Assembly (NCBI GenBank): GCA_030431775.1
Contig: JAUIHW010000002.1
Span: 1 to 64,000 of the forward strand
Direction: 5' to 3'
Origin: Gammaproteobacteria bacterium
GTDB taxonomy: Bacteria; Pseudomonadota; Gammaproteobacteria; Pseudomonadales; JAUIET01
Length of the DNA stretch: 64,000 nucleotides
In this document: in pieces, positions 1 through 64,000 of the stretch
Position numbering within the stretch: the stretch's first letter is position 1
Layout: the number at the start of each line of letters is the position of its first letter
Translations under genes and position numbers: made by a program
The notes under the pieces: model-generated
Seen by the model: the letters and a program-made list of their open reading frames with translations, nothing else
Databases searched by the model: none
Told to the model about the DNA's origin: nothing

Positions 1-541
1 CTTCCTGCTGGTAACCGTTATAATCTTCAGTCGTGGGATAACCGGCTTGTTCACCTGCCTTGATAAAAGCCTGATACAGTGGGTTCAGCTGCATATTATT
101 GCCATTGTTGACAGCTATCGGGCCTGTACCGCCGCGAAAGTCATTCGACCCGCCCATCCAGGATTCAAGGCGCTTGAAATACGGCAAACAAGCACGGAAG
201 TGCCAACCTTCGGCGCCCATCTCTTCCCACTCTTCATAGTCGCAGGCATGACCACGCACAAAGACCATTCCGTTGATTGACGAAGAACCGCCCAGCACTT
301 TACCGCGTGGACAATGCAGAGAGCGGCCTTCCAGACCGGGCTCGGGCTCACTGTGATAAAACCAATTAAGGCGCCGCGTGTTCATCGGGTAGGACAAGGC
401 CGTTGGCATGCGAATAAAAAGACTGTGATCTGTTCCGCCTGCTTCGACCAGAAGAACGGATGTATTCGGGTCTTCAGTTAGACGGTTGGCAAGGATGCAG
501 CCAGCCGAGCCAGCGCCGGCAATTATGTAGTCAAATGTCAT
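1..541 (-). CDS. GMC family oxidoreductase (choline dehydrogenase-like), N-terminal part
   Basis: This is the first ~180 codons of a flavoprotein oxidoreductase; the gene runs off the left edge. The protein opens with a Rossmann FAD-binding motif (residues 5-14, [10 protein letters not shown]) followed by ANRLTED. It carries the GMC signature around residues 80-100 ([15 protein letters not shown]), which contacts the flavin. Family members (choline, alcohol and sugar oxidoreductases) are usually 500-560 residues, so about a third is visible. The ATG at 539-541 puts the Rossmann strand at the very N-terminus, as expected. It is divergent from the acyl-CoA synthetase at 683. The substrate cannot be told from this part: PRGK/GGSS is shared by choline dehydrogenases and alkanol dehydrogenases such as AlkJ. 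Confidence 0.9.
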
Positions 542-625
542 CTGTCGCAGTACCTGTCCAGAAAACTAGCTTTAACAGAGGGGCACATCAATATATCAGT
601 GCAGACTCATTGGAGCAGCTAATCT

Positions 626-638
626 GTGCACACTGCAC
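626..638. promoter_or_regulatory. short inverted repeat in the divergent intergenic region (possible operator)
   Basis: GTGCA-CAC-TGCAC is a perfect 5-bp dyad in the 141-bp gap between the divergent GMC oxidoreductase and the acyl-CoA synthetase. A dyad in this position would suit a repressor acting on both genes. No regulator gene is adjacent and dyads this short arise by chance, so the call is weak. Confidence 0.25.
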
Positions 639-682
639 GCAATTCGGTACACTTGGCTGCCACCACATGGGAAGCGGACATA

Positions 683-2338
683 ATGAGCAAAGAGTTTCCA
701 GAATACAAACATCCACTGGTGCGACTGCGTGAGCGAGTGCAGGAAAACGCCAAAAAAAGCTGGCTCCATGAGCAAGTCAACGGAGATTGGGTCAGCTACA
801 GTTGCGAAGAGGTTTACGAGCAAGCGCTGCGCATTGCCAGTGCCCTGTATGCGCAGGGCATTGAACCCGGGGACCGGGTGGCACTGATTGCAAAGAACAG
901 CCCTCAGTGGATGATCAGCGATTTCGCGATGATGCTGGCGGGTGTTATCTCGGTGCCCATTTACACAACTGCTGGCGAGCCGACCTTGCGCTATGTGGTC
1001 GAGCACAGTGGCGCCAAGGCAGTATTCATGGGGAAGCTGGAAAACACTGCCGCTGCAGAAGCCGCCTTTAGTGACTTGCCAGTCATCACTTTTCCCGATT
1101 TCAACGCGGCTCCTGAACTTGCTCGCTATCACTGGGCCGATTGCCTGGAACACCCGCCACTGAGAGAGCCCGCAGAGCCAGGAAAACACGACCTGGCAAC
1201 GCTGGTCTACACCTCAGGGAGTACTGGCAACCCGAAAGGTGTAGCCCTGTCGTTTGACAATCTCGCCGCCGGAGCGCAGGGCCTGATCGACTCCTGGCCA
1301 GCGGAGAATAAAAGCCGGCGGATTCTATCTTATCTGCCAATGGCTCATATTACCGAACGGTCTGTGGTCGCAATGGTGTCGCTGTATGAGCCAATCGATT
1401 TGTATTTTAGCGGCGGTCTGGACACTTTTCTTGATGACTTGCAGCATGCCAAACCAACTAACTTTGTATCTGTGCCGCGCTTATGGGCCAAGTTCCAGGC
1501 GCAGGTGCTCGCCGTAATTCCTGATTCAGACCTGCAAGCCATGCTGCAATCAACAGACGGCGACGGCGTAGCGGCCGGCATACGGGAAAAGCTGGGGCTA
1601 GGCCATGCTGAGCAATTCGGCTGTGGCTCCGCTCCTATTTCCAAGGGTTTGCTGGAGTGGTATCGGCGAATCGGAATAGACATATCGGAAGGTTGGGGCA
1701 TGACCGAAACGTCCGGTGCTGTTTGCGGCAATATGCCATTTAATGCGGACGATCTGGGCACCATAGGCCGGCCATTCTCTTCGGTTGATATCCGCCTGTC
1801 GGATGAAGGTGAAATACTGGTTCGAGGCCCGGCTATTTTCAGCGAATACTATAAAAACCCGGAGGCGAGCGCCGAGGCTTTTATCGATGGCTGGTTTCGC
1901 ACTGGCGACCGCGGTGAAATGACAGACAGTGGTGCTCTGAAAATCATTGGTCGCGTCAAGGAGCAGTTTAAAACGGCAAAAGGTAAATACGTAGCGCCTG
2001 TCCCTATTGAAAGCCGACTGCTGGCCTTGCCCCACATAGAGCAGGCAATGGTCATGGGAATTGGGCGTGCCCAGCCGCTGGCGATCATTGTGCTGACTGA
2101 ATCGGCGGCCAATGAAAGCCGCGACACTTTGACCGAGCAATTGCAGCAGGATCTGGACACCTTGAACAGCGAGCTGGAACCTCACTGTCGCCTAAACTGC
2201 CTGGTAGTCAGTGAGCAAGCGATGACCATTGAGAACGATATGCTCACGCCAACTTTGAAGCTGCGCCGCAACACCATCGAAAAGCACTTTGCAGACTATT
2301 TGGATGACCGCCACAGCGGCGTTGTGTGGGCCTCATAA
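683..2338 (+). CDS. AMP-dependent long-chain acyl-CoA synthetase (FadD15/ACSBG type)
   Basis: The product activates a carboxylic acid, probably a fatty acid, to an acyl-adenylate and then an acyl-CoA. The adenylate-forming P-loop motif is at residues ~177-186 (TSGSTGNPKG), the A5 motif at ~337-345 (GWGMTETSG) and the A7 aspartate motif at ~403-409 (GWFRTGD). The 551-residue length and the PMAHITER motif place it with the long-chain ACSBG/FadD15 group rather than the short-chain ligases. I chose the ATG at 683, which follows GGAAG at 669-673; an in-frame GTG at 626 lies inside a dyad and has no ribosome binding site. The next gene starts 25 bp downstream, so this is the first gene of a ligase-ligase-decarboxylase operon. 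The actual substrate is unknown. Confidence 0.9.
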   Translation: MSKEFPEYKHPLVRLRERVQENAKKSWLHEQVNGDWVSYSCEEVYEQALRIASALYAQGIEPGDRVALIAKNSPQWMISDFAMMLAGVISVPIYTTAGEPTLRYVVEHSGAKAVFMGKLENTAAAEAAFSDLPVITFPDFNAAPELARYHWADCLEHPPLREPAEPGKHDLATLVYTSGSTGNPKGVALSFDNLAAGAQGLIDSWPAENKSRRILSYLPMAHITERSVVAMVSLYEPIDLYFSGGLDTFLDDLQHAKPTNFVSVPRLWAKFQAQVLAVIPDSDLQAMLQSTDGDGVAAGIREKLGLGHAEQFGCGSAPISKGLLEWYRRIGIDISEGWGMTETSGAVCGNMPFNADDLGTIGRPFSSVDIRLSDEGEILVRGPAIFSEYYKNPEASAEAFIDGWFRTGDRGEMTDSGALKIIGRVKEQFKTAKGKYVAPVPIESRLLALPHIEQAMVMGIGRAQPLAIIVLTESAANESRDTLTEQLQQDLDTLNSELEPHCRLNCLVVSEQAMTIENDMLTPTLKLRRNTIEKHFADYLDDRHSGVVWAS

Positions 2339-2363
2339 CATCAATTGACAGGAGTATTTGCGC

Positions 2364-3869
2364 ATGCAGGAATTAATCGCCAATGCAGCACGCTATGGAG
2401 ATAACATTGCCATTGTTGATCACAGCGAACACAGTTACGCCAGCCTGTTACAAAAGTCCGCAAACATTTCCGGTTTTTTGCTTGGCTCACAAAACAACGA
2501 CCTGAACGAAGAGGTTGTCGCCTTTGCCGCTCCGGCTGGCGCAGATTATGTAGCCTGCCTATGGGGCATCTGGCGAGCTGGTGGCATTGCCATGCCGTTG
2601 AATGTGCATTCCAAATTACCCGAAGTCGAACACTGTGTCGCCACTGGTGGAGTACAGCGCTTACTGACTACTGACGACTATTTCGAGCAGCTGGCCCCAT
2701 TGTCAAAGTCGCATGGTGTTGAGCAGATACGCTTGCAACAGCTTACAGCGCTGCAGCCCACCGCGCTGCCGGAGATATCGCCGGACCGACGCGCAATGAT
2801 GATTTTTACCAGTGGTACAACCAGCAAGCCCAAGGGCGTTGTCACAACTCATAAAAACATTCGTGCCCAGGTGCAAACGCTGTTGCAGGCCTGGGAATGG
2901 CAGGCCGAGGACTCGATACCGTTATTCCTGCCGCTGCATCACGTGCATGGAATCATTAACGTATTGACCTGCGCCTTGTGGGCAGGTGCTCGCGTTGACG
3001 CGTACGCCGGTGGTTTCGATGTGCAAAAAGTTCTGCAGGCCGTTGCCAACGGGAAATATAGCGTCTTCATGGCGGTGCCCACCATCTATGTCAAGCTCAT
3101 CGAGGCGATTGAGCACAGTGATGATGCTTTTCGCCGCACAGTATGCGACGGGTTCCAGAGCATGCGTTTGATGATATCCGGTTCGGCGGCTCTGCCGGTG
3201 CCCGTTCATGAGAAATGGCAAGCACTGACCGGCCAGGTCCTGCTCGAGCGCTACGGCATGACAGAGATTGGCATGGCTTTATCCAACCCCATGCATGGCG
3301 AGCGCCGCCCCGGCTCGGTAGGCGTGCCGCTGCCAGGAGTCAGCATACGGCTGGTCGGTGAAGATGGGCAGGTAGTACCTGCTGGCGAAGAAGATTCCCC
3401 CGGCGAAATACAAGTCCGCTCCGACACGGTGTTTCTGGAATACTGGAACAACCCTCAGGCAACGGCGGACAGTTTTGAAGGTGACTGGTTTCGCACCGGT
3501 GACATGGCCGTACTCGAAAATGCTTATTACCGAATCATGGGCCGACTGTCCGTGGACATTATTAAATCCGGCGCTTACAAGTTGTCGGCATTGGAGATTG
3601 AAAATGTGTTGCTGGGGCATGCCGCAATTGCTGAGTGCGCAGTCTTAGGCCTGCCGGATGATACCTGGGGCGAGATTGTCGCAGCTGCTGTGGTTCTAGC
3701 ACCTGGTGCCCAGCTTAGCCTGGAGGAGCTCCAAACCTGGGCTGCCAACGACCTGTCAAATTACAAGCTGCCCAGAGTACTCAAAATTCTGGACGCCCTA
3801 CCGCGCAATGCCATGGGCAAAATCACCAAGCCGGCACTGCTGAATAGCCTCCAGAGCACAAGCGGTTAG
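2364..3869 (+). CDS. malonyl-CoA synthetase-like AMP-binding ligase (MatB/ACSF3 family)
   Basis: This is a second adenylate-forming acid-CoA ligase of 501 residues. Motif A3 is at ~149-158 (TSGTTSKPKG), and residues ~296-309 read RYGMTEIGMALSNP, followed by RRPGSVGVPLPGV. That combination is typical of malonyl-CoA synthetases (MatB, human ACSF3), which make malonyl- or methylmalonyl-CoA from the free acid. The A10 catalytic lysine lies near the C-terminus (GKITK). The ATG at 2364 has GGAG (2351-2354) nine bases upstream; the in-frame TTG at 2358 is too close to that site. The gene lies between another ligase and a PLP decarboxylase on the same strand with gaps of 25 and 8 bp. Malonate is the best guess from motif similarity only. 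Confidence 0.83.
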   Translation: MQELIANAARYGDNIAIVDHSEHSYASLLQKSANISGFLLGSQNNDLNEEVVAFAAPAGADYVACLWGIWRAGGIAMPLNVHSKLPEVEHCVATGGVQRLLTTDDYFEQLAPLSKSHGVEQIRLQQLTALQPTALPEISPDRRAMMIFTSGTTSKPKGVVTTHKNIRAQVQTLLQAWEWQAEDSIPLFLPLHHVHGIINVLTCALWAGARVDAYAGGFDVQKVLQAVANGKYSVFMAVPTIYVKLIEAIEHSDDAFRRTVCDGFQSMRLMISGSAALPVPVHEKWQALTGQVLLERYGMTEIGMALSNPMHGERRPGSVGVPLPGVSIRLVGEDGQVVPAGEEDSPGEIQVRSDTVFLEYWNNPQATADSFEGDWFRTGDMAVLENAYYRIMGRLSVDIIKSGAYKLSALEIENVLLGHAAIAECAVLGLPDDTWGEIVAAAVVLAPGAQLSLEELQTWAANDLSNYKLPRVLKILDALPRNAMGKITKPALLNSLQSTSG

Positions 3870-3877
3870 GCTTGAGA

Positions 3878-5791
3878 ATGGCCGAGCGAAAAAGTCATGT
3901 GGTCGTCGTCAGCAATGACGTCGTGCGTCTTCGGGAATGGGTTGAAGGCCTGAATGCCAGCGCGCAGGCCACTACCAATGACGTATTGGACAGGTTTCTT
4001 TTCCTGCCCTGCAGCAGCGCTGCCGATCTTCAGAGCCGGGCGCTGAGCGATGGGCTATTACAGGCGGCAATCATCGACGGAGCAGACCCTTCAGCAGGGC
4101 AAACTCTGGAAAAAGTTCATGAATCGCGAGCTGAGTTGAACCTGTTTCTGGCCGCCACACCAGGCAGCTCAGCACCGGCCGGAATCCAGCAAGCAAGCAG
4201 GGCTGAATTGCTGGATCGGAATGATCATAATTACAACCGCATGTTCCGTCAGGTGAAAACAGCTGTTTTACGCCGAGCCCGAACACCCTTTGCCGATACG
4301 CTACGGGATTATGTTTTCAGCGCCAAGGATGCCTGGCACACGCCCGGCCATTCCGGTGGTGACAGTTTGCGAGACAGCCCATGGGTCGATGACTTTTATC
4401 GAATGATGGGCGAACACATATTTAACACGGATCTTTCAGTATCCGTCCAGGCCTTGGACTCCCTACTTGAACCGCACAGTGTGATACAGGAAGCCCAAGA
4501 TCTGGCAGCAATCGCATTTGGCGCAGACCGTACCTTCTTCATCACCAATGGCACCTCAACCGCGAACAAGGTAATTGTTCAGCATGTATTGGGCGCTGGT
4601 GGAAAGATGATTGTGGATCAGGCGTGCCACAAGTCCATTCACCATGCGATTATTCTTAATGGCATCACACCTGTCTATCTAGCCGCAGCCAGTAAACCCG
4701 AGTATGGGTTTTATGGCCCGGTACCGAAACAAACAATCTATGCAGCTATTGACGCACACCGCGATGCGAGCCTGTTAACGCTGACATCTTGCACCTACGA
4801 TGGCTTTTATTATGACCTTGAGCCCATCATTGATTACGCACATCAGCATGGCATCAAGGTACTCATTGACGAAGCCTGGTATGCGCATGGTCGGTTCCAT
4901 CCGGCGTTTCGACCAACAGCATTGGAGTGCGGCGCCGATTACGTTACCCAAAGCACGCATAAAATGTTATCGGCGTTTTCGCAAGCGAGCATGATTCACG
5001 TGGCCGAACCTGGTTTTGATGAACACAGGTTTCGGGAAAATCTTAACATGCACACATCCACCAGCCCGCAATATGCGATGATCGCCAGCCTTGATGTAGC
5101 GCGCAAGCAGATGAGCATGGAAGGCTTCTCCCAATTGTCCCGCCTGTTAGACGTAACCCAGAGGCTGCGCGACGGCATTGCGGAAACCGGAGCCTTTCAG
5201 GCGCTAGAGCTGCAGAATATGTTGCCAGACAGTCTGAGAGATGACGGGATTCGACTGGACTCTACCAAGTTGACCATCGATGTTTCCGGATCCGGCATGA
5301 GCGCCCGTCAGGTGCAACTTGCTTTGTTCGAGCACTATGGCATTCAGGCTGAAAAGATCACCCACAATACGATAAGCCTGCTGGTCACATTGGGCACGAC
5401 CGAAAGCAAGGTGCTGCGTCTTTTGAATGCGCTGCGAAAGCTGGCCAGTCGCCAACCCGGTGACACCCGGGTGCGCGAACGCCACCCCACGCGACTGCCA
5501 ATGCTTAGCCATATCGAGCAATTACCGCAGGAAGCCTATTTTGGGCCTTGCGAAGTCCTGCCATTGCTCGCGCAGGACCACAGCTTCAATACCAGCCTGT
5601 CCGGAAGAATCTGCGCTGATCAGATTGTGCCTTACCCCCCCGGAATCCCTGTGCTGGTTCCCGGGCAGCGCATCACCGATGAAATCGGCCGTTTCCTTGT
5701 AGATCTGTACCATGGCAGTAGCGGTGTTGAGCTCCACGGCCTGATACTGGACGAGGACGATCCTGGCCTGCGCGTTACGACAACAACTTGA
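3878..5791 (+). CDS. Orn/Lys/Arg decarboxylase family PLP enzyme
   Basis: A fold-type I PLP decarboxylase of the basic amino acid family, expected to convert lysine, ornithine or arginine to cadaverine, putrescine or agmatine. Residues ~1-125 form a receiver-like wing domain without a clear phospho-acceptor site. The core begins with HTPGHSGG (~154-161), then NGTSTANK (~224-231), DEAWYAH (~331-337) and STHK with the Schiff-base lysine at ~K362. A C-terminal domain follows. At 637 residues it is shorter than the inducible acid-stress enzymes (about 710-755). The ATG at 3878 has AGG (3868-3870) upstream; a TTG at 3872 is in frame. It lies 8 bp after the MatB-like ligase. No amino acid/amine antiporter is adjacent, which argues against an acid-resistance role. 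Substrate specificity cannot be read from sequence. Confidence 0.87.
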   Translation: MAERKSHVVVVSNDVVRLREWVEGLNASAQATTNDVLDRFLFLPCSSAADLQSRALSDGLLQAAIIDGADPSAGQTLEKVHESRAELNLFLAATPGSSAPAGIQQASRAELLDRNDHNYNRMFRQVKTAVLRRARTPFADTLRDYVFSAKDAWHTPGHSGGDSLRDSPWVDDFYRMMGEHIFNTDLSVSVQALDSLLEPHSVIQEAQDLAAIAFGADRTFFITNGTSTANKVIVQHVLGAGGKMIVDQACHKSIHHAIILNGITPVYLAAASKPEYGFYGPVPKQTIYAAIDAHRDASLLTLTSCTYDGFYYDLEPIIDYAHQHGIKVLIDEAWYAHGRFHPAFRPTALECGADYVTQSTHKMLSAFSQASMIHVAEPGFDEHRFRENLNMHTSTSPQYAMIASLDVARKQMSMEGFSQLSRLLDVTQRLRDGIAETGAFQALELQNMLPDSLRDDGIRLDSTKLTIDVSGSGMSARQVQLALFEHYGIQAEKITHNTISLLVTLGTTESKVLRLLNALRKLASRQPGDTRVRERHPTRLPMLSHIEQLPQEAYFGPCEVLPLLAQDHSFNTSLSGRICADQIVPYPPGIPVLVPGQRITDEIGRFLVDLYHGSSGVELHGLILDEDDPGLRVTTTT

Positions 5792-5811
5792 ATAACCTTA
5801 CCGCATTGTAT

Positions 5812-5841
5812 TTGACTGATGGCCGCTACCCTCGGGATACT
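5812..5841 (+). promoter_or_regulatory. candidate sigma-70 promoter for the nitronate monooxygenase gene
   Basis: TTGACT (5812-5817) and GATACT (5836-5841) are separated by 18 bp, in the 79-bp gap ahead of the flavoprotein gene. They match the -35 in five of six positions and the -10 in four of six. If real, the gene can be transcribed independently of the upstream ligase-decarboxylase operon. Confidence 0.4.
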
Positions 5842-5870
5842 CAGCGTATTCGCAACACAGAGGCAAGTTC

Positions 5871-6995
5871 ATGCAAACCCCTATCTGCAAAAAACTGGGT
5901 ATCGACTACCCCATCTTCGCGTTTACTCATTGCCGCGATGTCGTAGTCGAAGTCAGCAAGGCCGGTGGCATTGGCGTTCTCGGCGCCGTAGGCTTCACGC
6001 CCGACCAATTGCGCGAGGAGTTGGACTGGATCGACGAGCACATTGGTGATAAACCCTATGGTGTGGACGTGGTCATTCCACAAAAGTATGAGGGTATGGG
6101 GGATATGGATGCAGATCACCTTGAAGCCGAGCTGCGCAAGATGATCCCCCAGGAGCACCGTGACTTTGCGGCCAGATTGTTGGCTGAGCATGGTGTGCCC
6201 GAGTTGCCTGATTCCGACGGCCGGGAGCTGTTGGGCTGGACCGAGGCAACCGCTGGGCCACTGGTTGACGAAGCTTTGTCCCGCAGCAATTGCAAACTGA
6301 TCGCCAATGCACTCGGCACTCCCCCGGCAGAGACTATCAAAAAAATTCAAGACAGTGGCCGGCTGGTCGGAGCGCTCTGCGGCCGGGTCAAGCAGGCTGT
6401 GGCCCACAAAGAAGCCGGGCTGGATTTTATAGTTGCCCAGGGTGGCGAAGGGGGTGGCCATACTGGCGATGTTGGCAGCATCGTACTGTGGCCACAAATC
6501 ATCGACGCTGTTGGTGACGTACCGGTGCTGGCCGCTGGCGGCATTGGCAGCGGTCGGCAAATGGCAGCTGCCCTGGCTATGGGTGCGCAAGGAGTGTGGA
6601 CCGGTTCACTGTGGCTGGCCGTTCAGGAGGCCCATGCCGAACCCGCACAGAAGGAATCCTATTTTCAGGCCACCAGCGAAGATACAGTGCGCTCGCGTTC
6701 TTACACCGGGAAACCCTGCCGAATGCTGAAAAACACCTGGACCGAAGCCTGGGCCGCCGAGGACACACCAGACCCGTTAGGCATGCCCTTGCAGGGTATG
6801 GTCACCTTCGATGCTGTGCAACGCACAAGCCGCTACGCTGGCGTGGCTGACACACAGAAAGTGGCCTTTAATCCGGTTGGCCAGGTGGTGGGCCAAATCA
6901 ACAGCGTCCAAAGCTCACGCGACGTGATGTTCGAGCTGTTAAGCGGCTATGTGGATGCCGCAGAGCGACTGAACGGCTTGTTGCCAGACAATTAA
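5871..6995 (+). CDS. nitronate monooxygenase / 2-nitropropane dioxygenase-like FMN enzyme
   Basis: A 374-residue TIM-barrel flavoprotein of the NPD family, whose characterised members oxidise alkyl nitronates such as propionate-3-nitronate. AQGGEGGGHTG at residues ~189-199 contains the histidine (~H197) that acts as catalytic base in the family. The FMN phosphate loop follows (AAGGIGSGRQ, ~221-230), then GAQGVWTGSLWL. The ATG is preceded by GAGG (5860-5863). The N-terminal part includes an insertion-like segment around residues 60-130 (YGVDVVIPQKYEG onward), so this is probably a divergent subfamily rather than a classic class I enzyme. It follows the decarboxylase by 79 bp and overlaps the convergent DUF1499 gene by 4 bp. 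Related enzymes include enoyl reductases (FabK), so the nitronate substrate is an inference. Confidence 0.82.
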   Translation: MQTPICKKLGIDYPIFAFTHCRDVVVEVSKAGGIGVLGAVGFTPDQLREELDWIDEHIGDKPYGVDVVIPQKYEGMGDMDADHLEAELRKMIPQEHRDFAARLLAEHGVPELPDSDGRELLGWTEATAGPLVDEALSRSNCKLIANALGTPPAETIKKIQDSGRLVGALCGRVKQAVAHKEAGLDFIVAQGGEGGGHTGDVGSIVLWPQIIDAVGDVPVLAAGGIGSGRQMAAALAMGAQGVWTGSLWLAVQEAHAEPAQKESYFQATSEDTVRSRSYTGKPCRMLKNTWTEAWAAEDTPDPLGMPLQGMVTFDAVQRTSRYAGVADTQKVAFNPVGQVVGQINSVQSSRDVMFELLSGYVDAAERLNGLLPDN

Positions 6996-7696
6996 AAGCT
7001 GTCGATAAAGCGCTGAATGCGCGCCGCATTGGCCCCCAGGTCACCGACGCCTACACGCGAGTTGGAACGCAGATCAATGCGGCTTCCGCCAGAGTCACCT
7101 GGCCGGATACGAAGCACAACATCATCCTTGAAGCCAAACATGGCCGTTTCTTCAACGGCCTCGATACGGCCACTCGCAGGGTCTTGATCGAGAAGCTCCC
7201 AGCCTAACTGATTGATTACAGTAAGACTGTGGTCAAAGGCGGCATCAGGGGCCAAATCAGTTTCCAGTGGCTGCAATTCAGGAAAGGCCGCGCGTTGTTG
7301 CTCTGCGATAACCTCGCCTTCATATTCGGTTGAATTTTCTTCCGCTGTTCGTTGTTGCGCGGCCGCAACGAACTCGGGCGGATTGTTCAGGTCAGTGCTG
7401 ATGTCATGAATCGGTGGTGCCGACAGGCCGGGGCCAACCAAAACAATAGTGACAAGCAAGGGCAACAGACCCAACAGGAACATACGCCCGGCCACCAGAC
7501 GGGCACCATCATTGCCTTTAATAAAGCCCCAGACCAGAGCCATCAAGCCAAAAACCCCAAATAGCACCACAATCAGCAGACACAGCGCAAAGCCATAGAA
7601 AGCCAGTTGAAAATCCAACAGACCAAACTTCAGGCCAAGCATTGCCATTAAAGCAAGCAGCAAGGCGCCCAATTGAATTTTTGCCGAGTTACGCAT
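6992..7696 (-). CDS. DUF1499 family membrane protein
   Basis: A 234-residue protein of unknown function. About three hydrophobic segments occupy residues 1-95. A soluble C-terminal half has the DUF1499 features, notably the DPASGRIEAVEETAMFGF stretch and DDVVLRIRP. The ATG at 7694-7696 follows AAGGGG with spacing of about six; a GTG one codon upstream is also possible. The last 4 bp overlap the end of the nitronate monooxygenase gene. The family is widespread in proteobacteria and has no established biochemical role. The domain arrangement suggests an inner membrane protein with a soluble face. Confidence 0.75.
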   Translation of the reverse strand: MRNSAKIQLGALLLALMAMLGLKFGLLDFQLAFYGFALCLLIVVLFGVFGLMALVWGFIKGNDGARLVAGRMFLLGLLPLLVTIVLVGPGLSAPPIHDISTDLNNPPEFVAAAQQRTAEENSTEYEGEVIAEQQRAAFPELQPLETDLAPDAAFDHSLTVINQLGWELLDQDPASGRIEAVEETAMFGFKDDVVLRIRPGDSGGSRIDLRSNSRVGVGDLGANAARIQRFIDSF

Positions 7697-7756
7697 CACA
7701 CTCCCCTTAGTGCACCAGCCTTGTTCATCACTTAGCAGTGTACTGAAGTCGGGCGG

Positions 7757-9016
7757 CTATGTCTCATTTCGGTCTGTAATCTGCAGCTGATACAAGCGCC
7801 AGGCCGCCACAGCCCCTAGCAAGCCAACCGCAGCTATGATAGTGAAATAGGCTGCATAGCCAGTACGGCCTGGAAACTGCGTGAGCAAATAGCCGTTCAA
7901 CAATGGCAGATAGATATCCGGCGAATACCCGACCATCGACATCAACCCGATGGCCAGACCCTTGATGCGCGCCGGTACCTTACAGGCATCTAAAGTGCTC
8001 CAGTACAAACCGCGCACGGCATAAGTCAAAAAGCCGATCACCAGGACCATTGTTAATAACAGCAGCGTTGCAGCCCGCGCGGGCATCACAACGATTCCCA
8101 ATAAAGCGATAGCCGCCAGTACCATCAGAATGCACAACACAAGTTCACAATTGTAGCGGTCACCCACAAAACCCGCGGTAATTGCGCCAAAAGGTCGCAT
8201 CCAGAGCTTGGCCACGGTAATGGTACCGACGGTTACAGCGGTCAGACCGAAACTGTTTTGCAGATAGGCCGAGAACGAGTAAGTCGCCCAAAACAACTGA
8301 TACCCACACATCAGGCACAGGCCCGCCAGCCACAGGCGGCCATTGCTCAGTACCACTCGGCAATCTGCCCATAAATTTGGTTTCGGCTGCGCTGTCTTTT
8401 TTTCTTCAGAGGTGTTATCGCCTAGGGTGAACAAAATCACTGGCGCCACCAAGAACATCAAGCCGACATAGCAGTAGATAACCGTCTGCAGACTGGCGTC
8501 AACTGTAGTGTCGCTCTGCAGCAGGTAGGCAAACAGAGCAACGGCCAGGCTCGCGAGTATGGCTTCCACCAGGCCACGTCCACCATCTAAAATACCAAAA
8601 AAACGGCCCTGTTCATCGGAGTGAGCCAGTAGTGCCACGCCTTTAATCAAGGCCGCCCACAAACACAGGCCTGTCGACAGGCCCCAGCCAATAAAAATCA
8701 GGCGCAGAGCATTGAAATCCGGATAGCTGGCGAACCACAGCCCCAGCAATGCCGTTGCAAGCAACGAAAGCGAGATCAACCACCGAGCGGGAAAACGATC
8801 CGCCAGCCAGCCGCTGGGCAGATACGTCAAGGTGAACATCACTCCCAGCAAGGCATAACACTGTCCAAGCTGTTCCGCATTAATGCCCAATGCCTCCAAC
8901 AGGGAAACTTCAAAATTCTGCCGCAGATACACCAGCGGAAACACTGAGCCAGAGCCAACGACTAACACCAGCAGTTGCAGGTAGCGTTTGAGTTTGTCCT
9001 GGTTCAGCCTGGCCAT
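7757..9016 (-). CDS. major facilitator superfamily transporter
   Basis: A 419-residue polytopic membrane protein with about 12 hydrophobic segments. The characteristic loop between TM2 and TM3 reads SGWLADRFPARW. A cytoplasmic central loop near the middle (DNTSEEKKTAQPK) divides the two six-helix halves. Its ATG overlaps the stop codon of the upstream alcohol dehydrogenase by one base (TAATG), so the two are translationally coupled. That pairing suggests the carrier moves a substrate or product of the dehydrogenase. The transported compound cannot be inferred. Confidence 0.85.
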   Translation of the reverse strand: MARLNQDKLKRYLQLLVLVVGSGSVFPLVYLRQNFEVSLLEALGINAEQLGQCYALLGVMFTLTYLPSGWLADRFPARWLISLSLLATALLGLWFASYPDFNALRLIFIGWGLSTGLCLWAALIKGVALLAHSDEQGRFFGILDGGRGLVEAILASLAVALFAYLLQSDTTVDASLQTVIYCYVGLMFLVAPVILFTLGDNTSEEKKTAQPKPNLWADCRVVLSNGRLWLAGLCLMCGYQLFWATYSFSAYLQNSFGLTAVTVGTITVAKLWMRPFGAITAGFVGDRYNCELVLCILMVLAAIALLGIVVMPARAATLLLLTMVLVIGFLTYAVRGLYWSTLDACKVPARIKGLAIGLMSMVGYSPDIYLPLLNGYLLTQFPGRTGYAAYFTIIAAVGLLGAVAAWRLYQLQITDRNET

Positions 9017-10107
9017 TAGAATCGGATTACATTACGCAAGGCACGGCCAGCTTCCACGTCGGCAATGGCTTCGTTAATTTCTTCCAGCGGATAGCATTTG
9101 CTTATCAGCTCGGCAAGCTTGAGCGCACCTTCTTGATGACGATCCAGCAGCTTGGGAATATCCCGCTGAATGCGCACATCGCCCATCTTGCTACCCAGCA
9201 AACGGCGACCATCCGTCAATTTGTGCGCATCAACTGCAAAAACCTTTTCGTTATCAGCGGGCATGCCAACGATGACACTGGTACCGTATTTACTAAGCAT
9301 GTCCAATGAAGCGCTAAACATTTCAGCGCTGCCAGCGGTCACAAACACATAGTCTGCCGGGCCCGCACATATTTCCATCACTTGCTCAACAACATCATTG
9401 CTTGTGGCATTGACCGCGTGAGTTGCACCAAACTCCAAGCCCGCCTGGAGCTTGTTTTCTAACACATCTACAGCAACCAGCGGCCAGGCCCGCTGTGCAG
9501 CGGCCGCCTGAATTGTATTGAGCCCGAGGCCACCGACCCCAATCACCACAACCTTTTGTCTTTTCGGAAGTTGCGCCACATTGCTGACCGAACAATAGCC
9601 GGTGATCACGCCACAACCAAGCAGTGCGGCGTACTCAAACGCGACACTGTGCTGGTATTTCACCAACTGGCTTTGATGCACTACACACGCTTCTGCGAAG
9701 GCTGCCGTTGCAAGCCCCTGATGCAGTAGACCGTTCTGCGCATCCGTCAGCGGTGATCGTTCGGCTGAAAACAGCATTTGATCACAACTCACCGGGTGGT
9801 CGATACGGCACGCGGCGCACTGTCCGCAGGCTCGCACCAGTGTAACAACCACCTTATCCCCAACAGCCAGCCCCTGCACCTGCTCCCCGACCGCTTCTAC
9901 CACACCAGCGCCTTCATGCCCGGCCACCATCGGTAAGAGTGTGCCACCCCACCGGCCACGCACCAAGCTGATGTCACTGTGACAAATAGCTGTTGCATGA
10001 AGGCGCACCCGAACCTGCTCTGGCCCGGGTTCCGCAAGGCGGATCATTTCAATTTGCAGCGCGCCTCCAAATTCCCGGCAGACTGCCGCACGGACTTTGG
10101 TACTCAA
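9016..10107 (-). CDS. zinc-dependent alcohol dehydrogenase (class III-like MDR family)
   Basis: A medium-chain zinc alcohol dehydrogenase. Catalytic zinc ligands are the cysteine in AICHSD (~C42) and the histidine of GHE (~H64). A complete structural zinc lobe is present (C-x2-C-x2-C-x7-C, ~C94-C108). The NAD(P) Rossmann motif reads GVGGLGLN. The start is uncertain. An in-frame TTG at 10105-10107 has a strong AGGGGG site just upstream and gives the usual STKVRAAV N-terminus. A GTG at 10132-10134 has no visible ribosome binding site. The gene is coupled to the MFS carrier by a one-base overlap. The alcohol or aldehyde substrate is unknown. Confidence 0.88.
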   Translation of the reverse strand: MSTKVRAAVCREFGGALQIEMIRLAEPGPEQVRVRLHATAICHSDISLVRGRWGGTLLPMVAGHEGAGVVEAVGEQVQGLAVGDKVVVTLVRACGQCAACRIDHPVSCDQMLFSAERSPLTDAQNGLLHQGLATAAFAEACVVHQSQLVKYQHSVAFEYAALLGCGVITGYCSVSNVAQLPKRQKVVVIGVGGLGLNTIQAAAAQRAWPLVAVDVLENKLQAGLEFGATHAVNATSNDVVEQVMEICAGPADYVFVTAGSAEMFSASLDMLSKYGTSVIVGMPADNEKVFAVDAHKLTDGRRLLGSKMGDVRIQRDIPKLLDRHQEGALKLAELISKCYPLEEINEAIADVEAGRALRNVIRF

Positions 10108-10150
10108 ACAAGCCCCCTGTTCGACAAGGCTCACATCATACAGGCATTGT

Positions 10151-10320
10151 TTAGACGTCGCGCGTAATTCTCGACTTGAAGCCTAGGGACTCAGCGTCCA
10201 GCTTGCCCTCCGCAGCATTCAGCAATTGCACTGGCGATTTTCCAGCTGCGCAGCCAGGTACTCGGCGACCTTCCTGGTCTGCCCTTCACGCGTGGCATAC
10301 AGAACTACCAATTTACCCAT
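10151..10320 (-). pseudogene. frameshifted, truncated HemG/flavodoxin-like gene remnant
   Basis: Reading the minus strand from the ATG at 10318-10320 gives MGKLVVLYATREGQTRKVAEY, a good flavodoxin N-terminus with the T-x-E-G-Q-T FMN phosphate loop, as in HemG protoporphyrinogen oxidase. After about 27 codons the frame breaks. The next frame continues with KSPVQLLNAAEGKLD and then stops at 10151-10153. One missing base in the CTGGAAAATCG stretch explains the shift. Even when repaired only about 56 codons remain, against about 170-180 for HemG, so the 3' two thirds are gone. The remnant fills the gap between the alcohol dehydrogenase and the DUF3604 gene. A sequencing error could explain the shift but not the early stop. 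Confidence 0.65.
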
Positions 10321-10441
10321 GAATAATTTCCCCACACACACCGCCGGACAGTCCATTTTACGATGCTCTCAGATTAGTAAGCCAGCGGGCAATAATCGGG
10401 TTTACCATAGCCGGTAAATCACTCATCAGTGGTCAGAGGCC

Positions 10442-12439
10442 ATGCATACAATGAGAATTACAAGCTTACTGTTAGTGAGCCTTCTTCAGGCTTCCTGTGG
10501 TGACCCTGAAGTGCCAGCGGAACAGTTTACGGTCAGCTCTCATGCACCGGCTACCCAATCCAGCCGCGTTCCATGCGCAGATTATAATCCGCTAAAGAAT
10601 GCCTACTTTGGCGACCTGCACGTACACACGTCGCTATCCAATGATGCGAATTCTTTCGGCAGCCGCGCGACACCGGATGATGCTTACCGCTTTGCCTTTG
10701 CAGGCGGCAGTATAGCGTTACCGGTTAATAAAGGGGATCAGACCTTAGCACGCCGCGTAACCATTGATCGCCCGTTGGATTTTATGGCCGTTACTGATCA
10801 TGCCGAGTTTCTAGGCGAGCAGACCTTGTGCTTTGATGATGACAGCGGGGTAGCAGGTGCCGAGTTTTGCAATGCTTTCAAGGAAGGTCAGGGTCGCAAC
10901 CCCAGCCTGCTGGCAAAAATATTCAGCCCATTTCCCAGTCGTGACGCAGACCTGTGCAGCAATGACGGCGAGCGTTGTGCGCAGGCCGCGGAAATACCCT
11001 GGCAACAGGCGATCGATGCTGCAGAGAAATGGAATGACAACAGCATGGAATGTCAGCGCAGTACGTTTATCGCCTTTGAGTACAGCTCCGTCAGGTTGGG
11101 CAGTAATTTGCACCGTAATGTGATTTTTCGCAATGCCGTTGTGCCAAAGCGACCGATCAGCTACCTGGATGCACCACGCGAATGGCGCTTGTGGGAGATA
11201 CTCGACCAGCAATGCTTGAGCAGTGACAGTGGCTGCGATGCACTGGCCATTCCACACAACTCGAACATCAGCAATGGCCGGATGTTCGCCGTTGACTATT
11301 GGGGCGCCAATAGCGATTCGGCACAAACTGCGCGCGCCCGTCTGCGAATGAAAATCGAACCCGTTGTTGAGATCATGCAACACAAGGGTGATTCCGAGTG
11401 CCGAACCGGCTTGAGTGGTGTGTTAGGTGACGAAGATGAGCTTTGTACATTTGAAAAATTTGAAAACCTGGCGTTCCAATCGGTTGCTGATACCCCGGCC
11501 CCAGGCGACTGTTACGACGGCCCTTTCGCGGACTTCGTGCCGCACAAAGGCCCGAATTGTCTCAGCCGCAACAGCTACGTTCGTAATGCCCTGATCGAAG
11601 GCTTGCGGGAGGAAGAGCGCATTGGAGTCAACCCCTTCAAGTTTGGCCTGTCTGCCTCCACAGATACCCACAATGGCACTGGTGGTGCGGTTGCTGAGCG
11701 AAACTTTGCGGGGCATCTGGGCTGGGGCGACGGCACGGCGGAACGGCGGGTCAGCTATACCTCTGCTGTTCCCGGCAATGCCAGCAACAACCCAGGTGGA
11801 CTGACCGGAGTCTGGGCAGAGCAGAACAGTCGTTCAACGCTGTTTGACAGTTTGCGACGCAAAGAGGTTTTTGGCACCAGTGGCCCGCGCATCAAACCAC
11901 GGTTTTTTGCAGCTTGGCGCTTCGCGCCCGAATTATGCGATGCGCCGGATTTACTGGAGCAGGCCTATCAGCAAGGTGTGCCAATGGGCGGCGACCTGCC
12001 GACCGCACCAAGCAACGCCAGCACACCCAGCTTTGTCGCGATGGCCAGCAGCGACCCCGGCACTGCAGCGGCTCCGGGCACTCCCCTGCAACGCCTGCAG
12101 ATAGTAAAAGGCTGGTATGACAGCGCAGGCAACCATCATCAAGCAATTCATGACGTTGCTGGCAATGCCAATAATGGTGCACACGTGGACCTGAGGACCT
12201 GCGAACGCCAGGGCCAGGGTTTTCAACAACTGTGCGCCGTTTGGCAGGACCCGGACTTTGATCCGGAGCAACGGGCAGTGTATTACCTCCGCGCAGTGGA
12301 AAACCCCAGTTGCCGCTACAGCACCTGGCAATGCCTGGAATTCCCGGATTCAGAGAAACCTGCGGATTGCAGTAATCCGAAAGTGCCCAAAACGATTCAG
12401 GAGCGCGCCTGGTCATCGCCAATCTGGTACACACCCTGA
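10442..12439 (+). CDS. exported DUF3604 protein (PHP-type metal-dependent hydrolase-like)
   Basis: A 665-residue protein with a hydrophobic N-terminus (TSLLLVSLLQASC) that looks like a lipoprotein or Sec signal; the residue at -3 is Q, so the lipobox is imperfect. PHP-superfamily metal motifs occur in order: GDLHVHTSLS (~57-66), TDHAEF (~118-123), IPHNSNIS (~270-277) and STDTHNG (~406-412). The C-terminus ends with QERAWSSPIWYTP. The family is annotated only as DUF3604, and its substrate is not established to my knowledge. ATG at 10442 and ATG at 10451 are both possible. A second member of the family lies at 35830-37686 with the same motif order and tail. The gene is convergent with the saccharopine-dehydrogenase-like gene. 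Confidence 0.85.
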   Translation: MHTMRITSLLLVSLLQASCGDPEVPAEQFTVSSHAPATQSSRVPCADYNPLKNAYFGDLHVHTSLSNDANSFGSRATPDDAYRFAFAGGSIALPVNKGDQTLARRVTIDRPLDFMAVTDHAEFLGEQTLCFDDDSGVAGAEFCNAFKEGQGRNPSLLAKIFSPFPSRDADLCSNDGERCAQAAEIPWQQAIDAAEKWNDNSMECQRSTFIAFEYSSVRLGSNLHRNVIFRNAVVPKRPISYLDAPREWRLWEILDQQCLSSDSGCDALAIPHNSNISNGRMFAVDYWGANSDSAQTARARLRMKIEPVVEIMQHKGDSECRTGLSGVLGDEDELCTFEKFENLAFQSVADTPAPGDCYDGPFADFVPHKGPNCLSRNSYVRNALIEGLREEERIGVNPFKFGLSASTDTHNGTGGAVAERNFAGHLGWGDGTAERRVSYTSAVPGNASNNPGGLTGVWAEQNSRSTLFDSLRRKEVFGTSGPRIKPRFFAAWRFAPELCDAPDLLEQAYQQGVPMGGDLPTAPSNASTPSFVAMASSDPGTAAAPGTPLQRLQIVKGWYDSAGNHHQAIHDVAGNANNGAHVDLRTCERQGQGFQQLCAVWQDPDFDPEQRAVYYLRAVENPSCRYSTWQCLEFPDSEKPADCSNPKVPKTIQERAWSSPIWYTP

Positions 12440-12455
12440 GCGAACGGTGTGACAG

Positions 12456-13667
12456 CTAAACCTCGACCCTAAAATCCAGGCCGGCATCAGCCTGCAATCG
12501 GGCAATAAGCCGACTGCCCAGCAGAGTGGCCGGCGTCCAGAATCCACCGGGCGCATCGTCTGCAATATCCTGTGCCAGACAAGCCGCCGCCTGCGCCAAC
12601 ATCTTCGCGGTTGAACCGTAGCCCGGGTCACGATCACCGGACACTTCGCAGCGTAAGGACTCACCCTCTGCAGTTGTACCAATAAAGACCAACCGGTACC
12701 TGCCATTTAGCTGCTCCTCCGCCGAGGGCCCTTCACCCGGCTGAGGAAGCACATATTTCTCAAGCAACCAGCGAACCGGTGTGATTGATGCCGCGACCAT
12801 AAAACTACCCAACCCCCAAAGCAGCTTCTGAGCCCGGCGCTTTCCGCTGCCGCCATCCCCGGTCATCATCGCTTCCTGATATTTGAACTCAGACCCATAG
12901 CGACCGTCTGCCAGGGCATTGCTGCGGTGTACGACTCGGGTGTTGATTGCCGCCATTACAAATGGCGCCAGCCAGCTTTGGAATTCCTCGTCGTATTCCA
13001 CTTTCACAGTATGCTGACGCACTTTAAAGCCATGCCCAGGCGGGCAGATCGAATAGGGGTTGGCCAATTCTTTGCGCAGTGCCGGGTCTTTCGCTGCCTC
13101 TTTACTGAGGTTAATCATACTGGCAATCGTGCCGCCGGAGGCGCCTCCTTTGAGCTGCGCCACCCCCATTTTTACTTCGCTACAGGTCACACCAAATTTC
13201 GCCAGCGATTGTTCCTGCAGAAAAAACACTCCGAGATCGGATGGAATAGAATCGAATCCGCAGCAGTGAACGATGCGGGCCCCGCTGGCTTTGGCCACCG
13301 TTTCGTAGCGATCGAGCATGCGTTTAATCCACTGCACCTCACCGGTCAGGTCACAGTAATGGGTGCCGGTCTCGGCACAGACTTTTACGAGCGACTCACC
13401 ATACAGGGCGTACGGCCCGACGCAGGACATAATCACCTTCGCCTGATCACACATGTCACGCAGAGCTTGCTCATCTGTGGCATCGGCCACTATCAAGTCG
13501 CGTGCGCCGCCACCGATATCTGTACGAACCTCCTTGAGCTTGGCTTCAGAGCGGCCGGCCATCGCCCAATTAAGATCCTGCCCGGCAAACTGCTGCTGCA
13601 TGTAACGGACCACAATCTGCCCGACAAAGCTGGTTGCTCCATACACAACCACATCAAACTTCTTCAT
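12456..13667 (-). CDS. saccharopine dehydrogenase-like NADP-binding oxidoreductase
   Basis: A 403-residue protein starting with a Rossmann motif (VVYGATSFVGQIV, residues ~6-18). It has the layout of the saccharopine dehydrogenase NADP-binding family, including GPYALYGESLV and CGFDSIPSDLGV. Family members close to this form include mycobacterial trans-acting enoyl reductases of lipid synthesis and many uncharacterised proteins. True saccharopine dehydrogenase activity is unlikely, because the pattern is that of the enoyl reductase-like branch. A hydrophobic stretch near residues 290-310 (LLWGLGSFMVAASITPV) could associate with a membrane. It is convergent with the DUF3604 gene (16-bp gap). The substrate is unknown. 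Confidence 0.82.
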   Translation of the reverse strand: MKKFDVVVYGATSFVGQIVVRYMQQQFAGQDLNWAMAGRSEAKLKEVRTDIGGGARDLIVADATDEQALRDMCDQAKVIMSCVGPYALYGESLVKVCAETGTHYCDLTGEVQWIKRMLDRYETVAKASGARIVHCCGFDSIPSDLGVFFLQEQSLAKFGVTCSEVKMGVAQLKGGASGGTIASMINLSKEAAKDPALRKELANPYSICPPGHGFKVRQHTVKVEYDEEFQSWLAPFVMAAINTRVVHRSNALADGRYGSEFKYQEAMMTGDGGSGKRRAQKLLWGLGSFMVAASITPVRWLLEKYVLPQPGEGPSAEEQLNGRYRLVFIGTTAEGESLRCEVSGDRDPGYGSTAKMLAQAAACLAQDIADDAPGGFWTPATLLGSRLIARLQADAGLDFRVEV

Positions 13668-13736
13668 ATTTCACCTAAAAAACGATTCGGCAACCACTGA
13701 CTCTTGCTAAGAGTTTCAGAAGCTTACTTAGAACAC

Positions 13737-14927
13737 TTACCGATACTCCCCAGATTCCAGGGGGTTCAAGTGTACACCCAATGCCTGATAGGGGTTCTGG
13801 CGAGCCACTGTCTCATTAAGCTCAACTCCCAAACCGGGCTCAGTGGACGGAATCACATAGCCGTCCTCCCACTGGATGGGCTTATCGAGGATCTCCGCAT
13901 GAAAGCCCGACCAATCACGAATGCCCTCCAGAATGAGAAAGTTCGGGCTGCAACTGGCGAGCTGAATATTGGCGGCCCCCACAATCGGACCACAATACAG
14001 ATGCGGCGCGATCTGCGCGTAATGGGCTTCAGCAAGGGCGGTGATTTTTTTCGCTTCTAACAGTCCACCACAGCGGCCGAGGTTCATTTGCACAATGGCC
14101 ACGGCCTCTTGGCTCAGCAAGGCATGAAAATCCCATTTTGTACTGAGCCGCTCACCACTGGCGATCGGTATGCTGGTGGCTCTGGCAACACGCGCCATTG
14201 CTGCTGCATTCGCTGGTCCCGTCGGCTCTTCCAACCACAGTGGGTCACAAGGCTCAAGGCGCTTTGCCAGGCGAACAGCACTGTCGGGTGTCATCTGCCC
14301 ATGGGTGCCCAACAGTAGATCGGCACGACCGCCAACAGCTTCACGAACCGCTTTGGTGTAACGTTCGCTCAAGTCCAGGCTTTCCAGCGACAACTGCCGC
14401 GGGTCAAATGATGTGTAAGGACCCACCGGGTCAAACTTCACAGCGGTAAAGCCCTGCTGCACAAACTCAGCCGCCCGTTTTGCGCCAAGCTCCGCAGAGG
14501 TATACACGTCTTCGCTGTCCTGCGGCTCCGGATACAGATAAGTATAGCTGCGCAGGCGTTCGCGGACCTTTCCGCCCAAAAGCTCATACACCGGCTTGCC
14601 CGTTTCCTTACCAACAATGTCCCAACAGGCCATTTCAAGCCCGCTGAGAATTGCCAACACGCTGACATCCGGATGCTGGGTATAGCCGCTGGCAAAAACC
14701 CGGTGCCATAGGCGCTCAATTTCGAAGGGACTGTTCCCTATCACAAAGCGTTCGGCAATATCTTTAACCATGAGCTCAGCAACCGGAGGGCTGAACGGCA
14801 GACAATAAACTTCGCCGTAGCCAACAATGCCGGAATCGCTGATCAATTTTACAAACAGGAAGCCTGGCCCACCTTCGCCTGGCTTTGGGTTGCGTACGGC
14901 GAAGGTTTCCAGTTGCTGTATTTTCAT
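13737..14927 (-). CDS. mandelate racemase/muconate lactonizing enzyme family protein (sugar acid dehydratase-like)
   Basis: A 396-residue enolase-superfamily protein with the N-terminal capping domain (residues ~1-120) and barrel. Visible landmarks are VKFDPVGPY (~163-171), GTHGQ (~207-211), WLEEP (~231-235), ASGERL (~256-261) and the C-terminal H309 in QIAPHLYCG. Relatives include D-galactonate and other acid-sugar dehydratases and cycloisomerases. The first metal-binding aspartate of the galactonate dehydratase DxHG motif is replaced: the site reads G-T-H-G. The ATG at 14925-14927 follows AAAGGTAG; longer in-frame starts lack a site and do not match the family. There is no sugar acid operon around it, so the substrate is open. 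Confidence 0.85.
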   Translation of the reverse strand: MKIQQLETFAVRNPKPGEGGPGFLFVKLISDSGIVGYGEVYCLPFSPPVAELMVKDIAERFVIGNSPFEIERLWHRVFASGYTQHPDVSVLAILSGLEMACWDIVGKETGKPVYELLGGKVRERLRSYTYLYPEPQDSEDVYTSAELGAKRAAEFVQQGFTAVKFDPVGPYTSFDPRQLSLESLDLSERYTKAVREAVGGRADLLLGTHGQMTPDSAVRLAKRLEPCDPLWLEEPTGPANAAAMARVARATSIPIASGERLSTKWDFHALLSQEAVAIVQMNLGRCGGLLEAKKITALAEAHYAQIAPHLYCGPIVGAANIQLASCSPNFLILEGIRDWSGFHAEILDKPIQWEDGYVIPSTEPGLGVELNETVARQNPYQALGVHLNPLESGEYR

Positions 14928-15121
14928 GACACTACCTTTTACATCGCGGCTGTTATTGTAAATTCCGGTTTTGAGTGAGCCTACCATGTGAACACGCTAC
15001 TTTACTGCCAAGCTTCAAAAATCCGCTAAAAACAGACCTATTCATCCTGTCATACTTGCCAAATTGCGGAAGCTATCGCGCTGCCTTACACTGGCGCTTA
15101 TTTCAGCGAGCGGGCAAAACA

Positions 15122-15577
15122 TTGAATCAAGAACTGCTACAAAAACTGGAACTGCCACAATTGGACCAGGTGGGTTTTGTATATCGGGATATCGATGCAG
15201 CCCTGGCGCTATATGAACCGGTATTTGGTGAGTTTAGCCGCATGGATTCCGGGGTGTTTGACTATCAGTATCGCGGCCATACGGAGCCGGCGGAACTCAA
15301 ACTGGCGTTTGGCCGCAGTGGTGATGTGGAAATCGAATTGATTGAGTGGGTCTCCGGTGGCACCCCACACAAGGAGTTTATAGATGCCGGTCGGGAAGGT
15401 ATGCATCACCTGCGCTTTGTGATCGACGATCTGGAGCAAAAAATTGCCGAAGCACAACCACTGGGTTACCAGTCTATCTGGCAGGCGCAATTCGCACCCG
15501 GTTTGGCCGTTGCCTATCTTGAGCGGCCGGGTGATCCATTGTTGATCGAGCTGTTTGAAAACCACGGCAGGCAATAA
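15122..15577 (+). CDS. VOC (glyoxalase-like) family protein
   Basis: A 151-residue vicinal-oxygen-chelate protein, similar in layout to methylmalonyl-CoA epimerase/Glyoxalase_4 proteins. The two beta-alpha-beta-beta-beta modules are seen as LDQVGFVYRDID (~13-24) and MHHLRFVIDDLE (~94-105), ending in ELFEN. The first metal-ligand histidine (usually LDHVG) is Q here, whereas the H of MHHLRF and the E of IELFE are kept. That argues for an altered or absent metal site. I place the start at TTG 15122, because the conserved domain begins soon after and no good ATG exists; the ribosome binding site is weak. It is divergent from the dehydratase-like gene. Confidence 0.7.
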   Translation: MNQELLQKLELPQLDQVGFVYRDIDAALALYEPVFGEFSRMDSGVFDYQYRGHTEPAELKLAFGRSGDVEIELIEWVSGGTPHKEFIDAGREGMHHLRFVIDDLEQKIAEAQPLGYQSIWQAQFAPGLAVAYLERPGDPLLIELFENHGRQ

Positions 15578-15707
15578 GCCGGTACGTTTTCTGACCAGAT
15601 ATATGGCCGTTTTCCCACAGACCGCTGAATTTCCCTAAGGCATAGTACGCTCACGGTGCTGCCATGGATTGGCCGGCACCGACCAAACCCCAGACAAGGA
15701 GTGTCTT

Positions 15708-16277
15708 ATGGGTATCTCGTCTTCGCCGTTAAAACGGCAAGGTGGCTATTCCATGCTGGAAGGGCTAACCATTCTACTGATGATTTCCATAGCGCTGGCC
15801 GCCGGAACACCGTCCCTGCAGGGCATGCTCGGGCGCAGTCAGGCGAGTGCGGATGTGCGCAACCTGATTAGCGCACTGAACCTCGCGCGCACCCACGCGA
15901 TCACCCAAAACACGGTCACCATACTGTGTGCCAGCTCAGACGGCCGCCAGTGCGGCGGCCGCTGGAACAGCGGCACATTATTGTTTCGCGACGAGAACAA
16001 TAACCGCCGACTGGATGGGGAAGACCGCCTGATCGAACGAGGCCCAAAGCTTGATGAACGGGTGCGGCTTGACTGGCGTGCCTCTGCCGGGCGCAATGAT
16101 TACATTCGTTTTTCCCGCCACGGCATGGCCATGGAGTTTGGCAGCTTCACCTACTGCGCTCCCCACCTGGGTCCCAGTTCAGGTTACCGTCTGGTTCTGA
16201 ACCGAATGGGTCGAATACGCGTCGAACGCGAATTGCGCGACGCTGGTGCGAACAGTATTTGCCGTGGTGGAGACTGA
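15708..16277 (+). CDS. FimT/GspH-type pseudopilin
   Basis: A 189-residue type IV pseudopilin. A short basic leader ends in glycine before YSMLE (KRQGG-YSMLEGL), so the prepilin peptidase site and the E5 residue are present. A hydrophobic N-terminal helix follows. The GspH/FimT features include RSQASADVRNLISALNLAR and a C-terminal globular domain with RFSRHGMAMEFG. The ATG at 15708 follows AAGGAG (spacing about six). It is a second FimT-like gene, separate from the one heading the minor pilin operon. It faces pilE tail to tail with only 26 bp between the stops and no visible terminator. It is probably a minor pilin processed by the PilD encoded at 57654. Confidence 0.8.
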   Translation: MGISSSPLKRQGGYSMLEGLTILLMISIALAAGTPSLQGMLGRSQASADVRNLISALNLARTHAITQNTVTILCASSDGRQCGGRWNSGTLLFRDENNNRRLDGEDRLIERGPKLDERVRLDWRASAGRNDYIRFSRHGMAMEFGSFTYCAPHLGPSSGYRLVLNRMGRIRVERELRDAGANSICRGGD

Positions 16278-16303
16278 GCAACACCGTGCCAATCAGCCGG
16301 GCC

Positions 16304-16750
16304 TTAGTCTTCCCAACACTTCACGCCAGCCGCCCCGCCCGACCCTCGAACCCCGGTATTGGTCAGGGTTAACGTGCCACACTGGTCATTGGCCTGCCCG
16401 CCTACCGGCGTGGCCGTTAACGTGAAAGTGTTGTTATCTGCCGCCGTAATGGTCAAGTTGTAGTGCGCGGTACCGCCTTCCACCGGTGATTGGGTTGCAA
16501 ATACTGTCGGGGCACCGGTATCACCACCTCCAGCGCCCGCTCCCGCATAGGTGTATCGTTTGGTGTAGTGGCGCTCCATGGCTTGGCGAAACTGCTGCAG
16601 CGCTGCTTGCGCGTCGCCACGCCGTGATTTGCGAATGCTATCCTGATAACTGGGTATCGCAACCGCCGCCAAAATACCGACGATAACCACTACTATCATC
16701 AGCTCCACCAGGGTAAAGCCTGCGATTTTTTTTACCGGTAGATTTCTCAT
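16304..16750 (-). CDS. pilE: minor type IV pilin PilE
   Basis: A 148-residue type IV pilin with leader MRNLPVKKIAG and mature N-terminus FTLVELMIVVVIVGILAAVA, i.e. the canonical G/F cleavage site and E5. RRGDAQAALQQFRQAMERHY follows, as in PilE minor pilins. The C-terminal region has cysteines (DQCG, VKCW) that can form the D-region disulfide. It is the last gene of the fimT-pilV-pilW-pilX-pilY1-pilY2-like-pilE operon, 15 bp after the PilY2-like gene. In Pseudomonas, PilE primes pilus assembly with the other minor pilins and PilY1. Confidence 0.88.
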   Translation of the reverse strand: MRNLPVKKIAGFTLVELMIVVVIVGILAAVAIPSYQDSIRKSRRGDAQAALQQFRQAMERHYTKRYTYAGAGAGGGDTGAPTVFATQSPVEGGTAHYNLTITAADNNTFTLTATPVGGQANDQCGTLTLTNTGVRGSGGAAGVKCWED

Positions 16751-16765
16751 TATTCTATCTCCTGC

Positions 16766-17071
16766 CTATGGCCGAGCCAGAATGACAACATCAATGATAT
16801 CGCCTTCATCACCAAACTCACGCTGATATTTGACATAAAACTGGGGCTGCAATGCTTCAAGAGGCAATGCCGAACCGTCTTGCTCGCTGACCCTCGCCTT
16901 CAGGGCGATACGGTACTTTTCCTGGTCGATGACGAGCTGCCGCTCTTTATAATTGATCGCGTACACAACGCCGGTTGGCCAACCGTCGGCGCCTTGCTCG
17001 GCGACGCTCTGTGGCGAACTCGCCAGCACGATCAGGGTTACAATCAGTGACAATGGTGTTTTCAATCGCAT
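16766..17071 (-). CDS. small exported PilY2-like protein
   Basis: A 101-residue protein with a Sec signal peptide (TPLSLIVTLIVLASSPQSVA) and a short soluble domain containing WPTGVVYAINYKERQLVID. Its place between pilY1 and pilE is that of pilY2 in Pseudomonas, and the size fits. Identification rests on position, length and the exported nature more than on sequence, because PilY2 is poorly conserved. It probably assists PilY1 or pilus biogenesis in the periplasm. Confidence 0.6.
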   Translation of the reverse strand: MRLKTPLSLIVTLIVLASSPQSVAEQGADGWPTGVVYAINYKERQLVIDQEKYRIALKARVSEQDGSALPLEALQPQFYVKYQREFGDEGDIIDVVILARP

Positions 17072-17104
17072 AGTAATTACCTGCTAAGTGGTTCAGTGGC
17101 TGGC

Positions 17105-20100
17105 TCAGTTCAACTGTCGCCAGCGCACCCGCCCTTCTATCGTGGTGTCGGGAGTGGTCGCTGTACCAATGCCGCCACCGGCCGAGCCAAGGTCCGAGGA
17201 GCCGTAGATAATATAGTCCTTCCCATCACTGCCCTCCGCGTAAGTCGGGTCTGAAATAACCGCATCAATAAAGGATGCTGAGGAAACGCCACCGGCGTAA
17301 TCCGAGTTGTCGATCTCACCATCACCGTTGTGATCGAAGACCTGAACCGGTGGTTGCCCGCCATCAATTCGATCCAAGGCGTAAATCCAGCTGCTACCGC
17401 CCGATTCACAGCGCGTATCGTCAGGCTCCAGCGTCGTGAACACAACGATTTCGCCGCGCAACACCGGCGTGCCCAGGGCGCGTTCGCCTTCACTAGTCGG
17501 GAAGTTAATGTACCAACCATTCTCGCTTGACCAGTCAACCTGATTCTGAGTGGTTTCACGGATACCGTTGACATCCACCGTTACGGACTGGGCCTGGAGG
17601 TCAGTGCGACTGAATGTATCGCGCACATGGTTTTTGGCATCCCCAGGCGTCACCTCGGCACAACTCCTTTCTGCGCCAGACACAGAGCAGATGTCCTTGT
17701 CCCAAACCCCATAGAAGGATTGCTGTGTAGTGGTCTGATTGTCGCTGTCTTCGAGGTATTTGCCGGTACCGAAGTACACCAGGTTGCCGCCAAGGAAGTG
17801 CCGGCTGACCCTTGGAGTGGACTGAATCGGTTGCGCATTTGTGCCATCGCTGGCTTGGAACAGCGGTGCCGGTGAGGCCCCAACCGAATAAGCAGAGCCC
17901 CAGTCGGCGGCGTCCTCAGAACTGATATCGAATTTCCACAGGTTTCCATAAAGGTCGCCTGCATAGACGTAATCTACCGTTAAGTCCGTGTCATTCAATA
18001 TCGGCGCAATGCCCGAAATACCGTTAGGCTCTGCAAGACTGCCAACGCCGGTATCCAGTTTTCGAATCAGCAGACCGGTTTCAATATCAACCACATAGAG
18101 AACTGCATTACCGGTGGTCGACACTGAACCATCGGCAAAGTTCGCGTTATAGCCATTACCGAAAATCGCCACCCATCGGCCGGTATTGCTCCCCCCGGCG
18201 GTGTAGTTCACTTTAACAATGCGCGGATCGCCAAAAGTGAAGCCGAGATCCCGGTCGCCGTTGGCACCCATCGTTCCATCGGGTACGCCGGCTGTGTTGG
18301 TGTCCGTGAATTCCCAGCGAAACAGCTGATTGGCAAAGCCATTGGACTCGGTATTGATATTGCTGGCACTGGTCACATCCAGCGCGTAGTAAGCCTGTCC
18401 GCCGGTACGCAGACCACCCACCAGAACTGTGTGCCAGGCGTTGTTGTAGAAAACATCGGACGACGTCAACTCGCCATCCACATAGGAGCCTGTTGTGAAA
18501 GAGGGTTCGGTCAATTCATGCAGGTCTTCAATCACCGACGGAGGCACAAAGTTGAACAATTCGCTGCCACCGTTTGGATGGTCAAGTCGCGCATCGTAGG
18601 CGTGCAGCATGCCGTCGTTGCCACCGACATAGACAATCGGGTCGCGGGTATTGCGGATACCACCGGCGCAGGAATCGATAATCCCGTCATTGTCCGAGTC
18701 TGTGGCATTGGTGCAAACAAACTCCCGGTGCGTCTGACCTGAGCTTTCCAGGTCATCCGGGAAGAGCACATCAAAGTCGCCACTGGCATCGAAACCGTTG
18801 CCAACGTACTCAGGAGACGAGTGCACCAGGGCACCTACCCTGGAATCAATACGGGTACGAAAACCGCCGCCATTCGACTCTTCATTCGCTTCTGAGCCCC
18901 GGATGTAATTCAGCCTTGCCTGACCGACGGCAACCGAATCTCCATTGCGCAGCGCGGCCTGTTGAGCCGCATCCAAGCCCGACCACTGGAAACGCCGGCC
19001 ACGGCTACCGAGCGCGGAGCTGTTGTCCGCTGTGAACACAATTCGCTGGTCCACGCCACCGGGAAATAAATCATTAACCGTATTCTCCGCCGCTGTGCTC
19101 CAGGCTGGGCTGCACACACTGCCAATCGGTGCTGAATTGCAGGCATTGCTACCGGTACCATCCGAAATCGGCCGGCCCTGCAAGTCACCGGTCCAGTTAT
19201 CGGTAAAGAACCTGGCCTGGTAAACCCCAACGCCCGCTGCAATCGAGGAGCTGTTCAGGTCGACCGACGCGGCTGAAGACTCACGGTCGGCAATGGCATT
19301 GATCACTGACACCAGCGAATTCACCAGTTCGTCCGGCCGACTGGCACTGAAAAACTGCCCGCGACTGTTAATGGCGGCGTGCCACATGTCATCGGCCCTG
19401 CCTTCGTTGATCCACACTCCGGTCCAGCCGTTTTGGGTGGCATTATTTTCATTGATGAAGTTGTTGCCATTCAACAAGGCGTTGTAGGAGGTCTGGTTCA
19501 GGGGGATCTGCCCGGCAATACCGAAGGCAATCGGGTAGGTCACCATATGTTGCCAGTTGGCCGGGTCGTTGAACGGATCCCAGTAGTCGGCAACCGGGTT
19601 GCCTGAGCTGCGCGGGAAGTAGGGAGCGACATTATTGGTGAGTGCACTGAGATCATTCGACCAGTAATGGAACGCAACGTCAGCCAGCGTCAAGGTGCCC
19701 TGGTTGTCCGCATAGATATTATGGTCTGCGGAGTTTGCATCATAGGCTGTTCCATCGGGAAGTGTTTTGTTGTTTTCGTCTCGGTCTATGCCGCCCGGCG
19801 TCCAACCATTCCAGTAGCCGTCTGACAGTAAAATATGCGCATTCAGGCGACAGGAAACTTGCTCAGAGCCGGCCGTGCCGGGCTCCTCGGAATATGGACT
19901 ATTGGTACCGGTGGTTTCAAAGTAGCGCCCGGCGGTATCCGTCGCGGCTCGCAGCGGCGTACCACCATTATTTCTGATATTGAACAGCCAGTTGTAGAAG
20001 TTGGTTCGTTCCGCGGCGTCAAAGGCCGCCACATGACCGGGGCCGCTGGCGTTGTTCCAGCCGGGATTACCCGAGCGAATGGTCTGCCGGTTCAAAGTCT

Positions 20101-20884
20101 GGCGGCCCACGCGAATCGCCGAGGAGATGTTTTCCGGAGCCAGAGCACGGCTCAATACGGTTTTTCCGGCAATGAATCGATAGGAGTAATACTGATACCA
20201 GTTAGCAAAATTGGTACGCTCATCAGTGGACACAGCCCAACCGAATTCTGGCCGTGGGCGGGCAGGCCCCGAGGTGGCGCTAACATTGACTCGCTCGTAA
20301 CAGTCGTTATCAAAATCGGTCCCATCACAGCCCGGCAATGCGTCATTACGATTGAAATAATACGCCTGCTCAAAGTTTGGGCCAGAGTAGCGTGGCCCCC
20401 AACCACCTACGTTGCTGGGGTTCCATACCGGCCGAAAATTGCTTGCCAGATTCACCGAGGCTGGACGCCAGTTGCCACCATCCTGGCCAAAATTGTAGAT
20501 GTTCGTTAAAGCGTTGTTGAAATTGGCCTCGCCCAACGATGAGCCGTCAGCTGCAAGCCCCGGGCGATAATCAATATTCGGGTCGTAGTACATCTTGTTA
20601 TAAAAGACCGATTTGGTCGCGGCGCGATTGGCATTGTTCGCCGCAAAATCGCCAAACTGGATGATATCCGGCAAATAGCCCCACAACATACTGCCCGAAT
20701 CATCAAAGGTAATCGCCAGATTGGGCGACACGCTTTCCACCAAAAACAGAGGAATATCACTCAGTGCCAGAGTACTGCTTTGCGAGTACGATGGGCTTGA
20801 GCCGGCGCACAGCACAGCGCTTGCCAACAGCAGTTGCGGAAACAGGGAACGATTAGACTTGCGAGAGCGATCAATCAGTGTCAT
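17105..20884 (-). CDS. pilY1: type IV pilus tip-associated protein PilY1
   Basis: A 1259-residue exported protein. A signal peptide (LLLASAVLCAGSSPSYSQ) is followed by a von Willebrand A-like segment with a MIDAS-type motif at ~61-66 (DDSGSM). The C-terminal half is the PilC/PilY1 beta-propeller, with VYVGGNDGMLHAYD and VYAGDLYGNLWKFD repeats. A calcium-loop-like DHNGDGEID lies near the C-terminus, and a second acidic loop (DSDNDGIIDS) sits ahead of the propeller. In Pseudomonas, PilY1 sits at the pilus tip, promotes extension, binds calcium and takes part in surface sensing. It lies 16 bp after pilX and 33 bp before the PilY2-like gene. Confidence 0.93.
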   Translation of the reverse strand: MTLIDRSRKSNRSLFPQLLLASAVLCAGSSPSYSQSSTLALSDIPLFLVESVSPNLAITFDDSGSMLWGYLPDIIQFGDFAANNANRAATKSVFYNKMYYDPNIDYRPGLAADGSSLGEANFNNALTNIYNFGQDGGNWRPASVNLASNFRPVWNPSNVGGWGPRYSGPNFEQAYYFNRNDALPGCDGTDFDNDCYERVNVSATSGPARPRPEFGWAVSTDERTNFANWYQYYSYRFIAGKTVLSRALAPENISSAIRVGRQTLNRQTIRSGNPGWNNASGPGHVAAFDAAERTNFYNWLFNIRNNGGTPLRAATDTAGRYFETTGTNSPYSEEPGTAGSEQVSCRLNAHILLSDGYWNGWTPGGIDRDENNKTLPDGTAYDANSADHNIYADNQGTLTLADVAFHYWSNDLSALTNNVAPYFPRSSGNPVADYWDPFNDPANWQHMVTYPIAFGIAGQIPLNQTSYNALLNGNNFINENNATQNGWTGVWINEGRADDMWHAAINSRGQFFSASRPDELVNSLVSVINAIADRESSAASVDLNSSSIAAGVGVYQARFFTDNWTGDLQGRPISDGTGSNACNSAPIGSVCSPAWSTAAENTVNDLFPGGVDQRIVFTADNSSALGSRGRRFQWSGLDAAQQAALRNGDSVAVGQARLNYIRGSEANEESNGGGFRTRIDSRVGALVHSSPEYVGNGFDASGDFDVLFPDDLESSGQTHREFVCTNATDSDNDGIIDSCAGGIRNTRDPIVYVGGNDGMLHAYDARLDHPNGGSELFNFVPPSVIEDLHELTEPSFTTGSYVDGELTSSDVFYNNAWHTVLVGGLRTGGQAYYALDVTSASNINTESNGFANQLFRWEFTDTNTAGVPDGTMGANGDRDLGFTFGDPRIVKVNYTAGGSNTGRWVAIFGNGYNANFADGSVSTTGNAVLYVVDIETGLLIRKLDTGVGSLAEPNGISGIAPILNDTDLTVDYVYAGDLYGNLWKFDISSEDAADWGSAYSVGASPAPLFQASDGTNAQPIQSTPRVSRHFLGGNLVYFGTGKYLEDSDNQTTTQQSFYGVWDKDICSVSGAERSCAEVTPGDAKNHVRDTFSRTDLQAQSVTVDVNGIRETTQNQVDWSSENGWYINFPTSEGERALGTPVLRGEIVVFTTLEPDDTRCESGGSSWIYALDRIDGGQPPVQVFDHNGDGEIDNSDYAGGVSSASFIDAVISDPTYAEGSDGKDYIIYGSSDLGSAGGGIGTATTPDTTIEGRVRWRQLN

Positions 20885-20900
20885 GGCTTTTCCTCTCTAC

Positions 20901-21494
20901 CTACTTGTAGCGCGCGAACAGCACGCTTTGCACGGTACTTTCGGTGGTTTGTTCAGCGCCAAAACCTTTTACAGTGACACTGTACATCTCAGCACCGATG
21001 CGTTTGCTGCGTGATTCAAAACTGAGGTCGTCTGGGGCCAGACCAATATGCTCTCGCACACAAACCGGCGCGACGGAGACGGCTCCACGCCCGAGGGCAT
21101 CGGCATCAGCCGATACGGCCCAGTCCATTTCCAAACCAAGGCCAGCCCATACGGCAGGGTCATCCCACCAAAACTCGAAACCACCGCCCATAGCGGCTTC
21201 CGCTTCACCCTGCTCATAATAGTCCGCTTCACTCAGCGCCGGGTTGGTGGTAGCCACATCGAGCTCGCAGGCTGCCAGACCGGACTCCGCGGCCTGAAAT
21301 GACACGTTCTCATCGCGCATATTGCTGATCATGCGCTCCTCCATGGTCAGCGTTGTCATACTGCTGGTACCAATGACGGTCATCGCTAACAGAACCAGCA
21401 GGGCAACGATCAAAGTTGCCCCGCGTTGCTGACCCATAACCACTGGGGCAAAGGCCGCGCCATGAAAGGCAGTGTGTTGTCTGTTCACCCTCAT
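20901..21494 (-). CDS. pilX: type IV pilus assembly protein PilX
   Basis: A 197-residue minor pilin-like protein. The N-terminus MGQQRGATLIVALLVLLAMTV has the PilX pattern, with a hydrophobic helix but no typical GFTLxE site, followed by MRDENVSFQAAESGL, which is highly characteristic of PilX. I chose the ATG at 21492-21494 because it overlaps the pilW stop as ATGA, the usual arrangement for coupled translation. A downstream in-frame ATG (MGQQRG) is also possible. PilX acts with PilV, PilW and PilE in the minor pilin tip complex. Confidence 0.85.
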   Translation of the reverse strand: MRVNRQHTAFHGAAFAPVVMGQQRGATLIVALLVLLAMTVIGTSSMTTLTMEERMISNMRDENVSFQAAESGLAACELDVATTNPALSEADYYEQGEAEAAMGGGFEFWWDDPAVWAGLGLEMDWAVSADADALGRGAVSVAPVCVREHIGLAPDDLSFESRSKRIGAEMYSVTVKGFGAEQTTESTVQSVLFARYK

Positions 21495-22381
21495 AAGCTC
21501 GCATTCCAATTCTGGTTACGCAGGCGGATAGTCTGCGCAAATTGCTGGCGCGCTCGACCATCGACATACTCCGGAGAGGTGTAGTCGAGCAAGTCGTAGC
21601 TGATACCGGGGCCAGCCGCGGATAAGGGCTCAGTGTCAGAAGCCGACACCAACGCGACTTTAACTGAGCTGACAAAACGCCATTCACCAGCACCCACGTC
21701 ATCGGCGTTCACCCAACGACTGACCTGCGCAGAGTCGAATTCGTCCCCGGCCGCTGCGGATACGCCCGGATTCAGCCCGTACATTACCTGCATTTCTTCT
21801 ATACCCTGCACCAGCACCGCATTCTGCACACTGGTGCCGTCGTCGCTGCGGCAGCGAAAATCGTTTTGCGCATCAATAAAGAAACTGAACTGCGCCCAGA
21901 CATCCGCGTCGATGGGGCGCCCCTGGCAATCCGTCACTGAGCCATCCGCCATGCCTTGCAGTCGAACGTGGACTGCATCGGAATCCGCTTTCGCCGCCAC
22001 TACACCGCTGCCGCCGTTTTCCCCCCAGACCACGGCCTGCTCTTCAAAGCTGGCAAAGTCGAGATTCTCCGGCATTTTTGCGCTGCGCCAAGTGTTATCA
22101 ACAAGGCTGATATCGGGCAGACCGTCCGGGGGAATCAGCTCACTGGGGTAGCCAGCCATGCGAACACTGCGAGTCATGAACAGAAATGCGAAGCGGGCAT
22201 TTTCCTGCATGCGTGCCTGAGCCTGAACAATATTGGAGCTTTGCCGGCTGCCGAGAAATGACTGCACGACGGCCGCCATCAGAAACACCGACAGCCCCAT
22301 CGCAATCAAGAGCTCAACCAGCGTTACGCCAGCCTGAGCGTGCGCCTGTTGTGAGTTGGATACTGGTTTTCTTGCTCGCAT
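21491..22381 (-). CDS. pilW: type IV pilus assembly protein PilW
   Basis: A 296-residue minor pilin. The leader ends AQAG before VTLVELLIAMGLS, giving a prepilin site with E5. FLGSRQSSNIVQAQARMQENARFAF follows, which is the PilW family signature region. It overlaps pilX by 4 bp and lies 13 bp after pilV. It belongs to the tip-associated minor pilin complex. Confidence 0.9.
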   Translation of the reverse strand: MRARKPVSNSQQAHAQAGVTLVELLIAMGLSVFLMAAVVQSFLGSRQSSNIVQAQARMQENARFAFLFMTRSVRMAGYPSELIPPDGLPDISLVDNTWRSAKMPENLDFASFEEQAVVWGENGGSGVVAAKADSDAVHVRLQGMADGSVTDCQGRPIDADVWAQFSFFIDAQNDFRCRSDDGTSVQNAVLVQGIEEMQVMYGLNPGVSAAAGDEFDSAQVSRWVNADDVGAGEWRFVSSVKVALVSASDTEPLSAAGPGISYDLLDYTSPEYVDGRARQQFAQTIRLRNQNWNASL

Positions 22382-22394
22382 GCTGGCCCGGCTC

Positions 22395-22913
22395 CTAAGG
22401 GTTGGGATTGCGAATTTGGACGTTGATGATCAGACACGCCAGATCATTTTCGTCATTCGGGTCACAATCCTGCCCGGCGGCTCCATTGCGACGTTCGTCC
22501 CACATCATCTGAATGGTCCAAAGCCCTGCCAGCGGTTGAGAGATGATGGCATCTCCGGCGGGTAAGGCATTTTGCACCCAGTTCAGCCATTCATTAAGAT
22601 CCGCCGCGGCAATTTCCGCCGAGTCACAATCGGCTCCGGCCCCGCCACACCCTGGATCCGCAGGTGCTGCGCCGCCGTCGAACTCGTATTCCCCATCCTG
22701 TACCGCCGCCCGGTTGGCTCGCATACGCTCTGCCATATCATTGGCCAACAGATCAGCCTGGGTCCGAAAGTAGGTGTTCTGGGTTCCCTGCAAACTGCTC
22801 GATTGCAGAGCCGCCAGCCCCAGAAAACCCACGGCCAGGATAATCAGCGAAACCAGAATCTCGATGAGAGTAAAGCCCTGCTGCCCCCGCCTGCGTAGCA
22901 TCAGCAATTCCAT
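22395..22913 (-). CDS. pilV: type IV pilus modification/minor pilin protein PilV
   Basis: A 172-residue pseudopilin. The leader MELLMLRRRGQQG is cleaved before FTLIEILVSLIILAVGFLG, and LQSSSLQGTQNTYFRTQADLLANDM is typical of PilV. The ATG at 22911-22913 overlaps the fimT stop by one base (TAATG), which I preferred over longer in-frame starts running into fimT. It is a component of the minor pilin complex. Confidence 0.88.
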   Translation of the reverse strand: MELLMLRRRGQQGFTLIEILVSLIILAVGFLGLAALQSSSLQGTQNTYFRTQADLLANDMAERMRANRAAVQDGEYEFDGGAAPADPGCGGAGADCDSAEIAAADLNEWLNWVQNALPAGDAIISQPLAGLWTIQMMWDERRNGAAGQDCDPNDENDLACLIINVQIRNPNP

Positions 22914-23458
22914 TAGCAACCACCTATGGTTTCTGAAGAACGAGTGATCGCACCGGTCACTGCGATACTCAATGTGCGACCGGTTGTCTCCTGGTCCGGG
23001 TGGCACATACTGTAATCACCGGCACCGGCTGTTGCCTGCCCGATGCGATTGAAGGTAATTGCCGTGGCAGCCGCTGCGTAAGTAGTGACCCGATTCTCGG
23101 CGTACTGGACCTGCAGGATCTGCTCGCCGCCATCCAGTGCACTGTCGCCGTCCGTATCGGCAAATACTATCCAGCCATCCTGCCAGTCATTGTTGCCGGC
23201 ACAAGCAGCCTGGTCTGCACTGCTGCACACACTGACAGGAGACTTGCGTTTCAGGGCTTCACTGCGAGCATACTGTAAACTGCTCACCAGGCTGTCGCGT
23301 ACGCCGCTGACCTGACTGCGGGCGATGGCGCCATTGAAGCTGGGAGCCGCCAGAGTCGCGAGTATGGATATAACAACCAGCACGATCAAAAGCTCCATCA
23401 GAGTCACGCCAGCCTGACGGCGATCGCTAACGGCTGATTGTTTTGTGTTCAATATCAT
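22913..23458 (-). CDS. fimT: type IV pilus pseudopilin FimT/FimU (GspH domain)
   Basis: A 181-residue pseudopilin with leader ending RRQAG and mature start VTLMELLIVLVVISILATLAA. The GspH/FimT core is recognisable from SLVSSLQYARSEALKRKSPVSVC. It heads the minor pilin operon and is the first gene after ispH on the same strand. The start is uncertain: ATG 23458 gives an ordinary 21-residue leader, while a GTG at 23503 is in frame. FimT-like pseudopilins have also been linked to DNA binding during natural transformation in some gammaproteobacteria. Confidence 0.83.
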   Translation of the reverse strand: MILNTKQSAVSDRRQAGVTLMELLIVLVVISILATLAAPSFNGAIARSQVSGVRDSLVSSLQYARSEALKRKSPVSVCSSADQAACAGNNDWQDGWIVFADTDGDSALDGGEQILQVQYAENRVTTYAAAATAITFNRIGQATAGAGDYSMCHPDQETTGRTLSIAVTGAITRSSETIGGC

Positions 23459-23603
23459 TGCTGTGCCCGGTTTGTCTGTTCGCGCACTATTGGTCGCCAA
23501 CACCTACAACCATAGCGCTATCGCAACTGCGCTTTAAGTGTAGAAGGACCGGAGGGTTAAAAGCGGGATAAATGGTCGGAACTATTACCGAGCTGCTCGG
23601 GAA

Positions 23604-24572
23604 TCAACCACCATCACTGGCAATACGTAACTCCCTTGGCATGGAAAACGTGACATTTTCCGGCTGCCCCGGCAGCTCTTGCGCCGGCTTAGCGCCGAGT
23701 GCCTCTATATGCCGCACGACCTGTTGGACCAGCACTTCCGGCGCAGAGGCACCGGCCGTTACGCCCACCGAGGCAACCCCCTTCAACCACTCCGGGTTTA
23801 TGTCCTCAGTCGTATCGATCAAGTAGGCCACACTGCCACGACGTTCTGCCAGTTCGCGCAATCGATTGGAATTTGAACTGTTTGGAGAGCCCACAACCAG
23901 CACCACATCACTGCATTCAGCCAGTTTCTTCACGGCGTCCTGACGATTTTGCGTGGCGTAACAGATGTCGTCTTTCCTGGGCCCGCTGATTGCGGGGAAG
24001 CGCTCTCTGAGTGCATCAATGACCAACGCAGTATCGTCCATGGACAACGTGGTTTGGGTAACATAACTGAGCTTGTCAGCGAACTTCACCTCCAGCCGCT
24101 GAGCCTGTTCGACATCTTCGACCAGGTAAATTTCTCCGCCATTACTGCGGTCATACTGTCCCATCGTTCCTTCCACTTCGGGGTGCCCACGGTGGCCAAT
24201 CAGCACACACTCCTGGCCCTGCTGACTGTAGCGTGCAACTTCCATGTGCACTTTGGTTACCAACGGACAGGTCGCATCAAACACTCGCAAACCTCGCGCG
24301 GCTGCCTCCTGGCGCACCGCCTGTGAAACGCCGTGCGCGCTGAAAATAACAATGCATTCATCCGGCACTTCGATCAGCTCATCCACAAAAACAGCACCTC
24401 GAATCCGTAGGTCTTCCACCACCGTTTTGTTGTGAACCACTTCGTGGCGGACATAAATCGGTGCACCAAACAGCTCGAGTGCACGGTTAACAATCTCGAT
24501 AGCCCGATCCACACCGGCACAGAAGCCGCGCGGATTGGCCAGATGCAAACTCATTGTGGGCATTGTCGTCAT
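23604..24572 (-). CDS. ispH: 4-hydroxy-3-methylbut-2-enyl diphosphate reductase IspH
   Basis: The last enzyme of the methylerythritol phosphate pathway, an iron-sulfur reductase producing IPP and DMAPP. Cluster cysteines are visible in PRGFCAGV (~C18), DATCPLV (~C102) and DDICYAT. The active-site glutamate lies in [11 protein letters not shown] and the substrate contacts in NSSNSNRL. At 322 residues it matches the family. The ATG at 24570-24572 overlaps the fkpB stop (ATGA); ATGs three and six codons later are also possible, the last giving the E. coli-like N-terminus. It ends the ileS-lspA-fkpB-ispH run. Confidence 0.96.
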
Positions 24573-25018
24573 GTGCCTTGCTCAACCGAGTGAATACAAA
24601 CTTCAAACAAAACGGGGCGACCCGCAAGTGGATGATTGAAATCCACGGTAACCATATCACCATCGACGGACCGCACAACGCCCGGCTTTTCGCCCTCGGC
24701 ATCCGCAAATGAGATTACGAGGCCGGGCTCCAGTTCAAGCTCCTTAAAGCGATGACGCGGAAAACGTAATTCGCGATCCTCTTGCCATTCCCCAAAGGCC
24801 TGGTCAGCGGCTAACTCGATCACTTGTCGATCACCTGCAGACAATCCCAACAGGCTTTGCTCAAAACCGGGCAACAAGCTGCCGTCACCATAACGAAAGC
24901 GACAAGGCGCAGCGTCCAAATTGGAATCAATTTCTGAACCATCCTGCAGTCGCAGTGCGAAGTTCAGCATGACAGTACTGTCTTTCGTGATTCGCCCAGA
25001 GTCACTACTGCTTACCAT
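24569..25018 (-). CDS. fkpB: FKBP-type peptidyl-prolyl isomerase FkpB (SlpA)
   Basis: A 149-residue FKBP-type prolyl isomerase. It starts [20 protein letters not shown] and contains [27 protein letters not shown] and the IF-domain insert typical of SlpA ([17 protein letters not shown]). The ATG at 25016-25018 lies inside the end of lspA (14-bp overlap) with GGGGAG five bases upstream, which fixes the start. The lspA-fkpB-ispH order is the same as in E. coli. Confidence 0.93.
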
Positions 25019-25514
25019 CGTGCTCCCCAAAAAACATATCCAGCAGCATGACTGCCGCGCCCGCGGTGATCGCAGAGTCTGCAATGTTGAAGGCCGGAAA
25101 GTACCAGTTGTTGTAATGCACGGAAATGAAGTCAACGACGTAACCCAGAGTTACTCGATCATACAGATTACCGACAGCACCGCCCAGGATCAGCGCCAGG
25201 CTGAGCGCAAGCCATTTTTCCCGCGGCTGCAAGCGGCCAAGCCAGACAACCAATACAACGCTGACGATCGCTGAAACGGCCGTAAAAAACCAACGTTGCC
25301 ATCCGCCAGCATCGCTGAGGAAGCTGAACGCCGCACCGGTATTGTGCAGCAACGTGAAGTTGAGCATCGGCAATATCTCCACGGGCCGTGCATACACAAG
25401 CTCACTACTTGCCAGGCTTTTCGTCCAAAGATCCAGCACCAATACCAGCAGGCTCAGCGCCAGCCAGCGCAAATTGCGCACCGTAAAAGACGCGCCAGAA
25501 GAAGCATCAGGCAT
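25005..25514 (-). CDS. lspA: lipoprotein signal peptidase LspA
   Basis: A 169-residue inner membrane aspartyl protease (signal peptidase II) with four hydrophobic segments. The two catalytic aspartates are in [15 protein letters not shown] and [11 protein letters not shown]. It removes signal peptides from diacylglyceryl prolipoproteins. The start ATG at 25512-25514 overlaps the ileS stop by 8 bp; longer in-frame starts run far into ileS. Confidence 0.94.
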
Positions 25515-28317
25515 ACAATCTTCGCTCACCATCACCATAGACATTATCGACGCAACGTTTGCACAGCGTTGCATGGGCTGAATCGCAGCCGACGTCCTGT
25601 CGATGATGCCAGCAGCGTTCGCATTTTTCAGCAGCACTCGCCGATACCTGTATCTTTAGGCCTTCGATATCGGTGGGCTCCAGTGTGTCGGGGGCCTTAG
25701 CCAGTGCCTCAACCCGCGCACTTGAACTGATCAGAACAAAACGTAATTCATCAGCCAAGCCGTCAAGCACTGTTCGCAGCTCCGAGTCACAATACAACAC
25801 CACATCGCAACTTAAGGAAGCACCCACCGAGTTAAGGCTGCGCTGTTTCTCCATTTCCTTGTTCACCGCCGCCTTTACCCGTTGTACGGTTGGCCAGTAC
25901 TCCGAGTCGCCGGCCACGACTTGAGGCAGCTGAAACCAGGTCTCCAGAAAAACGCTGTCAGAGCGTTCACCGGGCATTTGTGACCAGGCTTCATCAGCGG
26001 TAAAACTGAGAATGGGTGCAATCCAGCGAACCATTGCCTCTGCGACGTAATAGAGCGCGGTTTGCGCTGATCGCCGGCCCAGCGAATCAACGGCCATGGT
26101 GTATTGACGGTCCTTGATTATATCCAGATAAAAGCCACCCAAGTCAGCAACACAGAAATTGTGGAGCTTCTGATAGATCTGATGGAACTGATAGCGTTGA
26201 TAGGCTTCTGCGGTTTCCTGCTGCAGCTCGCCCGCACGCTGCACCACCCAACGATCCAAGGCCACCATATCAGCCACATTGACACTGTGCAGCGCGGGAT
26301 CGAAGCCAGACAGATTCGCCAACAAAAAACGCAAAGTGTTTCGAATACGCCGGTAGGAGTCGGCCGTGCGCTTGAATATTTCATCCGATACCGCCATTTC
26401 ATCGCGGTAATCGGTCGCAGCAACCCACAACCGCAAAACGTCAGCCCCCAGGGTTTTCATCACCTGCTGCGGTGCAATGACATTGCCGAGCGACTTCGAC
26501 ATCTTGCGGCCTTGCGCGTCCACGGTAAAACCGTGCGTCATGGCTGCTTTGTAAGGTGCCGCCCCGGTCATGGCGACGCTGGTCAACAAGGAAGACTGAA
26601 ACCAGCCGCGATGCTGGTCGGAACCTTCCAGATAGAGGTCGGCCGGAGCGCTCAAGTCCGGGTTTGCAACCAGCACGCAATAGTGCGAAGCACCAGAGTC
26701 AAACCAGACATCAAGAGTGTCCTGAACTTTTTCATAGTGCGCCGCGTCCTCGCCCAACAACGCTTCCGCATCAAGTTCAAACCAAGCTTCAATTCCTTTT
26801 TCAGAAACCAACTCAGCAACCCGTTCAATCAAGTGTTCGGTATCCGGGTGCAGGTCCGCACTCTGCTTGTGTACGAATAATGGTATTGGCACGCCCCAGG
26901 TACGCTGCCGTGATATGCACCAGTCCGGACGGTTTTCCAGCATCGCGGTAATCCGGGCCTTACCCCAGCCCGGCAACCAATCCACCTGATCCAACACCTG
27001 CATGGTCTTGGGAAGGAGCTTGCCCGACTGCATACTGACAAACCATTGGGGGGTGGCACGAAATATCAATGGAGTTTTATGACGCCAGCAATGTGGATAG
27101 CTGTGCTCGATCGTCTCATGAAAGAACAGACGCCCAGTTTCCGTGAGCTTGTCCACTACCGCCGCATTGGCTTTCATCACATGGAGACCGGCAAAAAACT
27201 CGGTGTCGTCATTAAATACGCCATTATTGCCAACCGGGTTGATGATCTCGATCGAGTACTTCTGGCACACAGCAAAGTCATCCGCACCGTGCCCCGGTGC
27301 TGTATGCACGGCGCCAGTTCCCGAATCTGTGGTTACGTGATCGCCCAATATGAGCAATGATGTTCTGGCATAAAAAGGATGCTCAAGCTCAAGTCCTTCA
27401 AGCTCGCTACCTTTCACCGTAGCAAGCACCTGATAGTTTTCTATTCCCGCGCGTTTAAAAACCTCGTCCACCAGCTTGGCGGCCACGACCGCAATACAGT
27501 CTGCCTCAGCACGTCGGTGCCGCACCGCGGCATAATTGATGTCCGGGTGCACAGCGACCGCCTGATTGGCCGGCAAAGTCCAGGGAGTCGTCGTCCAGAT
27601 GAGCACACTGGCCGAACCGACGTCGTCAGCCGACAGGGAAAATTTCGCTAACAATGCGCGCGGATCCAGCGCATCAAAGTAAACATCGATCGCTGGTGAC
27701 TGCTTGGCTTGGTATTCAACTTCGGCCTCCGCCAGCGCGGAACCGCAATCTGTACACCAATGCACGGGTTTGAAACCCTTTTGCACATGACCATTCGCAA
27801 TAATCCTGCCGAGCGCACGAATCTGATCGGCCTCGTAATTGAAACTCATGGTCAGATAGGGTCTGGCCCAATCGCCGAATACCCCTAAACGCTGGAAATC
27901 CTGGCTTTGCTTGTTGACCTGTGACTGGGCATACTCGCGACATTTGCGCCGGAACTCGCCGGCATCCACTTTGGTGCCTGGTTTGCCTACCTTTTTTTCC
28001 ACATTCAGTTCAATCGGCAGACCATGGCAATCCCAGCCTGGGACATAAGGTGCATCATAACCGTCCATGAAGCGCGACTTGACAATGATGTCTTTCAAAA
28101 TTTTATTGACAGCGTGCCCAATGTGAATATCGCCGTTGGCATAGGGCGGGCCGTCGTGCAGGATAAACTTGGGTCGTCCTGCAGCTGCGGCACGCATGCG
28201 CTCATACAGGCCCATTTCTTGCCAGCGCTTTAACAATTCCGGCTCGCGGTTGGCCAGATTGGCCTTCATCGGAAACCCGGTATTTGGAAGGTTCAGGGTG
28301 GACTTGTAATCACTCAT
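25507..28317 (-). CDS. ileS: isoleucyl-tRNA synthetase
   Basis: A 936-residue class I aminoacyl-tRNA synthetase. The HIGH motif is in [16 protein letters not shown] near residue 60 and the KMSKS motif in [10 protein letters not shown]. The editing CP1 domain is present ([13 protein letters not shown] and [15 protein letters not shown]). The C-terminal zinc finger is intact (CERCWHH and CKRCVDNV). The ATG follows directly after the ribF stop (TAAATG, no gap), and the 3' end overlaps lspA. Confidence 0.97.
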
Positions 28318-29262
28318 TTACTGCACTGCCCGTATCAGACCAAAATATTCGTAGGCCTGGTCTATGTCATGGTGGATCTGCTGCTTCAATTCAGCCAGCG
28401 AGGGAAATTTGCGCTCAGCGCGCAAACGCTCACAAAAACGAATCTGTAAGGTCTTGCCATACAAGTTACCAGAATAATTCAGTACGTGAACCTCCAAAAT
28501 GGCCTTCACGAGATCACCCAGCGTTGGGCGGGTGCCGACGTTAGCCACGCCATAATGCAGGCTGTCGTCAATTCCGCGGACCTCAACGGCATAAACCCCA
28601 TTTAGGGCCGCGCGATAGCGGTCCAATTCCAAATTGGCAGTCGGCGCACCTAAGGTCCGCCCATTTTGCTGGCCAAAGACCACCTTACCGACTATTTGAT
28701 AGGGCCGCCCCAGCAGTTTTTCCGCCAGAGAAAATTCGTTATCCAGCAAGGCCTGGCGAATCCGGGTGCTGGATACCCGCTCCCCTTCGATACTAAAGGT
28801 ATCGCTCGCTTCCACATCAAAATGATGGATCGCCCCCAACTCTCGCAACAGCGCAAAATCCCCCTGCCGTTCATGGCCAAAGCGCAAATCGTCGCCAACG
28901 ACCATGTAGCGCACACCCAGCTTGTCTACAAATATATCCTCGATAAAATCTCTGGCTGGGATTTCACTAAGGCCGCGGGTAAAACGAATTCGCAACACCC
29001 GGTCAAGGCCAACCTCACGTAAGGCCGCAAATTTCTCTCGAAAACTCATCAGGCGCGGCGGTGCTTCGGCAGGCGCAAAAAACTCGCGTGGCAAAGGCTC
29101 CAGCACGATGATGGTCGCCGGCACGGAAAGCTCTCTGGCTTTAGCGATCAAGCCATTGAGCACCTGCTGATGCCCCAGATGCACGCCATCAAAGGCGCCA
29201 ATAGTAAGCACGCTTGGCTTGTGCCGGTCACGCAAATTGTGCAAACCGCGGATTAATTCCAA
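28318..29262 (-). CDS. ribF: bifunctional riboflavin kinase/FMN adenylyltransferase RibF
   Basis: A 314-residue enzyme making FMN and FAD. The N-terminal adenylyltransferase domain has LTIGAFDGVHLGHQQVL. The C-terminal flavokinase domain has GRPYQIVGKVVFGQQ and the GAPTANL motif. I chose the TTG at 29260-29262 because it gives the family N-terminus (xELIRGLHNLR), follows AAGGGCG, and lies just downstream of a perfect -10 (29296-29301). The longer in-frame start at 29310 would lie upstream of that promoter's start point. No rpsT gene is adjacent. Confidence 0.93.
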   Translation of the reverse strand: MELIRGLHNLRDRHKPSVLTIGAFDGVHLGHQQVLNGLIAKARELSVPATIIVLEPLPREFFAPAEAPPRLMSFREKFAALREVGLDRVLRIRFTRGLSEIPARDFIEDIFVDKLGVRYMVVGDDLRFGHERQGDFALLRELGAIHHFDVEASDTFSIEGERVSSTRIRQALLDNEFSLAEKLLGRPYQIVGKVVFGQQNGRTLGAPTANLELDRYRAALNGVYAVEVRGIDDSLHYGVANVGTRPTLGDLVKAILEVHVLNYSGNLYGKTLQIRFCERLRAERKFPSLAELKQQIHHDIDQAYEYFGLIRAVQ

Positions 29263-29295
29263 AAGTTCGCCCTTAGAAAGCCAGGGTAATTCGCC

Positions 29296-29301
29296 ATTAT
29301 A
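29296..29301 (-). promoter_or_regulatory. consensus -10 element for the ribF-ileS-lspA-fkpB-ispH operon
   Basis: On the minus strand the hexamer reads TATAAT, about 34 bp upstream of the ribF TTG start. The -35 region at optimal spacing is poor, so the promoter may need an activator or rely on upstream contacts. It lies in the 93-bp gap between murJ and ribF. Confidence 0.45.
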
Positions 29302-29355
29302 TCGCACCAAACCGCTTCGGCGCGCCAGCCGGGAATGTTACCTGCATAAATGCCC

Positions 29356-30936
29356 TCAGGCCTGACGTCGAAAGTCTTTAAGCCTGGCCCCGCTGAGCGC
29401 AAGAACGCCGACGTACACCAGCATACCGGCCGCACACAGCCCCAGAGTTCGCAACACCCGCTGAACTGCGGACAAATCCAGCCATAGCGCATGATCACCG
29501 CGCACCACCAGCAAAAACGCGGCCATTAATGAGGCCGCCAAAACCACCCGAAGCATGCTTCTCAGAAAGCCGGCCTGCCACTGCACAACCGAACGACGCA
29601 GCAGTCCCAGCAGCAATGAGCCCGCATTGAAGTACGCCGCCAACGAGGTAGCCAACGCTAAGCCGACATGGCCAATATTAAAGTAGAAGTACAAAGGAAC
29701 CACCAGAACAAGGTTCAACACCATGTTCACAAGCATCGCCTGTATGCCTATGCGTACCGGCGTTTTCATGTCCTGCTGCGCGTAATACCCGGTGGCCAGC
29801 ACCTTAATCAGCATGAACGCCAGCAAGCCAAGCGCGTAGGCTTTCAGGCTGTAGCTTGCCATCAGAATATCATTGGCGGTCAGCTTGCCGTAATTGAACA
29901 GTGTCATTAATAAGGGGTGAGCCAACACCCACAGCGCCAGCGTCGCCGGTACGGCAATGAAGGCCACCATGCGAATCGCCCAATCCAGCGTGGACTCAAA
30001 ACTGCTTTCGTTACTGCCGGCGTGCTGGCGGGATAGCTGTGGCAGTATGACAGTGGCAATTGCCACCCCGAAAACACCGAGTGGTAATTCCGCCAGCCGG
30101 TCGGAGTAAAACAGCCAGGAAATACTGCCGGTCGGCAAAAAGGACGCCAACACCGTGTCCAGCAGCAGATTAATCTGCGACACCGATACACCAAACAACG
30201 CAGGCACCATCAGCCGCAATATGCGCTGCACGCCTTCGTGTTGCCAGCCCCAGCCAGGACGGGGCAGCAAACCAATTCGCGCCAGAAACGGCAGCTGAAA
30301 CAGCAGCTGCAATATTCCGGCGGCAATCACAGCCCAGGCAAGCGCAAAAACCGGCTCTTCGAAACTGTCGGCAAAAAACAGCGCACCGGTGATCAGGCTG
30401 ATGTTTAACAATACCGGGGTAAACGCTGGCACGGCAAAACGATTAAAGCTGTTGAGAATCGCTCCGGCAAACCCGGTCATGGATATCAGCAACAGGTAGG
30501 GAAAGGTGATTCTCAGCAATTGGCTGGTCAGGGCAAACTTTTCGGCCTGGCCAATAAAACCGGGAGCAAACAATGTGGTCACCAAAGGAGCCGCAACAAC
30601 GGCCAGCAGGCAGGTCAGTAGCAGTGCAAAACCAAGACAACCCGCCACGCAGTTGATTAACCGTTTGACCTCATCCAGGCTTTGTTGCTGACGGTACTCC
30701 GACAACACCGGCACGAATGCCTGAGCAAAAGCGCCTTCACCAAACAGGCGGCGGAGAAACTGCGGAATCTTGAAAGCGACAAAAAAGGCATCGGCATTGG
30801 CGCTTGCGCCAACGGTGATTGCAAACACTATGTCACGGCAAAGTCCCATTACCCGCGACAGCATGGTCATGCTGCTGACCAGTAAGCTGGACTGCAGCAG
30901 TCCAGCCTTTTTTTCCTGCGGCTCGCGCTTATCCAC
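29356..30936 (-). CDS. murJ: lipid II flippase MurJ
   Basis: A 526-residue polytopic inner membrane protein of the MOP superfamily with about 14 hydrophobic segments. The N-terminal signature SSLLVSSMTMLSRVMGLCRD and NADAFFVAFKIPQFLRRLFGEGAFAQAFVP are typical of MurJ/MviN. It flips lipid II to the periplasmic face for peptidoglycan synthesis. It lies upstream of ribF on the same strand, as in many gammaproteobacteria, and 47 bp downstream of pyrB. Confidence 0.95.
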   Translation of the reverse strand: MDKREPQEKKAGLLQSSLLVSSMTMLSRVMGLCRDIVFAITVGASANADAFFVAFKIPQFLRRLFGEGAFAQAFVPVLSEYRQQQSLDEVKRLINCVAGCLGFALLLTCLLAVVAAPLVTTLFAPGFIGQAEKFALTSQLLRITFPYLLLISMTGFAGAILNSFNRFAVPAFTPVLLNISLITGALFFADSFEEPVFALAWAVIAAGILQLLFQLPFLARIGLLPRPGWGWQHEGVQRILRLMVPALFGVSVSQINLLLDTVLASFLPTGSISWLFYSDRLAELPLGVFGVAIATVILPQLSRQHAGSNESSFESTLDWAIRMVAFIAVPATLALWVLAHPLLMTLFNYGKLTANDILMASYSLKAYALGLLAFMLIKVLATGYYAQQDMKTPVRIGIQAMLVNMVLNLVLVVPLYFYFNIGHVGLALATSLAAYFNAGSLLLGLLRRSVVQWQAGFLRSMLRVVLAASLMAAFLLVVRGDHALWLDLSAVQRVLRTLGLCAAGMLVYVGVLALSGARLKDFRRQA

Positions 30937-30983
30937 TGTCCTTTGCCCTGGTTTTTTGAACAGTCAGGCTAACAAGCAGGCGG

Positions 30984-32000
30984 CTATTGAAAGCGACTGC
31001 CGGTGTACCAGTTAACCGGCCTGGATTCACGATCAACCTGGCCAACAACATCCAGTACCAGCGCAAACAGTGCCATGCGCACCAGAACGCCGTTGTCGGT
31101 CTGACGAAAGATCGCCAGGTTAGGGTTTTCATTGAGATCGTTGTCCAGCTCATTGGCCCCGGAGCGAGAATCACGTGGCAGGGGGTGCATGATGACAGTG
31201 TTTGGTTCGCAGTACTTAGTATAGATAGCCTGATTCAGGCGATAGCGGCCACGGTATAATTTGGCTTCTTCCGCGCTGGCAAAGCGCTCTTCCTGCAATC
31301 GAGTTGAATAAGCGATATCCACACCAGCTATCGCTGGCTCCAACTCGTCGGTTTCCACCACTTCATGACCCGAATGACGCAGGGCATCGATATAACTGTC
31401 CGGCATTGCCAGCTCATTGGGCGACACCAGTACAACCTTCACCCGTTGATAAAGCCCCAACAGCTTACACAGGGAATGTACGGTTCGACCGTATTTCAAA
31501 TCGCCAATCAGGGCGATCCTGAAGTCATCCAGACTGCGACCTTTAGTGTCCAGCTCTTTGCGGATTGTATACAGATCAAGCAGGGCCTGGCTGGGGTGTT
31601 CATTGTCGCCATCCCCACCATTCAGCACCGGCACCCGGCTGGCCTCGGCAAATTCAGCCACCGAGCCCGATTGTGGGTGGCGCATAACAATGACGTCGCT
31701 GTAACCACTGAGCACGCGAGCGGTATCATAAAGAGATTCACCTTTGGCGATCGCCGAGTTCTCCACTCCGGTGGTTTCCCGCACCTCACCGCCCAGCAGG
31801 TTAAACGCACTGCCAAAGCTCACCCGCGTTCGGGTACTGGGCTCGAAAAACATATTGCCCAGAATCGCCCCATCCAAAACCTTGGTGACTTTTTTCCGGT
31901 GAGCATACGGCTCCATGCTATCGGCAACGCTGAAGATGGTGTCGATGTCACCGCGACTGAGTTGATCAATACTGAGAATATGTCTGCCGGTAAAATTCAA
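30984..32000 (-). CDS. pyrB: aspartate carbamoyltransferase catalytic subunit
   Basis: A 338-residue enzyme of de novo pyrimidine synthesis, condensing carbamoyl phosphate and aspartate. The carbamoyl phosphate site FFEPSTRTRVSF lies at ~52-63 and HPSQALLDLYTI follows. The aspartate-binding RLQEERF and HPLPR are present. It is slightly longer than the E. coli catalytic chain (about 310 residues). No pyrI regulatory chain and no dihydroorotase-like pyrC' are adjacent, so holoenzyme composition and feedback control cannot be inferred. Confidence 0.93.
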   Translation of the reverse strand: MNFTGRHILSIDQLSRGDIDTIFSVADSMEPYAHRKKVTKVLDGAILGNMFFEPSTRTRVSFGSAFNLLGGEVRETTGVENSAIAKGESLYDTARVLSGYSDVIVMRHPQSGSVAEFAEASRVPVLNGGDGDNEHPSQALLDLYTIRKELDTKGRSLDDFRIALIGDLKYGRTVHSLCKLLGLYQRVKVVLVSPNELAMPDSYIDALRHSGHEVVETDELEPAIAGVDIAYSTRLQEERFASAEEAKLYRGRYRLNQAIYTKYCEPNTVIMHPLPRDSRSGANELDNDLNENPNLAIFRQTDNGVLVRMALFALVLDVVGQVDRESRPVNWYTGSRFQ

Positions 32001-32050
32001 GATCAGTGACCACCCTGCGCTTGGTTGAGCTGCCGCATGCTAACCGCAAT

Positions 32051-33478
32051 TCAATGGGCCGACAAGCGGTCGCGTAAGCCCTGAGCATAGCGCTCCATCT
32101 GTTGAAGCAATTCCGCTGGTGCTTTTTGTGCATCTCTCAAATCAGCCAATTCATCCGCAAACGCCTGGAAGCCAAAACCGGGCGTCTCGTTGAGACGCCG
32201 GAAGCAGTGTTCACGCCAGGTGCTGCTTTCCTCTTCATCCAGGCTGGCAGGAAAGTTGCGCGCCCGGTACCGAAAAAGTAACTTCGGCAAGCGGGGATCC
32301 TCGAAGGCGAACTCCTGCTCAGCGAGCTGCTGGGGAGAACAGCGACGCACTGCCTGCAATAGCTGCCGGTCAGCGTCGCAAAAAAAGCTGCCACTGTATA
32401 ACTGCGCATCCACATCCTGTTGTTCGAATTCCGACGCTGCAAAGACATCCTGGATCTTGGCAAGCCAGCCTGGGTCGCTTTGCAGCAGTCTGGCGTGCTG
32501 CTCGCATGCGGCCAGATCAAGCCCCACCCGCTCGGCTGCCTGATTATCCAATAGCGCGGCGGTTGCCACCATTGGACTGCGATTCAAATGGATCACCTTC
32601 AGCGGAATCCGCGGCGTATCGGCTGTTCTCTGCTCAGCGGGTTTAAACAAGGCATCAGCAAGCTCGCCAGCACTGGCCTGCAACAGGATATCCGGCTGGT
32701 AACGCAGGTCCACGCAGACGACGCCATTGCTGTTGGTCGGGTGCGCCGACACCGGCAGTACCAGCGAGGTGCAGTAATGCTCGCTGGGAAATTTGGAAGA
32801 CACGTGAACAATCGGCCGGGCGGCCTCAAGATTGAGCTGTTTGGCAACGAAGCGCTTATTACGCAGTTTAAGGGCATAGTCGAACAAGCGTGGTTTTCGG
32901 GCTTTTACCAGTTTGGCAAGCTCAATGGTTGCGATCACGTCCGATAAGGCATCGTGGGCATCTTCATGTGTGATCCCATTGGCTTCACTCAACCGTTCCA
33001 GCTTAAAAACTGGACGTCCAAGTTCATCACGCGGCCAGTTGATACCCTCCGGACGCAGGGCGCAGCACAGCCGCACCACATCGATCAGATCCCAGCGAGA
33101 ATTGCCGTTGCGGTACTCACGCTCGTAGGCATCGTAAAAATTTCTGTACAGCGTAAAACGAGTGAACTCATCGTCAAAGCGAATACTGTTGTAGCCCACA
33201 CTACAGGTTCCGGGCTGGGCCATCTCATGATGAATTCGCCTGATAAACTCATGCTCACCAACCCCAAGTTCATTGGCTTTTTGAGGTGCAATTCCGGTGA
33301 CCGCACAGGCCATAGGATGGGGCAAAACATCGGGCGGTAACTGGCAGTAAATTCTCAGTGGTTCCGAGCATATGTTGAGTTCTGCGTCTGTGCGCACTCC
33401 GGCAAACTGCATCGGCCGGTCAAGCGCGGGGTCGGTACCACTGGTCTCATAATCATGCCAGTAAAAGGTGAACGACAT
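32051..33478 (-). CDS. sbcB: exodeoxyribonuclease I
   Basis: A 475-residue single-strand-specific 3'-5' exonuclease. The DEDDh Exo I motif is at the start (FYWHDYETSGTDP, with D and E), Exo II at SIRFDDEFTRF and Exo III at THEDAHDALSDV. The SH3-like and helical C-terminal domains account for the rest, and the length matches E. coli ExoI. The ATG lies 3 bp after the fumarase stop, so the two are probably co-transcribed, an unusual partnership for a repair nuclease. Confidence 0.95.
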   Translation of the reverse strand: MSFTFYWHDYETSGTDPALDRPMQFAGVRTDAELNICSEPLRIYCQLPPDVLPHPMACAVTGIAPQKANELGVGEHEFIRRIHHEMAQPGTCSVGYNSIRFDDEFTRFTLYRNFYDAYEREYRNGNSRWDLIDVVRLCCALRPEGINWPRDELGRPVFKLERLSEANGITHEDAHDALSDVIATIELAKLVKARKPRLFDYALKLRNKRFVAKQLNLEAARPIVHVSSKFPSEHYCTSLVLPVSAHPTNSNGVVCVDLRYQPDILLQASAGELADALFKPAEQRTADTPRIPLKVIHLNRSPMVATAALLDNQAAERVGLDLAACEQHARLLQSDPGWLAKIQDVFAASEFEQQDVDAQLYSGSFFCDADRQLLQAVRRCSPQQLAEQEFAFEDPRLPKLLFRYRARNFPASLDEEESSTWREHCFRRLNETPGFGFQAFADELADLRDAQKAPAELLQQMERYAQGLRDRLSAH

Positions 33479-33481
33479 GAA

Positions 33482-35005
33482 CTACTGAACAACCACCGCG
33501 CGTTGCTCGATCTTGGCGGCCCACTCCTGCGGCCCTGTCTGGTGCACAGATTCCCCACGAGAGTCCACGGCCACAGTGACCGGCATGTCTTTCACTTCAA
33601 ACTCGTATATCGCCTCCATACCGAGCTCCGGGAAGGCGACTACGCGGCTGTTGGTGATCGCTTTGGAAACCAGGTAAGCAGCCCCGCCAACCGCCATCAG
33701 ATACACGGCCTGGTGCTTCCTGATCGCATCGATAGCCACCTGCCCTCTTTCCGCCTTGCCGATCATACCGAGCAATCCGGTATTCTCGAGAATCATACCA
33801 GTGAATTTGTCCATTCGGGTCGACGTGGTCGGCCCGGCCGGGCCAACCACTTCATCGCGCACCGCATCGACCGGACCCACGTAGTAGATAAAGCGCCCCT
33901 TCAGATCAACGCCCTCAGGAAGCCCCTGGCCACTCTCGATCAGTTCCTGGATGCGCTTGTGTGCAGCATCCCGACCGGTGAGCATTTTGCCACTGAGAAG
34001 AATTGTTTCGCCAGGCTGCCACTCAAGTACATCCTGGGGGCTGACTGAATCCAGGTTTACACGGCGCGCACTGGGGCCTACATCCCAGGAAATTTCAGGC
34101 CAGTCAGACAAATCCGGCGGCGTTTGCAGCGCAGGTCCTTCACCCTTTAGAACAAAGTGCGCGTGCCGGGTTGCCGCACAATTTGGGATCATAGCCACGG
34201 GCAGCGAGGCGGCGTGCGTGGGATAGTCCTTGATCTTGACATCTAACACTGTGGTCAAGCCCCCCAGACCCTGAGCACCAATTCCCAACTGATTCACTTT
34301 ATCCATAATTTCCAGGCGTAACTCCTCGACCCTGGTCTGCGGACCACGGCTTCGTAGCTCGTGAATATCGATGGGGTCCATCAGAGACTCTTTGGCAAGC
34401 ACAGCTGCCTTTTCCGCGGTGCCGCCTATCCCAATGCCCAGCATACCCGGTGGGCACCAGCCCGCGCCCATGGTAGGCACCGTTTTCAGAACCCAGTCAA
34501 CAATGCTGTCGCTTGGGTTCAACATGACCATTTTCGATTTATTCTCCGAGCCACCCCCCTTGGCTGCCAGGGTAACATCGACGGTATTGCCCGGTACTAC
34601 CTCAGTGTGAATAACGGCCGGGGTGTTGTCGCGGGTATTGCGGCGCTCGCCGGCAGGATCCGCCAGAATGCTCGCCCGAAGCACATTGTCAGGATGGGTG
34701 TAGGCTCGGCGAACACCTTCGTTGATCATCTCGGAGACGCTCATAGCAGCGTCCCATTGCACATCCATACCAATCTTAATGAACACGGTGACAATACCGG
34801 TGTCCTGGCACAACGGCCGCTTACCCTCAGCACACATGCGCGAGTTAATGAGGATCTGTGCCATCGCATCTTTGGCAGCCTGCGATTCCTCTTTCAGGTA
34901 CGCCTCATGAACGGCCTGGATAAAATCCTTCGGGTGATAATAAGAAATGAATTGCAGCGCATCCGCTACGGATTCAATCAGATCATCCTGACGGATCATG
35001 GTCAT
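33482..35005 (-). CDS. fumarate hydratase class I (iron-sulfur)
   Basis: A 507-residue class I fumarase (FumA/FumB type) of the TCA cycle, interconverting fumarate and malate with a [4Fe-4S] cluster. Candidate cluster cysteines are in RPLCQDTG and MIPNCAATRHAHF. The alpha part contains KGGGSENKSKM and the beta part GKMLTGRDAAHKR, with GPTTSTRMDKF near the end. It lies 17 bp downstream of the crotonase gene. Confidence 0.95.
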   Translation of the reverse strand: MTMIRQDDLIESVADALQFISYYHPKDFIQAVHEAYLKEESQAAKDAMAQILINSRMCAEGKRPLCQDTGIVTVFIKIGMDVQWDAAMSVSEMINEGVRRAYTHPDNVLRASILADPAGERRNTRDNTPAVIHTEVVPGNTVDVTLAAKGGGSENKSKMVMLNPSDSIVDWVLKTVPTMGAGWCPPGMLGIGIGGTAEKAAVLAKESLMDPIDIHELRSRGPQTRVEELRLEIMDKVNQLGIGAQGLGGLTTVLDVKIKDYPTHAASLPVAMIPNCAATRHAHFVLKGEGPALQTPPDLSDWPEISWDVGPSARRVNLDSVSPQDVLEWQPGETILLSGKMLTGRDAAHKRIQELIESGQGLPEGVDLKGRFIYYVGPVDAVRDEVVGPAGPTTSTRMDKFTGMILENTGLLGMIGKAERGQVAIDAIRKHQAVYLMAVGGAAYLVSKAITNSRVVAFPELGMEAIYEFEVKDMPVTVAVDSRGESVHQTGPQEWAAKIEQRAVVVQ

Positions 35006-35022
35006 ATCGAAGTCCTTGTGGT

Positions 35023-35820
35023 TTATTTAAAATTGGGTTTGCGTTTTTCCAGATTGGCGGCAACCGCTTCCAACTGGTTTTCCAAAAATATCACTTCGCT
35101 TTGCAGCTCGGCCTCGAGTGCCAGGCCATCGGCACGGTTCATATCCCAAGAACGTTCCAGCAAGCGCTTGTTACGCTGAATCGCATCCGGAGAATTGTCT
35201 GCAATCATTTCTGCCATCGCCCGTGCTTCGTTCAGCGGTTCGTCCACAACCCGGGTCACGAGTCCCATCGACAACGCTTCCTCGGCATCGAATACCCGCC
35301 CAGTAAACAGCAGCTCTTTGGCAACATCAATACGGCTGAGCTTTCGCAATGCCTGCGTGATTCCCATGTCGGGCACCAGACCCCAGCGAATTTCCATCAC
35401 TGAGAATCGCGCATCCCTGCGCACATATCGCAGGTCGGCACCCAGGGCAATCTGCAAGCCACCCCCATAACAGATGCCGTGTACCGCCGCGATGACAGGC
35501 ACGTCCAGGTCGTGCCAGACAGTTGCACAGCGCTGAAACTTGTTCGAGTCACTATCATTCACATTCTGTAATGCGCTGACTGCAAAGTCCTTATTGCTGG
35601 ACGCCAACTCACCAAAGCTACTGACATCCAGCCCGGAGCAAAAGTGCTTTCCAGCACCATGGAGAATGACCACTCGCACAGCATCATTCTGTCGTAAGGA
35701 TTCGCCAGCTGCGGCGATTGCGTCGAACATGGCAGGGTCCAGGCAATTGTATTTATCCGGACGGTTGAGTTGCACTTCAGCGACATGCTGATTTATCGAT
35801 ACTGATACTCTCTCATTCAT
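35023..35820 (-). CDS. enoyl-CoA hydratase/isomerase family protein
   Basis: A 265-residue crotonase-fold protein. The oxyanion-hole segments are GKHFCSGLDVSSF and HGICYGGGLQIALGADLRY. The second catalytic region reads EIRWGLVPDMGITQ, where the acidic residue after P resembles isomerase-type members more than the two-glutamate hydratases. It starts 9 bp after the upstream DUF3604 stop and is followed by fumarase. The specific acyl-CoA substrate is not identifiable. Confidence 0.88.
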   Translation of the reverse strand: MNERVSVSINQHVAEVQLNRPDKYNCLDPAMFDAIAAAGESLRQNDAVRVVILHGAGKHFCSGLDVSSFGELASSNKDFAVSALQNVNDSDSNKFQRCATVWHDLDVPVIAAVHGICYGGGLQIALGADLRYVRRDARFSVMEIRWGLVPDMGITQALRKLSRIDVAKELLFTGRVFDAEEALSMGLVTRVVDEPLNEARAMAEMIADNSPDAIQRNKRLLERSWDMNRADGLALEAELQSEVIFLENQLEAVAANLEKRKPNFK

Positions 35821-35829
35821 TCATCATGC

Positions 35830-37686
35830 TCATTCGGGTTGATACCAGACCGGCGAGCTGTACGCCCGCTCTTGAATAACGCTCGGCCCGCGTGGCGGTT
35901 CGGCCAAACCAAGCGCCAGCGCGTTGAACAGACTTTGCCGCGGTGTAGGAATTTGCAATACGCGCACATAATACAGCGCCGGCTGACTCGGGTCGAATGC
36001 GGGATCCGTCCAATCTGCCTGCAGTTGCGCCGCGCCAATGTCGTTGGTAAACCTTGCCTGACTGCGATCCACAGTGTCGCCAACCGCCGGCAAAAGCCCG
36101 GTTTTATCCAGATCGCGCGCCCCGGACCAAGCTACATTGAATACCTTTTCCTGCAAGCCGCCCGCCGCACTGCGCCACAGCTTGATCACTTGAATCCTGT
36201 CCAGGTTGGCATCGATCGGATCTTTCTCGGCCCATACCTGAATCCGCGGTGATGCGTCACCAGACGGAGCAGATGGCAACACAGCACCCATCGGCCACTT
36301 GGACGCTTGTTCCCCCCAGCCAGCGGCAACTCGCAAGCGGATACGCGGTCCAGTGGTTGCGTACACCTCGCGGCGCTGCATTGCCGCAAACAGACTTTCA
36401 CGGGTATTTTCCTCGGCCCAAACTGCCGCCAGTCCGGACGCTGACATATTCCACCCAGAGGTGACACCATTACCGGCACCTGGGCGCTCCATGGTAGACG
36501 GCGTGCTATCGCGCACCAGCTTGCCGCCGAAATTGTTTTCTTCCGCGGTGGCCAGTCCGGTGTGCGCGTCGGTCGACCCAATGACCCCAAACTGAAAGGG
36601 ATTGACGCCTGTTCGCTGCGCAATGTCCATACCCAGTTTCAGCGCACTGCGGATATAGTCACCCGGCTCTGGCTTATAAGGCTGAGATTCGCGCTGAATA
36701 TAAAACGGATAGGTCTCAAATTCGGCGAATGGATCGTCCGGTGACAACAGCGGGTGGGTTTCGGAATCACCTTTAATCTGGGTAACTTCCACAACTCGCT
36801 CCCAACGTTGCCTCAGCGTCAGCTTCTCGCGACTCATAGGCTCACCGCGCAAGCTGTCGGCGGTAAACATATAGCCTTTGGAAATATTGGAATTATGCGG
36901 AATAGCGAGGAAGTCACTGCCGGTCGCGCTGGCGGTTGTTTCAAGCCATTGCCACAAGTCCTCAGGATAAGGGCTTTGGTCTGAACCAAAGGGCATGTAC
37001 TGCTGGGCGACCTCAGCATCAGCGTCGGTCAGTACCACCCGATGCAGGTTCGCTCCGCCGGGCAGGGAGCTCCACTCCCAGCCAATAAACGCAGTGAATT
37101 CGCCCGGCAAGGTGTATTGATCGGCCAATGATGTCGCCTCGCGCCAACTGTCTGCAGATATTGCCTGGGCCCCGGGAAACTGCGCCGGTTGATCCTCCCA
37201 TAAAGATTTGGCCGCCACGGACGGATTCCCCGACACCGGCAAAAATTCCGTGAAGAAATCCCAGCCCTTTTCTTCGTCGACCACTTCGCGCAGCTTACGC
37301 CCCCCCAGCCAGGCTTTGAGTCGATCGATCAGGCCCAAGTCGGCCGACTGCGCATTGCCAAAATAGACGGCCCGCGCCACCCCAAGGTTTTCCGCGTGGT
37401 CAGCTACCACCAGGAAATCCAGTGGCGTACGCAGTTGCATCCAGGCTTTGTGATAGGGGTGCTCTACCGGCAGACCCCTGGCAAAGCGATACGCCTGCTC
37501 GGGCCCGACCGAGGTATTCCCGTTCAAAAATGCATCAAAGGAATTGCTGGTGTGCAGATGTGTGTCTCCCCAAAACAGTTGTTTCTCCGCAGCCAATGAG
37601 CCAAACGGCGTATTGAGGATTAACACCACGGCCAGCGCTACGCTTGGCCGAGGGGTTTTGCTATGGTTTACCCTGCATAAAAGCAC
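35830..37686 (-). CDS. exported DUF3604 protein (PHP-type metal-dependent hydrolase-like), second copy
   Basis: A 618-residue protein with a clear Sec signal (basic RVNHSKTPRPS then VALAVVLILNTPFGSLAA). PHP motifs are WGDTHLHTSNS (~39-49), VADHAENLG (~94-102), IPHNSNIS and STDAHTG. It ends in QERAYSSPVWYQP, like the copy at 10442. I chose the GTG at 37684-37686 because AGGGAG lies eight bases upstream and it puts the signal peptide at the N-terminus. An ATG at 37714-37716 would overlap the divergent DUF1223 start codon. Function is unknown. The gene leads a run with a crotonase, fumarase and sbcB. Confidence 0.85.
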   Translation of the reverse strand: MLLCRVNHSKTPRPSVALAVVLILNTPFGSLAAEKQLFWGDTHLHTSNSFDAFLNGNTSVGPEQAYRFARGLPVEHPYHKAWMQLRTPLDFLVVADHAENLGVARAVYFGNAQSADLGLIDRLKAWLGGRKLREVVDEEKGWDFFTEFLPVSGNPSVAAKSLWEDQPAQFPGAQAISADSWREATSLADQYTLPGEFTAFIGWEWSSLPGGANLHRVVLTDADAEVAQQYMPFGSDQSPYPEDLWQWLETTASATGSDFLAIPHNSNISKGYMFTADSLRGEPMSREKLTLRQRWERVVEVTQIKGDSETHPLLSPDDPFAEFETYPFYIQRESQPYKPEPGDYIRSALKLGMDIAQRTGVNPFQFGVIGSTDAHTGLATAEENNFGGKLVRDSTPSTMERPGAGNGVTSGWNMSASGLAAVWAEENTRESLFAAMQRREVYATTGPRIRLRVAAGWGEQASKWPMGAVLPSAPSGDASPRIQVWAEKDPIDANLDRIQVIKLWRSAAGGLQEKVFNVAWSGARDLDKTGLLPAVGDTVDRSQARFTNDIGAAQLQADWTDPAFDPSQPALYYVRVLQIPTPRQSLFNALALGLAEPPRGPSVIQERAYSSPVWYQPE

Positions 37687-37714
37687 TGACAAATCTCCCT
37701 GCTGGTAAACGCCC

Positions 37715-38488
37715 ATGGTACCAAGATTTTGCCTGTTAATTGCCGCATTCTGGCTACTGCTGCCTTTGTCCAGGGCCGGTGCCACCCACCCGGCTAACAC
37801 ATGGGTTCTCAACAGCGGCGTCACGCAAATCAGCCTGCTGGAACTGTACACATCGCAAGGTTGCTACAGTTGTCCACCAGCCGAACACTGGCTGAACGCC
37901 CTCCTACAACACCCAGACCTGTGGCATAAGGTTGTGCCCGTGGCACTGCATGTTGATTACTGGGATTATCTGGGCTGGCCAGACCCGTACGGGGACAAGC
38001 GCAACCAGGAACGCCACTACGCCTATAAGAAACAGGGGCACACGCGGGCCATCTATACGCCCGAGATTATCCTCAATGGGCGTGATTACACTATCTGGCG
38101 CAAAGGGGAATACCCTCGCTTTCACCAAGACCAGTCGCCCGGCGAACTGGAAGTCAGCCGAGAGGATAACGGAATCAAAGTGTATTTCCAGCGCAGCCAG
38201 GCCAGCCCTGAGGCATTGCGTGCCACCGTGGCTTTACTTGGCTTCGGTATCAAGCATGATATAAAGGCCGGTGAAAACAAGGGTAAGCGGCTGGCGCACG
38301 AATTTGTGGTACTGACACAACACATTGGCATCGCTCACCCGGTCGGTAAACTCTACCTGTGGAAATTCCCGAAGCTGTATTCTGAGCATACCCGCGAACG
38401 CAGCGCCATTGTGGCCTGGTTGGATCGTCCCAAAGACAACCGGCCTATCCAGGCGGTAGGGGGCTGGGCTGACTGGTCCTCTGAATAA
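37715..38488 (+). CDS. DUF1223 family exported thioredoxin-fold protein
   Basis: A 257-residue protein with a Sec signal peptide (CLLIAAFWLLLPLSRAGA) and the DUF1223 domain. The latter begins LLELYTSQGCYSCPPAE, which holds a CxxC-type pair in a thioredoxin-like context, followed by HVDYWDYLGWPDPYG and TPEIILNG. The family is uncharacterised; a periplasmic redox or copper-related role is sometimes suggested but unproven. Its start codon lies 28 bp from the chosen start of the divergent DUF3604 gene. Its 3' end overlaps the convergent coiled-coil gene by 44 bp. Confidence 0.85.
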   Translation: MVPRFCLLIAAFWLLLPLSRAGATHPANTWVLNSGVTQISLLELYTSQGCYSCPPAEHWLNALLQHPDLWHKVVPVALHVDYWDYLGWPDPYGDKRNQERHYAYKKQGHTRAIYTPEIILNGRDYTIWRKGEYPRFHQDQSPGELEVSREDNGIKVYFQRSQASPEALRATVALLGFGIKHDIKAGENKGKRLAHEFVVLTQHIGIAHPVGKLYLWKFPKLYSEHTRERSAIVAWLDRPKDNRPIQAVGGWADWSSE

Positions 38489-39209
38489 TGGAATCTTCCA
38501 ACTGATTCAGCTTGCTATTGATTTGCCTGCGAAAACTATTGAATGATTGCACCCACTCTTCATTTTCGCCAACCTTTTTCTGCAAACCGCCCGCACTGAC
38601 CTTCAGTGCCGCCACAGCATCATTGAGCTCGGAAAGTTGCGCATTTTGTGCGATGGAACTGGCTTGCACCTCTTTGACGAGCTGTGCCTGCTGCTGAGCT
38701 TTTTGCAGCTCAGCTTCAACTCGTTCTATCGATGCTTGCAGGGAATCCACACCGTTTTGCATGCTCCCAAGCCGTGAGCTTTGCGACGCAAGCTGCTTGC
38801 CCTGTTCCTCAAGCGTTGCTTTGTTTTTCCGCCAGGCCGATGCCCACAGCTTGTCAATTTCGCTCATGGCTTTATCAGCCTGAGCACCCAGCTCCTTGAT
38901 TTTTACAGCTTGCACTGCAGCTGACTCGGACACGCTTTCGTCGGTACTGGACAAGCGGTCTTCGAGAGAGCTGATTCTGTCGGTCGCGTCGGCCAGTGCT
39001 GCAGTGCTCTTCAGCAATTCCTGATACAGGTAGCCAGCCGCCACCGCTGCCGCGAGTGCCAATAAAAAGGCCAGGAACAATAAGAACCCGCCAGAACCTC
39101 CAGAACTTTTGGAGGTGGTTTTCCCAGCTCGTGTTTGCTGGTAGGAGGCAATTTCATCGCGCTCGGGAGCAACACTGGGGATGTCGTCTAAAGGTTCGTC
39201 GTCTCTCAC
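38445..39209 (-). CDS. membrane-anchored coiled-coil protein of unknown function
   Basis: A 254-residue protein that I do not recognise. A charged cytoplasmic N-terminus with a Ser/Gly-rich stretch (residues 1-41) is followed by one transmembrane helix (~42-64, FLLFLAFLLALAAAVAAGYL). A long predicted coiled coil rich in A, Q, E, K and L heptads runs from ~65 to 240, then a short QPSPLPPG tail. The topology suggests a periplasmic coiled coil anchored in the inner membrane. It is transcribed convergently to the DUF1223 gene and overlaps it by 44 bp. Confidence 0.75.
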   Translation of the reverse strand: MRDDEPLDDIPSVAPERDEIASYQQTRAGKTTSKSSGGSGGFLLFLAFLLALAAAVAAGYLYQELLKSTAALADATDRISSLEDRLSSTDESVSESAAVQAVKIKELGAQADKAMSEIDKLWASAWRKNKATLEEQGKQLASQSSRLGSMQNGVDSLQASIERVEAELQKAQQQAQLVKEVQASSIAQNAQLSELNDAVAALKVSAGGLQKKVGENEEWVQSFNSFRRQINSKLNQLEDSIIQRTSQPSPLPPG

Positions 39210-39337
39210 GGTTTGTCCATCTCTTGCAAAGCAATGCTGTGGGAATGATCGCTAATTATAGCGATTTATTGGCAACTGATTTACCAATAACAACAGGGAG
39301 AAGTTTGCTGGACGATAAATACCCGCCACACAAACAA

Positions 39338-39362
39338 CAACGGCCGCGCACGGCGGCCGTTG
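39338..39362. terminator. strong GC-rich hairpin, possible terminator of the PuuD-like gene
   Basis: A perfect 10-bp inverted repeat (CAACGGCCGC, 5-nt loop, GCGGCCGTTG) lies 24 bp beyond the PuuD-like stop. It lacks a clear T-run on either strand (TTGTTTGTGTGG follows on the minus strand), so it is at best a weak intrinsic terminator or an RNA-end stabiliser. Confidence 0.45.
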
Positions 39363-39386
39363 AATTGCAGTGGAAACAGTCTGCTC

Positions 39387-40028
39387 TTATAGAAAGTGCA
39401 CCAACGCAAAGATTACCGCAGTCAGACCCAGGCTGCTGTGGATAACGCCGTTCACCGTTTGCATCGGGCCGATTTTGCCCATAATGGCGTTGGCTTCAAT
39501 CGCAAGGATGATAATCAGCGGAATCAGGAAGCCCATATCGCTGAACGCAATTCCGGCGAAACCTCCGCCGTCAGCGGCGGCCAAACCGTGCTTAGAGGCA
39601 AACATACCGTACAGCATCGGCCCAGAGAACAAGGTGTTGGTGCGCGACGCCAGCAGGGCTTTGGGCCCAGCAGCTGCTTTGTCACCTTCTTCAATGCCAC
39701 AGACAATTTTCTGCGCCGGCCAGATAATCAGCCAGACATTCAGAAACATGAAGATGCCCATTAAAGCACCGAGCACGATGTACTGATTGATTCCCCCACC
39801 CAACATGTGTAGCAAATACAAGCCGGTCAGGAAGGTAAACATGGCACCCCAGCGGAACCACCACAGCGCGCGCGGCGCAAGCTTGGCCGTAGCATCGGCC
39901 TTGGCATCAGCCGTGGCTTCCTTAAAGTACTCACCTTGAACGAAATTAAAGTAGTACAACAAGCCTATCCAGGTAATGCCGAACAGCCCGTGCCCCCAGC
40001 GAAACAGAAAATCAATCAACTCTCCCAT
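39387..40028 (-). CDS. PuuD-type (DUF989) membrane domain protein, urate hydroxylase N-terminal domain without cytochrome c
   Basis: A 213-residue integral membrane protein matching the N-terminal domain of PuuD (DUF989), seen in MGELIDFLFRWGHGLFGITWIG and WWFRWGAMFTFLTGLYLL. Full PuuD, a urate hydroxylase linked to the respiratory chain, has a C-terminal cytochrome c domain with CxxCH; this protein ends right after the membrane helices. Five to six hydrophobic segments are visible. The ATG at 40026-40028 follows AAGGGGG. No purine catabolism genes are nearby, so urate oxidation is doubtful, and many stand-alone DUF989 proteins are uncharacterised. Confidence 0.75.
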   Translation of the reverse strand: MGELIDFLFRWGHGLFGITWIGLLYYFNFVQGEYFKEATADAKADATAKLAPRALWWFRWGAMFTFLTGLYLLHMLGGGINQYIVLGALMGIFMFLNVWLIIWPAQKIVCGIEEGDKAAAGPKALLASRTNTLFSGPMLYGMFASKHGLAAADGGGFAGIAFSDMGFLIPLIIILAIEANAIMGKIGPMQTVNGVIHSSLGLTAVIFALVHFL

Positions 40029-40182
40029 CACAACCCCCTTATCAATAAAACCGTTTTTCTAGTTTGGACGATGCGAACACTTTAACGCAAAACCATGCCA
40101 AGCGTAAGTCCGCTTGCTCAATCAGCAGCCGATTTAACGAAAAAAAGTTCAGTCTATCAAGCTCTTACAGACTAACTTGCAT

Positions 40183-40210
40183 AAAAAAACCCGCCTTGCG
40201 GCGGGTTTTT
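40183..40210. terminator. intrinsic terminator downstream of groEL
   Basis: The stem AACCCGCC / GGCGGGTT with loop TTGC has seven A on the left, which is a T7 tract on the minus strand, and TTTTT on the right. It therefore works as a bidirectional rho-independent terminator. It lies 26 bp past the groEL stop and separates groESL from the PuuD-like gene. Confidence 0.9.
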
Positions 40211-40235
40211 CGAGCCTTGGCTCATGGCGGATGAT

Positions 40236-41891
<1,656 letters not shown>

Positions 41892-41934
41892 TTACGTTGA
41901 ATGTTGATTGATGAGTGACAAAAACTGACCGGTA

Positions 41935-42228
41935 TCAGCCTTCGACAACCGCGTAAATCTCGCTTTCACTCAGGATGATGAGCTCTTCGTCATCAACCTT
42001 GACTGTATTGCTGCCAGCGTATTGGCCAAAAACCACCTTATCGCCAACTTTTACAGCCAATGAACGCGTATCGCCATTGTCCAGCAGTGCGCCGTCGCCA
42101 ACAGCGACTACTTCACCCTGGTTGGGCTTTTCTTTGGCAGTGCCAGGCAGAACGATACCGCCTGCACTGGTTTCTTCTTCTTCCTGGCGACGAACGAGGA
42201 CTCGATCGTATAGCGGACGAATTTTCAT
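41935..42228 (-). CDS. groES: co-chaperonin GroES (Hsp10)
   Basis: A 97-residue co-chaperonin with the N-terminal [14 protein letters not shown], the mobile loop region ([13 protein letters not shown]) and the roof-hairpin segment. It is the first gene of groESL. The leader carries the CIRCE operator about 35-60 bp upstream of the start. Confidence 0.98.
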
Positions 42229-42262
42229 TGCAGTGTTTCTCCGTGAGTTTGGGTTAACGAAA

Positions 42263-42289
42263 TTAGCACTCTCATTCGAGGAGTGCTAA
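42263..42289 (-). promoter_or_regulatory. CIRCE operator (HrcA binding site) of groESL
   Basis: A perfect consensus CIRCE: TTAGCACTC - 9 bp - GAGTGCTAA. It overlaps the predicted transcription start and 5' end of the groESL mRNA. HrcA, which represses at this element until heat shock, is not encoded in the window. Confidence 0.95.
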
Positions 42290-42316
42290 TAATAGTGACG
42301 GAATTGTTCTCGTCAA
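42289..42316 (-). promoter_or_regulatory. groES: sigma-70 type promoter of groESL
   Basis: On the minus strand, TTGACG (42311-42316) and TATTAT (42289-42294) are separated by 16 bp, directly abutting CIRCE. This predicts a start within the operator. No sigma-32-like -35 (CTTGAA with a CCCCAT-type -10) is seen in the same position, so control appears to be by HrcA repression of a vegetative promoter. Confidence 0.75.
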
Positions 42317-42379
42317 GCCTTTAGCCGCCAAAATCCGCGGCTTGCGCAGGTTTATGGGGTGTAGCGCGGGGATTTCAAG

Positions 42380-42874
42380 TCAGAATTCGGAATTTTTTTC
42401 CTTTTCCAGCTCCGGCGACTCCGATTTGCCGCTCTGATACTCACCTTCAATGATGATATGACCGCTCTCATCTTCACTGTAGCGGTTGAATTCGCCGTGC
42501 ATCGCCGTCTTGATCCGGCCCTGTTCCAGCCAGTGATTGAACAGTTTTTTCGCCATCCAGCGGCGGCTGGCCGGAATCAGGCAAGCGAAGCCGAATGCAT
42601 CGGTCGCAAACCCCGGCGTCAGCAACAGCGCCCCACCCACCGCCAAGGCGAGCCCTTCCACCATTTCCAAGGCCGGGACATTGCCAGTGGACAGCCGTTC
42701 CTGAGCCCGCAACAGCGTGGAAATCCCCTGAAAGCGCAGTAATTGCACACCGATCACAGCTGTCAGCAACACCAGGCCGATGGTGGGTAAGGCGCCGATC
42801 ATCTGGCCGATTGTAATCAGCAGCCACATCTCAAGGACCGGAACGACTAAAAAAGCGGCGAACAAAATTTTCAT
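42380..42874 (-). CDS. fxsA: FxsA family membrane protein
   Basis: A 164-residue membrane protein. N-terminal hydrophobic helices (LFAAFLVVPVLEMWLLITIG) and GALLLTPGFATDAFGFACLIP are diagnostic of FxsA, which in E. coli relieves F exclusion of phage T7 when overproduced. The C-terminal tail is charged and cytoplasmic. It sits upstream of groESL in other gammaproteobacteria too. Here it overlaps ampG by 4 bp (ATGA). Confidence 0.9.
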   Translation of the reverse strand: MKILFAAFLVVPVLEMWLLITIGQMIGALPTIGLVLLTAVIGVQLLRFQGISTLLRAQERLSTGNVPALEMVEGLALAVGGALLLTPGFATDAFGFACLIPASRRWMAKKLFNHWLEQGRIKTAMHGEFNRYSEDESGHIIIEGEYQSGKSESPELEKEKNSEF

Positions 42875-44148
42875 AAGGAAATGCGCTTCCGCAAAGCCAC
42901 AATCAACAAAATTGCAGGCGTACCCAGAGCAGCTGCGTATGAGAAAAACATGGCATAGCCTTGAGCGTCAACGATCACGCCGGCAAATCCGGCCAGAAAT
43001 TTGGCCGGCAGAGTCATCAACGAGCTGAACAAGGCGTATTGAGTTGCCGTGTACTGTGCATTCACCATGCCCGACAAATAGGCGATAAACGCCGCGCCGG
43101 CCAGCCCGCCACTGAGGTTATCAGCACTGATTACGACGGCCAGCCAAGGCACACTGGGACCAATTGAGTTAAGCAACACAAACAGCAGATTGGTCACCGC
43201 CACCAACACGGCGCCGAGCAGCAGCGGCCGGTAGACGCCGTACTTCATCACCAGCACACCGCCCAGGCCCGCACCAAATATGGTCATAAAGAAACCAAAG
43301 AACTTACCGACATTGGCAATTTGCAACTTGCTGTAGCCGAGGTCCAGATAGAACGGGTTGGCCATAACCCCCATCGTAATATCACTTAGCCGGTAGAAGC
43401 CGACCAGGCAGAGAATGGGCAGTGACCAGCGCGCGTAACGGCGGAAAAAATCCTGAAATGGGTCGACCACCGCGTGGCGTAACCAGGCACCAATTGTATC
43501 GAAATCGGCGGTTTGGCGATGCAAAGGTTCAGCAATCAATACAGTGGTCAGCATGCCCACGCCCAGCAGACAACCCATGGTCAGGTAGCTAACGTTCCAG
43601 GATTGAAATTCAGCCACATAAAACGCTCCAGCACCGGATGCCAGCAACGCCAGGCGATAACCCAGTATATAGGTTGCGGACATGGCGCCCTGGCGCTCGG
43701 TATCGACCGCCTCGATTCGATAGGCATCGATTGCAACATCCTGCGTTGCCGAGCAGAAGGCAACAAACAGCGCTGCCAGGGCAACCATCTGGAGCTCATC
43801 GCCCGGAGACAGCGAACTCATAAAAATCAAGCCGCCGGCAATGCCCAGTTGCGCGGCCAGTATCCAGGAGCGACGCTGCCCCAACACGGACAGCAAAGGC
43901 AGGCTGACGTGGTCAACAACCGGTGCCCACAGCACCTTAATCGAATAGGTAATTCCGACCCAGCTGAAAAAACCAATCGCCGTTCGGGTTAACCCTTCTT
44001 CAGTCAGCCAGGCGGTCAGTGTAGAAAATACCAGCAGAAAAGGCAGGCCCGCACTGAACCCGAGAAACAGCATGGCAACCACCCTGGGGTGCGTGTAGAC
44101 CTGCAGTGCCTCTCGCCAGCTGAGCGACTTGTTGGCTTCGGTATTCAA
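42871..44148 (-). CDS. ampG: AmpG family muropeptide MFS permease
   Basis: A 425-residue polytopic carrier whose N-terminal LFLGFSAGLPFLLVFSTLTAW is diagnostic of AmpG. It has GFFSWVGITYSIKVLWAPVVD and the AFCSATQDVAIDAYRIE loop. AmpG imports GlcNAc-anhydro-muropeptides for cell wall recycling. The recycling amidase AmpD is encoded 3.3 kb away, which fits the function. It ends by overlapping fxsA (4 bp). Confidence 0.9.
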   Translation of the reverse strand: MNTEANKSLSWREALQVYTHPRVVAMLFLGFSAGLPFLLVFSTLTAWLTEEGLTRTAIGFFSWVGITYSIKVLWAPVVDHVSLPLLSVLGQRRSWILAAQLGIAGGLIFMSSLSPGDELQMVALAALFVAFCSATQDVAIDAYRIEAVDTERQGAMSATYILGYRLALLASGAGAFYVAEFQSWNVSYLTMGCLLGVGMLTTVLIAEPLHRQTADFDTIGAWLRHAVVDPFQDFFRRYARWSLPILCLVGFYRLSDITMGVMANPFYLDLGYSKLQIANVGKFFGFFMTIFGAGLGGVLVMKYGVYRPLLLGAVLVAVTNLLFVLLNSIGPSVPWLAVVISADNLSGGLAGAAFIAYLSGMVNAQYTATQYALFSSLMTLPAKFLAGFAGVIVDAQGYAMFFSYAAALGTPAILLIVALRKRISL

Positions 44149-44161
44149 TCAGCGCACATTA

Positions 44162-44644
44162 TCAGTCGCGAAAATTTTCAAACTGCAGTGGCATGCCCAG
44201 CTGGGCTTCCCGGAGCAGCGCAATTACCTGCTGCAGATCGTCCCGCTTTTTGCCATTAACCCGCACCTGGTCCCCTTGAACCTGGGCCTGTACCTTCAGC
44301 TTGCTGTCCTTGATCATCTTGACAATTTTTTTGCACAACGGCTGCTCAAGGCCATGCTTGATCACCACCGTCTGTTTGTACAGCTTGCCGGACAGCGCCG
44401 AATCTCCTGGCTCCATGCACTCCGGATCAATCGAACACTTGATAAGACTCGCACGCAGCATATCCACCATCTGGTCCAACTGGAATTCCGCTTCTGCAGT
44501 AAGGTGCACCGCATAGTCATCGCGCTCAAATGATGCCTCCACTCCTTTAAAATCGAAGCGTGTATCAACGACTCTATTGGATTGATCTACCGCATTGGTC
44601 AATTGATGCATATCCACTTCCGAGACAATATCAAATGATGGCAT
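44162..44644 (-). CDS. YajQ family nucleotide-binding protein
   Basis: A 160-residue protein starting [21 protein letters not shown] and containing [12 protein letters not shown], both YajQ hallmarks. Family members bind nucleotides, and in Xanthomonas and Pseudomonas a YajQ protein binds cyclic di-GMP. Two RNP-like ferredoxin-fold modules account for the full length. The ATG follows GGAGG with spacing seven. It sits 13 bp upstream of ampG in the same direction. Confidence 0.93.
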
Positions 44645-44774
44645 ACGCTGGCCTCCATTGTGAGCAGGGCTTTACAAAAAAGTTGAATGCAAAAGGGACC
44701 AGTCTCGTTTCGAGGCGCACTGATCATGCTAGGCTTAGCGCTTTGCAATCGGTTCAAAACCGCATAATAGCATC

Positions 44775-45755
44775 ATGCACAGCCCACAAAAAACGTGGCA
44801 TATTTTAGGTGCCGGAGCCATTGGCTCACTATGGGCAATTCGATTGCAACAAGCCGGCGTTGCGGTTCGTCTCATATTGTCGCCAAGGCGACACAACAAG
44901 CACCCAGCGGATGAACCCGTGATTGTGCATTTCTCGGATCACAGCGGCCGTCAAAAACCTGCAACTCAACATAGGCTGGCAGTGGCATCACCCGATGAGA
45001 GTATTCACAACTTGCTGCTCGCAACCAAGGCCAACGCTGCATTGAGCGCTCTCGAGCCGCATGTCAACCGGATGCGGGCAGATGCACAGCTGGTCAGCCT
45101 CAGCAATGGCATGGGCTACCACGACGCCATTCAACAGCAGCTCGGCAGGCGTCCTCTGTACATGGTGACAACCACCGATGGCGCCTACTTCGCGGCGCCG
45201 GGCCAGCTGATCCTGGCCGGGCGAGGCCACAGCAAAATTGCCCGCTATATCGGCTCAAAGAACACCACAGAGCAGGCACTACTCAGCGGGAAAGAACGGT
45301 ATCAACTTCGGCAGGTGGTGCGCGAGCTAAGCGTGCCCGGACACCGCCTTGCACCGAGAATCGATGCAAGGCGACTGCTGCTCGACAAGCTGTCTATTAA
45401 CGCCTGCATCAATGGCCTGACCGCTATTCACAACTGCCGCAATGGCGCCCTGGCAAACGGGCCGGCAACGCCCCGTTTGTATCGCCTTATTACGGAATGC
45501 CAAGAGCTGCTAGAAGCGGCTGGGCAACGCACCCTGGCCAGCTCACTGCGACCCAAAGTACTCTCCGTCATTCATGCAACAGCCGATAATATTTCTTCAA
45601 GCTGCAGCGATATTCGCGCAGGCCGGGCCACGGAAATTAAGCACATCAATGGCTTTCTACTGCGTCTGGGCCAGGAGTTGGGCGTTTCAACCGCAGAGAA
45701 TGCTGCCATTGTGAAGGATATCAAGGCACTGGAAAAAGGCGCGCGGCACCCCTGA
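44775..45755 (+). CDS. ketopantoate reductase family protein (PanE/ApbA-like)
   Basis: A 326-residue NADPH-binding protein. The N-terminal Rossmann motif is ILGAGAIGSLWA. The catalytic lysine is in LLATKANAA, and the substrate region DKLSINACINGLTA corresponds to the KxxxNxxxN(G/A) pattern of 2-dehydropantoate 2-reductases. This would place it in pantothenate synthesis, but PanE-like paralogues are common and no other pan genes are nearby. It is convergent with, and overlaps by 35 bp, the ROK kinase gene. Confidence 0.83.
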   Translation: MHSPQKTWHILGAGAIGSLWAIRLQQAGVAVRLILSPRRHNKHPADEPVIVHFSDHSGRQKPATQHRLAVASPDESIHNLLLATKANAALSALEPHVNRMRADAQLVSLSNGMGYHDAIQQQLGRRPLYMVTTTDGAYFAAPGQLILAGRGHSKIARYIGSKNTTEQALLSGKERYQLRQVVRELSVPGHRLAPRIDARRLLLDKLSINACINGLTAIHNCRNGALANGPATPRLYRLITECQELLEAAGQRTLASSLRPKVLSVIHATADNISSSCSDIRAGRATEIKHINGFLLRLGQELGVSTAENAAIVKDIKALEKGARHP

Positions 45756-46623
45756 CTCCGCTAGCGGCACCGTAACGTGGTTGGACGATGGCCGTCGTGA
45801 CCGTATCACTGAATACTTCCGCCGGTAGACAGCGCTGCAGTTCCTCTGCCAACTGCGGAATCTGACCAACACCACCTCCCAATACGATGGCATCCGGGTC
45901 AAGAATGTTCACAACGACAGCGAGCGCAGCCGCCAGGTCCTGATAGTACTGCTGCAACACGTCGAGGGCCAACTGCTCCCCGGCCTGAGCTCGGGCGACT
46001 ATGGTTTGTACCGGCACGCTGCCGCTTCCGCCACAGGCCTCCAGATAGCTGCGTTCCAGGCCCGGCCCGGACAGCCAGGTTTCATTGCAGTCGTCACGGC
46101 CACAGTAACATTGCCGGGTGGATGCTTTCACGTGCGCGTTGGGGAAACGGTTATGCCCCCACTCACCAGCAATGCGATTAGCACCGCGTATAAGGCGCCG
46201 ATCCACAACGATACCGGCACCCATGCCGGTTCCTAAAATAACGCCAAACACGCAAGCAAAATCGGCCGCTGCTCCATCCGTGGCCTCAGACAACACAAAG
46301 CAGTTTGCGTCATTCTCGATACGCACCTCACGAGCCAACCGCTCCGCCAGGTCGGCGCGTAAGCGCTGTCCATTGAGGCAGGTGGAATTACTGTTACGCA
46401 GATAATCGCCGAGCGGTGATTCACTGCCTGGAGCCGCCAGGCCAACCGGGCAAGTTGTGCCGGCAATTCTGTCCGCCTGCCGGGCCAGCGCCACTATTGC
46501 CGAAAGCGTAGCTTCGTAATCGCCTTTTGGGGTGGGCAGCTGCTCGGTATAAAGCTGTTCACCGTTTGCCGCCAATAACAGGGCGGCTATTTTGGTTCCT
46601 CCCAGATCGATACCACACCGCAT
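45721..46623 (-). CDS. ROK family sugar kinase (fructokinase-like)
   Basis: A 300-residue ROK kinase. The ATP-binding start is MRCGIDLGGTKIAALLL, ENDANCF holds the catalytic aspartate, and the zinc/ROK motif spans GHNRFPNAHV to CYCGRDDCNETWLSGPGL. The DPDAIVLGGGVGQIP stretch matches the second ROK motif. The pattern is that of the Mak/fructokinase branch (glucose, fructose or mannose as possible substrates). The ATG at 46621-46623 follows AAGGA; longer starts run into ampE. It lies 13 bp after ampE. Confidence 0.88.
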   Translation of the reverse strand: MRCGIDLGGTKIAALLLAANGEQLYTEQLPTPKGDYEATLSAIVALARQADRIAGTTCPVGLAAPGSESPLGDYLRNSNSTCLNGQRLRADLAERLAREVRIENDANCFVLSEATDGAAADFACVFGVILGTGMGAGIVVDRRLIRGANRIAGEWGHNRFPNAHVKASTRQCYCGRDDCNETWLSGPGLERSYLEACGGSGSVPVQTIVARAQAGEQLALDVLQQYYQDLAAALAVVVNILDPDAIVLGGGVGQIPQLAEELQRCLPAEVFSDTVTTAIVQPRYGAASGVRGAARLFPVP

Positions 46624-46636
46624 CAGACGTGATCCT

Positions 46637-47434
46637 TCAGGTAAACAGCACCAACACGGCGGCGACAACAATCCACAAAACCAGGGCACGCTTGAACAGA
46701 GCCAACTGCTCTTCTGCACGCTCCACGGCCTCTGCCGGCTGCAGTTCACTGTCGAGCGAACTCCCCACAAACGCATGCAAGCTCGCGCGGGTATCCAAAC
46801 CGTGTTCTAACACCTCATCCCAGCTTGAGACAAAGTCGTCGAAATTACCGACCAATGCCAGACTCAAACCGGTCAGCCGGGCCGGCACCCATTCAACCAG
46901 CCCCAACACGGGCTCCCAGGCATCATCACGTGCTTCCAGCCAGGAAATGATACGATAGGCAACAGCGGCCACCGGTCCTGCAACAAAAAACCAGAACACA
47001 ATTGGGAACCAGCGCTGAAATTCATTGTATGCAAGCTCGTATTCCACCTCGTATTGCATACTGACCAGGTCGTCGGCATCATCACCGATTGCACCAAGAC
47101 CAAGCCGCGCAGCCTGTACATCATTATTACGCAAGCTGTTCAGATAATTTGCCAGCACGGCATCAAACTCAAAGCGCCCCAAAGAATAAGCCACTGCAAA
47201 CAGGGCAAACAACAACTCAAACAAACCCAGCCAATCATGCTGAATCCATTCGAACAACCAGCCCATCAACAACACGGGCACCAGTATAAGTAACAGCCGC
47301 AACAGCAGGTCTGGCAGCGACAGCTCATTAATGAAGCTGTACCAGCCTTGCAGCCAGTCATCGTTCTGTACACGACTCAACAGTTTTTTATTTCGCACGC
47401 AAAGCGCGGAAATTAGACTGACTATGAATTCCAC
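46637..47434 (-). CDS. ampE: AmpE family inner membrane protein
   Basis: A 265-residue polytopic membrane protein with about four hydrophobic segments. Recognisable features include LGRFEFDAVLANYLNSLRNND, FQRWFPIVFWFFVAGPVAAVAYR and a C-terminal helix. AmpE accompanies AmpD in enterobacteria and Pseudomonas and is thought to act in signalling for beta-lactamase induction; its mechanism is unsettled. The gene overlaps ampD by 13 bp. Confidence 0.88.
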   Translation of the reverse strand: MEFIVSLISALCVRNKKLLSRVQNDDWLQGWYSFINELSLPDLLLRLLLILVPVLLMGWLFEWIQHDWLGLFELLFALFAVAYSLGRFEFDAVLANYLNSLRNNDVQAARLGLGAIGDDADDLVSMQYEVEYELAYNEFQRWFPIVFWFFVAGPVAAVAYRIISWLEARDDAWEPVLGLVEWVPARLTGLSLALVGNFDDFVSSWDEVLEHGLDTRASLHAFVGSSLDSELQPAEAVERAEEQLALFKRALVLWIVVAAVLVLFT

Positions 47435-47997
47435 GATGTTCTCCCTTGCAGACGCTTACTCAGCAGGCTATTGAAGTAGGCCCACTCAAACGCCTCTCCC
47501 GGATCGGTCTTCCGCCCGGGAGCAATATCACTGTGGCCTACAATACGGTCCGGTCGAACAGCCGGATGATTGTTCATTATATCCAAACTGAGCTCAGCCA
47601 GTCGTTTGTACTGGCTTTGCGTGTAAGGCCGGTCATCCTCGCCTTCCAACTCAACGCCAATGCTGAAATCATTGCAGCGTTCACGACCGCAGTACTTTGA
47701 GACCCCCGCATGCCAGGCGCGCTGCTGAGTGGATACAAACTGGGTGAGCTCACCACACCGATCGATAAAAAAATGCGCGGACACCCTGAGACCAAGCAGT
47801 TGCTCAAAGTAGGGGTGGCGCGAACAATCCAGAGCGTTACAAAAAAAAGCGTCCACCGCACCCGTGCCGAACTTTCCTGGCGGCAGGCTGATGCTGTGAA
47901 CGACCAGCAGATCAACCTTTGTGTCCGCAGGTCGCGCATCGTAATTTGGCGAATAGCAGTGGCGCACACCCTGTAGCCACCCGGAATCAGAAAACAC
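47422..47997 (-). CDS. ampD: 1,6-anhydro-N-acetylmuramyl-L-alanine amidase AmpD
   Basis: A 191-residue zinc amidase of peptidoglycan recycling. Zinc ligands correspond to H34 (LLVVHSISLP), H155 (VGHSDIAPG) and D165 (RKTDPG), which is almost the numbering of E. coli AmpD. The E-x-E-G and RAWHAGVS motifs are present. I set the start at a GTG (47995-47997) because it gives an N-terminus aligned with E. coli AmpD. A GTG one codon earlier and a TTG at 48030 are alternatives, and no start has a strong ribosome binding site. Together with AmpE and AmpG it forms the recycling-signalling set of this window. Confidence 0.93.
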   Translation of the reverse strand: MFSDSGWLQGVRHCYSPNYDARPADTKVDLLVVHSISLPPGKFGTGAVDAFFCNALDCSRHPYFEQLLGLRVSAHFFIDRCGELTQFVSTQQRAWHAGVSKYCGRERCNDFSIGVELEGEDDRPYTQSQYKRLAELSLDIMNNHPAVRPDRIVGHSDIAPGRKTDPGEAFEWAYFNSLLSKRLQGRTSWNS

Positions 47998-48083
47998 CAC
48001 AGTCAGCTGCAAACACAGGATTTGCCGCAAGGATACACCCAGCGACTGAGCAAAGAAACTGTCAGAGGTGAAGAAACTGCGTA

Positions 48084-50588
48084 TCAGGCTACCGGTTTTT
48101 TGACCGAGCGCAGATTGGTGATGACCGATTGCAGGGCACGATCAAACAGAGCACCATCGTCGAGCATGCGAATTGCGTCAAGTTGCAACTTGCCAGCCAG
48201 ATCCCGCAAAGGCAGCTCCAGCACCTTGATCCCTGAGCGATTCACAAAAATATGGGTATCCTCAGGCGGTACCTTGGCGGCCAGTTTGGCGCGAAACCTG
48301 GGTTGGTCTTCCGTACGAACTTCCACCCAGCTGCCTACTCGCAGCCGATTGGCCATTTCAATATACGTCGCTTCAACGTCGACGGCCACAGAGTGCTCTT
48401 GGGCATCGTCAGGGCTTCCCTCGCCGCTAGACTCAAACACATCGGACGTCTCATCCTCCATGGCCGGGGACAGGCCTTCAGTTCCGAGCAAGCCATCAAC
48501 ATCGCTGAGCAACTCGTCCATGTCTGCATCCAGCTCCACAGAGTCCGGTAAATCGTCGGCTTGCAATAGAGCTGCATCAATATCGTCAAGGCTAAGATCC
48601 GGGTCGTCAGCGCGCGACCCGGGCGAACGTTCATTGTCCAGTGTATCTGCGAGCTCTGCCGTCGACTCGCTTGAATCCGGCTCTGGATTTGGCTCGGGGT
48701 CCGGGTTTAATTGGCGCCCCAGGATGCGAAGGTGAACCTGCTCAAGATCCGTGAACAGGGCATTCATCTTAAACGGATCGTAGCTGATTTGCGTGAGGCC
48801 CTCGCGCAACTTTCGCAACAGATCCGGCAGTACGGTTAATAATTGCTCACGACTGCGATCTTCAACGCCGTCGGCTACGCTCCACAAGAGCTGCTCAGCC
48901 GTGCCCAAAGCGTCTTGCCACGCGTCACTGTCCGTGCCTGCACGCACATAGGCCAGGAACATTACATTGGACCAGGCTTCTCTGAGCAACTGTTCCACCA
49001 CCTCAGGCACCCGTGTGTTAGCAAGCTTCTCATCCAGAGTATCCTGCACCAGTTGGCGCGCCTGAGCTGATTTGGCTTTGCCGTCTGCAGCGTCAATGGC
49101 GCGTTTTTCAAGCAGGCTGGCACGTTTGTTTTCCTGCTGCAGGAACAGTTCAAAGTCCTGCAGCAAGCGGGCAAATACATCCTGGTCCTGATCGTATTCG
49201 CCCAGCACTGTATCAACCACGTGCTGAACCTTGGACAACAATGGGTCTTTGCCTTTATCTTTGCCTTCTGCAGGCACCCATCCCAGCGCCGCGGTTGCAA
49301 TCTGGTTTAACAGTTTGCGCGCCGGATGCCCTTCCGTGCCAAAGAAGGATTTGTCGAGCATTGCGGCTTTCAGCAACGGAATCTGTAACCTGGCAATCAG
49401 TGCCTTCATTGGGTCGGCAAGATTGCCGTCATCCAGAATGAACTGGAACAACATTGAAACCAGGTTTATCGCATCAAAGTCAACCTGTCCCAGACTGCGT
49501 TGCTCCTGCACATCCTGTTCGGCCAGCATAGATTTCAGTAAGCCATGCACGTCCAGAATGCCTGGCTTGTCGGCAGCCCCCGTCAGTGCAGACTGACTGG
49601 ACCGTGTGCCGCTGAGCATCTGGTTCTGTGCTCGTCCCAGTAAGTCAAAAATCTGGGTGCGTGGAAGCTCTGGTGCCGCACCTGGTAGAAACCAGTTGGC
49701 ATTGCGTAAAAGCTCCTGACCCAATAAATACCCTTGCTGCTGCGCGAGCAAGTTTTGTACGTTGGAGAATACTTGGTCAGACGCCACCTGCTCTTCGTTA
49801 GCTGCCACGCCAGAATGCGCTTGCTCTCCCTGGCCTTGCGCCGCCGCTCTGGCACGTCCGCTTTTGCCACTGCTCTTACTACTTGAAGACAATCCTGGCA
49901 GTATGCCTTCGTCACGAAGGAGCTGGTTGCAGTCGTCATGAATAGTAGTAAAGTCGGTCAGCAATTGCTTTTCAAAAAGCTTGTAAACAACCAGTTTTGA
50001 TTTCAGATCAACTTCCAGACACTCGCAAGCTTTCATGAAGCTGTCGCAGACAACCCTTGGACCCACCGGATTATTGTTCTCATCGATTTGGGTGTGCGCC
50101 ACCAAAGAATCTACGCGCTGGGTCAGTTCACGTAAAGCATCTGATTCGCTGTTAAGGAGACGAGCTACAATCGAGTCGATGGCAACCTGCTCCTCAAGCT
50201 CGTCTTTTTGTACAAGACTGAGCGAACCGGCTTCCAGCGCATTATCCTCATCATCAGCATCATTGGCGGCCACGGTGACGACGGTGAAGGCCTGCGGAAT
50301 GAGTTGCGCAAATGCTGCTTCTATCATGCGGCGCTTAAGACGGATGTCACGCATGGACTCAAAATAGACGTTCTGCTCGGCATTGGTCTGCGCCTTGTCG
50401 GCCAATTCAAACAAGGCGTCATCAGCATTGTCGAACATTCCCTGCAGCAATTGCAGCAGCATTTGACGGCCCCGATCTCGCAGCTTTTGAAGCGGCGCGC
50501 TCAATGCACTGTGTGTACCAGCCTGGCTGTTGCCGCTGTCGGGATTGCCGGCTTTGATCGAAACGACTTTATTTGCGGGTTTTGGCAT
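48084..50588 (-). CDS. DUF1631 family protein
   Basis: An 834-residue cytoplasmic protein of unknown function. The N-terminus MPKPANKVV, FDNADDALFELADKAQTNAEQ and YFESMRDIRLKRR are typical of DUF1631. An acidic, low-complexity linker (PDPEPNPEPDSSES) separates the long helical part from a C-terminal beta-rich domain (WVEVRTEDQPRFRAKLAAK then FVNRSGIKVLELP) that resembles PilZ-like barrels. The resemblance is my inference. It is divergent from an HD-GYP phosphodiesterase across a 406-bp gap, which hints at cyclic di-GMP signalling. Confidence 0.85.
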   Translation of the reverse strand: MPKPANKVVSIKAGNPDSGNSQAGTHSALSAPLQKLRDRGRQMLLQLLQGMFDNADDALFELADKAQTNAEQNVYFESMRDIRLKRRMIEAAFAQLIPQAFTVVTVAANDADDEDNALEAGSLSLVQKDELEEQVAIDSIVARLLNSESDALRELTQRVDSLVAHTQIDENNNPVGPRVVCDSFMKACECLEVDLKSKLVVYKLFEKQLLTDFTTIHDDCNQLLRDEGILPGLSSSSKSSGKSGRARAAAQGQGEQAHSGVAANEEQVASDQVFSNVQNLLAQQQGYLLGQELLRNANWFLPGAAPELPRTQIFDLLGRAQNQMLSGTRSSQSALTGAADKPGILDVHGLLKSMLAEQDVQEQRSLGQVDFDAINLVSMLFQFILDDGNLADPMKALIARLQIPLLKAAMLDKSFFGTEGHPARKLLNQIATAALGWVPAEGKDKGKDPLLSKVQHVVDTVLGEYDQDQDVFARLLQDFELFLQQENKRASLLEKRAIDAADGKAKSAQARQLVQDTLDEKLANTRVPEVVEQLLREAWSNVMFLAYVRAGTDSDAWQDALGTAEQLLWSVADGVEDRSREQLLTVLPDLLRKLREGLTQISYDPFKMNALFTDLEQVHLRILGRQLNPDPEPNPEPDSSESTAELADTLDNERSPGSRADDPDLSLDDIDAALLQADDLPDSVELDADMDELLSDVDGLLGTEGLSPAMEDETSDVFESSGEGSPDDAQEHSVAVDVEATYIEMANRLRVGSWVEVRTEDQPRFRAKLAAKVPPEDTHIFVNRSGIKVLELPLRDLAGKLQLDAIRMLDDGALFDRALQSVITNLRSVKKPVA

Positions 50589-50994
50589 CGAATTATCGCG
50601 TCTCTGAAATGATCAATTGAGTCAAAATTCGCCAGCAGGCAAGTCATGGCTGCCCTGAACAAATTTGGCTATCGATTAAAGTATATACAGCTTCCTTCGT
50701 TCGGAAAGTCAGGAACGGAACTGGTTCTCAATTCAGGGGGTTAAATATCGGGTTGTTCAGAGCGTCAGTGTTCAAATGGCGTTAGCCTACACTACGAAAC
50801 CAAGCCCTTTGGCGACAATGACAGAAGCCGGGCTTGACTATATTTCAGCCGCCCCGTATGCCCGCTATTGCCGGGCAGACACGCTGTTGTGGCGATTTTT
50901 TTGCTGAGCCGGTGCGCAAAAGTGGAGATTGTAAAACTCTGATCTAGACTTAAAGCAGTAGTGCACCATTTTAAGCCCTTAACTGTTGCCGAAA
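50589..50994. other. 406-bp intergenic region with two inverted repeats
   Basis: No convincing ORF lies here. A minus-strand ORF at 50792-51106 has no family resemblance and runs into the HD-GYP gene. Two hairpins are visible. One is AAGCCC/GGGCTT with an inner GGC/GCC (50802-50835). The other is TGCCCG/CGGGCA (50859-50877), followed 14 nt later by a seven-T run. They may belong to a structured leader of the HD-GYP gene. Confidence 0.5.
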
Positions 50995-52245
50995 ATGAAA
51001 AAAACTGTCGTACGTCCGGCCAGATTTGTCGAGCAAACCCAGAAAACCCCGATTCCAGTCGAGGGCTTGAAAGTGGGTATGTTTGTGTCGGAGCTCGACC
51101 GACCATGGACCGACACGCCTTTCATTCTGCAAGGATTTGAAATTCGCAGCGTGGATGACATTGAGGAAATCGCTAAACATTGCGAATACGTGTTCGTTGA
51201 TAATGCTGAGCATGTCAAGCTCGGGCCGGTTGAACGAAGTGTCGGTGCTGGCAAGACCAAAGCTCGTAAAACGTTTGTGAACAAGACTTCCAACCGCCAG
51301 GAAAGGTCGCGCGCCACCGCAGCCATTTCCTCGGCGCGCCAGCTGACCAGCTCCTTTATGGATGATGTGCGGCTGGGCAAGGCCATTAATGTTCGTGAAA
51401 TCAAGCAGACTGTTTCGGAATGCGTGCAGAGCATATTGCGCAACCCGGACGCCATGATGTGGCTGAGCAAAATCAAGGACAAAGACAGCTATACCTCGCA
51501 GCACAGCCTAAATGTTTGCATCCTGGCCATCAACTTCGGCCGCCACTTAGGTGCACCTGAGGACGAACTGGGCAAACTTGGAATATCAGCACTCATGCAC
51601 GATGTAGGCAAAATGCGTATTCCTGCAGAGATTCTGCATAAGGCTGGCCCATTGACGGCCGAAGAACAGGCAACATTTGAAAAGCACCCGATCTACGGCC
51701 GCGATATACTTTTGCAACAAGATGGTTTGTATCACGGTGCGGTGGACGTTGCCTATGCGCATCACGAGCTGTTGGACGGCAGCGGCTATCCACGCGGTAT
51801 CAAAGCCGCTGGCATCGGCGACTTCACCCGGATTGTAGCCATCTGTGACCAGTACGACGCATTAACTTCAGACCGACCGGCCAGCGCTGGCAAGTCGTCA
51901 CGCGCCGCATTGCGCTACCTCTATGACCGCCGCGGCAAGCAGTATGACGAGCGCCTGGTACACCACTTTATTGAGTGTATTGGTTTATACCCGGCCGGTA
52001 GCGTTGTCGAGCTGAAAAACGGTTGTGTAGGACTGGTGGTTGGCACCAACTACCGGCACCGTCATTTACCTAAAGTGCTGATCTTGACTAACGAAAGCAA
52101 GCAGAAAGACAAAGAGCGTATCATCAATCTAGGCAGCCTCGGCGACGATCGAGACAGCGACCTGTTGATTGCGCGTGTTCTACCCAATGGCTCCCACGGT
52201 ATTCATCTTGAGGAATACATCGAGAAGGGTCTGATGCTCGACTGA
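50995..52245 (+). CDS. HD-GYP domain cyclic di-GMP phosphodiesterase with N-terminal DUF3391
   Basis: A 416-residue protein. The N-terminal DUF3391 domain begins PVEGLKVGMFVSELDRPW. The HD-GYP domain has the HD pair in SALMHDVGKMRIP (~HD 202-203), KHPIYGRDIL, HHELLDGSGYPRGI (~256-269) and the downstream DQYDALTSDRP, so the metal-binding residues and the GYP triad are intact. It should hydrolyse cyclic di-GMP to pGpG or GMP. The ATG at 50995 is preceded by an in-frame TTG at 50986, and neither has a strong ribosome binding site. Cyclic di-GMP turnover fits a genome segment rich in type IV pilus genes. Confidence 0.92.
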   Translation: MKKTVVRPARFVEQTQKTPIPVEGLKVGMFVSELDRPWTDTPFILQGFEIRSVDDIEEIAKHCEYVFVDNAEHVKLGPVERSVGAGKTKARKTFVNKTSNRQERSRATAAISSARQLTSSFMDDVRLGKAINVREIKQTVSECVQSILRNPDAMMWLSKIKDKDSYTSQHSLNVCILAINFGRHLGAPEDELGKLGISALMHDVGKMRIPAEILHKAGPLTAEEQATFEKHPIYGRDILLQQDGLYHGAVDVAYAHHELLDGSGYPRGIKAAGIGDFTRIVAICDQYDALTSDRPASAGKSSRAALRYLYDRRGKQYDERLVHHFIECIGLYPAGSVVELKNGCVGLVVGTNYRHRHLPKVLILTNESKQKDKERIINLGSLGDDRDSDLLIARVLPNGSHGIHLEEYIEKGLMLD

Positions 52246-52276
52246 GCAGCGTCTTCCGCTGGCAGCCGATGAGCAT

Positions 52277-53095
52277 TTAGGACGAGAGCCCAAAAAAAGC
52301 CAGGCTGTTAAGGCGACATTGTTCGCGCAACACATCCTCCGACTCACCACGACAGTGCGCGACGGTTTTGGCAATATGGGCCAGAGTACAGGGCTCGTTG
52401 CGGCGTTGCGACTGCATCTTAGATTTCAGCGGGTAATCCCGAGGCATTAGGTAAGGCGCATCAGTTTCCAGCATCAGACGATCAGCCGGAATTTTCCTGA
52501 CCAGCGTACGCAAGTCAGTACCGCGACGCTCGTCACAAATCCATCCGGTGATACCAATGAACAGATCCAGGTCGAGATAAGCGTCCAGTGTGCGTTCCGA
52601 GCCGGTAAAACAATGCACAACCAAATGCTCCAGGCGCGGTCGAAAGTGAGTTAGAAGGCGCAACATGTCATCAGCGGCGTCACGCTCATGAATGAACACC
52701 GGCATAGCCAATTCAGTGGCCAGCTCCAGCTGCGCTTCGAACGCGCCCAGCTGAGCATCACGCGGGGAATAATTGCGGTGATAATCCAGGCCGGCCTCAC
52801 CTAAGGCAACGCACGCACTGTGCCCAGCGTACTGACGCAGCAAGTCAATATCAGCAAGCGAAAACTCACTGGCCTCATGCGGGTGAACACCGGCTGTGGA
52901 ATACAGTCGCCCTGGGTATTGCTCAGCAAGCAACAATGCCTCGCGACTGGCCGCCACCGATGTGCCAGTCACCAGTATTTCACCCACCCCATGCTGCAAA
53001 GCACGCTCAAGAACATCATCGAGATCATCGCTAAAAGACTGGTGGGTAAGATTGGCGCCGATGTCGATCAACGCCGTATTTGGGTGTTGTTGCAT
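52277..53095 (-). CDS. TatD family hydrolase/DNase
   Basis: A 272-residue metal-dependent hydrolase of the amidohydrolase fold. The TatD signatures are IDIGANLTHQSFSDD at the start, STAGVHPHEA, GEAGLDYHR, VHCFTGSERTLDAY and LETDAPYLMPRDYP. Length and motifs fit the TatD/YcfH family of 3'-5' exonucleases acting on DNA or D-aminoacyl-tRNA-like substrates. It lies just downstream of tRNA-Thr on the same strand (27-bp gap). Confidence 0.92.
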   Translation of the reverse strand: MQQHPNTALIDIGANLTHQSFSDDLDDVLERALQHGVGEILVTGTSVAASREALLLAEQYPGRLYSTAGVHPHEASEFSLADIDLLRQYAGHSACVALGEAGLDYHRNYSPRDAQLGAFEAQLELATELAMPVFIHERDAADDMLRLLTHFRPRLEHLVVHCFTGSERTLDAYLDLDLFIGITGWICDERRGTDLRTLVRKIPADRLMLETDAPYLMPRDYPLKSKMQSQRRNEPCTLAHIAKTVAHCRGESEDVLREQCRLNSLAFFGLSS

Positions 53096-53122
53096 GAAGT
53101 CCGGCAGCGGAGTTTTTTTGCA

Positions 53123-53198
53123 TGGTGCCGGAAATAGGAATCGAACCTACGACCTTCTCATTACGAATGAGCTGCTCTACCGACTGAGCTATTCCGGC
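53123..53198 (-). tRNA. thrT-like: tRNA-Thr (anticodon CGT)
   Basis: A 76-nt gene whose 3' CCA is encoded. Acceptor stem GCCGGAA/TTCCGGC, D arm GCTCAGTCGGTAGAGC, anticodon loop TTCGTAA with anticodon CGT (codon ACG) and TTCGATTC in the T loop are all present. It closely resembles E. coli thrW. It lies between pilA and tatD, as at the Pseudomonas pilin locus. Confidence 0.95.
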
Positions 53199-53207
53199 GC
53201 AGATCGT

Positions 53208-53213
53208 ATTATA
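53208..53213 (-). promoter_or_regulatory. candidate -10 box of the tRNA-Thr gene
   Basis: On the minus strand the hexamer is TATAAT, ten bases upstream of the tRNA 5' end. The -35 at 16-18 bp spacing (TGTCGA) is a weak match. It sits within the 25 bp between the pilA stop and the tRNA, which would allow independent tRNA transcription. Confidence 0.5.
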
Positions 53214-53223
53214 GCCAAGTCGC

Positions 53224-53667
53224 TTAGATTCGACACTCGCGGGGCAAAAATTTGTTCAACGCCGCATCACTGATAGCACAGGTCCAGGCAACGCCTTGAT
53301 TAACATCATAAGCTGGTGTCATACCCAGGGATGCTGCGTCCAGCCCGGTATCACCAGTGCCTTGCACCGCAAGCGTAATAACGCCATTGGCGCCGACAGT
53401 GACACTTTCAACAAAATCGCTGTTAATATCGGCCGCCGCTCCTAAACCGACATCGGAATTGCTGCCGCAGTTGGCGGTCCCACCCTCGGCCAGTATGCAT
53501 TCACTGACAGCGGTTTTAGCGGCTCCGGCAAAGCCAATCACTTCAGCCATTTTAGAGCGGGCCGTATAGCTCTGGTAGTAAGGCACGGCCGTGGATGCCA
53601 GTATCCCGATTATCGCAATCACAATCATCAATTCGATCAGGGTGAAGCCAGTTTGCTTGCTATTCAT
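53224..53667 (-). CDS. pilA: type IV pilin PilA (second, downstream copy)
   Basis: A 147-residue major pilin with leader MNSKQTG and mature start [20 protein letters not shown], hence a canonical prepilin site and E5. YQSYTARSKMAEVIGFA follows, and cysteines at the C-terminus (AWTCAI and RECRI) form the likely D-region disulfide. It shares the central [18 protein letters not shown] block with the upstream pilA, so the two arose by duplication. The spacer upstream holds a terminator and no promoter that I can see, so expression may depend on read-through. Confidence 0.95.
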   Translation of the reverse strand: MNSKQTGFTLIELMIVIAIIGILASTAVPYYQSYTARSKMAEVIGFAGAAKTAVSECILAEGGTANCGSNSDVGLGAAADINSDFVESVTVGANGVITLAVQGTGDTGLDAASLGMTPAYDVNQGVAWTCAISDAALNKFLPRECRI

Positions 53668-53696
53668 CCGTAAACCCTCGTTCTGAGAAGTTGGCT

Positions 53697-53725
53697 AAAA
53701 AAAAGGGAGCCTGAGCTCCCTTTTT
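53697..53725 (-). terminator. intrinsic terminator between the tandem pilA genes
   Basis: GGGAGC-CTGA-GCTCCC with eight A on the left (a T8 tract on the minus strand) gives a classic rho-independent terminator for the upstream pilA transcript. A T-tract on the other side makes it bidirectional. It lies 48 bp past the upstream pilA stop and ahead of the downstream copy. Confidence 0.9.
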
Positions 53726-53772
53726 CCCCTTATGCCAGCCCCGCAGGGCTGGCTCAGGTCATGGCGAGCCTA

Positions 53773-54216
53773 TTATGCTCGACACTCACGCGGCATGTAC
53801 TTGTTCAGTGCAGCTGCACTTACGGCACAAGCCCAATCGACACCAGCGGACTGGTCGTACGTTGGGGTCATAGTGATGCTACCGGCGTCCAGGTCAGCTT
53901 GGGCTGTACCCTGGATAGCGATAGTGATCAGGCCATTTGCACCAACGGTCACACTTTCTACGTAATCGCTGGTGATGTCAGCGGCGGCACCCAAACCAAC
54001 GTCTCCGTTGCTGCCGCAGTTGGCTGTACCGCCTTCGGCCAGAATACACTCACTGACCGCACCTTTAGCAGCGGCGGCAAAGCCAACCACTTCACTCATT
54101 TTGGCGCGAATGGTGTAGTCCTGATAAGCCGGCAGCGCGACTGCCGCCAGAATGCCGATAATGGCAACCACGATCATCAGTTCGATAAGGGTAAAACCCT
54201 GTTGTGCTTTCTTCAT
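53773..54216 (-). CDS. pilA: type IV pilin PilA (first, upstream copy)
   Basis: A 147-residue major pilin with leader MKKAQQG and mature start [41 protein letters not shown] and a C-terminal cysteine pair (DWACAV, RECRA) complete the pattern. It is expressed from a sigma-54 promoter at 54313-54328 and its mRNA probably ends at the terminator at 53697-53725. AAGGAG lies nine bases before the ATG. It is probably the main pilus subunit because it is promoter-proximal. Confidence 0.96.
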
Positions 54217-54312
54217 TTCAGAAGTCTCCTTCGGTTAAGAATGTTTAAAATGCCTCTGTCTTACAAGCTTAGACCTTGTGAGACAGCTTGCAAATTTGTG
54301 CGCATTAAAAAT

Positions 54313-54328
54313 AGCAATTGCTGTGCCA
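54313..54328 (-). promoter_or_regulatory. pilA: sigma-54 promoter of pilA
   Basis: On the minus strand the sequence is TGGCACAGCAATTGCT. The GG and GC doublets are 10 bp apart, matching the -24/-12 consensus (TGGCAC-N5-TTGCW). It predicts a start near 54302 and an 85-nt leader. In Pseudomonas, pilA is sigma-54 and PilR dependent, so the same control is likely. Confidence 0.9.
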
Positions 54329-54437
54329 ACAATGCGAAACCCACAAACAATGTTACTAAGTTACTGATTAGCACGGCTTTTGTACAATTTGCAAACAAAT
54401 CGATGAATTTTCAACCGGCCGGATGCCGATTGCTTTG

Positions 54438-54473
54438 TGTGTCAGAAGCTGACAAATTTTGTCACTTTGTGAC
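54438..54473. promoter_or_regulatory. cluster of TGTC/GACA half-sites upstream of the pilA promoter (putative PilR sites)
   Basis: Three overlapping dyads (GTCAGAAGCTGAC, GACAAATTTTGTC and GTCACTTTGTGAC) lie 139-171 bp upstream of the predicted pilA start. TGTC-type half-sites are known PilR-binding elements in Pseudomonas. The distance fits a sigma-54 upstream activating sequence. The region also lies upstream of pilB on the other strand. Confidence 0.55.
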
Positions 54474-54558
54474 CGCTGGCGATCTAACAAGACCATAACA
54501 GTACGCCAGGGAAGTTTACAAATAGAACACTATAAAGAAGAGAAACCCTGAGTTTGCT

Positions 54559-54567
54559 TGCTATACT
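54559..54567 (+). promoter_or_regulatory. pilB: extended -10 promoter candidate for pilBCD
   Basis: The plus strand has TGCTATACT, i.e. TG-n-TATACT, an extended -10 element, about 127 bp upstream of the pilB ATG. The -35 region is poor, as is common for extended -10 promoters. The gap 54217-54693 contains no other gene, only the divergent control elements. Confidence 0.45.
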
Positions 54568-54693
54568 GAAAGGTGGGTTGAAACGCATCGCAAACGTTGC
54601 GTGGGGCGGCTCATGGAATCATACCGGTTTAACGGCGTGGTCTGACTGGCAAGCCCAACTAAGTGGTTAAGTAAAAGCAGAGTTCAAGCAATA

Positions 54694-56415
54694 ATGAATG
54701 CTCCCAATACAGTTCGCTTAAGCGGTTTGGCTTTACGCCTGGTGGATGATGGCATACTGGATGAAGAACCGGCCAAGCAGGCAACGTTGGAAGCGCAGCA
54801 AAGCAACCGACCGTTCGTCAGCTGTGTTGTCGAACAAGGTCTGGCTGACAGCCGGGTAATTGCAAAAGCCGCCAGCGAAGAATTTGGCTCCCCGCTGTTT
54901 GACCTCGAGGCTATGAACCGTGAATTCATGCCGGCAAGCCTGGTCGACAGCAAATTGGTACAGAAGCATCATACGCTGCCGCTCTACAAGCGCGGAAACC
55001 GCCTGTTTATTGCGGTCTCTGATCCCACCAACCTCAAAGCCATTGACGAAATCAAGTTTCACACCGGCCTGTCCGTTGAGGCCGTTCTGGTCGAAGACCA
55101 GCTGTTGTCGCAAGCCATTACCCGTTTTCTTGAACAGGAGGATTCAAACTTTGGATCTTCTTTGGGCGACCTTGATGATGCGGGGCTTGAAGACCTGGAT
55201 GTCGAGGCGGTTGACACTGATGACAAAGATGGTGGCGGTACTTCCGATGAGGACGAAACCCCAATTGTGCGCTTCGTCAACAAAGTTCTGGTAGACGCGA
55301 TAAAAACCGGTGCATCGGACATCCATTTCGAACCCTATGAAAAAACCTACAGGGTACGTTTTCGCACCGACGGTATTCTGCATACGGTTACCTCGCCACC
55401 TCAAAACTTGGGCGGGCGGCTTGCGGCGCGCCTGAAGGTGATGTCACAGATGGACATTTCTGAAAGACGCGTGCCACAGGATGGTCGCATTAAAATGAAG
55501 CTGTCCAAAAAGCGCGCGATCGATTTTCGTGTGAATACTTTGCCGACTCTGTTTGGCGAAAAGATTGTGCTGCGTATTCTGGACCCCACATCGGCACAAA
55601 TGGGCATCGACGCTCTGGGTTATGAGCCAGAGCAGAAGCAAATGTACATGGACGCTCTGCACCAACCCCAAGGCATGGTGCTGGTAACTGGCCCTACTGG
55701 TAGCGGTAAAACCGTGTCACTTTATACCGGGCTGAATATTCTGAACACAGCAGAACGCAATATATCCACGGCGGAAGACCCGGTGGAGATCAACCTTGAG
55801 GGCATTAATCAGGTCAATGTGAACGCCAAGGTTGGCTTGAATTTCGCCGAAGCCTTGCGCTCCTTTCTGCGTCAGGACCCCGATGTGATCATGGTCGGTG
55901 AGATTCGCGATCTTGAAACCGCAGAAATCGCTATTAAGGCGGCGCAAACCGGTCATATGGTGATGTCCACGCTGCACACTAATAGCGCTGCTGAAACGGT
56001 CACCCGATTATTGAATATGGGTGTTCCCCCATTCAACCTGGCTACGTCCGTCAGCCTGATCATCGCCCAGCGATTGGCTCGCCGCCTGTGTGCCACCTGT
56101 GCCGAGCCGGCTGATCTGCCCCCGGAAGTTCTGCTCAAAGAAGGTTTTCGTGAGGACCAACTCGGTGAACTGAACATCATGAAACCGGTGGGTTGTGACA
56201 AATGTAACAATGGTTATAAGGGGCGTGTCGGAATCTATGAAGTAGTTCGCTTAACGCCGGAGCTATCACGTATTATTATGGAAGAAGGCAATTCCATCAT
56301 GATCGACCAGCAGGCTCGCAAAGAAGGCTTCGACGACCTGCGCCGCAGCGCACTGAAGAAAGCAGCGCAGGGTCTGACCAGCCTTGAAGAAGTGAACCGA
56401 GTAACGAAGGATTAA
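54694..56415 (+). CDS. pilB: type IV pilus assembly ATPase PilB
   Basis: A 573-residue hexameric ATPase that drives pilus extension. An N-terminal GspE-N-like domain (residues ~1-150) is followed by the ATPase core with Walker A at ~332-340 (TGPTGSGKT), an Asp box and Walker B (DPDVIMVGEIRDLETA), then a His box. The tetracysteine zinc motif is intact (CATCAEP and CDKCNNGYKG). The ATG is not preceded by a clear ribosome binding site. It is the first gene of pilB-pilC-pilD-coaE. Confidence 0.97.
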   Translation: MNAPNTVRLSGLALRLVDDGILDEEPAKQATLEAQQSNRPFVSCVVEQGLADSRVIAKAASEEFGSPLFDLEAMNREFMPASLVDSKLVQKHHTLPLYKRGNRLFIAVSDPTNLKAIDEIKFHTGLSVEAVLVEDQLLSQAITRFLEQEDSNFGSSLGDLDDAGLEDLDVEAVDTDDKDGGGTSDEDETPIVRFVNKVLVDAIKTGASDIHFEPYEKTYRVRFRTDGILHTVTSPPQNLGGRLAARLKVMSQMDISERRVPQDGRIKMKLSKKRAIDFRVNTLPTLFGEKIVLRILDPTSAQMGIDALGYEPEQKQMYMDALHQPQGMVLVTGPTGSGKTVSLYTGLNILNTAERNISTAEDPVEINLEGINQVNVNAKVGLNFAEALRSFLRQDPDVIMVGEIRDLETAEIAIKAAQTGHMVMSTLHTNSAAETVTRLLNMGVPPFNLATSVSLIIAQRLARRLCATCAEPADLPPEVLLKEGFREDQLGELNIMKPVGCDKCNNGYKGRVGIYEVVRLTPELSRIIMEEGNSIMIDQQARKEGFDDLRRSALKKAAQGLTSLEEVNRVTKD

Positions 56416-56417
56416 GC

Positions 56418-57638
56418 ATGGCAACACAAGCAGCAGCCAGCCATACCTATGTCTGGCAAGGCGTAGACCGACGCGGCAATAAGACCAAGGGCGAGATCAC
56501 CGGTACTACCCAGGCGAACGCCAAAGCCTTATTGCGCAAGCAAGGTATTGTCGCCAACAGCGTCAAGAAAAAATCTGAGCCGCTGTTTGCCAAGCGCGGC
56601 AAAAAAATAAAGCCGGCCGATGTGGCCGTATTCACCCGTCAACTTGCCACCATGGTCAAGGCTGGTGTTCCACTAATCCAGTCGTTTGATATTGTTGCTG
56701 AAGGTGTTGATAACCCCAGCATGCGTAACCTGATCAACGAGGTGAAAGCCGATGTGGCCGGCGGTTCCAGCCTTGCCGGCAGCCTCAACAAGCACCCCCA
56801 GTATTTTGACGAGCTATTCTGCAATCTTGTTGAATCCGGCGAGCAGTCCGGTGCCTTGGAGACCATGCTGGACAGGGTTGCCACTTACAAAGAAAAAACC
56901 GAGGCGCTGAAATCAAAAATCAAGAAAGCACTGAACTACCCCATCGCTGTGGTTGCCGTTGCCCTGGTTGTAACCGGCATTCTGCTGGTTAAGGTGGTAC
57001 CGCAGTTCGCTGAAACCTTCAGCGGTTTTGGCTCAGAGCTGCCCGCCTTTACCCTGTTTGTGCTGAAAATTTCTGAGTTCACTCAGGAATGGTGGTGGGT
57101 CATTCTGTTGGGCATCGCAGCCACGGTCTGGATGTTCGGTCAGGCGAAGCGACGCTCTGCGGCGTTCTCGGCAGGGGTTGACCGCTTTATGCTGAAGGCA
57201 CCTATAGTCGGTGATATCGTAGAGCAATCCGTTTATGCTCGCTTCAGTCGCACCCTGGCCACCACCTTTGCTGCCGGCGTACCTTTGGTGGACGCGCTGG
57301 ATTCAGTCGCAGGCGCTGCTGGCAACTCCGTGTACGCCAATACGATTCGTGAAGTGAAGGAAGACGTCACTTCAGGTACTCAATTGAACGTTGCCATTCG
57401 CAGTACCGGAATGTTTCCAAGCATGCTGATGCAGATGGTTGCCATTGGTGAAGAATCCGGCGCGCTGGACGAGATGCTTGACAAGGTTGCCACGCACTAT
57501 GAAGATGAAGTGGACAACAGCGTAGATGGTCTCACTTCTTTGCTGGAACCCTTGATCATGTCAGTGCTCGGCATTCTGGTGGGCGGATTGATGATTGCTA
57601 TGTATCTGCCTATCTTTATGCTCGGTTCGGTTGTCTAA
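56418..57638 (+). CDS. pilC: type IV pilus inner membrane platform protein PilC
   Basis: A 406-residue integral membrane protein with two GspF domains and three or four transmembrane helices (around residues 175-200, 220-240 and 375-400). It starts SHTYVWQGVDRRGNKTKGEI and contains FTRQLATMVKAGVPL and FSRTLATTFAAGVPL, one in each GspF repeat. It links PilB to the pilus fibre. It lies 2 bp after pilB. Confidence 0.96.
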   Translation: MATQAAASHTYVWQGVDRRGNKTKGEITGTTQANAKALLRKQGIVANSVKKKSEPLFAKRGKKIKPADVAVFTRQLATMVKAGVPLIQSFDIVAEGVDNPSMRNLINEVKADVAGGSSLAGSLNKHPQYFDELFCNLVESGEQSGALETMLDRVATYKEKTEALKSKIKKALNYPIAVVAVALVVTGILLVKVVPQFAETFSGFGSELPAFTLFVLKISEFTQEWWWVILLGIAATVWMFGQAKRRSAAFSAGVDRFMLKAPIVGDIVEQSVYARFSRTLATTFAAGVPLVDALDSVAGAAGNSVYANTIREVKEDVTSGTQLNVAIRSTGMFPSMLMQMVAIGEESGALDEMLDKVATHYEDEVDNSVDGLTSLLEPLIMSVLGILVGGLMIAMYLPIFMLGSVV

Positions 57639-57653
57639 GCCAGACTCTTGTCT

Positions 57654-58526
57654 ATGTGGCAGCTATTGGAAGAGCCAGTGTGGCTACTCACTCTGGGCGG
57701 TCTGCTTGGTCTCTTGGTGGGCAGTTTTCTTAATGTGGTCATCCACCGTGTGCCACGCATGTTGGAGCGGAGCTGGCGCTACGAATGCGCCCTATTGCTC
57801 GAGGATCAGAAGCTTGTTCAGGCGGAGGAAAAGTCGACACGCTTCAATCTGCTAACGCCCGGATCGCATTGCCCGCAATGCGGAACCGCAATCAAGCCCT
57901 GGCAGAACATCCCGCTTATCAGTTACCTGGCGCAAGGCGGCAAATGCGCCCACTGCAAAACCAGAATTTCTTTACGTTACCCAATCATTGAAGCCCTAAC
58001 GGCAGCGGTTACCGTGTTTGCGCTGTGGCAGTTTGGCGGCGGTGCGGCCGGTGGGCTGGCCATGCTGTTCTGCTGGATGCTGATTGCGCTTACCTTTATC
58101 GACCTCGACCATCAGCTGCTACCCGACAACATCACTCTACCGCTATTATGGCTGGGGCTGCTTGCCAATACGGGTGAGGTATTTGTCAGCCTTGAGAGCG
58201 CCGTATGGGGTGCGGTAGCGGGTTATCTCAGCCTGTGGTCAGTGTACTGGTTGTTCAAATTGTTAACCGGTAAGGAAGGGATGGGCTACGGAGATTTCAA
58301 ATTGCTGGCAGCCCTTGGAGCCTGGCTGGGCTGGCAGGTTCTTCCACTGATTGTCGTGCTCTCCTCACTGGTGGGCGCTGTCCTTGGCAGCATCCTGCTG
58401 ATGCGTCAGAAAAAATCCCAAAGTACACCAATTCCTTTTGGGCCTTTTCTGGCGGTTGCCGGAATAATTGCCCTGTTCTGGGGTGATCAGCTGGTAGCTG
58501 CTTACCTGCAATACAGCGGGGTCTGA
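57654..58526 (+). CDS. pilD: prepilin leader peptidase/N-methyltransferase PilD
   Basis: A 290-residue aspartyl peptidase that cleaves and N-methylates prepilins. The zinc-binding cysteines are C73/C76 (CPQC) and C98/C101 (CAHC). The catalytic aspartates are in FIDLDHQLLPDN (~D150) and GYGDFKLLAALG. About eight transmembrane segments are predicted. It processes PilA, PilE, FimT, PilV and PilW of this window. The start is ATG 57654 or the in-frame TTG at 57648. Confidence 0.95.
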   Translation: MWQLLEEPVWLLTLGGLLGLLVGSFLNVVIHRVPRMLERSWRYECALLLEDQKLVQAEEKSTRFNLLTPGSHCPQCGTAIKPWQNIPLISYLAQGGKCAHCKTRISLRYPIIEALTAAVTVFALWQFGGGAAGGLAMLFCWMLIALTFIDLDHQLLPDNITLPLLWLGLLANTGEVFVSLESAVWGAVAGYLSLWSVYWLFKLLTGKEGMGYGDFKLLAALGAWLGWQVLPLIVVLSSLVGAVLGSILLMRQKKSQSTPIPFGPFLAVAGIIALFWGDQLVAAYLQYSGV

Positions 58527-58529
58527 TAC

Positions 58530-59123
58530 TTGCTGGTCATCGGTGTCACCGGAGGTATTGGCAGTGGCAAAAGCGCTGTCACAGACCGCTTTGCCGAGCA
58601 TGGCGTTACTGTTGTGGATGCAGATCTGGCGGCAAGAGTTATTGTGCAGCCAGGGAAACCTGCCCTACAGAGCATAGCCGAACACTATGGCGAGGGTTTA
58701 ATTCTGGACAATGGGGAACTTGATCGTGCTGCCTTGCGGACCATCATTTTCGCTGACCCGGAGGAACGCCACTGGCTGGAAGCACTTACCCACCCGTTAA
58801 TCAATGAAGAAATACAGGCGCAAATCGCTGCGGCCAGTTCTTCCTACACCATTCTGGCAAGCCCTTTACTGATCGAGACCATGCAGCATCAACTGGTCGA
58901 CCGGATTTTGGTGGTGGACGTTCCGGTGGAGTTGCAAATTCAGCGAACGGTCGCGCGTGATCAGAACTCTGAACAACAGGTAAGAGCTATCATCAACAGT
59001 CAGGCCAGTCGCGAAGAACGCCTGGCAAAGGCAGACGATGTTATCGTGAACGACAGGGGTTTAAGCTGGCTGGACCAGGAGGTCAAACGTCTGCATGCAT
59101 TCTACCTTAGCCTGCTTGACTGA
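58530..59123 (+). CDS. coaE: dephospho-CoA kinase
   Basis: A 197-residue P-loop kinase completing CoA synthesis. GVTGGIGSGKS lies at residues ~5-15, and DADLAARVIVQPG plus the lid region (RTVARDQNSEQQVRAII) match CoaE. The start is TTG at 58530, since this gives the family N-terminus. It lies 3 bp after the pilD stop. The usual third partner, yacG, is absent here. The gene overlaps the convergent mutT by 17 bp. Confidence 0.93.
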   Translation: MLVIGVTGGIGSGKSAVTDRFAEHGVTVVDADLAARVIVQPGKPALQSIAEHYGEGLILDNGELDRAALRTIIFADPEERHWLEALTHPLINEEIQAQIAAASSSYTILASPLLIETMQHQLVDRILVVDVPVELQIQRTVARDQNSEQQVRAIINSQASREERLAKADDVIVNDRGLSWLDQEVKRLHAFYLSLLD

Positions 59124-59529
59124 CCAGCCGCTGCACGACTGGCCGGTTAGCCGCGGGAAACTCATAGTTTGCCAGCTCTGACAACTCAACCCAGCGAACT
59201 TCCTGACCTTCGCGGCCGAGAGGCTCGCCGGAAAAGGCTGTGACAAAACACACTCTAAGGCGAACCGAACGATCCGGGTAGTGATGAACAAGATCAAATT
59301 GCTCACCTGTACTGGATACTGAAATCCCCAATTCCTCATTGAGTTCGCGGTCCAGCGCCTCTTGCAAACTTTCACCAGAGCCAACTTTGCCTCCGGGAAA
59401 CTCCCACAGGCCGCCCTGGTGAACATGCTCGGGACGCTTTGCTATCAGGCAATAACCCGCGCGCAGCAGCACTCCGACCGCTACATTAAGCAGCGGCTTA
59501 GCTCCGGTAGTCGGCGTTGATGCTGACAT
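59107..59529 (-). CDS. mutT: Nudix hydrolase MutT (8-oxo-dGTP diphosphatase)
   Basis: A 140-residue Nudix protein with the complete box at ~47-69 (GKVGSGESLQ..RELNEELGI). It contains RPEHVHQGGLWEFPGGK, typical of MutT, which removes 8-oxo-dGTP from the nucleotide pool. The ATG at 59527-59529 lies inside argJ (32-bp overlap), implying coupled translation. Confidence 0.93.
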   Translation of the reverse strand: MSASTPTTGAKPLLNVAVGVLLRAGYCLIAKRPEHVHQGGLWEFPGGKVGSGESLQEALDRELNEELGISVSSTGEQFDLVHHYPDRSVRLRVCFVTAFSGEPLGREGQEVRWVELSELANYEFPAANRPVVQRLVSQAG

Positions 59530-60721
59530 AGTCGTGCGACAGGTCAGAGGTCAATACAGCGGCATGCGCCTGCCCCTGGCCGAGTGCAATGGTAATAATG
59601 TATTCGTCCTTCTGCATGGTCGCGGCGGCCTTAGCTTCACTGTAACCCACCGCCAGACCACCATTCTCGCTCACCAGCTCATCGCCGACTCGAATAGTCA
59701 CCCGCTCGATCGCTAGCTGCTCCAATGGGGCGCGACCCACCGCCGCCAGAATCCGTCCCCAATTGGGGTCAGCAGCAAACAAAGCCGTTTTTACCAGCGG
59801 TGACTCGGCAACTGTATACGCCACGGCCAGGCAATCAGCTTCGCAGCGACCCTGCTCAACCTGAATGGTCACGCATTTGCTGGCGCCTTCGGCATCGCGA
59901 ATAATCTGGCGTGACAGGTCCTGGCAGGCATTGGTAACCACCGCCTGCAGCTCTGCTGTCAGCGATTCATTGTCCGGGCTTACTCGCAGGCCATCGGCTT
60001 GCCCGGTAGCCAACAGCACGCAAGCGTCGTTTGTAGAAGTATCACCATCCACGGTGATGCGGTTGAATGACTGCTCGACTGCCCGAGTAAGGATAGACTG
60101 CAGCAGCCCGGCATCCACGTTCGCGTCGGTCGCCAGATAAGCAAGCATCGTCGCCATATTGGGCTTGATCATGCCCGCGCCTTTGGCAATACCCAACAAG
60201 CGGTGCGTTTTACCCGCCAGTTGAAATTCCGTGGCCACCTGTTTGCTCACCGTATCGGTAGTCAGTATTCCCTGAGCTGCTGCTGGCCAGTGCCCGGAAT
60301 CCAGTTTTTTCAGCAAGGTCGGCACAGCTTGCCTGATGGCGTCCACATTCAAGGCCTCGCCAATCACGCCGGTGGAAAACGGCAGCACATTGGCTTGCGG
60401 CACAGCCGCTGTGTTGGCAACCGCTTCACAGCACTGCTGCGCTGCTTCGAGACCAGCCTGTCCCGTCCCTGCATTCGCATTACCGGAATTAATCAGCAAG
60501 AAGGTCGGACGAGAGGGGTCGCGCTGGGGTAAATGGTCCAGAGCGAGCTTTACCGGCGCTGCAGCAAAGCGATTGCGGGTGAACGTTGCCGCCAGCTCGC
60601 TCCCCGGGCAAGCTTCGATAAGCACCAGGTCAGTCCGTCCTTCATAACGAATTCCGGCGGCCATGGCCGCCAAGCGGATACCGTTAACCGAGCTCGGGCT
60701 GGCAGAATCAGACCTTGCCAT
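59498..60721 (-). CDS. argJ: bifunctional glutamate N-acetyltransferase/amino-acid acetyltransferase ArgJ
   Basis: A 407-residue enzyme of the arginine acetyl cycle that transfers acetyl from acetylornithine to glutamate. Self-cleavage occurs before T191 in [13 protein letters not shown], giving alpha and beta subunits. [20 protein letters not shown] and [10 protein letters not shown] are further family motifs. The ATG at 60719-60721 overlaps the secA 3' end by 14 bp. The open frame runs on upstream through secA, so only this ATG gives a sensible protein. Confidence 0.94.
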
Positions 60722-63410
60722 GACAATGTTTGTATTTCTTGCCCGAACCACAGGGGCACGGTGCATTTCGCCCGACTTTAGGCTGCTCGCGCTTGAAGGT
60801 TTCAACAGGCGCCGCTTCAGGTTCAGGCGTCGGCTCAGCCTCAGCCAACGCTGAACTCTCTGCGTGCTGAAATTGCATTTCCTCCATCGCCTGCGCTTCG
60901 CGGCGCTGTCGTTCAGCCGCTTCAACATCACTTTCGTGACGAATTTCCACACGGCACAGAAACCTGACCACCTCGTGCTTAATTTCTTCAAGCATGGATT
61001 GGAATAACTCGAACGATTCGCGCTTGTACTCCTGCTTGGGATTTTTCTGCGCGTAGGCACGCAAGTGAATGCCCTGCCGCAAATGATCCATGGTCGCCAG
61101 ATGTTCCTTCCAGTGCTGATCCAGGACCTGCAGCATGACGTGTTTCTCGAGTTTGCGCGCATCGTCGCCCAGCCCGTCCATTTTCTCGTCGTATACGGAA
61201 ACAAAGTTCGCCAGAATCCGCTCGCGCATCGGCTCCTCATGCAGGTCATCTTCCGCATCCAGCCACTGCTGCACTGGCAGCTGCAAACCCAGTTCGTTCT
61301 TGAGGGTTTCCTCCAGCCCAGCAATATCCCATTGTTCCTCCAGGCTTTGCGGAGGGACAAACTGGGTGATGATATCGTTAACCACATCGGCCCGAATTGC
61401 TTCGATCATGTCTGATATATCATCCGATTCCATGATCTCATTGCGTTGCTGATACACGACCTGACGCTGATCATTGGCAACATCATCATACTCCAGCAAT
61501 TGTTTACGCATGTCGAAGTTTCGTCCCTCAACCTTGCGCTGCGCCTTTTCAATTGCATTCGTCACCATCCGGTGTTCGATCGCTTCACCGCGCTCCATAC
61601 CTAACGCCTGCATGAAGTTTTTCACCCGGTCAGATGCGAAAATTCGCATCAGGTTGTCTTCCAGGGACAGGTAGAAACGTGTTACTCCGGGGTCACCTTG
61701 TCGTCCGGCACGGCCGCGCAACTGGTTGTCAATACGGCGGGATTCGTGTCGCTCGGTCGCCAGTATGTGCAGGCCACCCGCCTCCAGAACACGGTCATGC
61801 CGCTCCTGCCAGGCCCCGGTCAGAGCCTGACGATCGGCATCTGATAGGTTTTCATGACTGGCCAGTTCGGCATCCAGGTTTCCGCCTAACACGATATCTG
61901 TGCCACGCCCTGCCATATTGGTCGCAATAGTCACCGCACCTGGTCGACCGGCCTGGGCGATAATTTCAGCTTCCTGGGCATGAAACTTGGCATTCAGAAC
62001 TTTGTGATCGATTTTCGATTCTTTTAGATACTCCGACAGCTCTTCTGAGCTTTCAATGGATGCTGTACCGACCAGAACCGGGCTGTCCTGATTGATGCAT
62101 TCTTTAATGTCTTCCAGGATCGCCTCAAACTTTTCCTCCTTGGTCAGGAACACCACATCATTCAGATCCTTGCGAATGGTGGGTAAGTTGGTTGGAATAA
62201 CCAGCACATCCAGGCCGTAAATCTGACGGAATTCAAACGCCTCCGTATCGGCCGTACCGGTCATTCCGCTCAACTTGTCATAGAGGCGAAAGTAGTTCTG
62301 AAAAGTAGTCGATGCCAGCGTTTGACTTTCTGCCTGAATCTCCACTTTTTCCTTGGCTTCAATGGCCTGGTGCAAACCTTCCGATAGACGTCGCCCCGGC
62401 ATGGTACGTCCGGTGTGCTCATCAATCAGTACAATTCGGCCATCCTGCACAATGTACTCAACGTTACGCTGAAAAAACACATGCGCCCGAAGTGCTGAAT
62501 GCACATGGTGCAATAAGTTCAGGTTGGCTGGCGAGTACAGGTTATCGTCGGCTTCCAGCAGCCCATCATCAATGAGCAAGTCTTCAACAAACTGATGCCC
62601 ATCTTCAGTCAGCTCTATGTGGCGCTGCTTTTCATCCAGTGTGTAATGGCCGCCTTCCCCCACGTCGGGCTGCAGCTTTTTGATGAACTTGTCGATACGC
62701 TTGTATAAAGCAGAGCTGTCTTCGGCGGGGCCAGAGATAATCAGCGGGGTTCGTGCTTCATCGATCAGGATCGAATCCACCTCATCGACGATTGCGAAAT
62801 TCCGACCTTTCTGCAAACGGTCTTCCGGCCCAAAGGCCATGTTGTCACGCAGATAATCAAAGCCGAATTCATTGTTGGTGCCATAGGTGATATCGGCCGC
62901 ATACGCCGTTCGCTTTTCCTCAGCACTTTGACCCGACAGAATAGCGCCAACCGTCAAACCGAGTATTTCATAGATTGGGCGCATCCAGTTTGCATCGCGT
63001 TGCGCCAGATAATCATTGACCGTCACCAGGTGCACCCCTTTGCCGCCCAGCGAATTCAGATAGGCCGGCAGGGTTGCGACCAGGGTTTTACCCTCCCCCG
63101 TTCGCATTTCAGCGATATTGCCTTCGTGTAAGGCACAGCCTCCCATCATTTGTACATCGAAGTGGCGTAAGCCGAGAGTTCGCTTGCTGGCTTCGCGGAC
63201 CAGCGCGAAGGCTTCAGGCAGTATGGAATCAAGGCTTTCGCCGCCGCTGATTCTTTGCTGGAACTCCGCGGTCTTTTCTTTGAGGCCCGGGTCTTCAAGA
63301 GCCTCAAACTCTTCTTCAAGGGCATTGATACGCTTAACGACTTTACGCAAGCGTTTCAGTTCACGATCGTTTTTCGTGCCAACTACGGCTTTGAACAGTT
63401 TTCCAATCAT
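60708..63410 (-). CDS. secA: preprotein translocase ATPase SecA
   Basis: A 900-residue motor of the Sec pathway. Walker A lies at ~102-109 (RTGEGKTL), [12 protein letters not shown] is the Walker B/DEAD region, and NMAGRGTDI lies in the second helicase domain. The C-terminal zinc-binding tail [14 protein letters not shown] (residues ~885-898) binds SecB and phospholipid. It heads secA-argJ-mutT, an order shared with Pseudomonas. Confidence 0.98.
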
Positions 63411-63540
63411 GGGCTCACTTCAGACGCCCACAGAATGGGCAGTGGGGTGATACATTTAGCAGGGTGCAAAGTAAACCGGATGCGCCGCTGTGACGCAAGT
63501 AGAAAGTTCTCAGTGTCGGCTGTTCGCGGGCTGTAACGGC

Positions 63541-64000
63541 TTACTGGCGATTGATGTAAGTCATCGGATTAACCGACTTGCCGCCTTTCAATACCTCAAA
63601 GTGAACATGCGCGCCGGTTGAACGGCCGCTGCTACCCATTTTGGCAATCACCTGACCTTTCTTAACGACATCGCCAGGGCTGACGGTAATTTCTGAATTA
63701 TGACCGTAACGGGTGCTGAAACCATTCCCATGATTGATCTGTACCAGGTTGCCATAGCCGTAGCGCTTGTCAGCCCAGGTCACCACACCAGCGGCCACCG
63801 CCACAATGTCGCTGCCCATTTTACCGGCAAAATCAACGCCCTTGTGCCAGGCTCGGTGCCCTTTGAACGGATCGGTTCGGTAGCCAAAGCCGGATGACAT
63901 CCAGCCCTTTCGAATCGGCCGGCCTGCAATCATGCCTGCATCTCGCAGCTCTCGATTGCTCAGCAAACTCTCCATATACTCCAATTGCTGTTCGCGACGA
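63541..64000 (-). CDS. M23 family metallopeptidase, C-terminal part
   Basis: The 3' end of a LytM/M23 zinc endopeptidase gene that runs off the right edge; the frame stays open to base 64000. Zinc and catalytic residues are seen in HKGVDFAGKMG (H-x3-D) and GAHVHFEV (H-x-H). Such proteins cleave peptidoglycan or regulate amidases. A long N-terminal part with signal or coiled coil is presumably outside the window. It lies upstream of secA on the same strand (130-bp gap). Confidence 0.9.
   Translation of the reverse strand, partial: RREQQLEYMESLLSNRELRDAGMIAGRPIRKGWMSSGFGYRTDPFKGHRAWHKGVDFAGKMGSDIVAVAAGVVTWADKRYGYGNLVQINHGNGFSTRYGHNSEITVSPGDVVKKGQVIAKMGSSGRSTGAHVHFEVLKGGKSVNPMTYINRQ

Follow-up and report, generated by a model that had tools for sequence, protein, structure and literature searches.

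Sequence features of a probable PilS-PilR/sigma-54 pilin switch and of the pilin operator that it shares with many relatives

Promoters of the sigma-54 type are transcribed in an rpoN-dependent manner, with a start about 12 bp after the GC. Jin et al. (1994) reportedly described four (C/G)TGTC motifs in tandem upstream of the Pseudomonas aeruginosa pilA gene, an arrangement with which the TGNC half-sites discussed below, spaced at 10-bp steps, would be consistent. The pilA system of P. aeruginosa comprises a major pilin, a sigma-54 promoter, an NtrC-type PilR, a six-TM PilS and a divergent pilB (PMC6058289, in excerpt), and the locus analysed here resembles it in all of these. The pilE gene of commensal Neisseria (RpoN/IHF/Nps-Npa) has the same order of activator site, IHF site and sigma-54 promoter and also depends on a two-component system (PMC6528607, in excerpt), but it belongs to another bacterial class and another regulator pair, and the likeness rests on the plan, not on the binding sequence. 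A remote enhancer, a loop and IHF are likewise found at promoters of the NtrC/glnA type (PMC3224663, in excerpt), although activator and operator are different there. Among the literature matches listed, no title or beginning of an abstract names a TGACR-N5-YGTCA operator, a statement that concerns those matches and makes no claim of absence from print. The control region described here is very probably an ordinary PilS-PilR/sigma-54 pilin switch of the standard system, with PilR as the presumed binder. As a single locus it is ordinary, and the kind of system is already known. The operator grammar and its phasing are interesting by-products: the site and the loop spacing of such switches can be read from relatives, and the probable PilR operator is defined sharply and in a form that can be carried over to many unstudied bacteria.

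The stretch of DNA analysed (the window) is 64 kb in length and includes a type IV pilus cluster (Table 1), in which the tandem genes pilA1 and pilA2 lie on the minus strand, divergent from pilB. The frames after pilB are taken, by likeness of sequence, to be pilC, pilD and coaE. The family of this genome is represented in the data set by two genomes, its own and that of a sister species; PilB is up to 75% identical to that of the nearest named relatives, which include a Spongiibacteraceae genome, Oceanicoccus and Halieaceae. A PilS (6TM_PilS PF25323, HisKA, HATPase) adjoins a PilR (receiver, Sigma54_activat, HTH_8) on contig C87, the pilus cluster being on C89. The initial annotation had proposed a sigma-54 pilA promoter with a possible PilR enhancer, and this still appears to be the best reading given the pilin and pilB genes, the PilS/PilR pair and a core that is conserved before pilA in most relatives.

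Table 1. Positions in the window of the pilA1 control elements and the neighbouring genes.
Feature	Position	Strand	Basis or remark
pilA2	53224-53667	-	Second pilin gene; PF00114 match
pilA1	53773-54216	-	Type IV pilin, 147 aa, target gene of the promoter; PF00114, PF07963 (N-methyl motif) and TIGR02532 matches
Predicted pilA1 transcription start	54301	-	5' leader of ~85 nt; deduced from a conserved pyrimidine-purine step
Sigma-54 promoter TGGCACAGCAATTGCT	54313-54328	-	Exact TGGCAC-N5-TTGCT match
-12 element TTGCT	54313-54317	-	Part of TGGCACAGCAATTGCT
-24 element TGGCAC	54323-54328	-	Part of TGGCACAGCAATTGCT
IHF-like site AATCAGTAACTTA	54357-54369	-	Differs from WATCAAN4TTR at one base; its centre is 35 bp upstream of the -24 T
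Weak fourth half-site	54433	-	Its G is the next 10-bp step; G in 58/83 held-out loci
Promoter-side half-site TGAC(A)	54440-54444	-	10 bp from the TGTC of the core; completes dyad 54440-54454
Core operator TGACAAATTTTGTCA	54450-54464	.	Conserved palindrome TGACR-N5-YGTCA; predicted PilR dimer site
Upstream half-site GGTCAC	54469-54474	-	Completes third dyad 54460-54474; in some discovery loci and the sister
Extended -10 TGCTATACT	54559-54567	+	Possible divergent sigma-70 pilB promoter; 127 bp before pilB
pilB	54694-56415	+	Pilus extension ATPase; TIGR02538 above its cut-off

The promoter had been described as a near-perfect -24/-12 site, and it is indeed the sole zero-mismatch match to TGGCAC-N5-TTGCT in the 64 kb, fitting GG-N10-GC within TGGCAYR-N4-TTGCW. 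Matches with up to two mismatches (28 in the window) do not exceed those in shuffled sequence (31.1), so that only the exact site stands out. Genome-wide, TGGCAYN5TTGCW occurs 13 times, against 4 for the reversed pattern. The predicted start follows from a pyrimidine-purine step 26/27 bases past the -24 T that is kept across 142 loci, and this agrees with the start of about 54301 that had been assumed earlier.

Half-sites of the TGTC/GACA type form a chain 139-173 bp upstream of the predicted start. The chain contains the dyads TGTC-N7-GACA (54440-54454), GACA-N5-TGTC (54451-54463) and TGTC-N7-GACC (54460-54474), the second forming a core whose centre is 156 bp from the start and 129 bp from the -24 T. 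The compound pattern GACA-N5-TGTC-N7-GACA, with 12 fixed bases for which arithmetic predicts about 0.01 exact matches in 64 kb, has one zero-mismatch match; again only this exact match stands out, since there are 3 matches at up to two mismatches and 4.74 in shuffles. Wording used for P. aeruginosa calls TGT-N11-AGA (NifA-like) and a nearby GTCT hallmarks (PMC6058289, in excerpt); these were not taken as defining here. Between 54301 and 54560, literal TGT-N11-AGA has no match, TGT-N11-ACA has two on each strand, GTCT occurs once (54493, minus strand, outside the array) and literal (C/G)TGTC once (54439, plus strand), the TGNC half-sites at 10-bp steps being present. Unlike in P. aeruginosa, conservation here is dominated by a 15-bp palindrome that is extended on one side, and its centre lies 129 bp from the -24 T as compared with 80-83 bp in 8 of the 9 loci of the family nearest to the Pseudomonas PilB query (f20).

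Conservation was first counted in a discovery set. This started from 80 pilB loci, of which 14 were dropped before counting (3 whose upstream sequence was too short, 10 lacking a divergent pilin frame, and L082, which has an atypical-looking frame and a best sigma-54 score of 7); the window and the sister were added, giving 68. A sigma-54 site scoring at least 9/11 within 180 bp of pilA was found in 64 of these (shuffles 4.15, maximum 7). Exclusion of the four loci without such a site (L041, L059, L064, L077) and of a duplicate (L017) left 63, which were scanned for TGTC and GACA in all orientations with gaps of 0-31. The sole outlier was GACA-N5-TGTC, present in 29/63 loci (shuffles 0.23, maximum 1), followed by TGTC-N6-TGTC (9), GACA-N16-GACA (6) and TGTC-N7-GACA (4), i.e. 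steps of 10, 20 and 11 bp. Alignment of the 29 loci in the pilA sense yielded (C/G)TGACAAAAWTTGTCA(C/G)TnnnTGnC-N7-G. The pattern TGACR-N5-YGTCA is found upstream of pilA in exact form in 42/63 loci (shuffle mean 0.08) and with up to one mismatch in 59/63 (shuffle mean 1.33, maximum 5). The pattern had been refined on these loci themselves and was therefore tested on a held-out set.

For the held-out set, a Pseudomonas PilB was compared with 390 genomes of the same order, and the 145 pilB loci that matched it best were taken. Removal of 2 that were too short, 23 without a divergent pilin frame and 15 sharing too many 12-mers left 105, which are held out in the sense of not being near-identical to other loci, kinship with discovery loci being possible. 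The sigma-54 site, by the same definition, is present in 91 of the 105 (shuffles 5.20, maximum 9). Within these 91 the operator occurs with up to one mismatch in 83 (shuffle mean 1.97, maximum 5) and exactly in 60 (shuffles 0.13, maximum 1); over all 105 loci the former count is 90. Apart from 5, gaps from 0 to 12 are each found in at most 6 loci. Gaps of 13, 14 and 15 occur in 12, 9 and 18 loci; that of 15 is one 10-bp step further, and those of 13 and 14 are unaccounted for. Symmetric covariation is seen at columns 3/9 of the palindrome (83/146 against 67.4 permuted; 0/2000 permutations as high). None is seen at two of the other three symmetric pairs, and at the third, columns 5/7, symmetry falls below that of the permutations. 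Three loci (L194, L200, L314) carry the operator form TGACC-N5-GGTCA, with both halves altered jointly, as for a dimer site.

If the established biology applies to PilR as the binder, to its phosphorylation and oligomerisation, to IHF binding and to the loop contact, the palindrome TGACAAATTTTGTCA, some 156 bp upstream of the predicted start of pilA1, would be occupied by phosphorylated PilR dimers, and PilR would spread promoter-ward along the half-sites that follow one another every 10 bp on the same side of the helix. The intervening DNA would then loop, probably bent by IHF at about -60, and the AAA+ domain of PilR would touch the sigma-54 RNA polymerase on the -24/-12 site, opening the promoter.

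It is improbable that the palindrome, while a genuine activator site of the sigma-54 promoter, is bound by some other enhancer-binding protein or a second regulator. The genome does encode 8 strong Sigma54_activat proteins, and two near-complete genomes (G278 and G407, 99-100% complete) keep an exact operator with no PilR match at 1e-110 and no sigma-54 site of at least 9, although the missing PilR is perhaps a threshold effect, since genus-mates score 1e-118 to 1e-124. Against another activator stands the distribution of the operator over the 13 TGGCAYN5TTGCW sites of the genome: it is found at that of pilA only, without mismatch, and each of the other 12 differs from it by 2 mismatches or more. 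Some of these 12 presumably precede glnA-like or flagellar-like frames, judging by likeness of the first residues, and a sigma-54 site before a glnA-like frame (L117) is without the operator. In addition, PilS/PilR control of pilA has been reported in P. aeruginosa and many pilus-bearing bacteria (PMC6058289, in excerpt).

The 17-bp form STGACRN5YGTCAS is found at 7 places in the genome, close to the 6 of a reversed-pattern control, and just that of pilA adjoins an 11-of-11 sigma-54 site. The other 6 lie in long open frames, and two of them have a 9-of-11 site 30-260 bp away. In the sister genome there are 9 places (control 8), one of them that of pilA and the other 8 without a site of at least 9. 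A wider operator regulon is thus not seen in the window's own genome, where the extra 17-bp matches are about as many as in the control and without 11-of-11 sites; this suggests that the strict operator serves pilA alone.

Co-occurrence of PilR and operator points, suggestively, in the direction of PilR. The genome has one PilR match at E <= 1e-110, as do 229/390 genomes of the order at that threshold; at E <= 1e-100 a match was found in 47/50 discovery genomes, the search having covered 50 of the 72 intended. Of the 105 held-out loci, 85 have the operator and 12 do not where PilR is present, as against 5 and 3 where it is absent (Fisher p = 0.086). As this is not significant, co-occurrence was rejected as proof of the link. 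Three near-complete genomes (G055, G431 and G190; 97-99%) have neither PilR match nor operator, three less complete ones (G140, G111 and G072; 79-89%) have the operator without a PilR match, and the genome of L047 (2.1 Mb, completeness not given) has an exact operator and no PilR match at 1e-100.

The array had initially been parsed as three overlapping dyads, and all three are present in the window, the third imperfectly (GACC for GACA). That they are three equivalent TGTC/GACA dyads with one dimer on each is highly improbable. The middle and promoter-side dyads are without mismatch here, but of the two kinds only the middle palindrome is conserved: TGTC-N7-GACA is found in 4/63 discovery loci (still above the shuffle mean of 0.08) compared with the 29/63 of GACA-N5-TGTC. 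In held-out loci the promoter-side element is kept as TGNC rather than GACA (G20 in 66/83, C22 in 58/83 and G30 in 58/83), and columns -12 to -7 on the upstream side carry at most 0.10 bits. From these column counts the array is better described as a palindrome followed, on the promoter side, by TGNC-like elements at intervals of 10 bp, and the outer TGTC-N7-GACA dyads were rejected as conserved binding units on the 4/63 count and the held-out columns. The sister species, moreover, keeps the core and the upstream half-site and has lost the promoter-side one. Chance clustering of half-sites beside a promoter that alone matters deserves almost no credence, for although TGTC and GACA are short and common and near misses abound at 2 mismatches, the core recurs at one spacing in 83/91 held-out loci against a shuffle mean of 1.97, which bears out the earlier impression that the chain is more regular than chance would make it.

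Between operator and promoter lies an IHF-like site, and the sister has one at 36 bp. Such sites (up to one mismatch) occur in 25/59 discovery loci (6.67 in shuffles, maximum 12) and, with kinship uncorrected, in 25/81 held-out loci (10.95 in shuffles, maximum 16), leaving 56/81 without one. In 15 of the 34 held-out matches the centre is 34-36 bp upstream of the -24 T, as in the window, but 13 of these have the orientation opposite to the window's. A positional IHF signal across all 142 loci was rejected, no column from -29 to -42 exceeding 0.12 bits.

The distance from operator centre to -24 T ranges from 52 to 215 across the 142 loci and is periodic, with a best period of 11.1 bp (R 0.449). 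Relatedness among loci is controlled only roughly in these statistics: with weights by similarity group R was 0.466, the highest of 1000 null values being 0.298, and a test that moved each of the 22 families of held-out loci as one unit gave R 0.51 at 11.0 bp, with p = 0.0015. Within families, differences in distance have their peak at 10-12 and troughs at 6-7 and 17-19. The best period is 11.15 in the held-out loci alone and 10.95 for 40 collapsed family states (0/2000 nulls as high), and a bootstrap over families spans 10.8-11.7. A helical phase of 10.5 bp fits less well than 11. The period is nevertheless poorly resolved, because unique distances alone gave no significance and the discovery loci, taken by themselves, favour 12.35 bp (R 0.512, as against 0.395 at 11.0). 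At 129, the window's own distance departs from the mean phase by about 2 bp.

Distance differences thus tend towards about 11 bp, which, within the limits of this poorly resolved period, would match the prediction for a torsionally constrained loop. For lac loops in E. coli, helical repeats of 11.60, 11.08 and, without HU, 10.95 have been fitted (PMC1762422, in excerpt), and a value of about 11 is given elsewhere (PMC8501960, in excerpt). We lean slightly towards an order-wide pilin operator grammar of TGACR-N5-YGTCA plus promoter-side half-sites at 10 bp, in which the distance to the sigma-54 site evolves in whole turns of about 11 bp, a repeat that has been measured for supercoiled DNA within cells. 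If this is true, natural variation in spacing would be a record of the twist of the activating loop in living cells. A natural set of promoters whose enhancer spacings have apparently been selected in whole helical turns would allow the helical phasing of sigma-54 enhancers to be tested on sequence data.

On the pilB side of the intergenic region, the extended -10 is shared by the window and the sister (L094) and absent from six other loci compared. A motif of this kind upstream of pilB occurs in 6/63 discovery loci (shuffle mean 1.0, maximum 3), and a conserved sigma-70 pilB promoter was rejected on this count. In the window the operator lies between this extended -10 and the pilA promoter, so PilR could influence pilB as well. 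The plus strand also has an open frame of 245 aa (53761-54498), antisense to pilA1 and the array, which is probably spurious. Four genomes of family f7 (L276, L289, L297, L311) have pilB with no divergent pilin frame found and no PilR match at 1e-110, and this lineage may have rewired pilin control.

PilB matches the MshEN domain (PF05157), a c-di-GMP-binding type, within its frame at 54694-56415. The two pilins are identical at 107/147 residues, and their genes are separated by a strong terminator-like hairpin at about 53697-53727, which is missing from the list of a simple hairpin scan; the fold of 53685-53745 has an energy of -27.2 kcal/mol (z -3.3). Given this hairpin between the tandem genes, PilA2 may be a pilin made at a low level by read-through.
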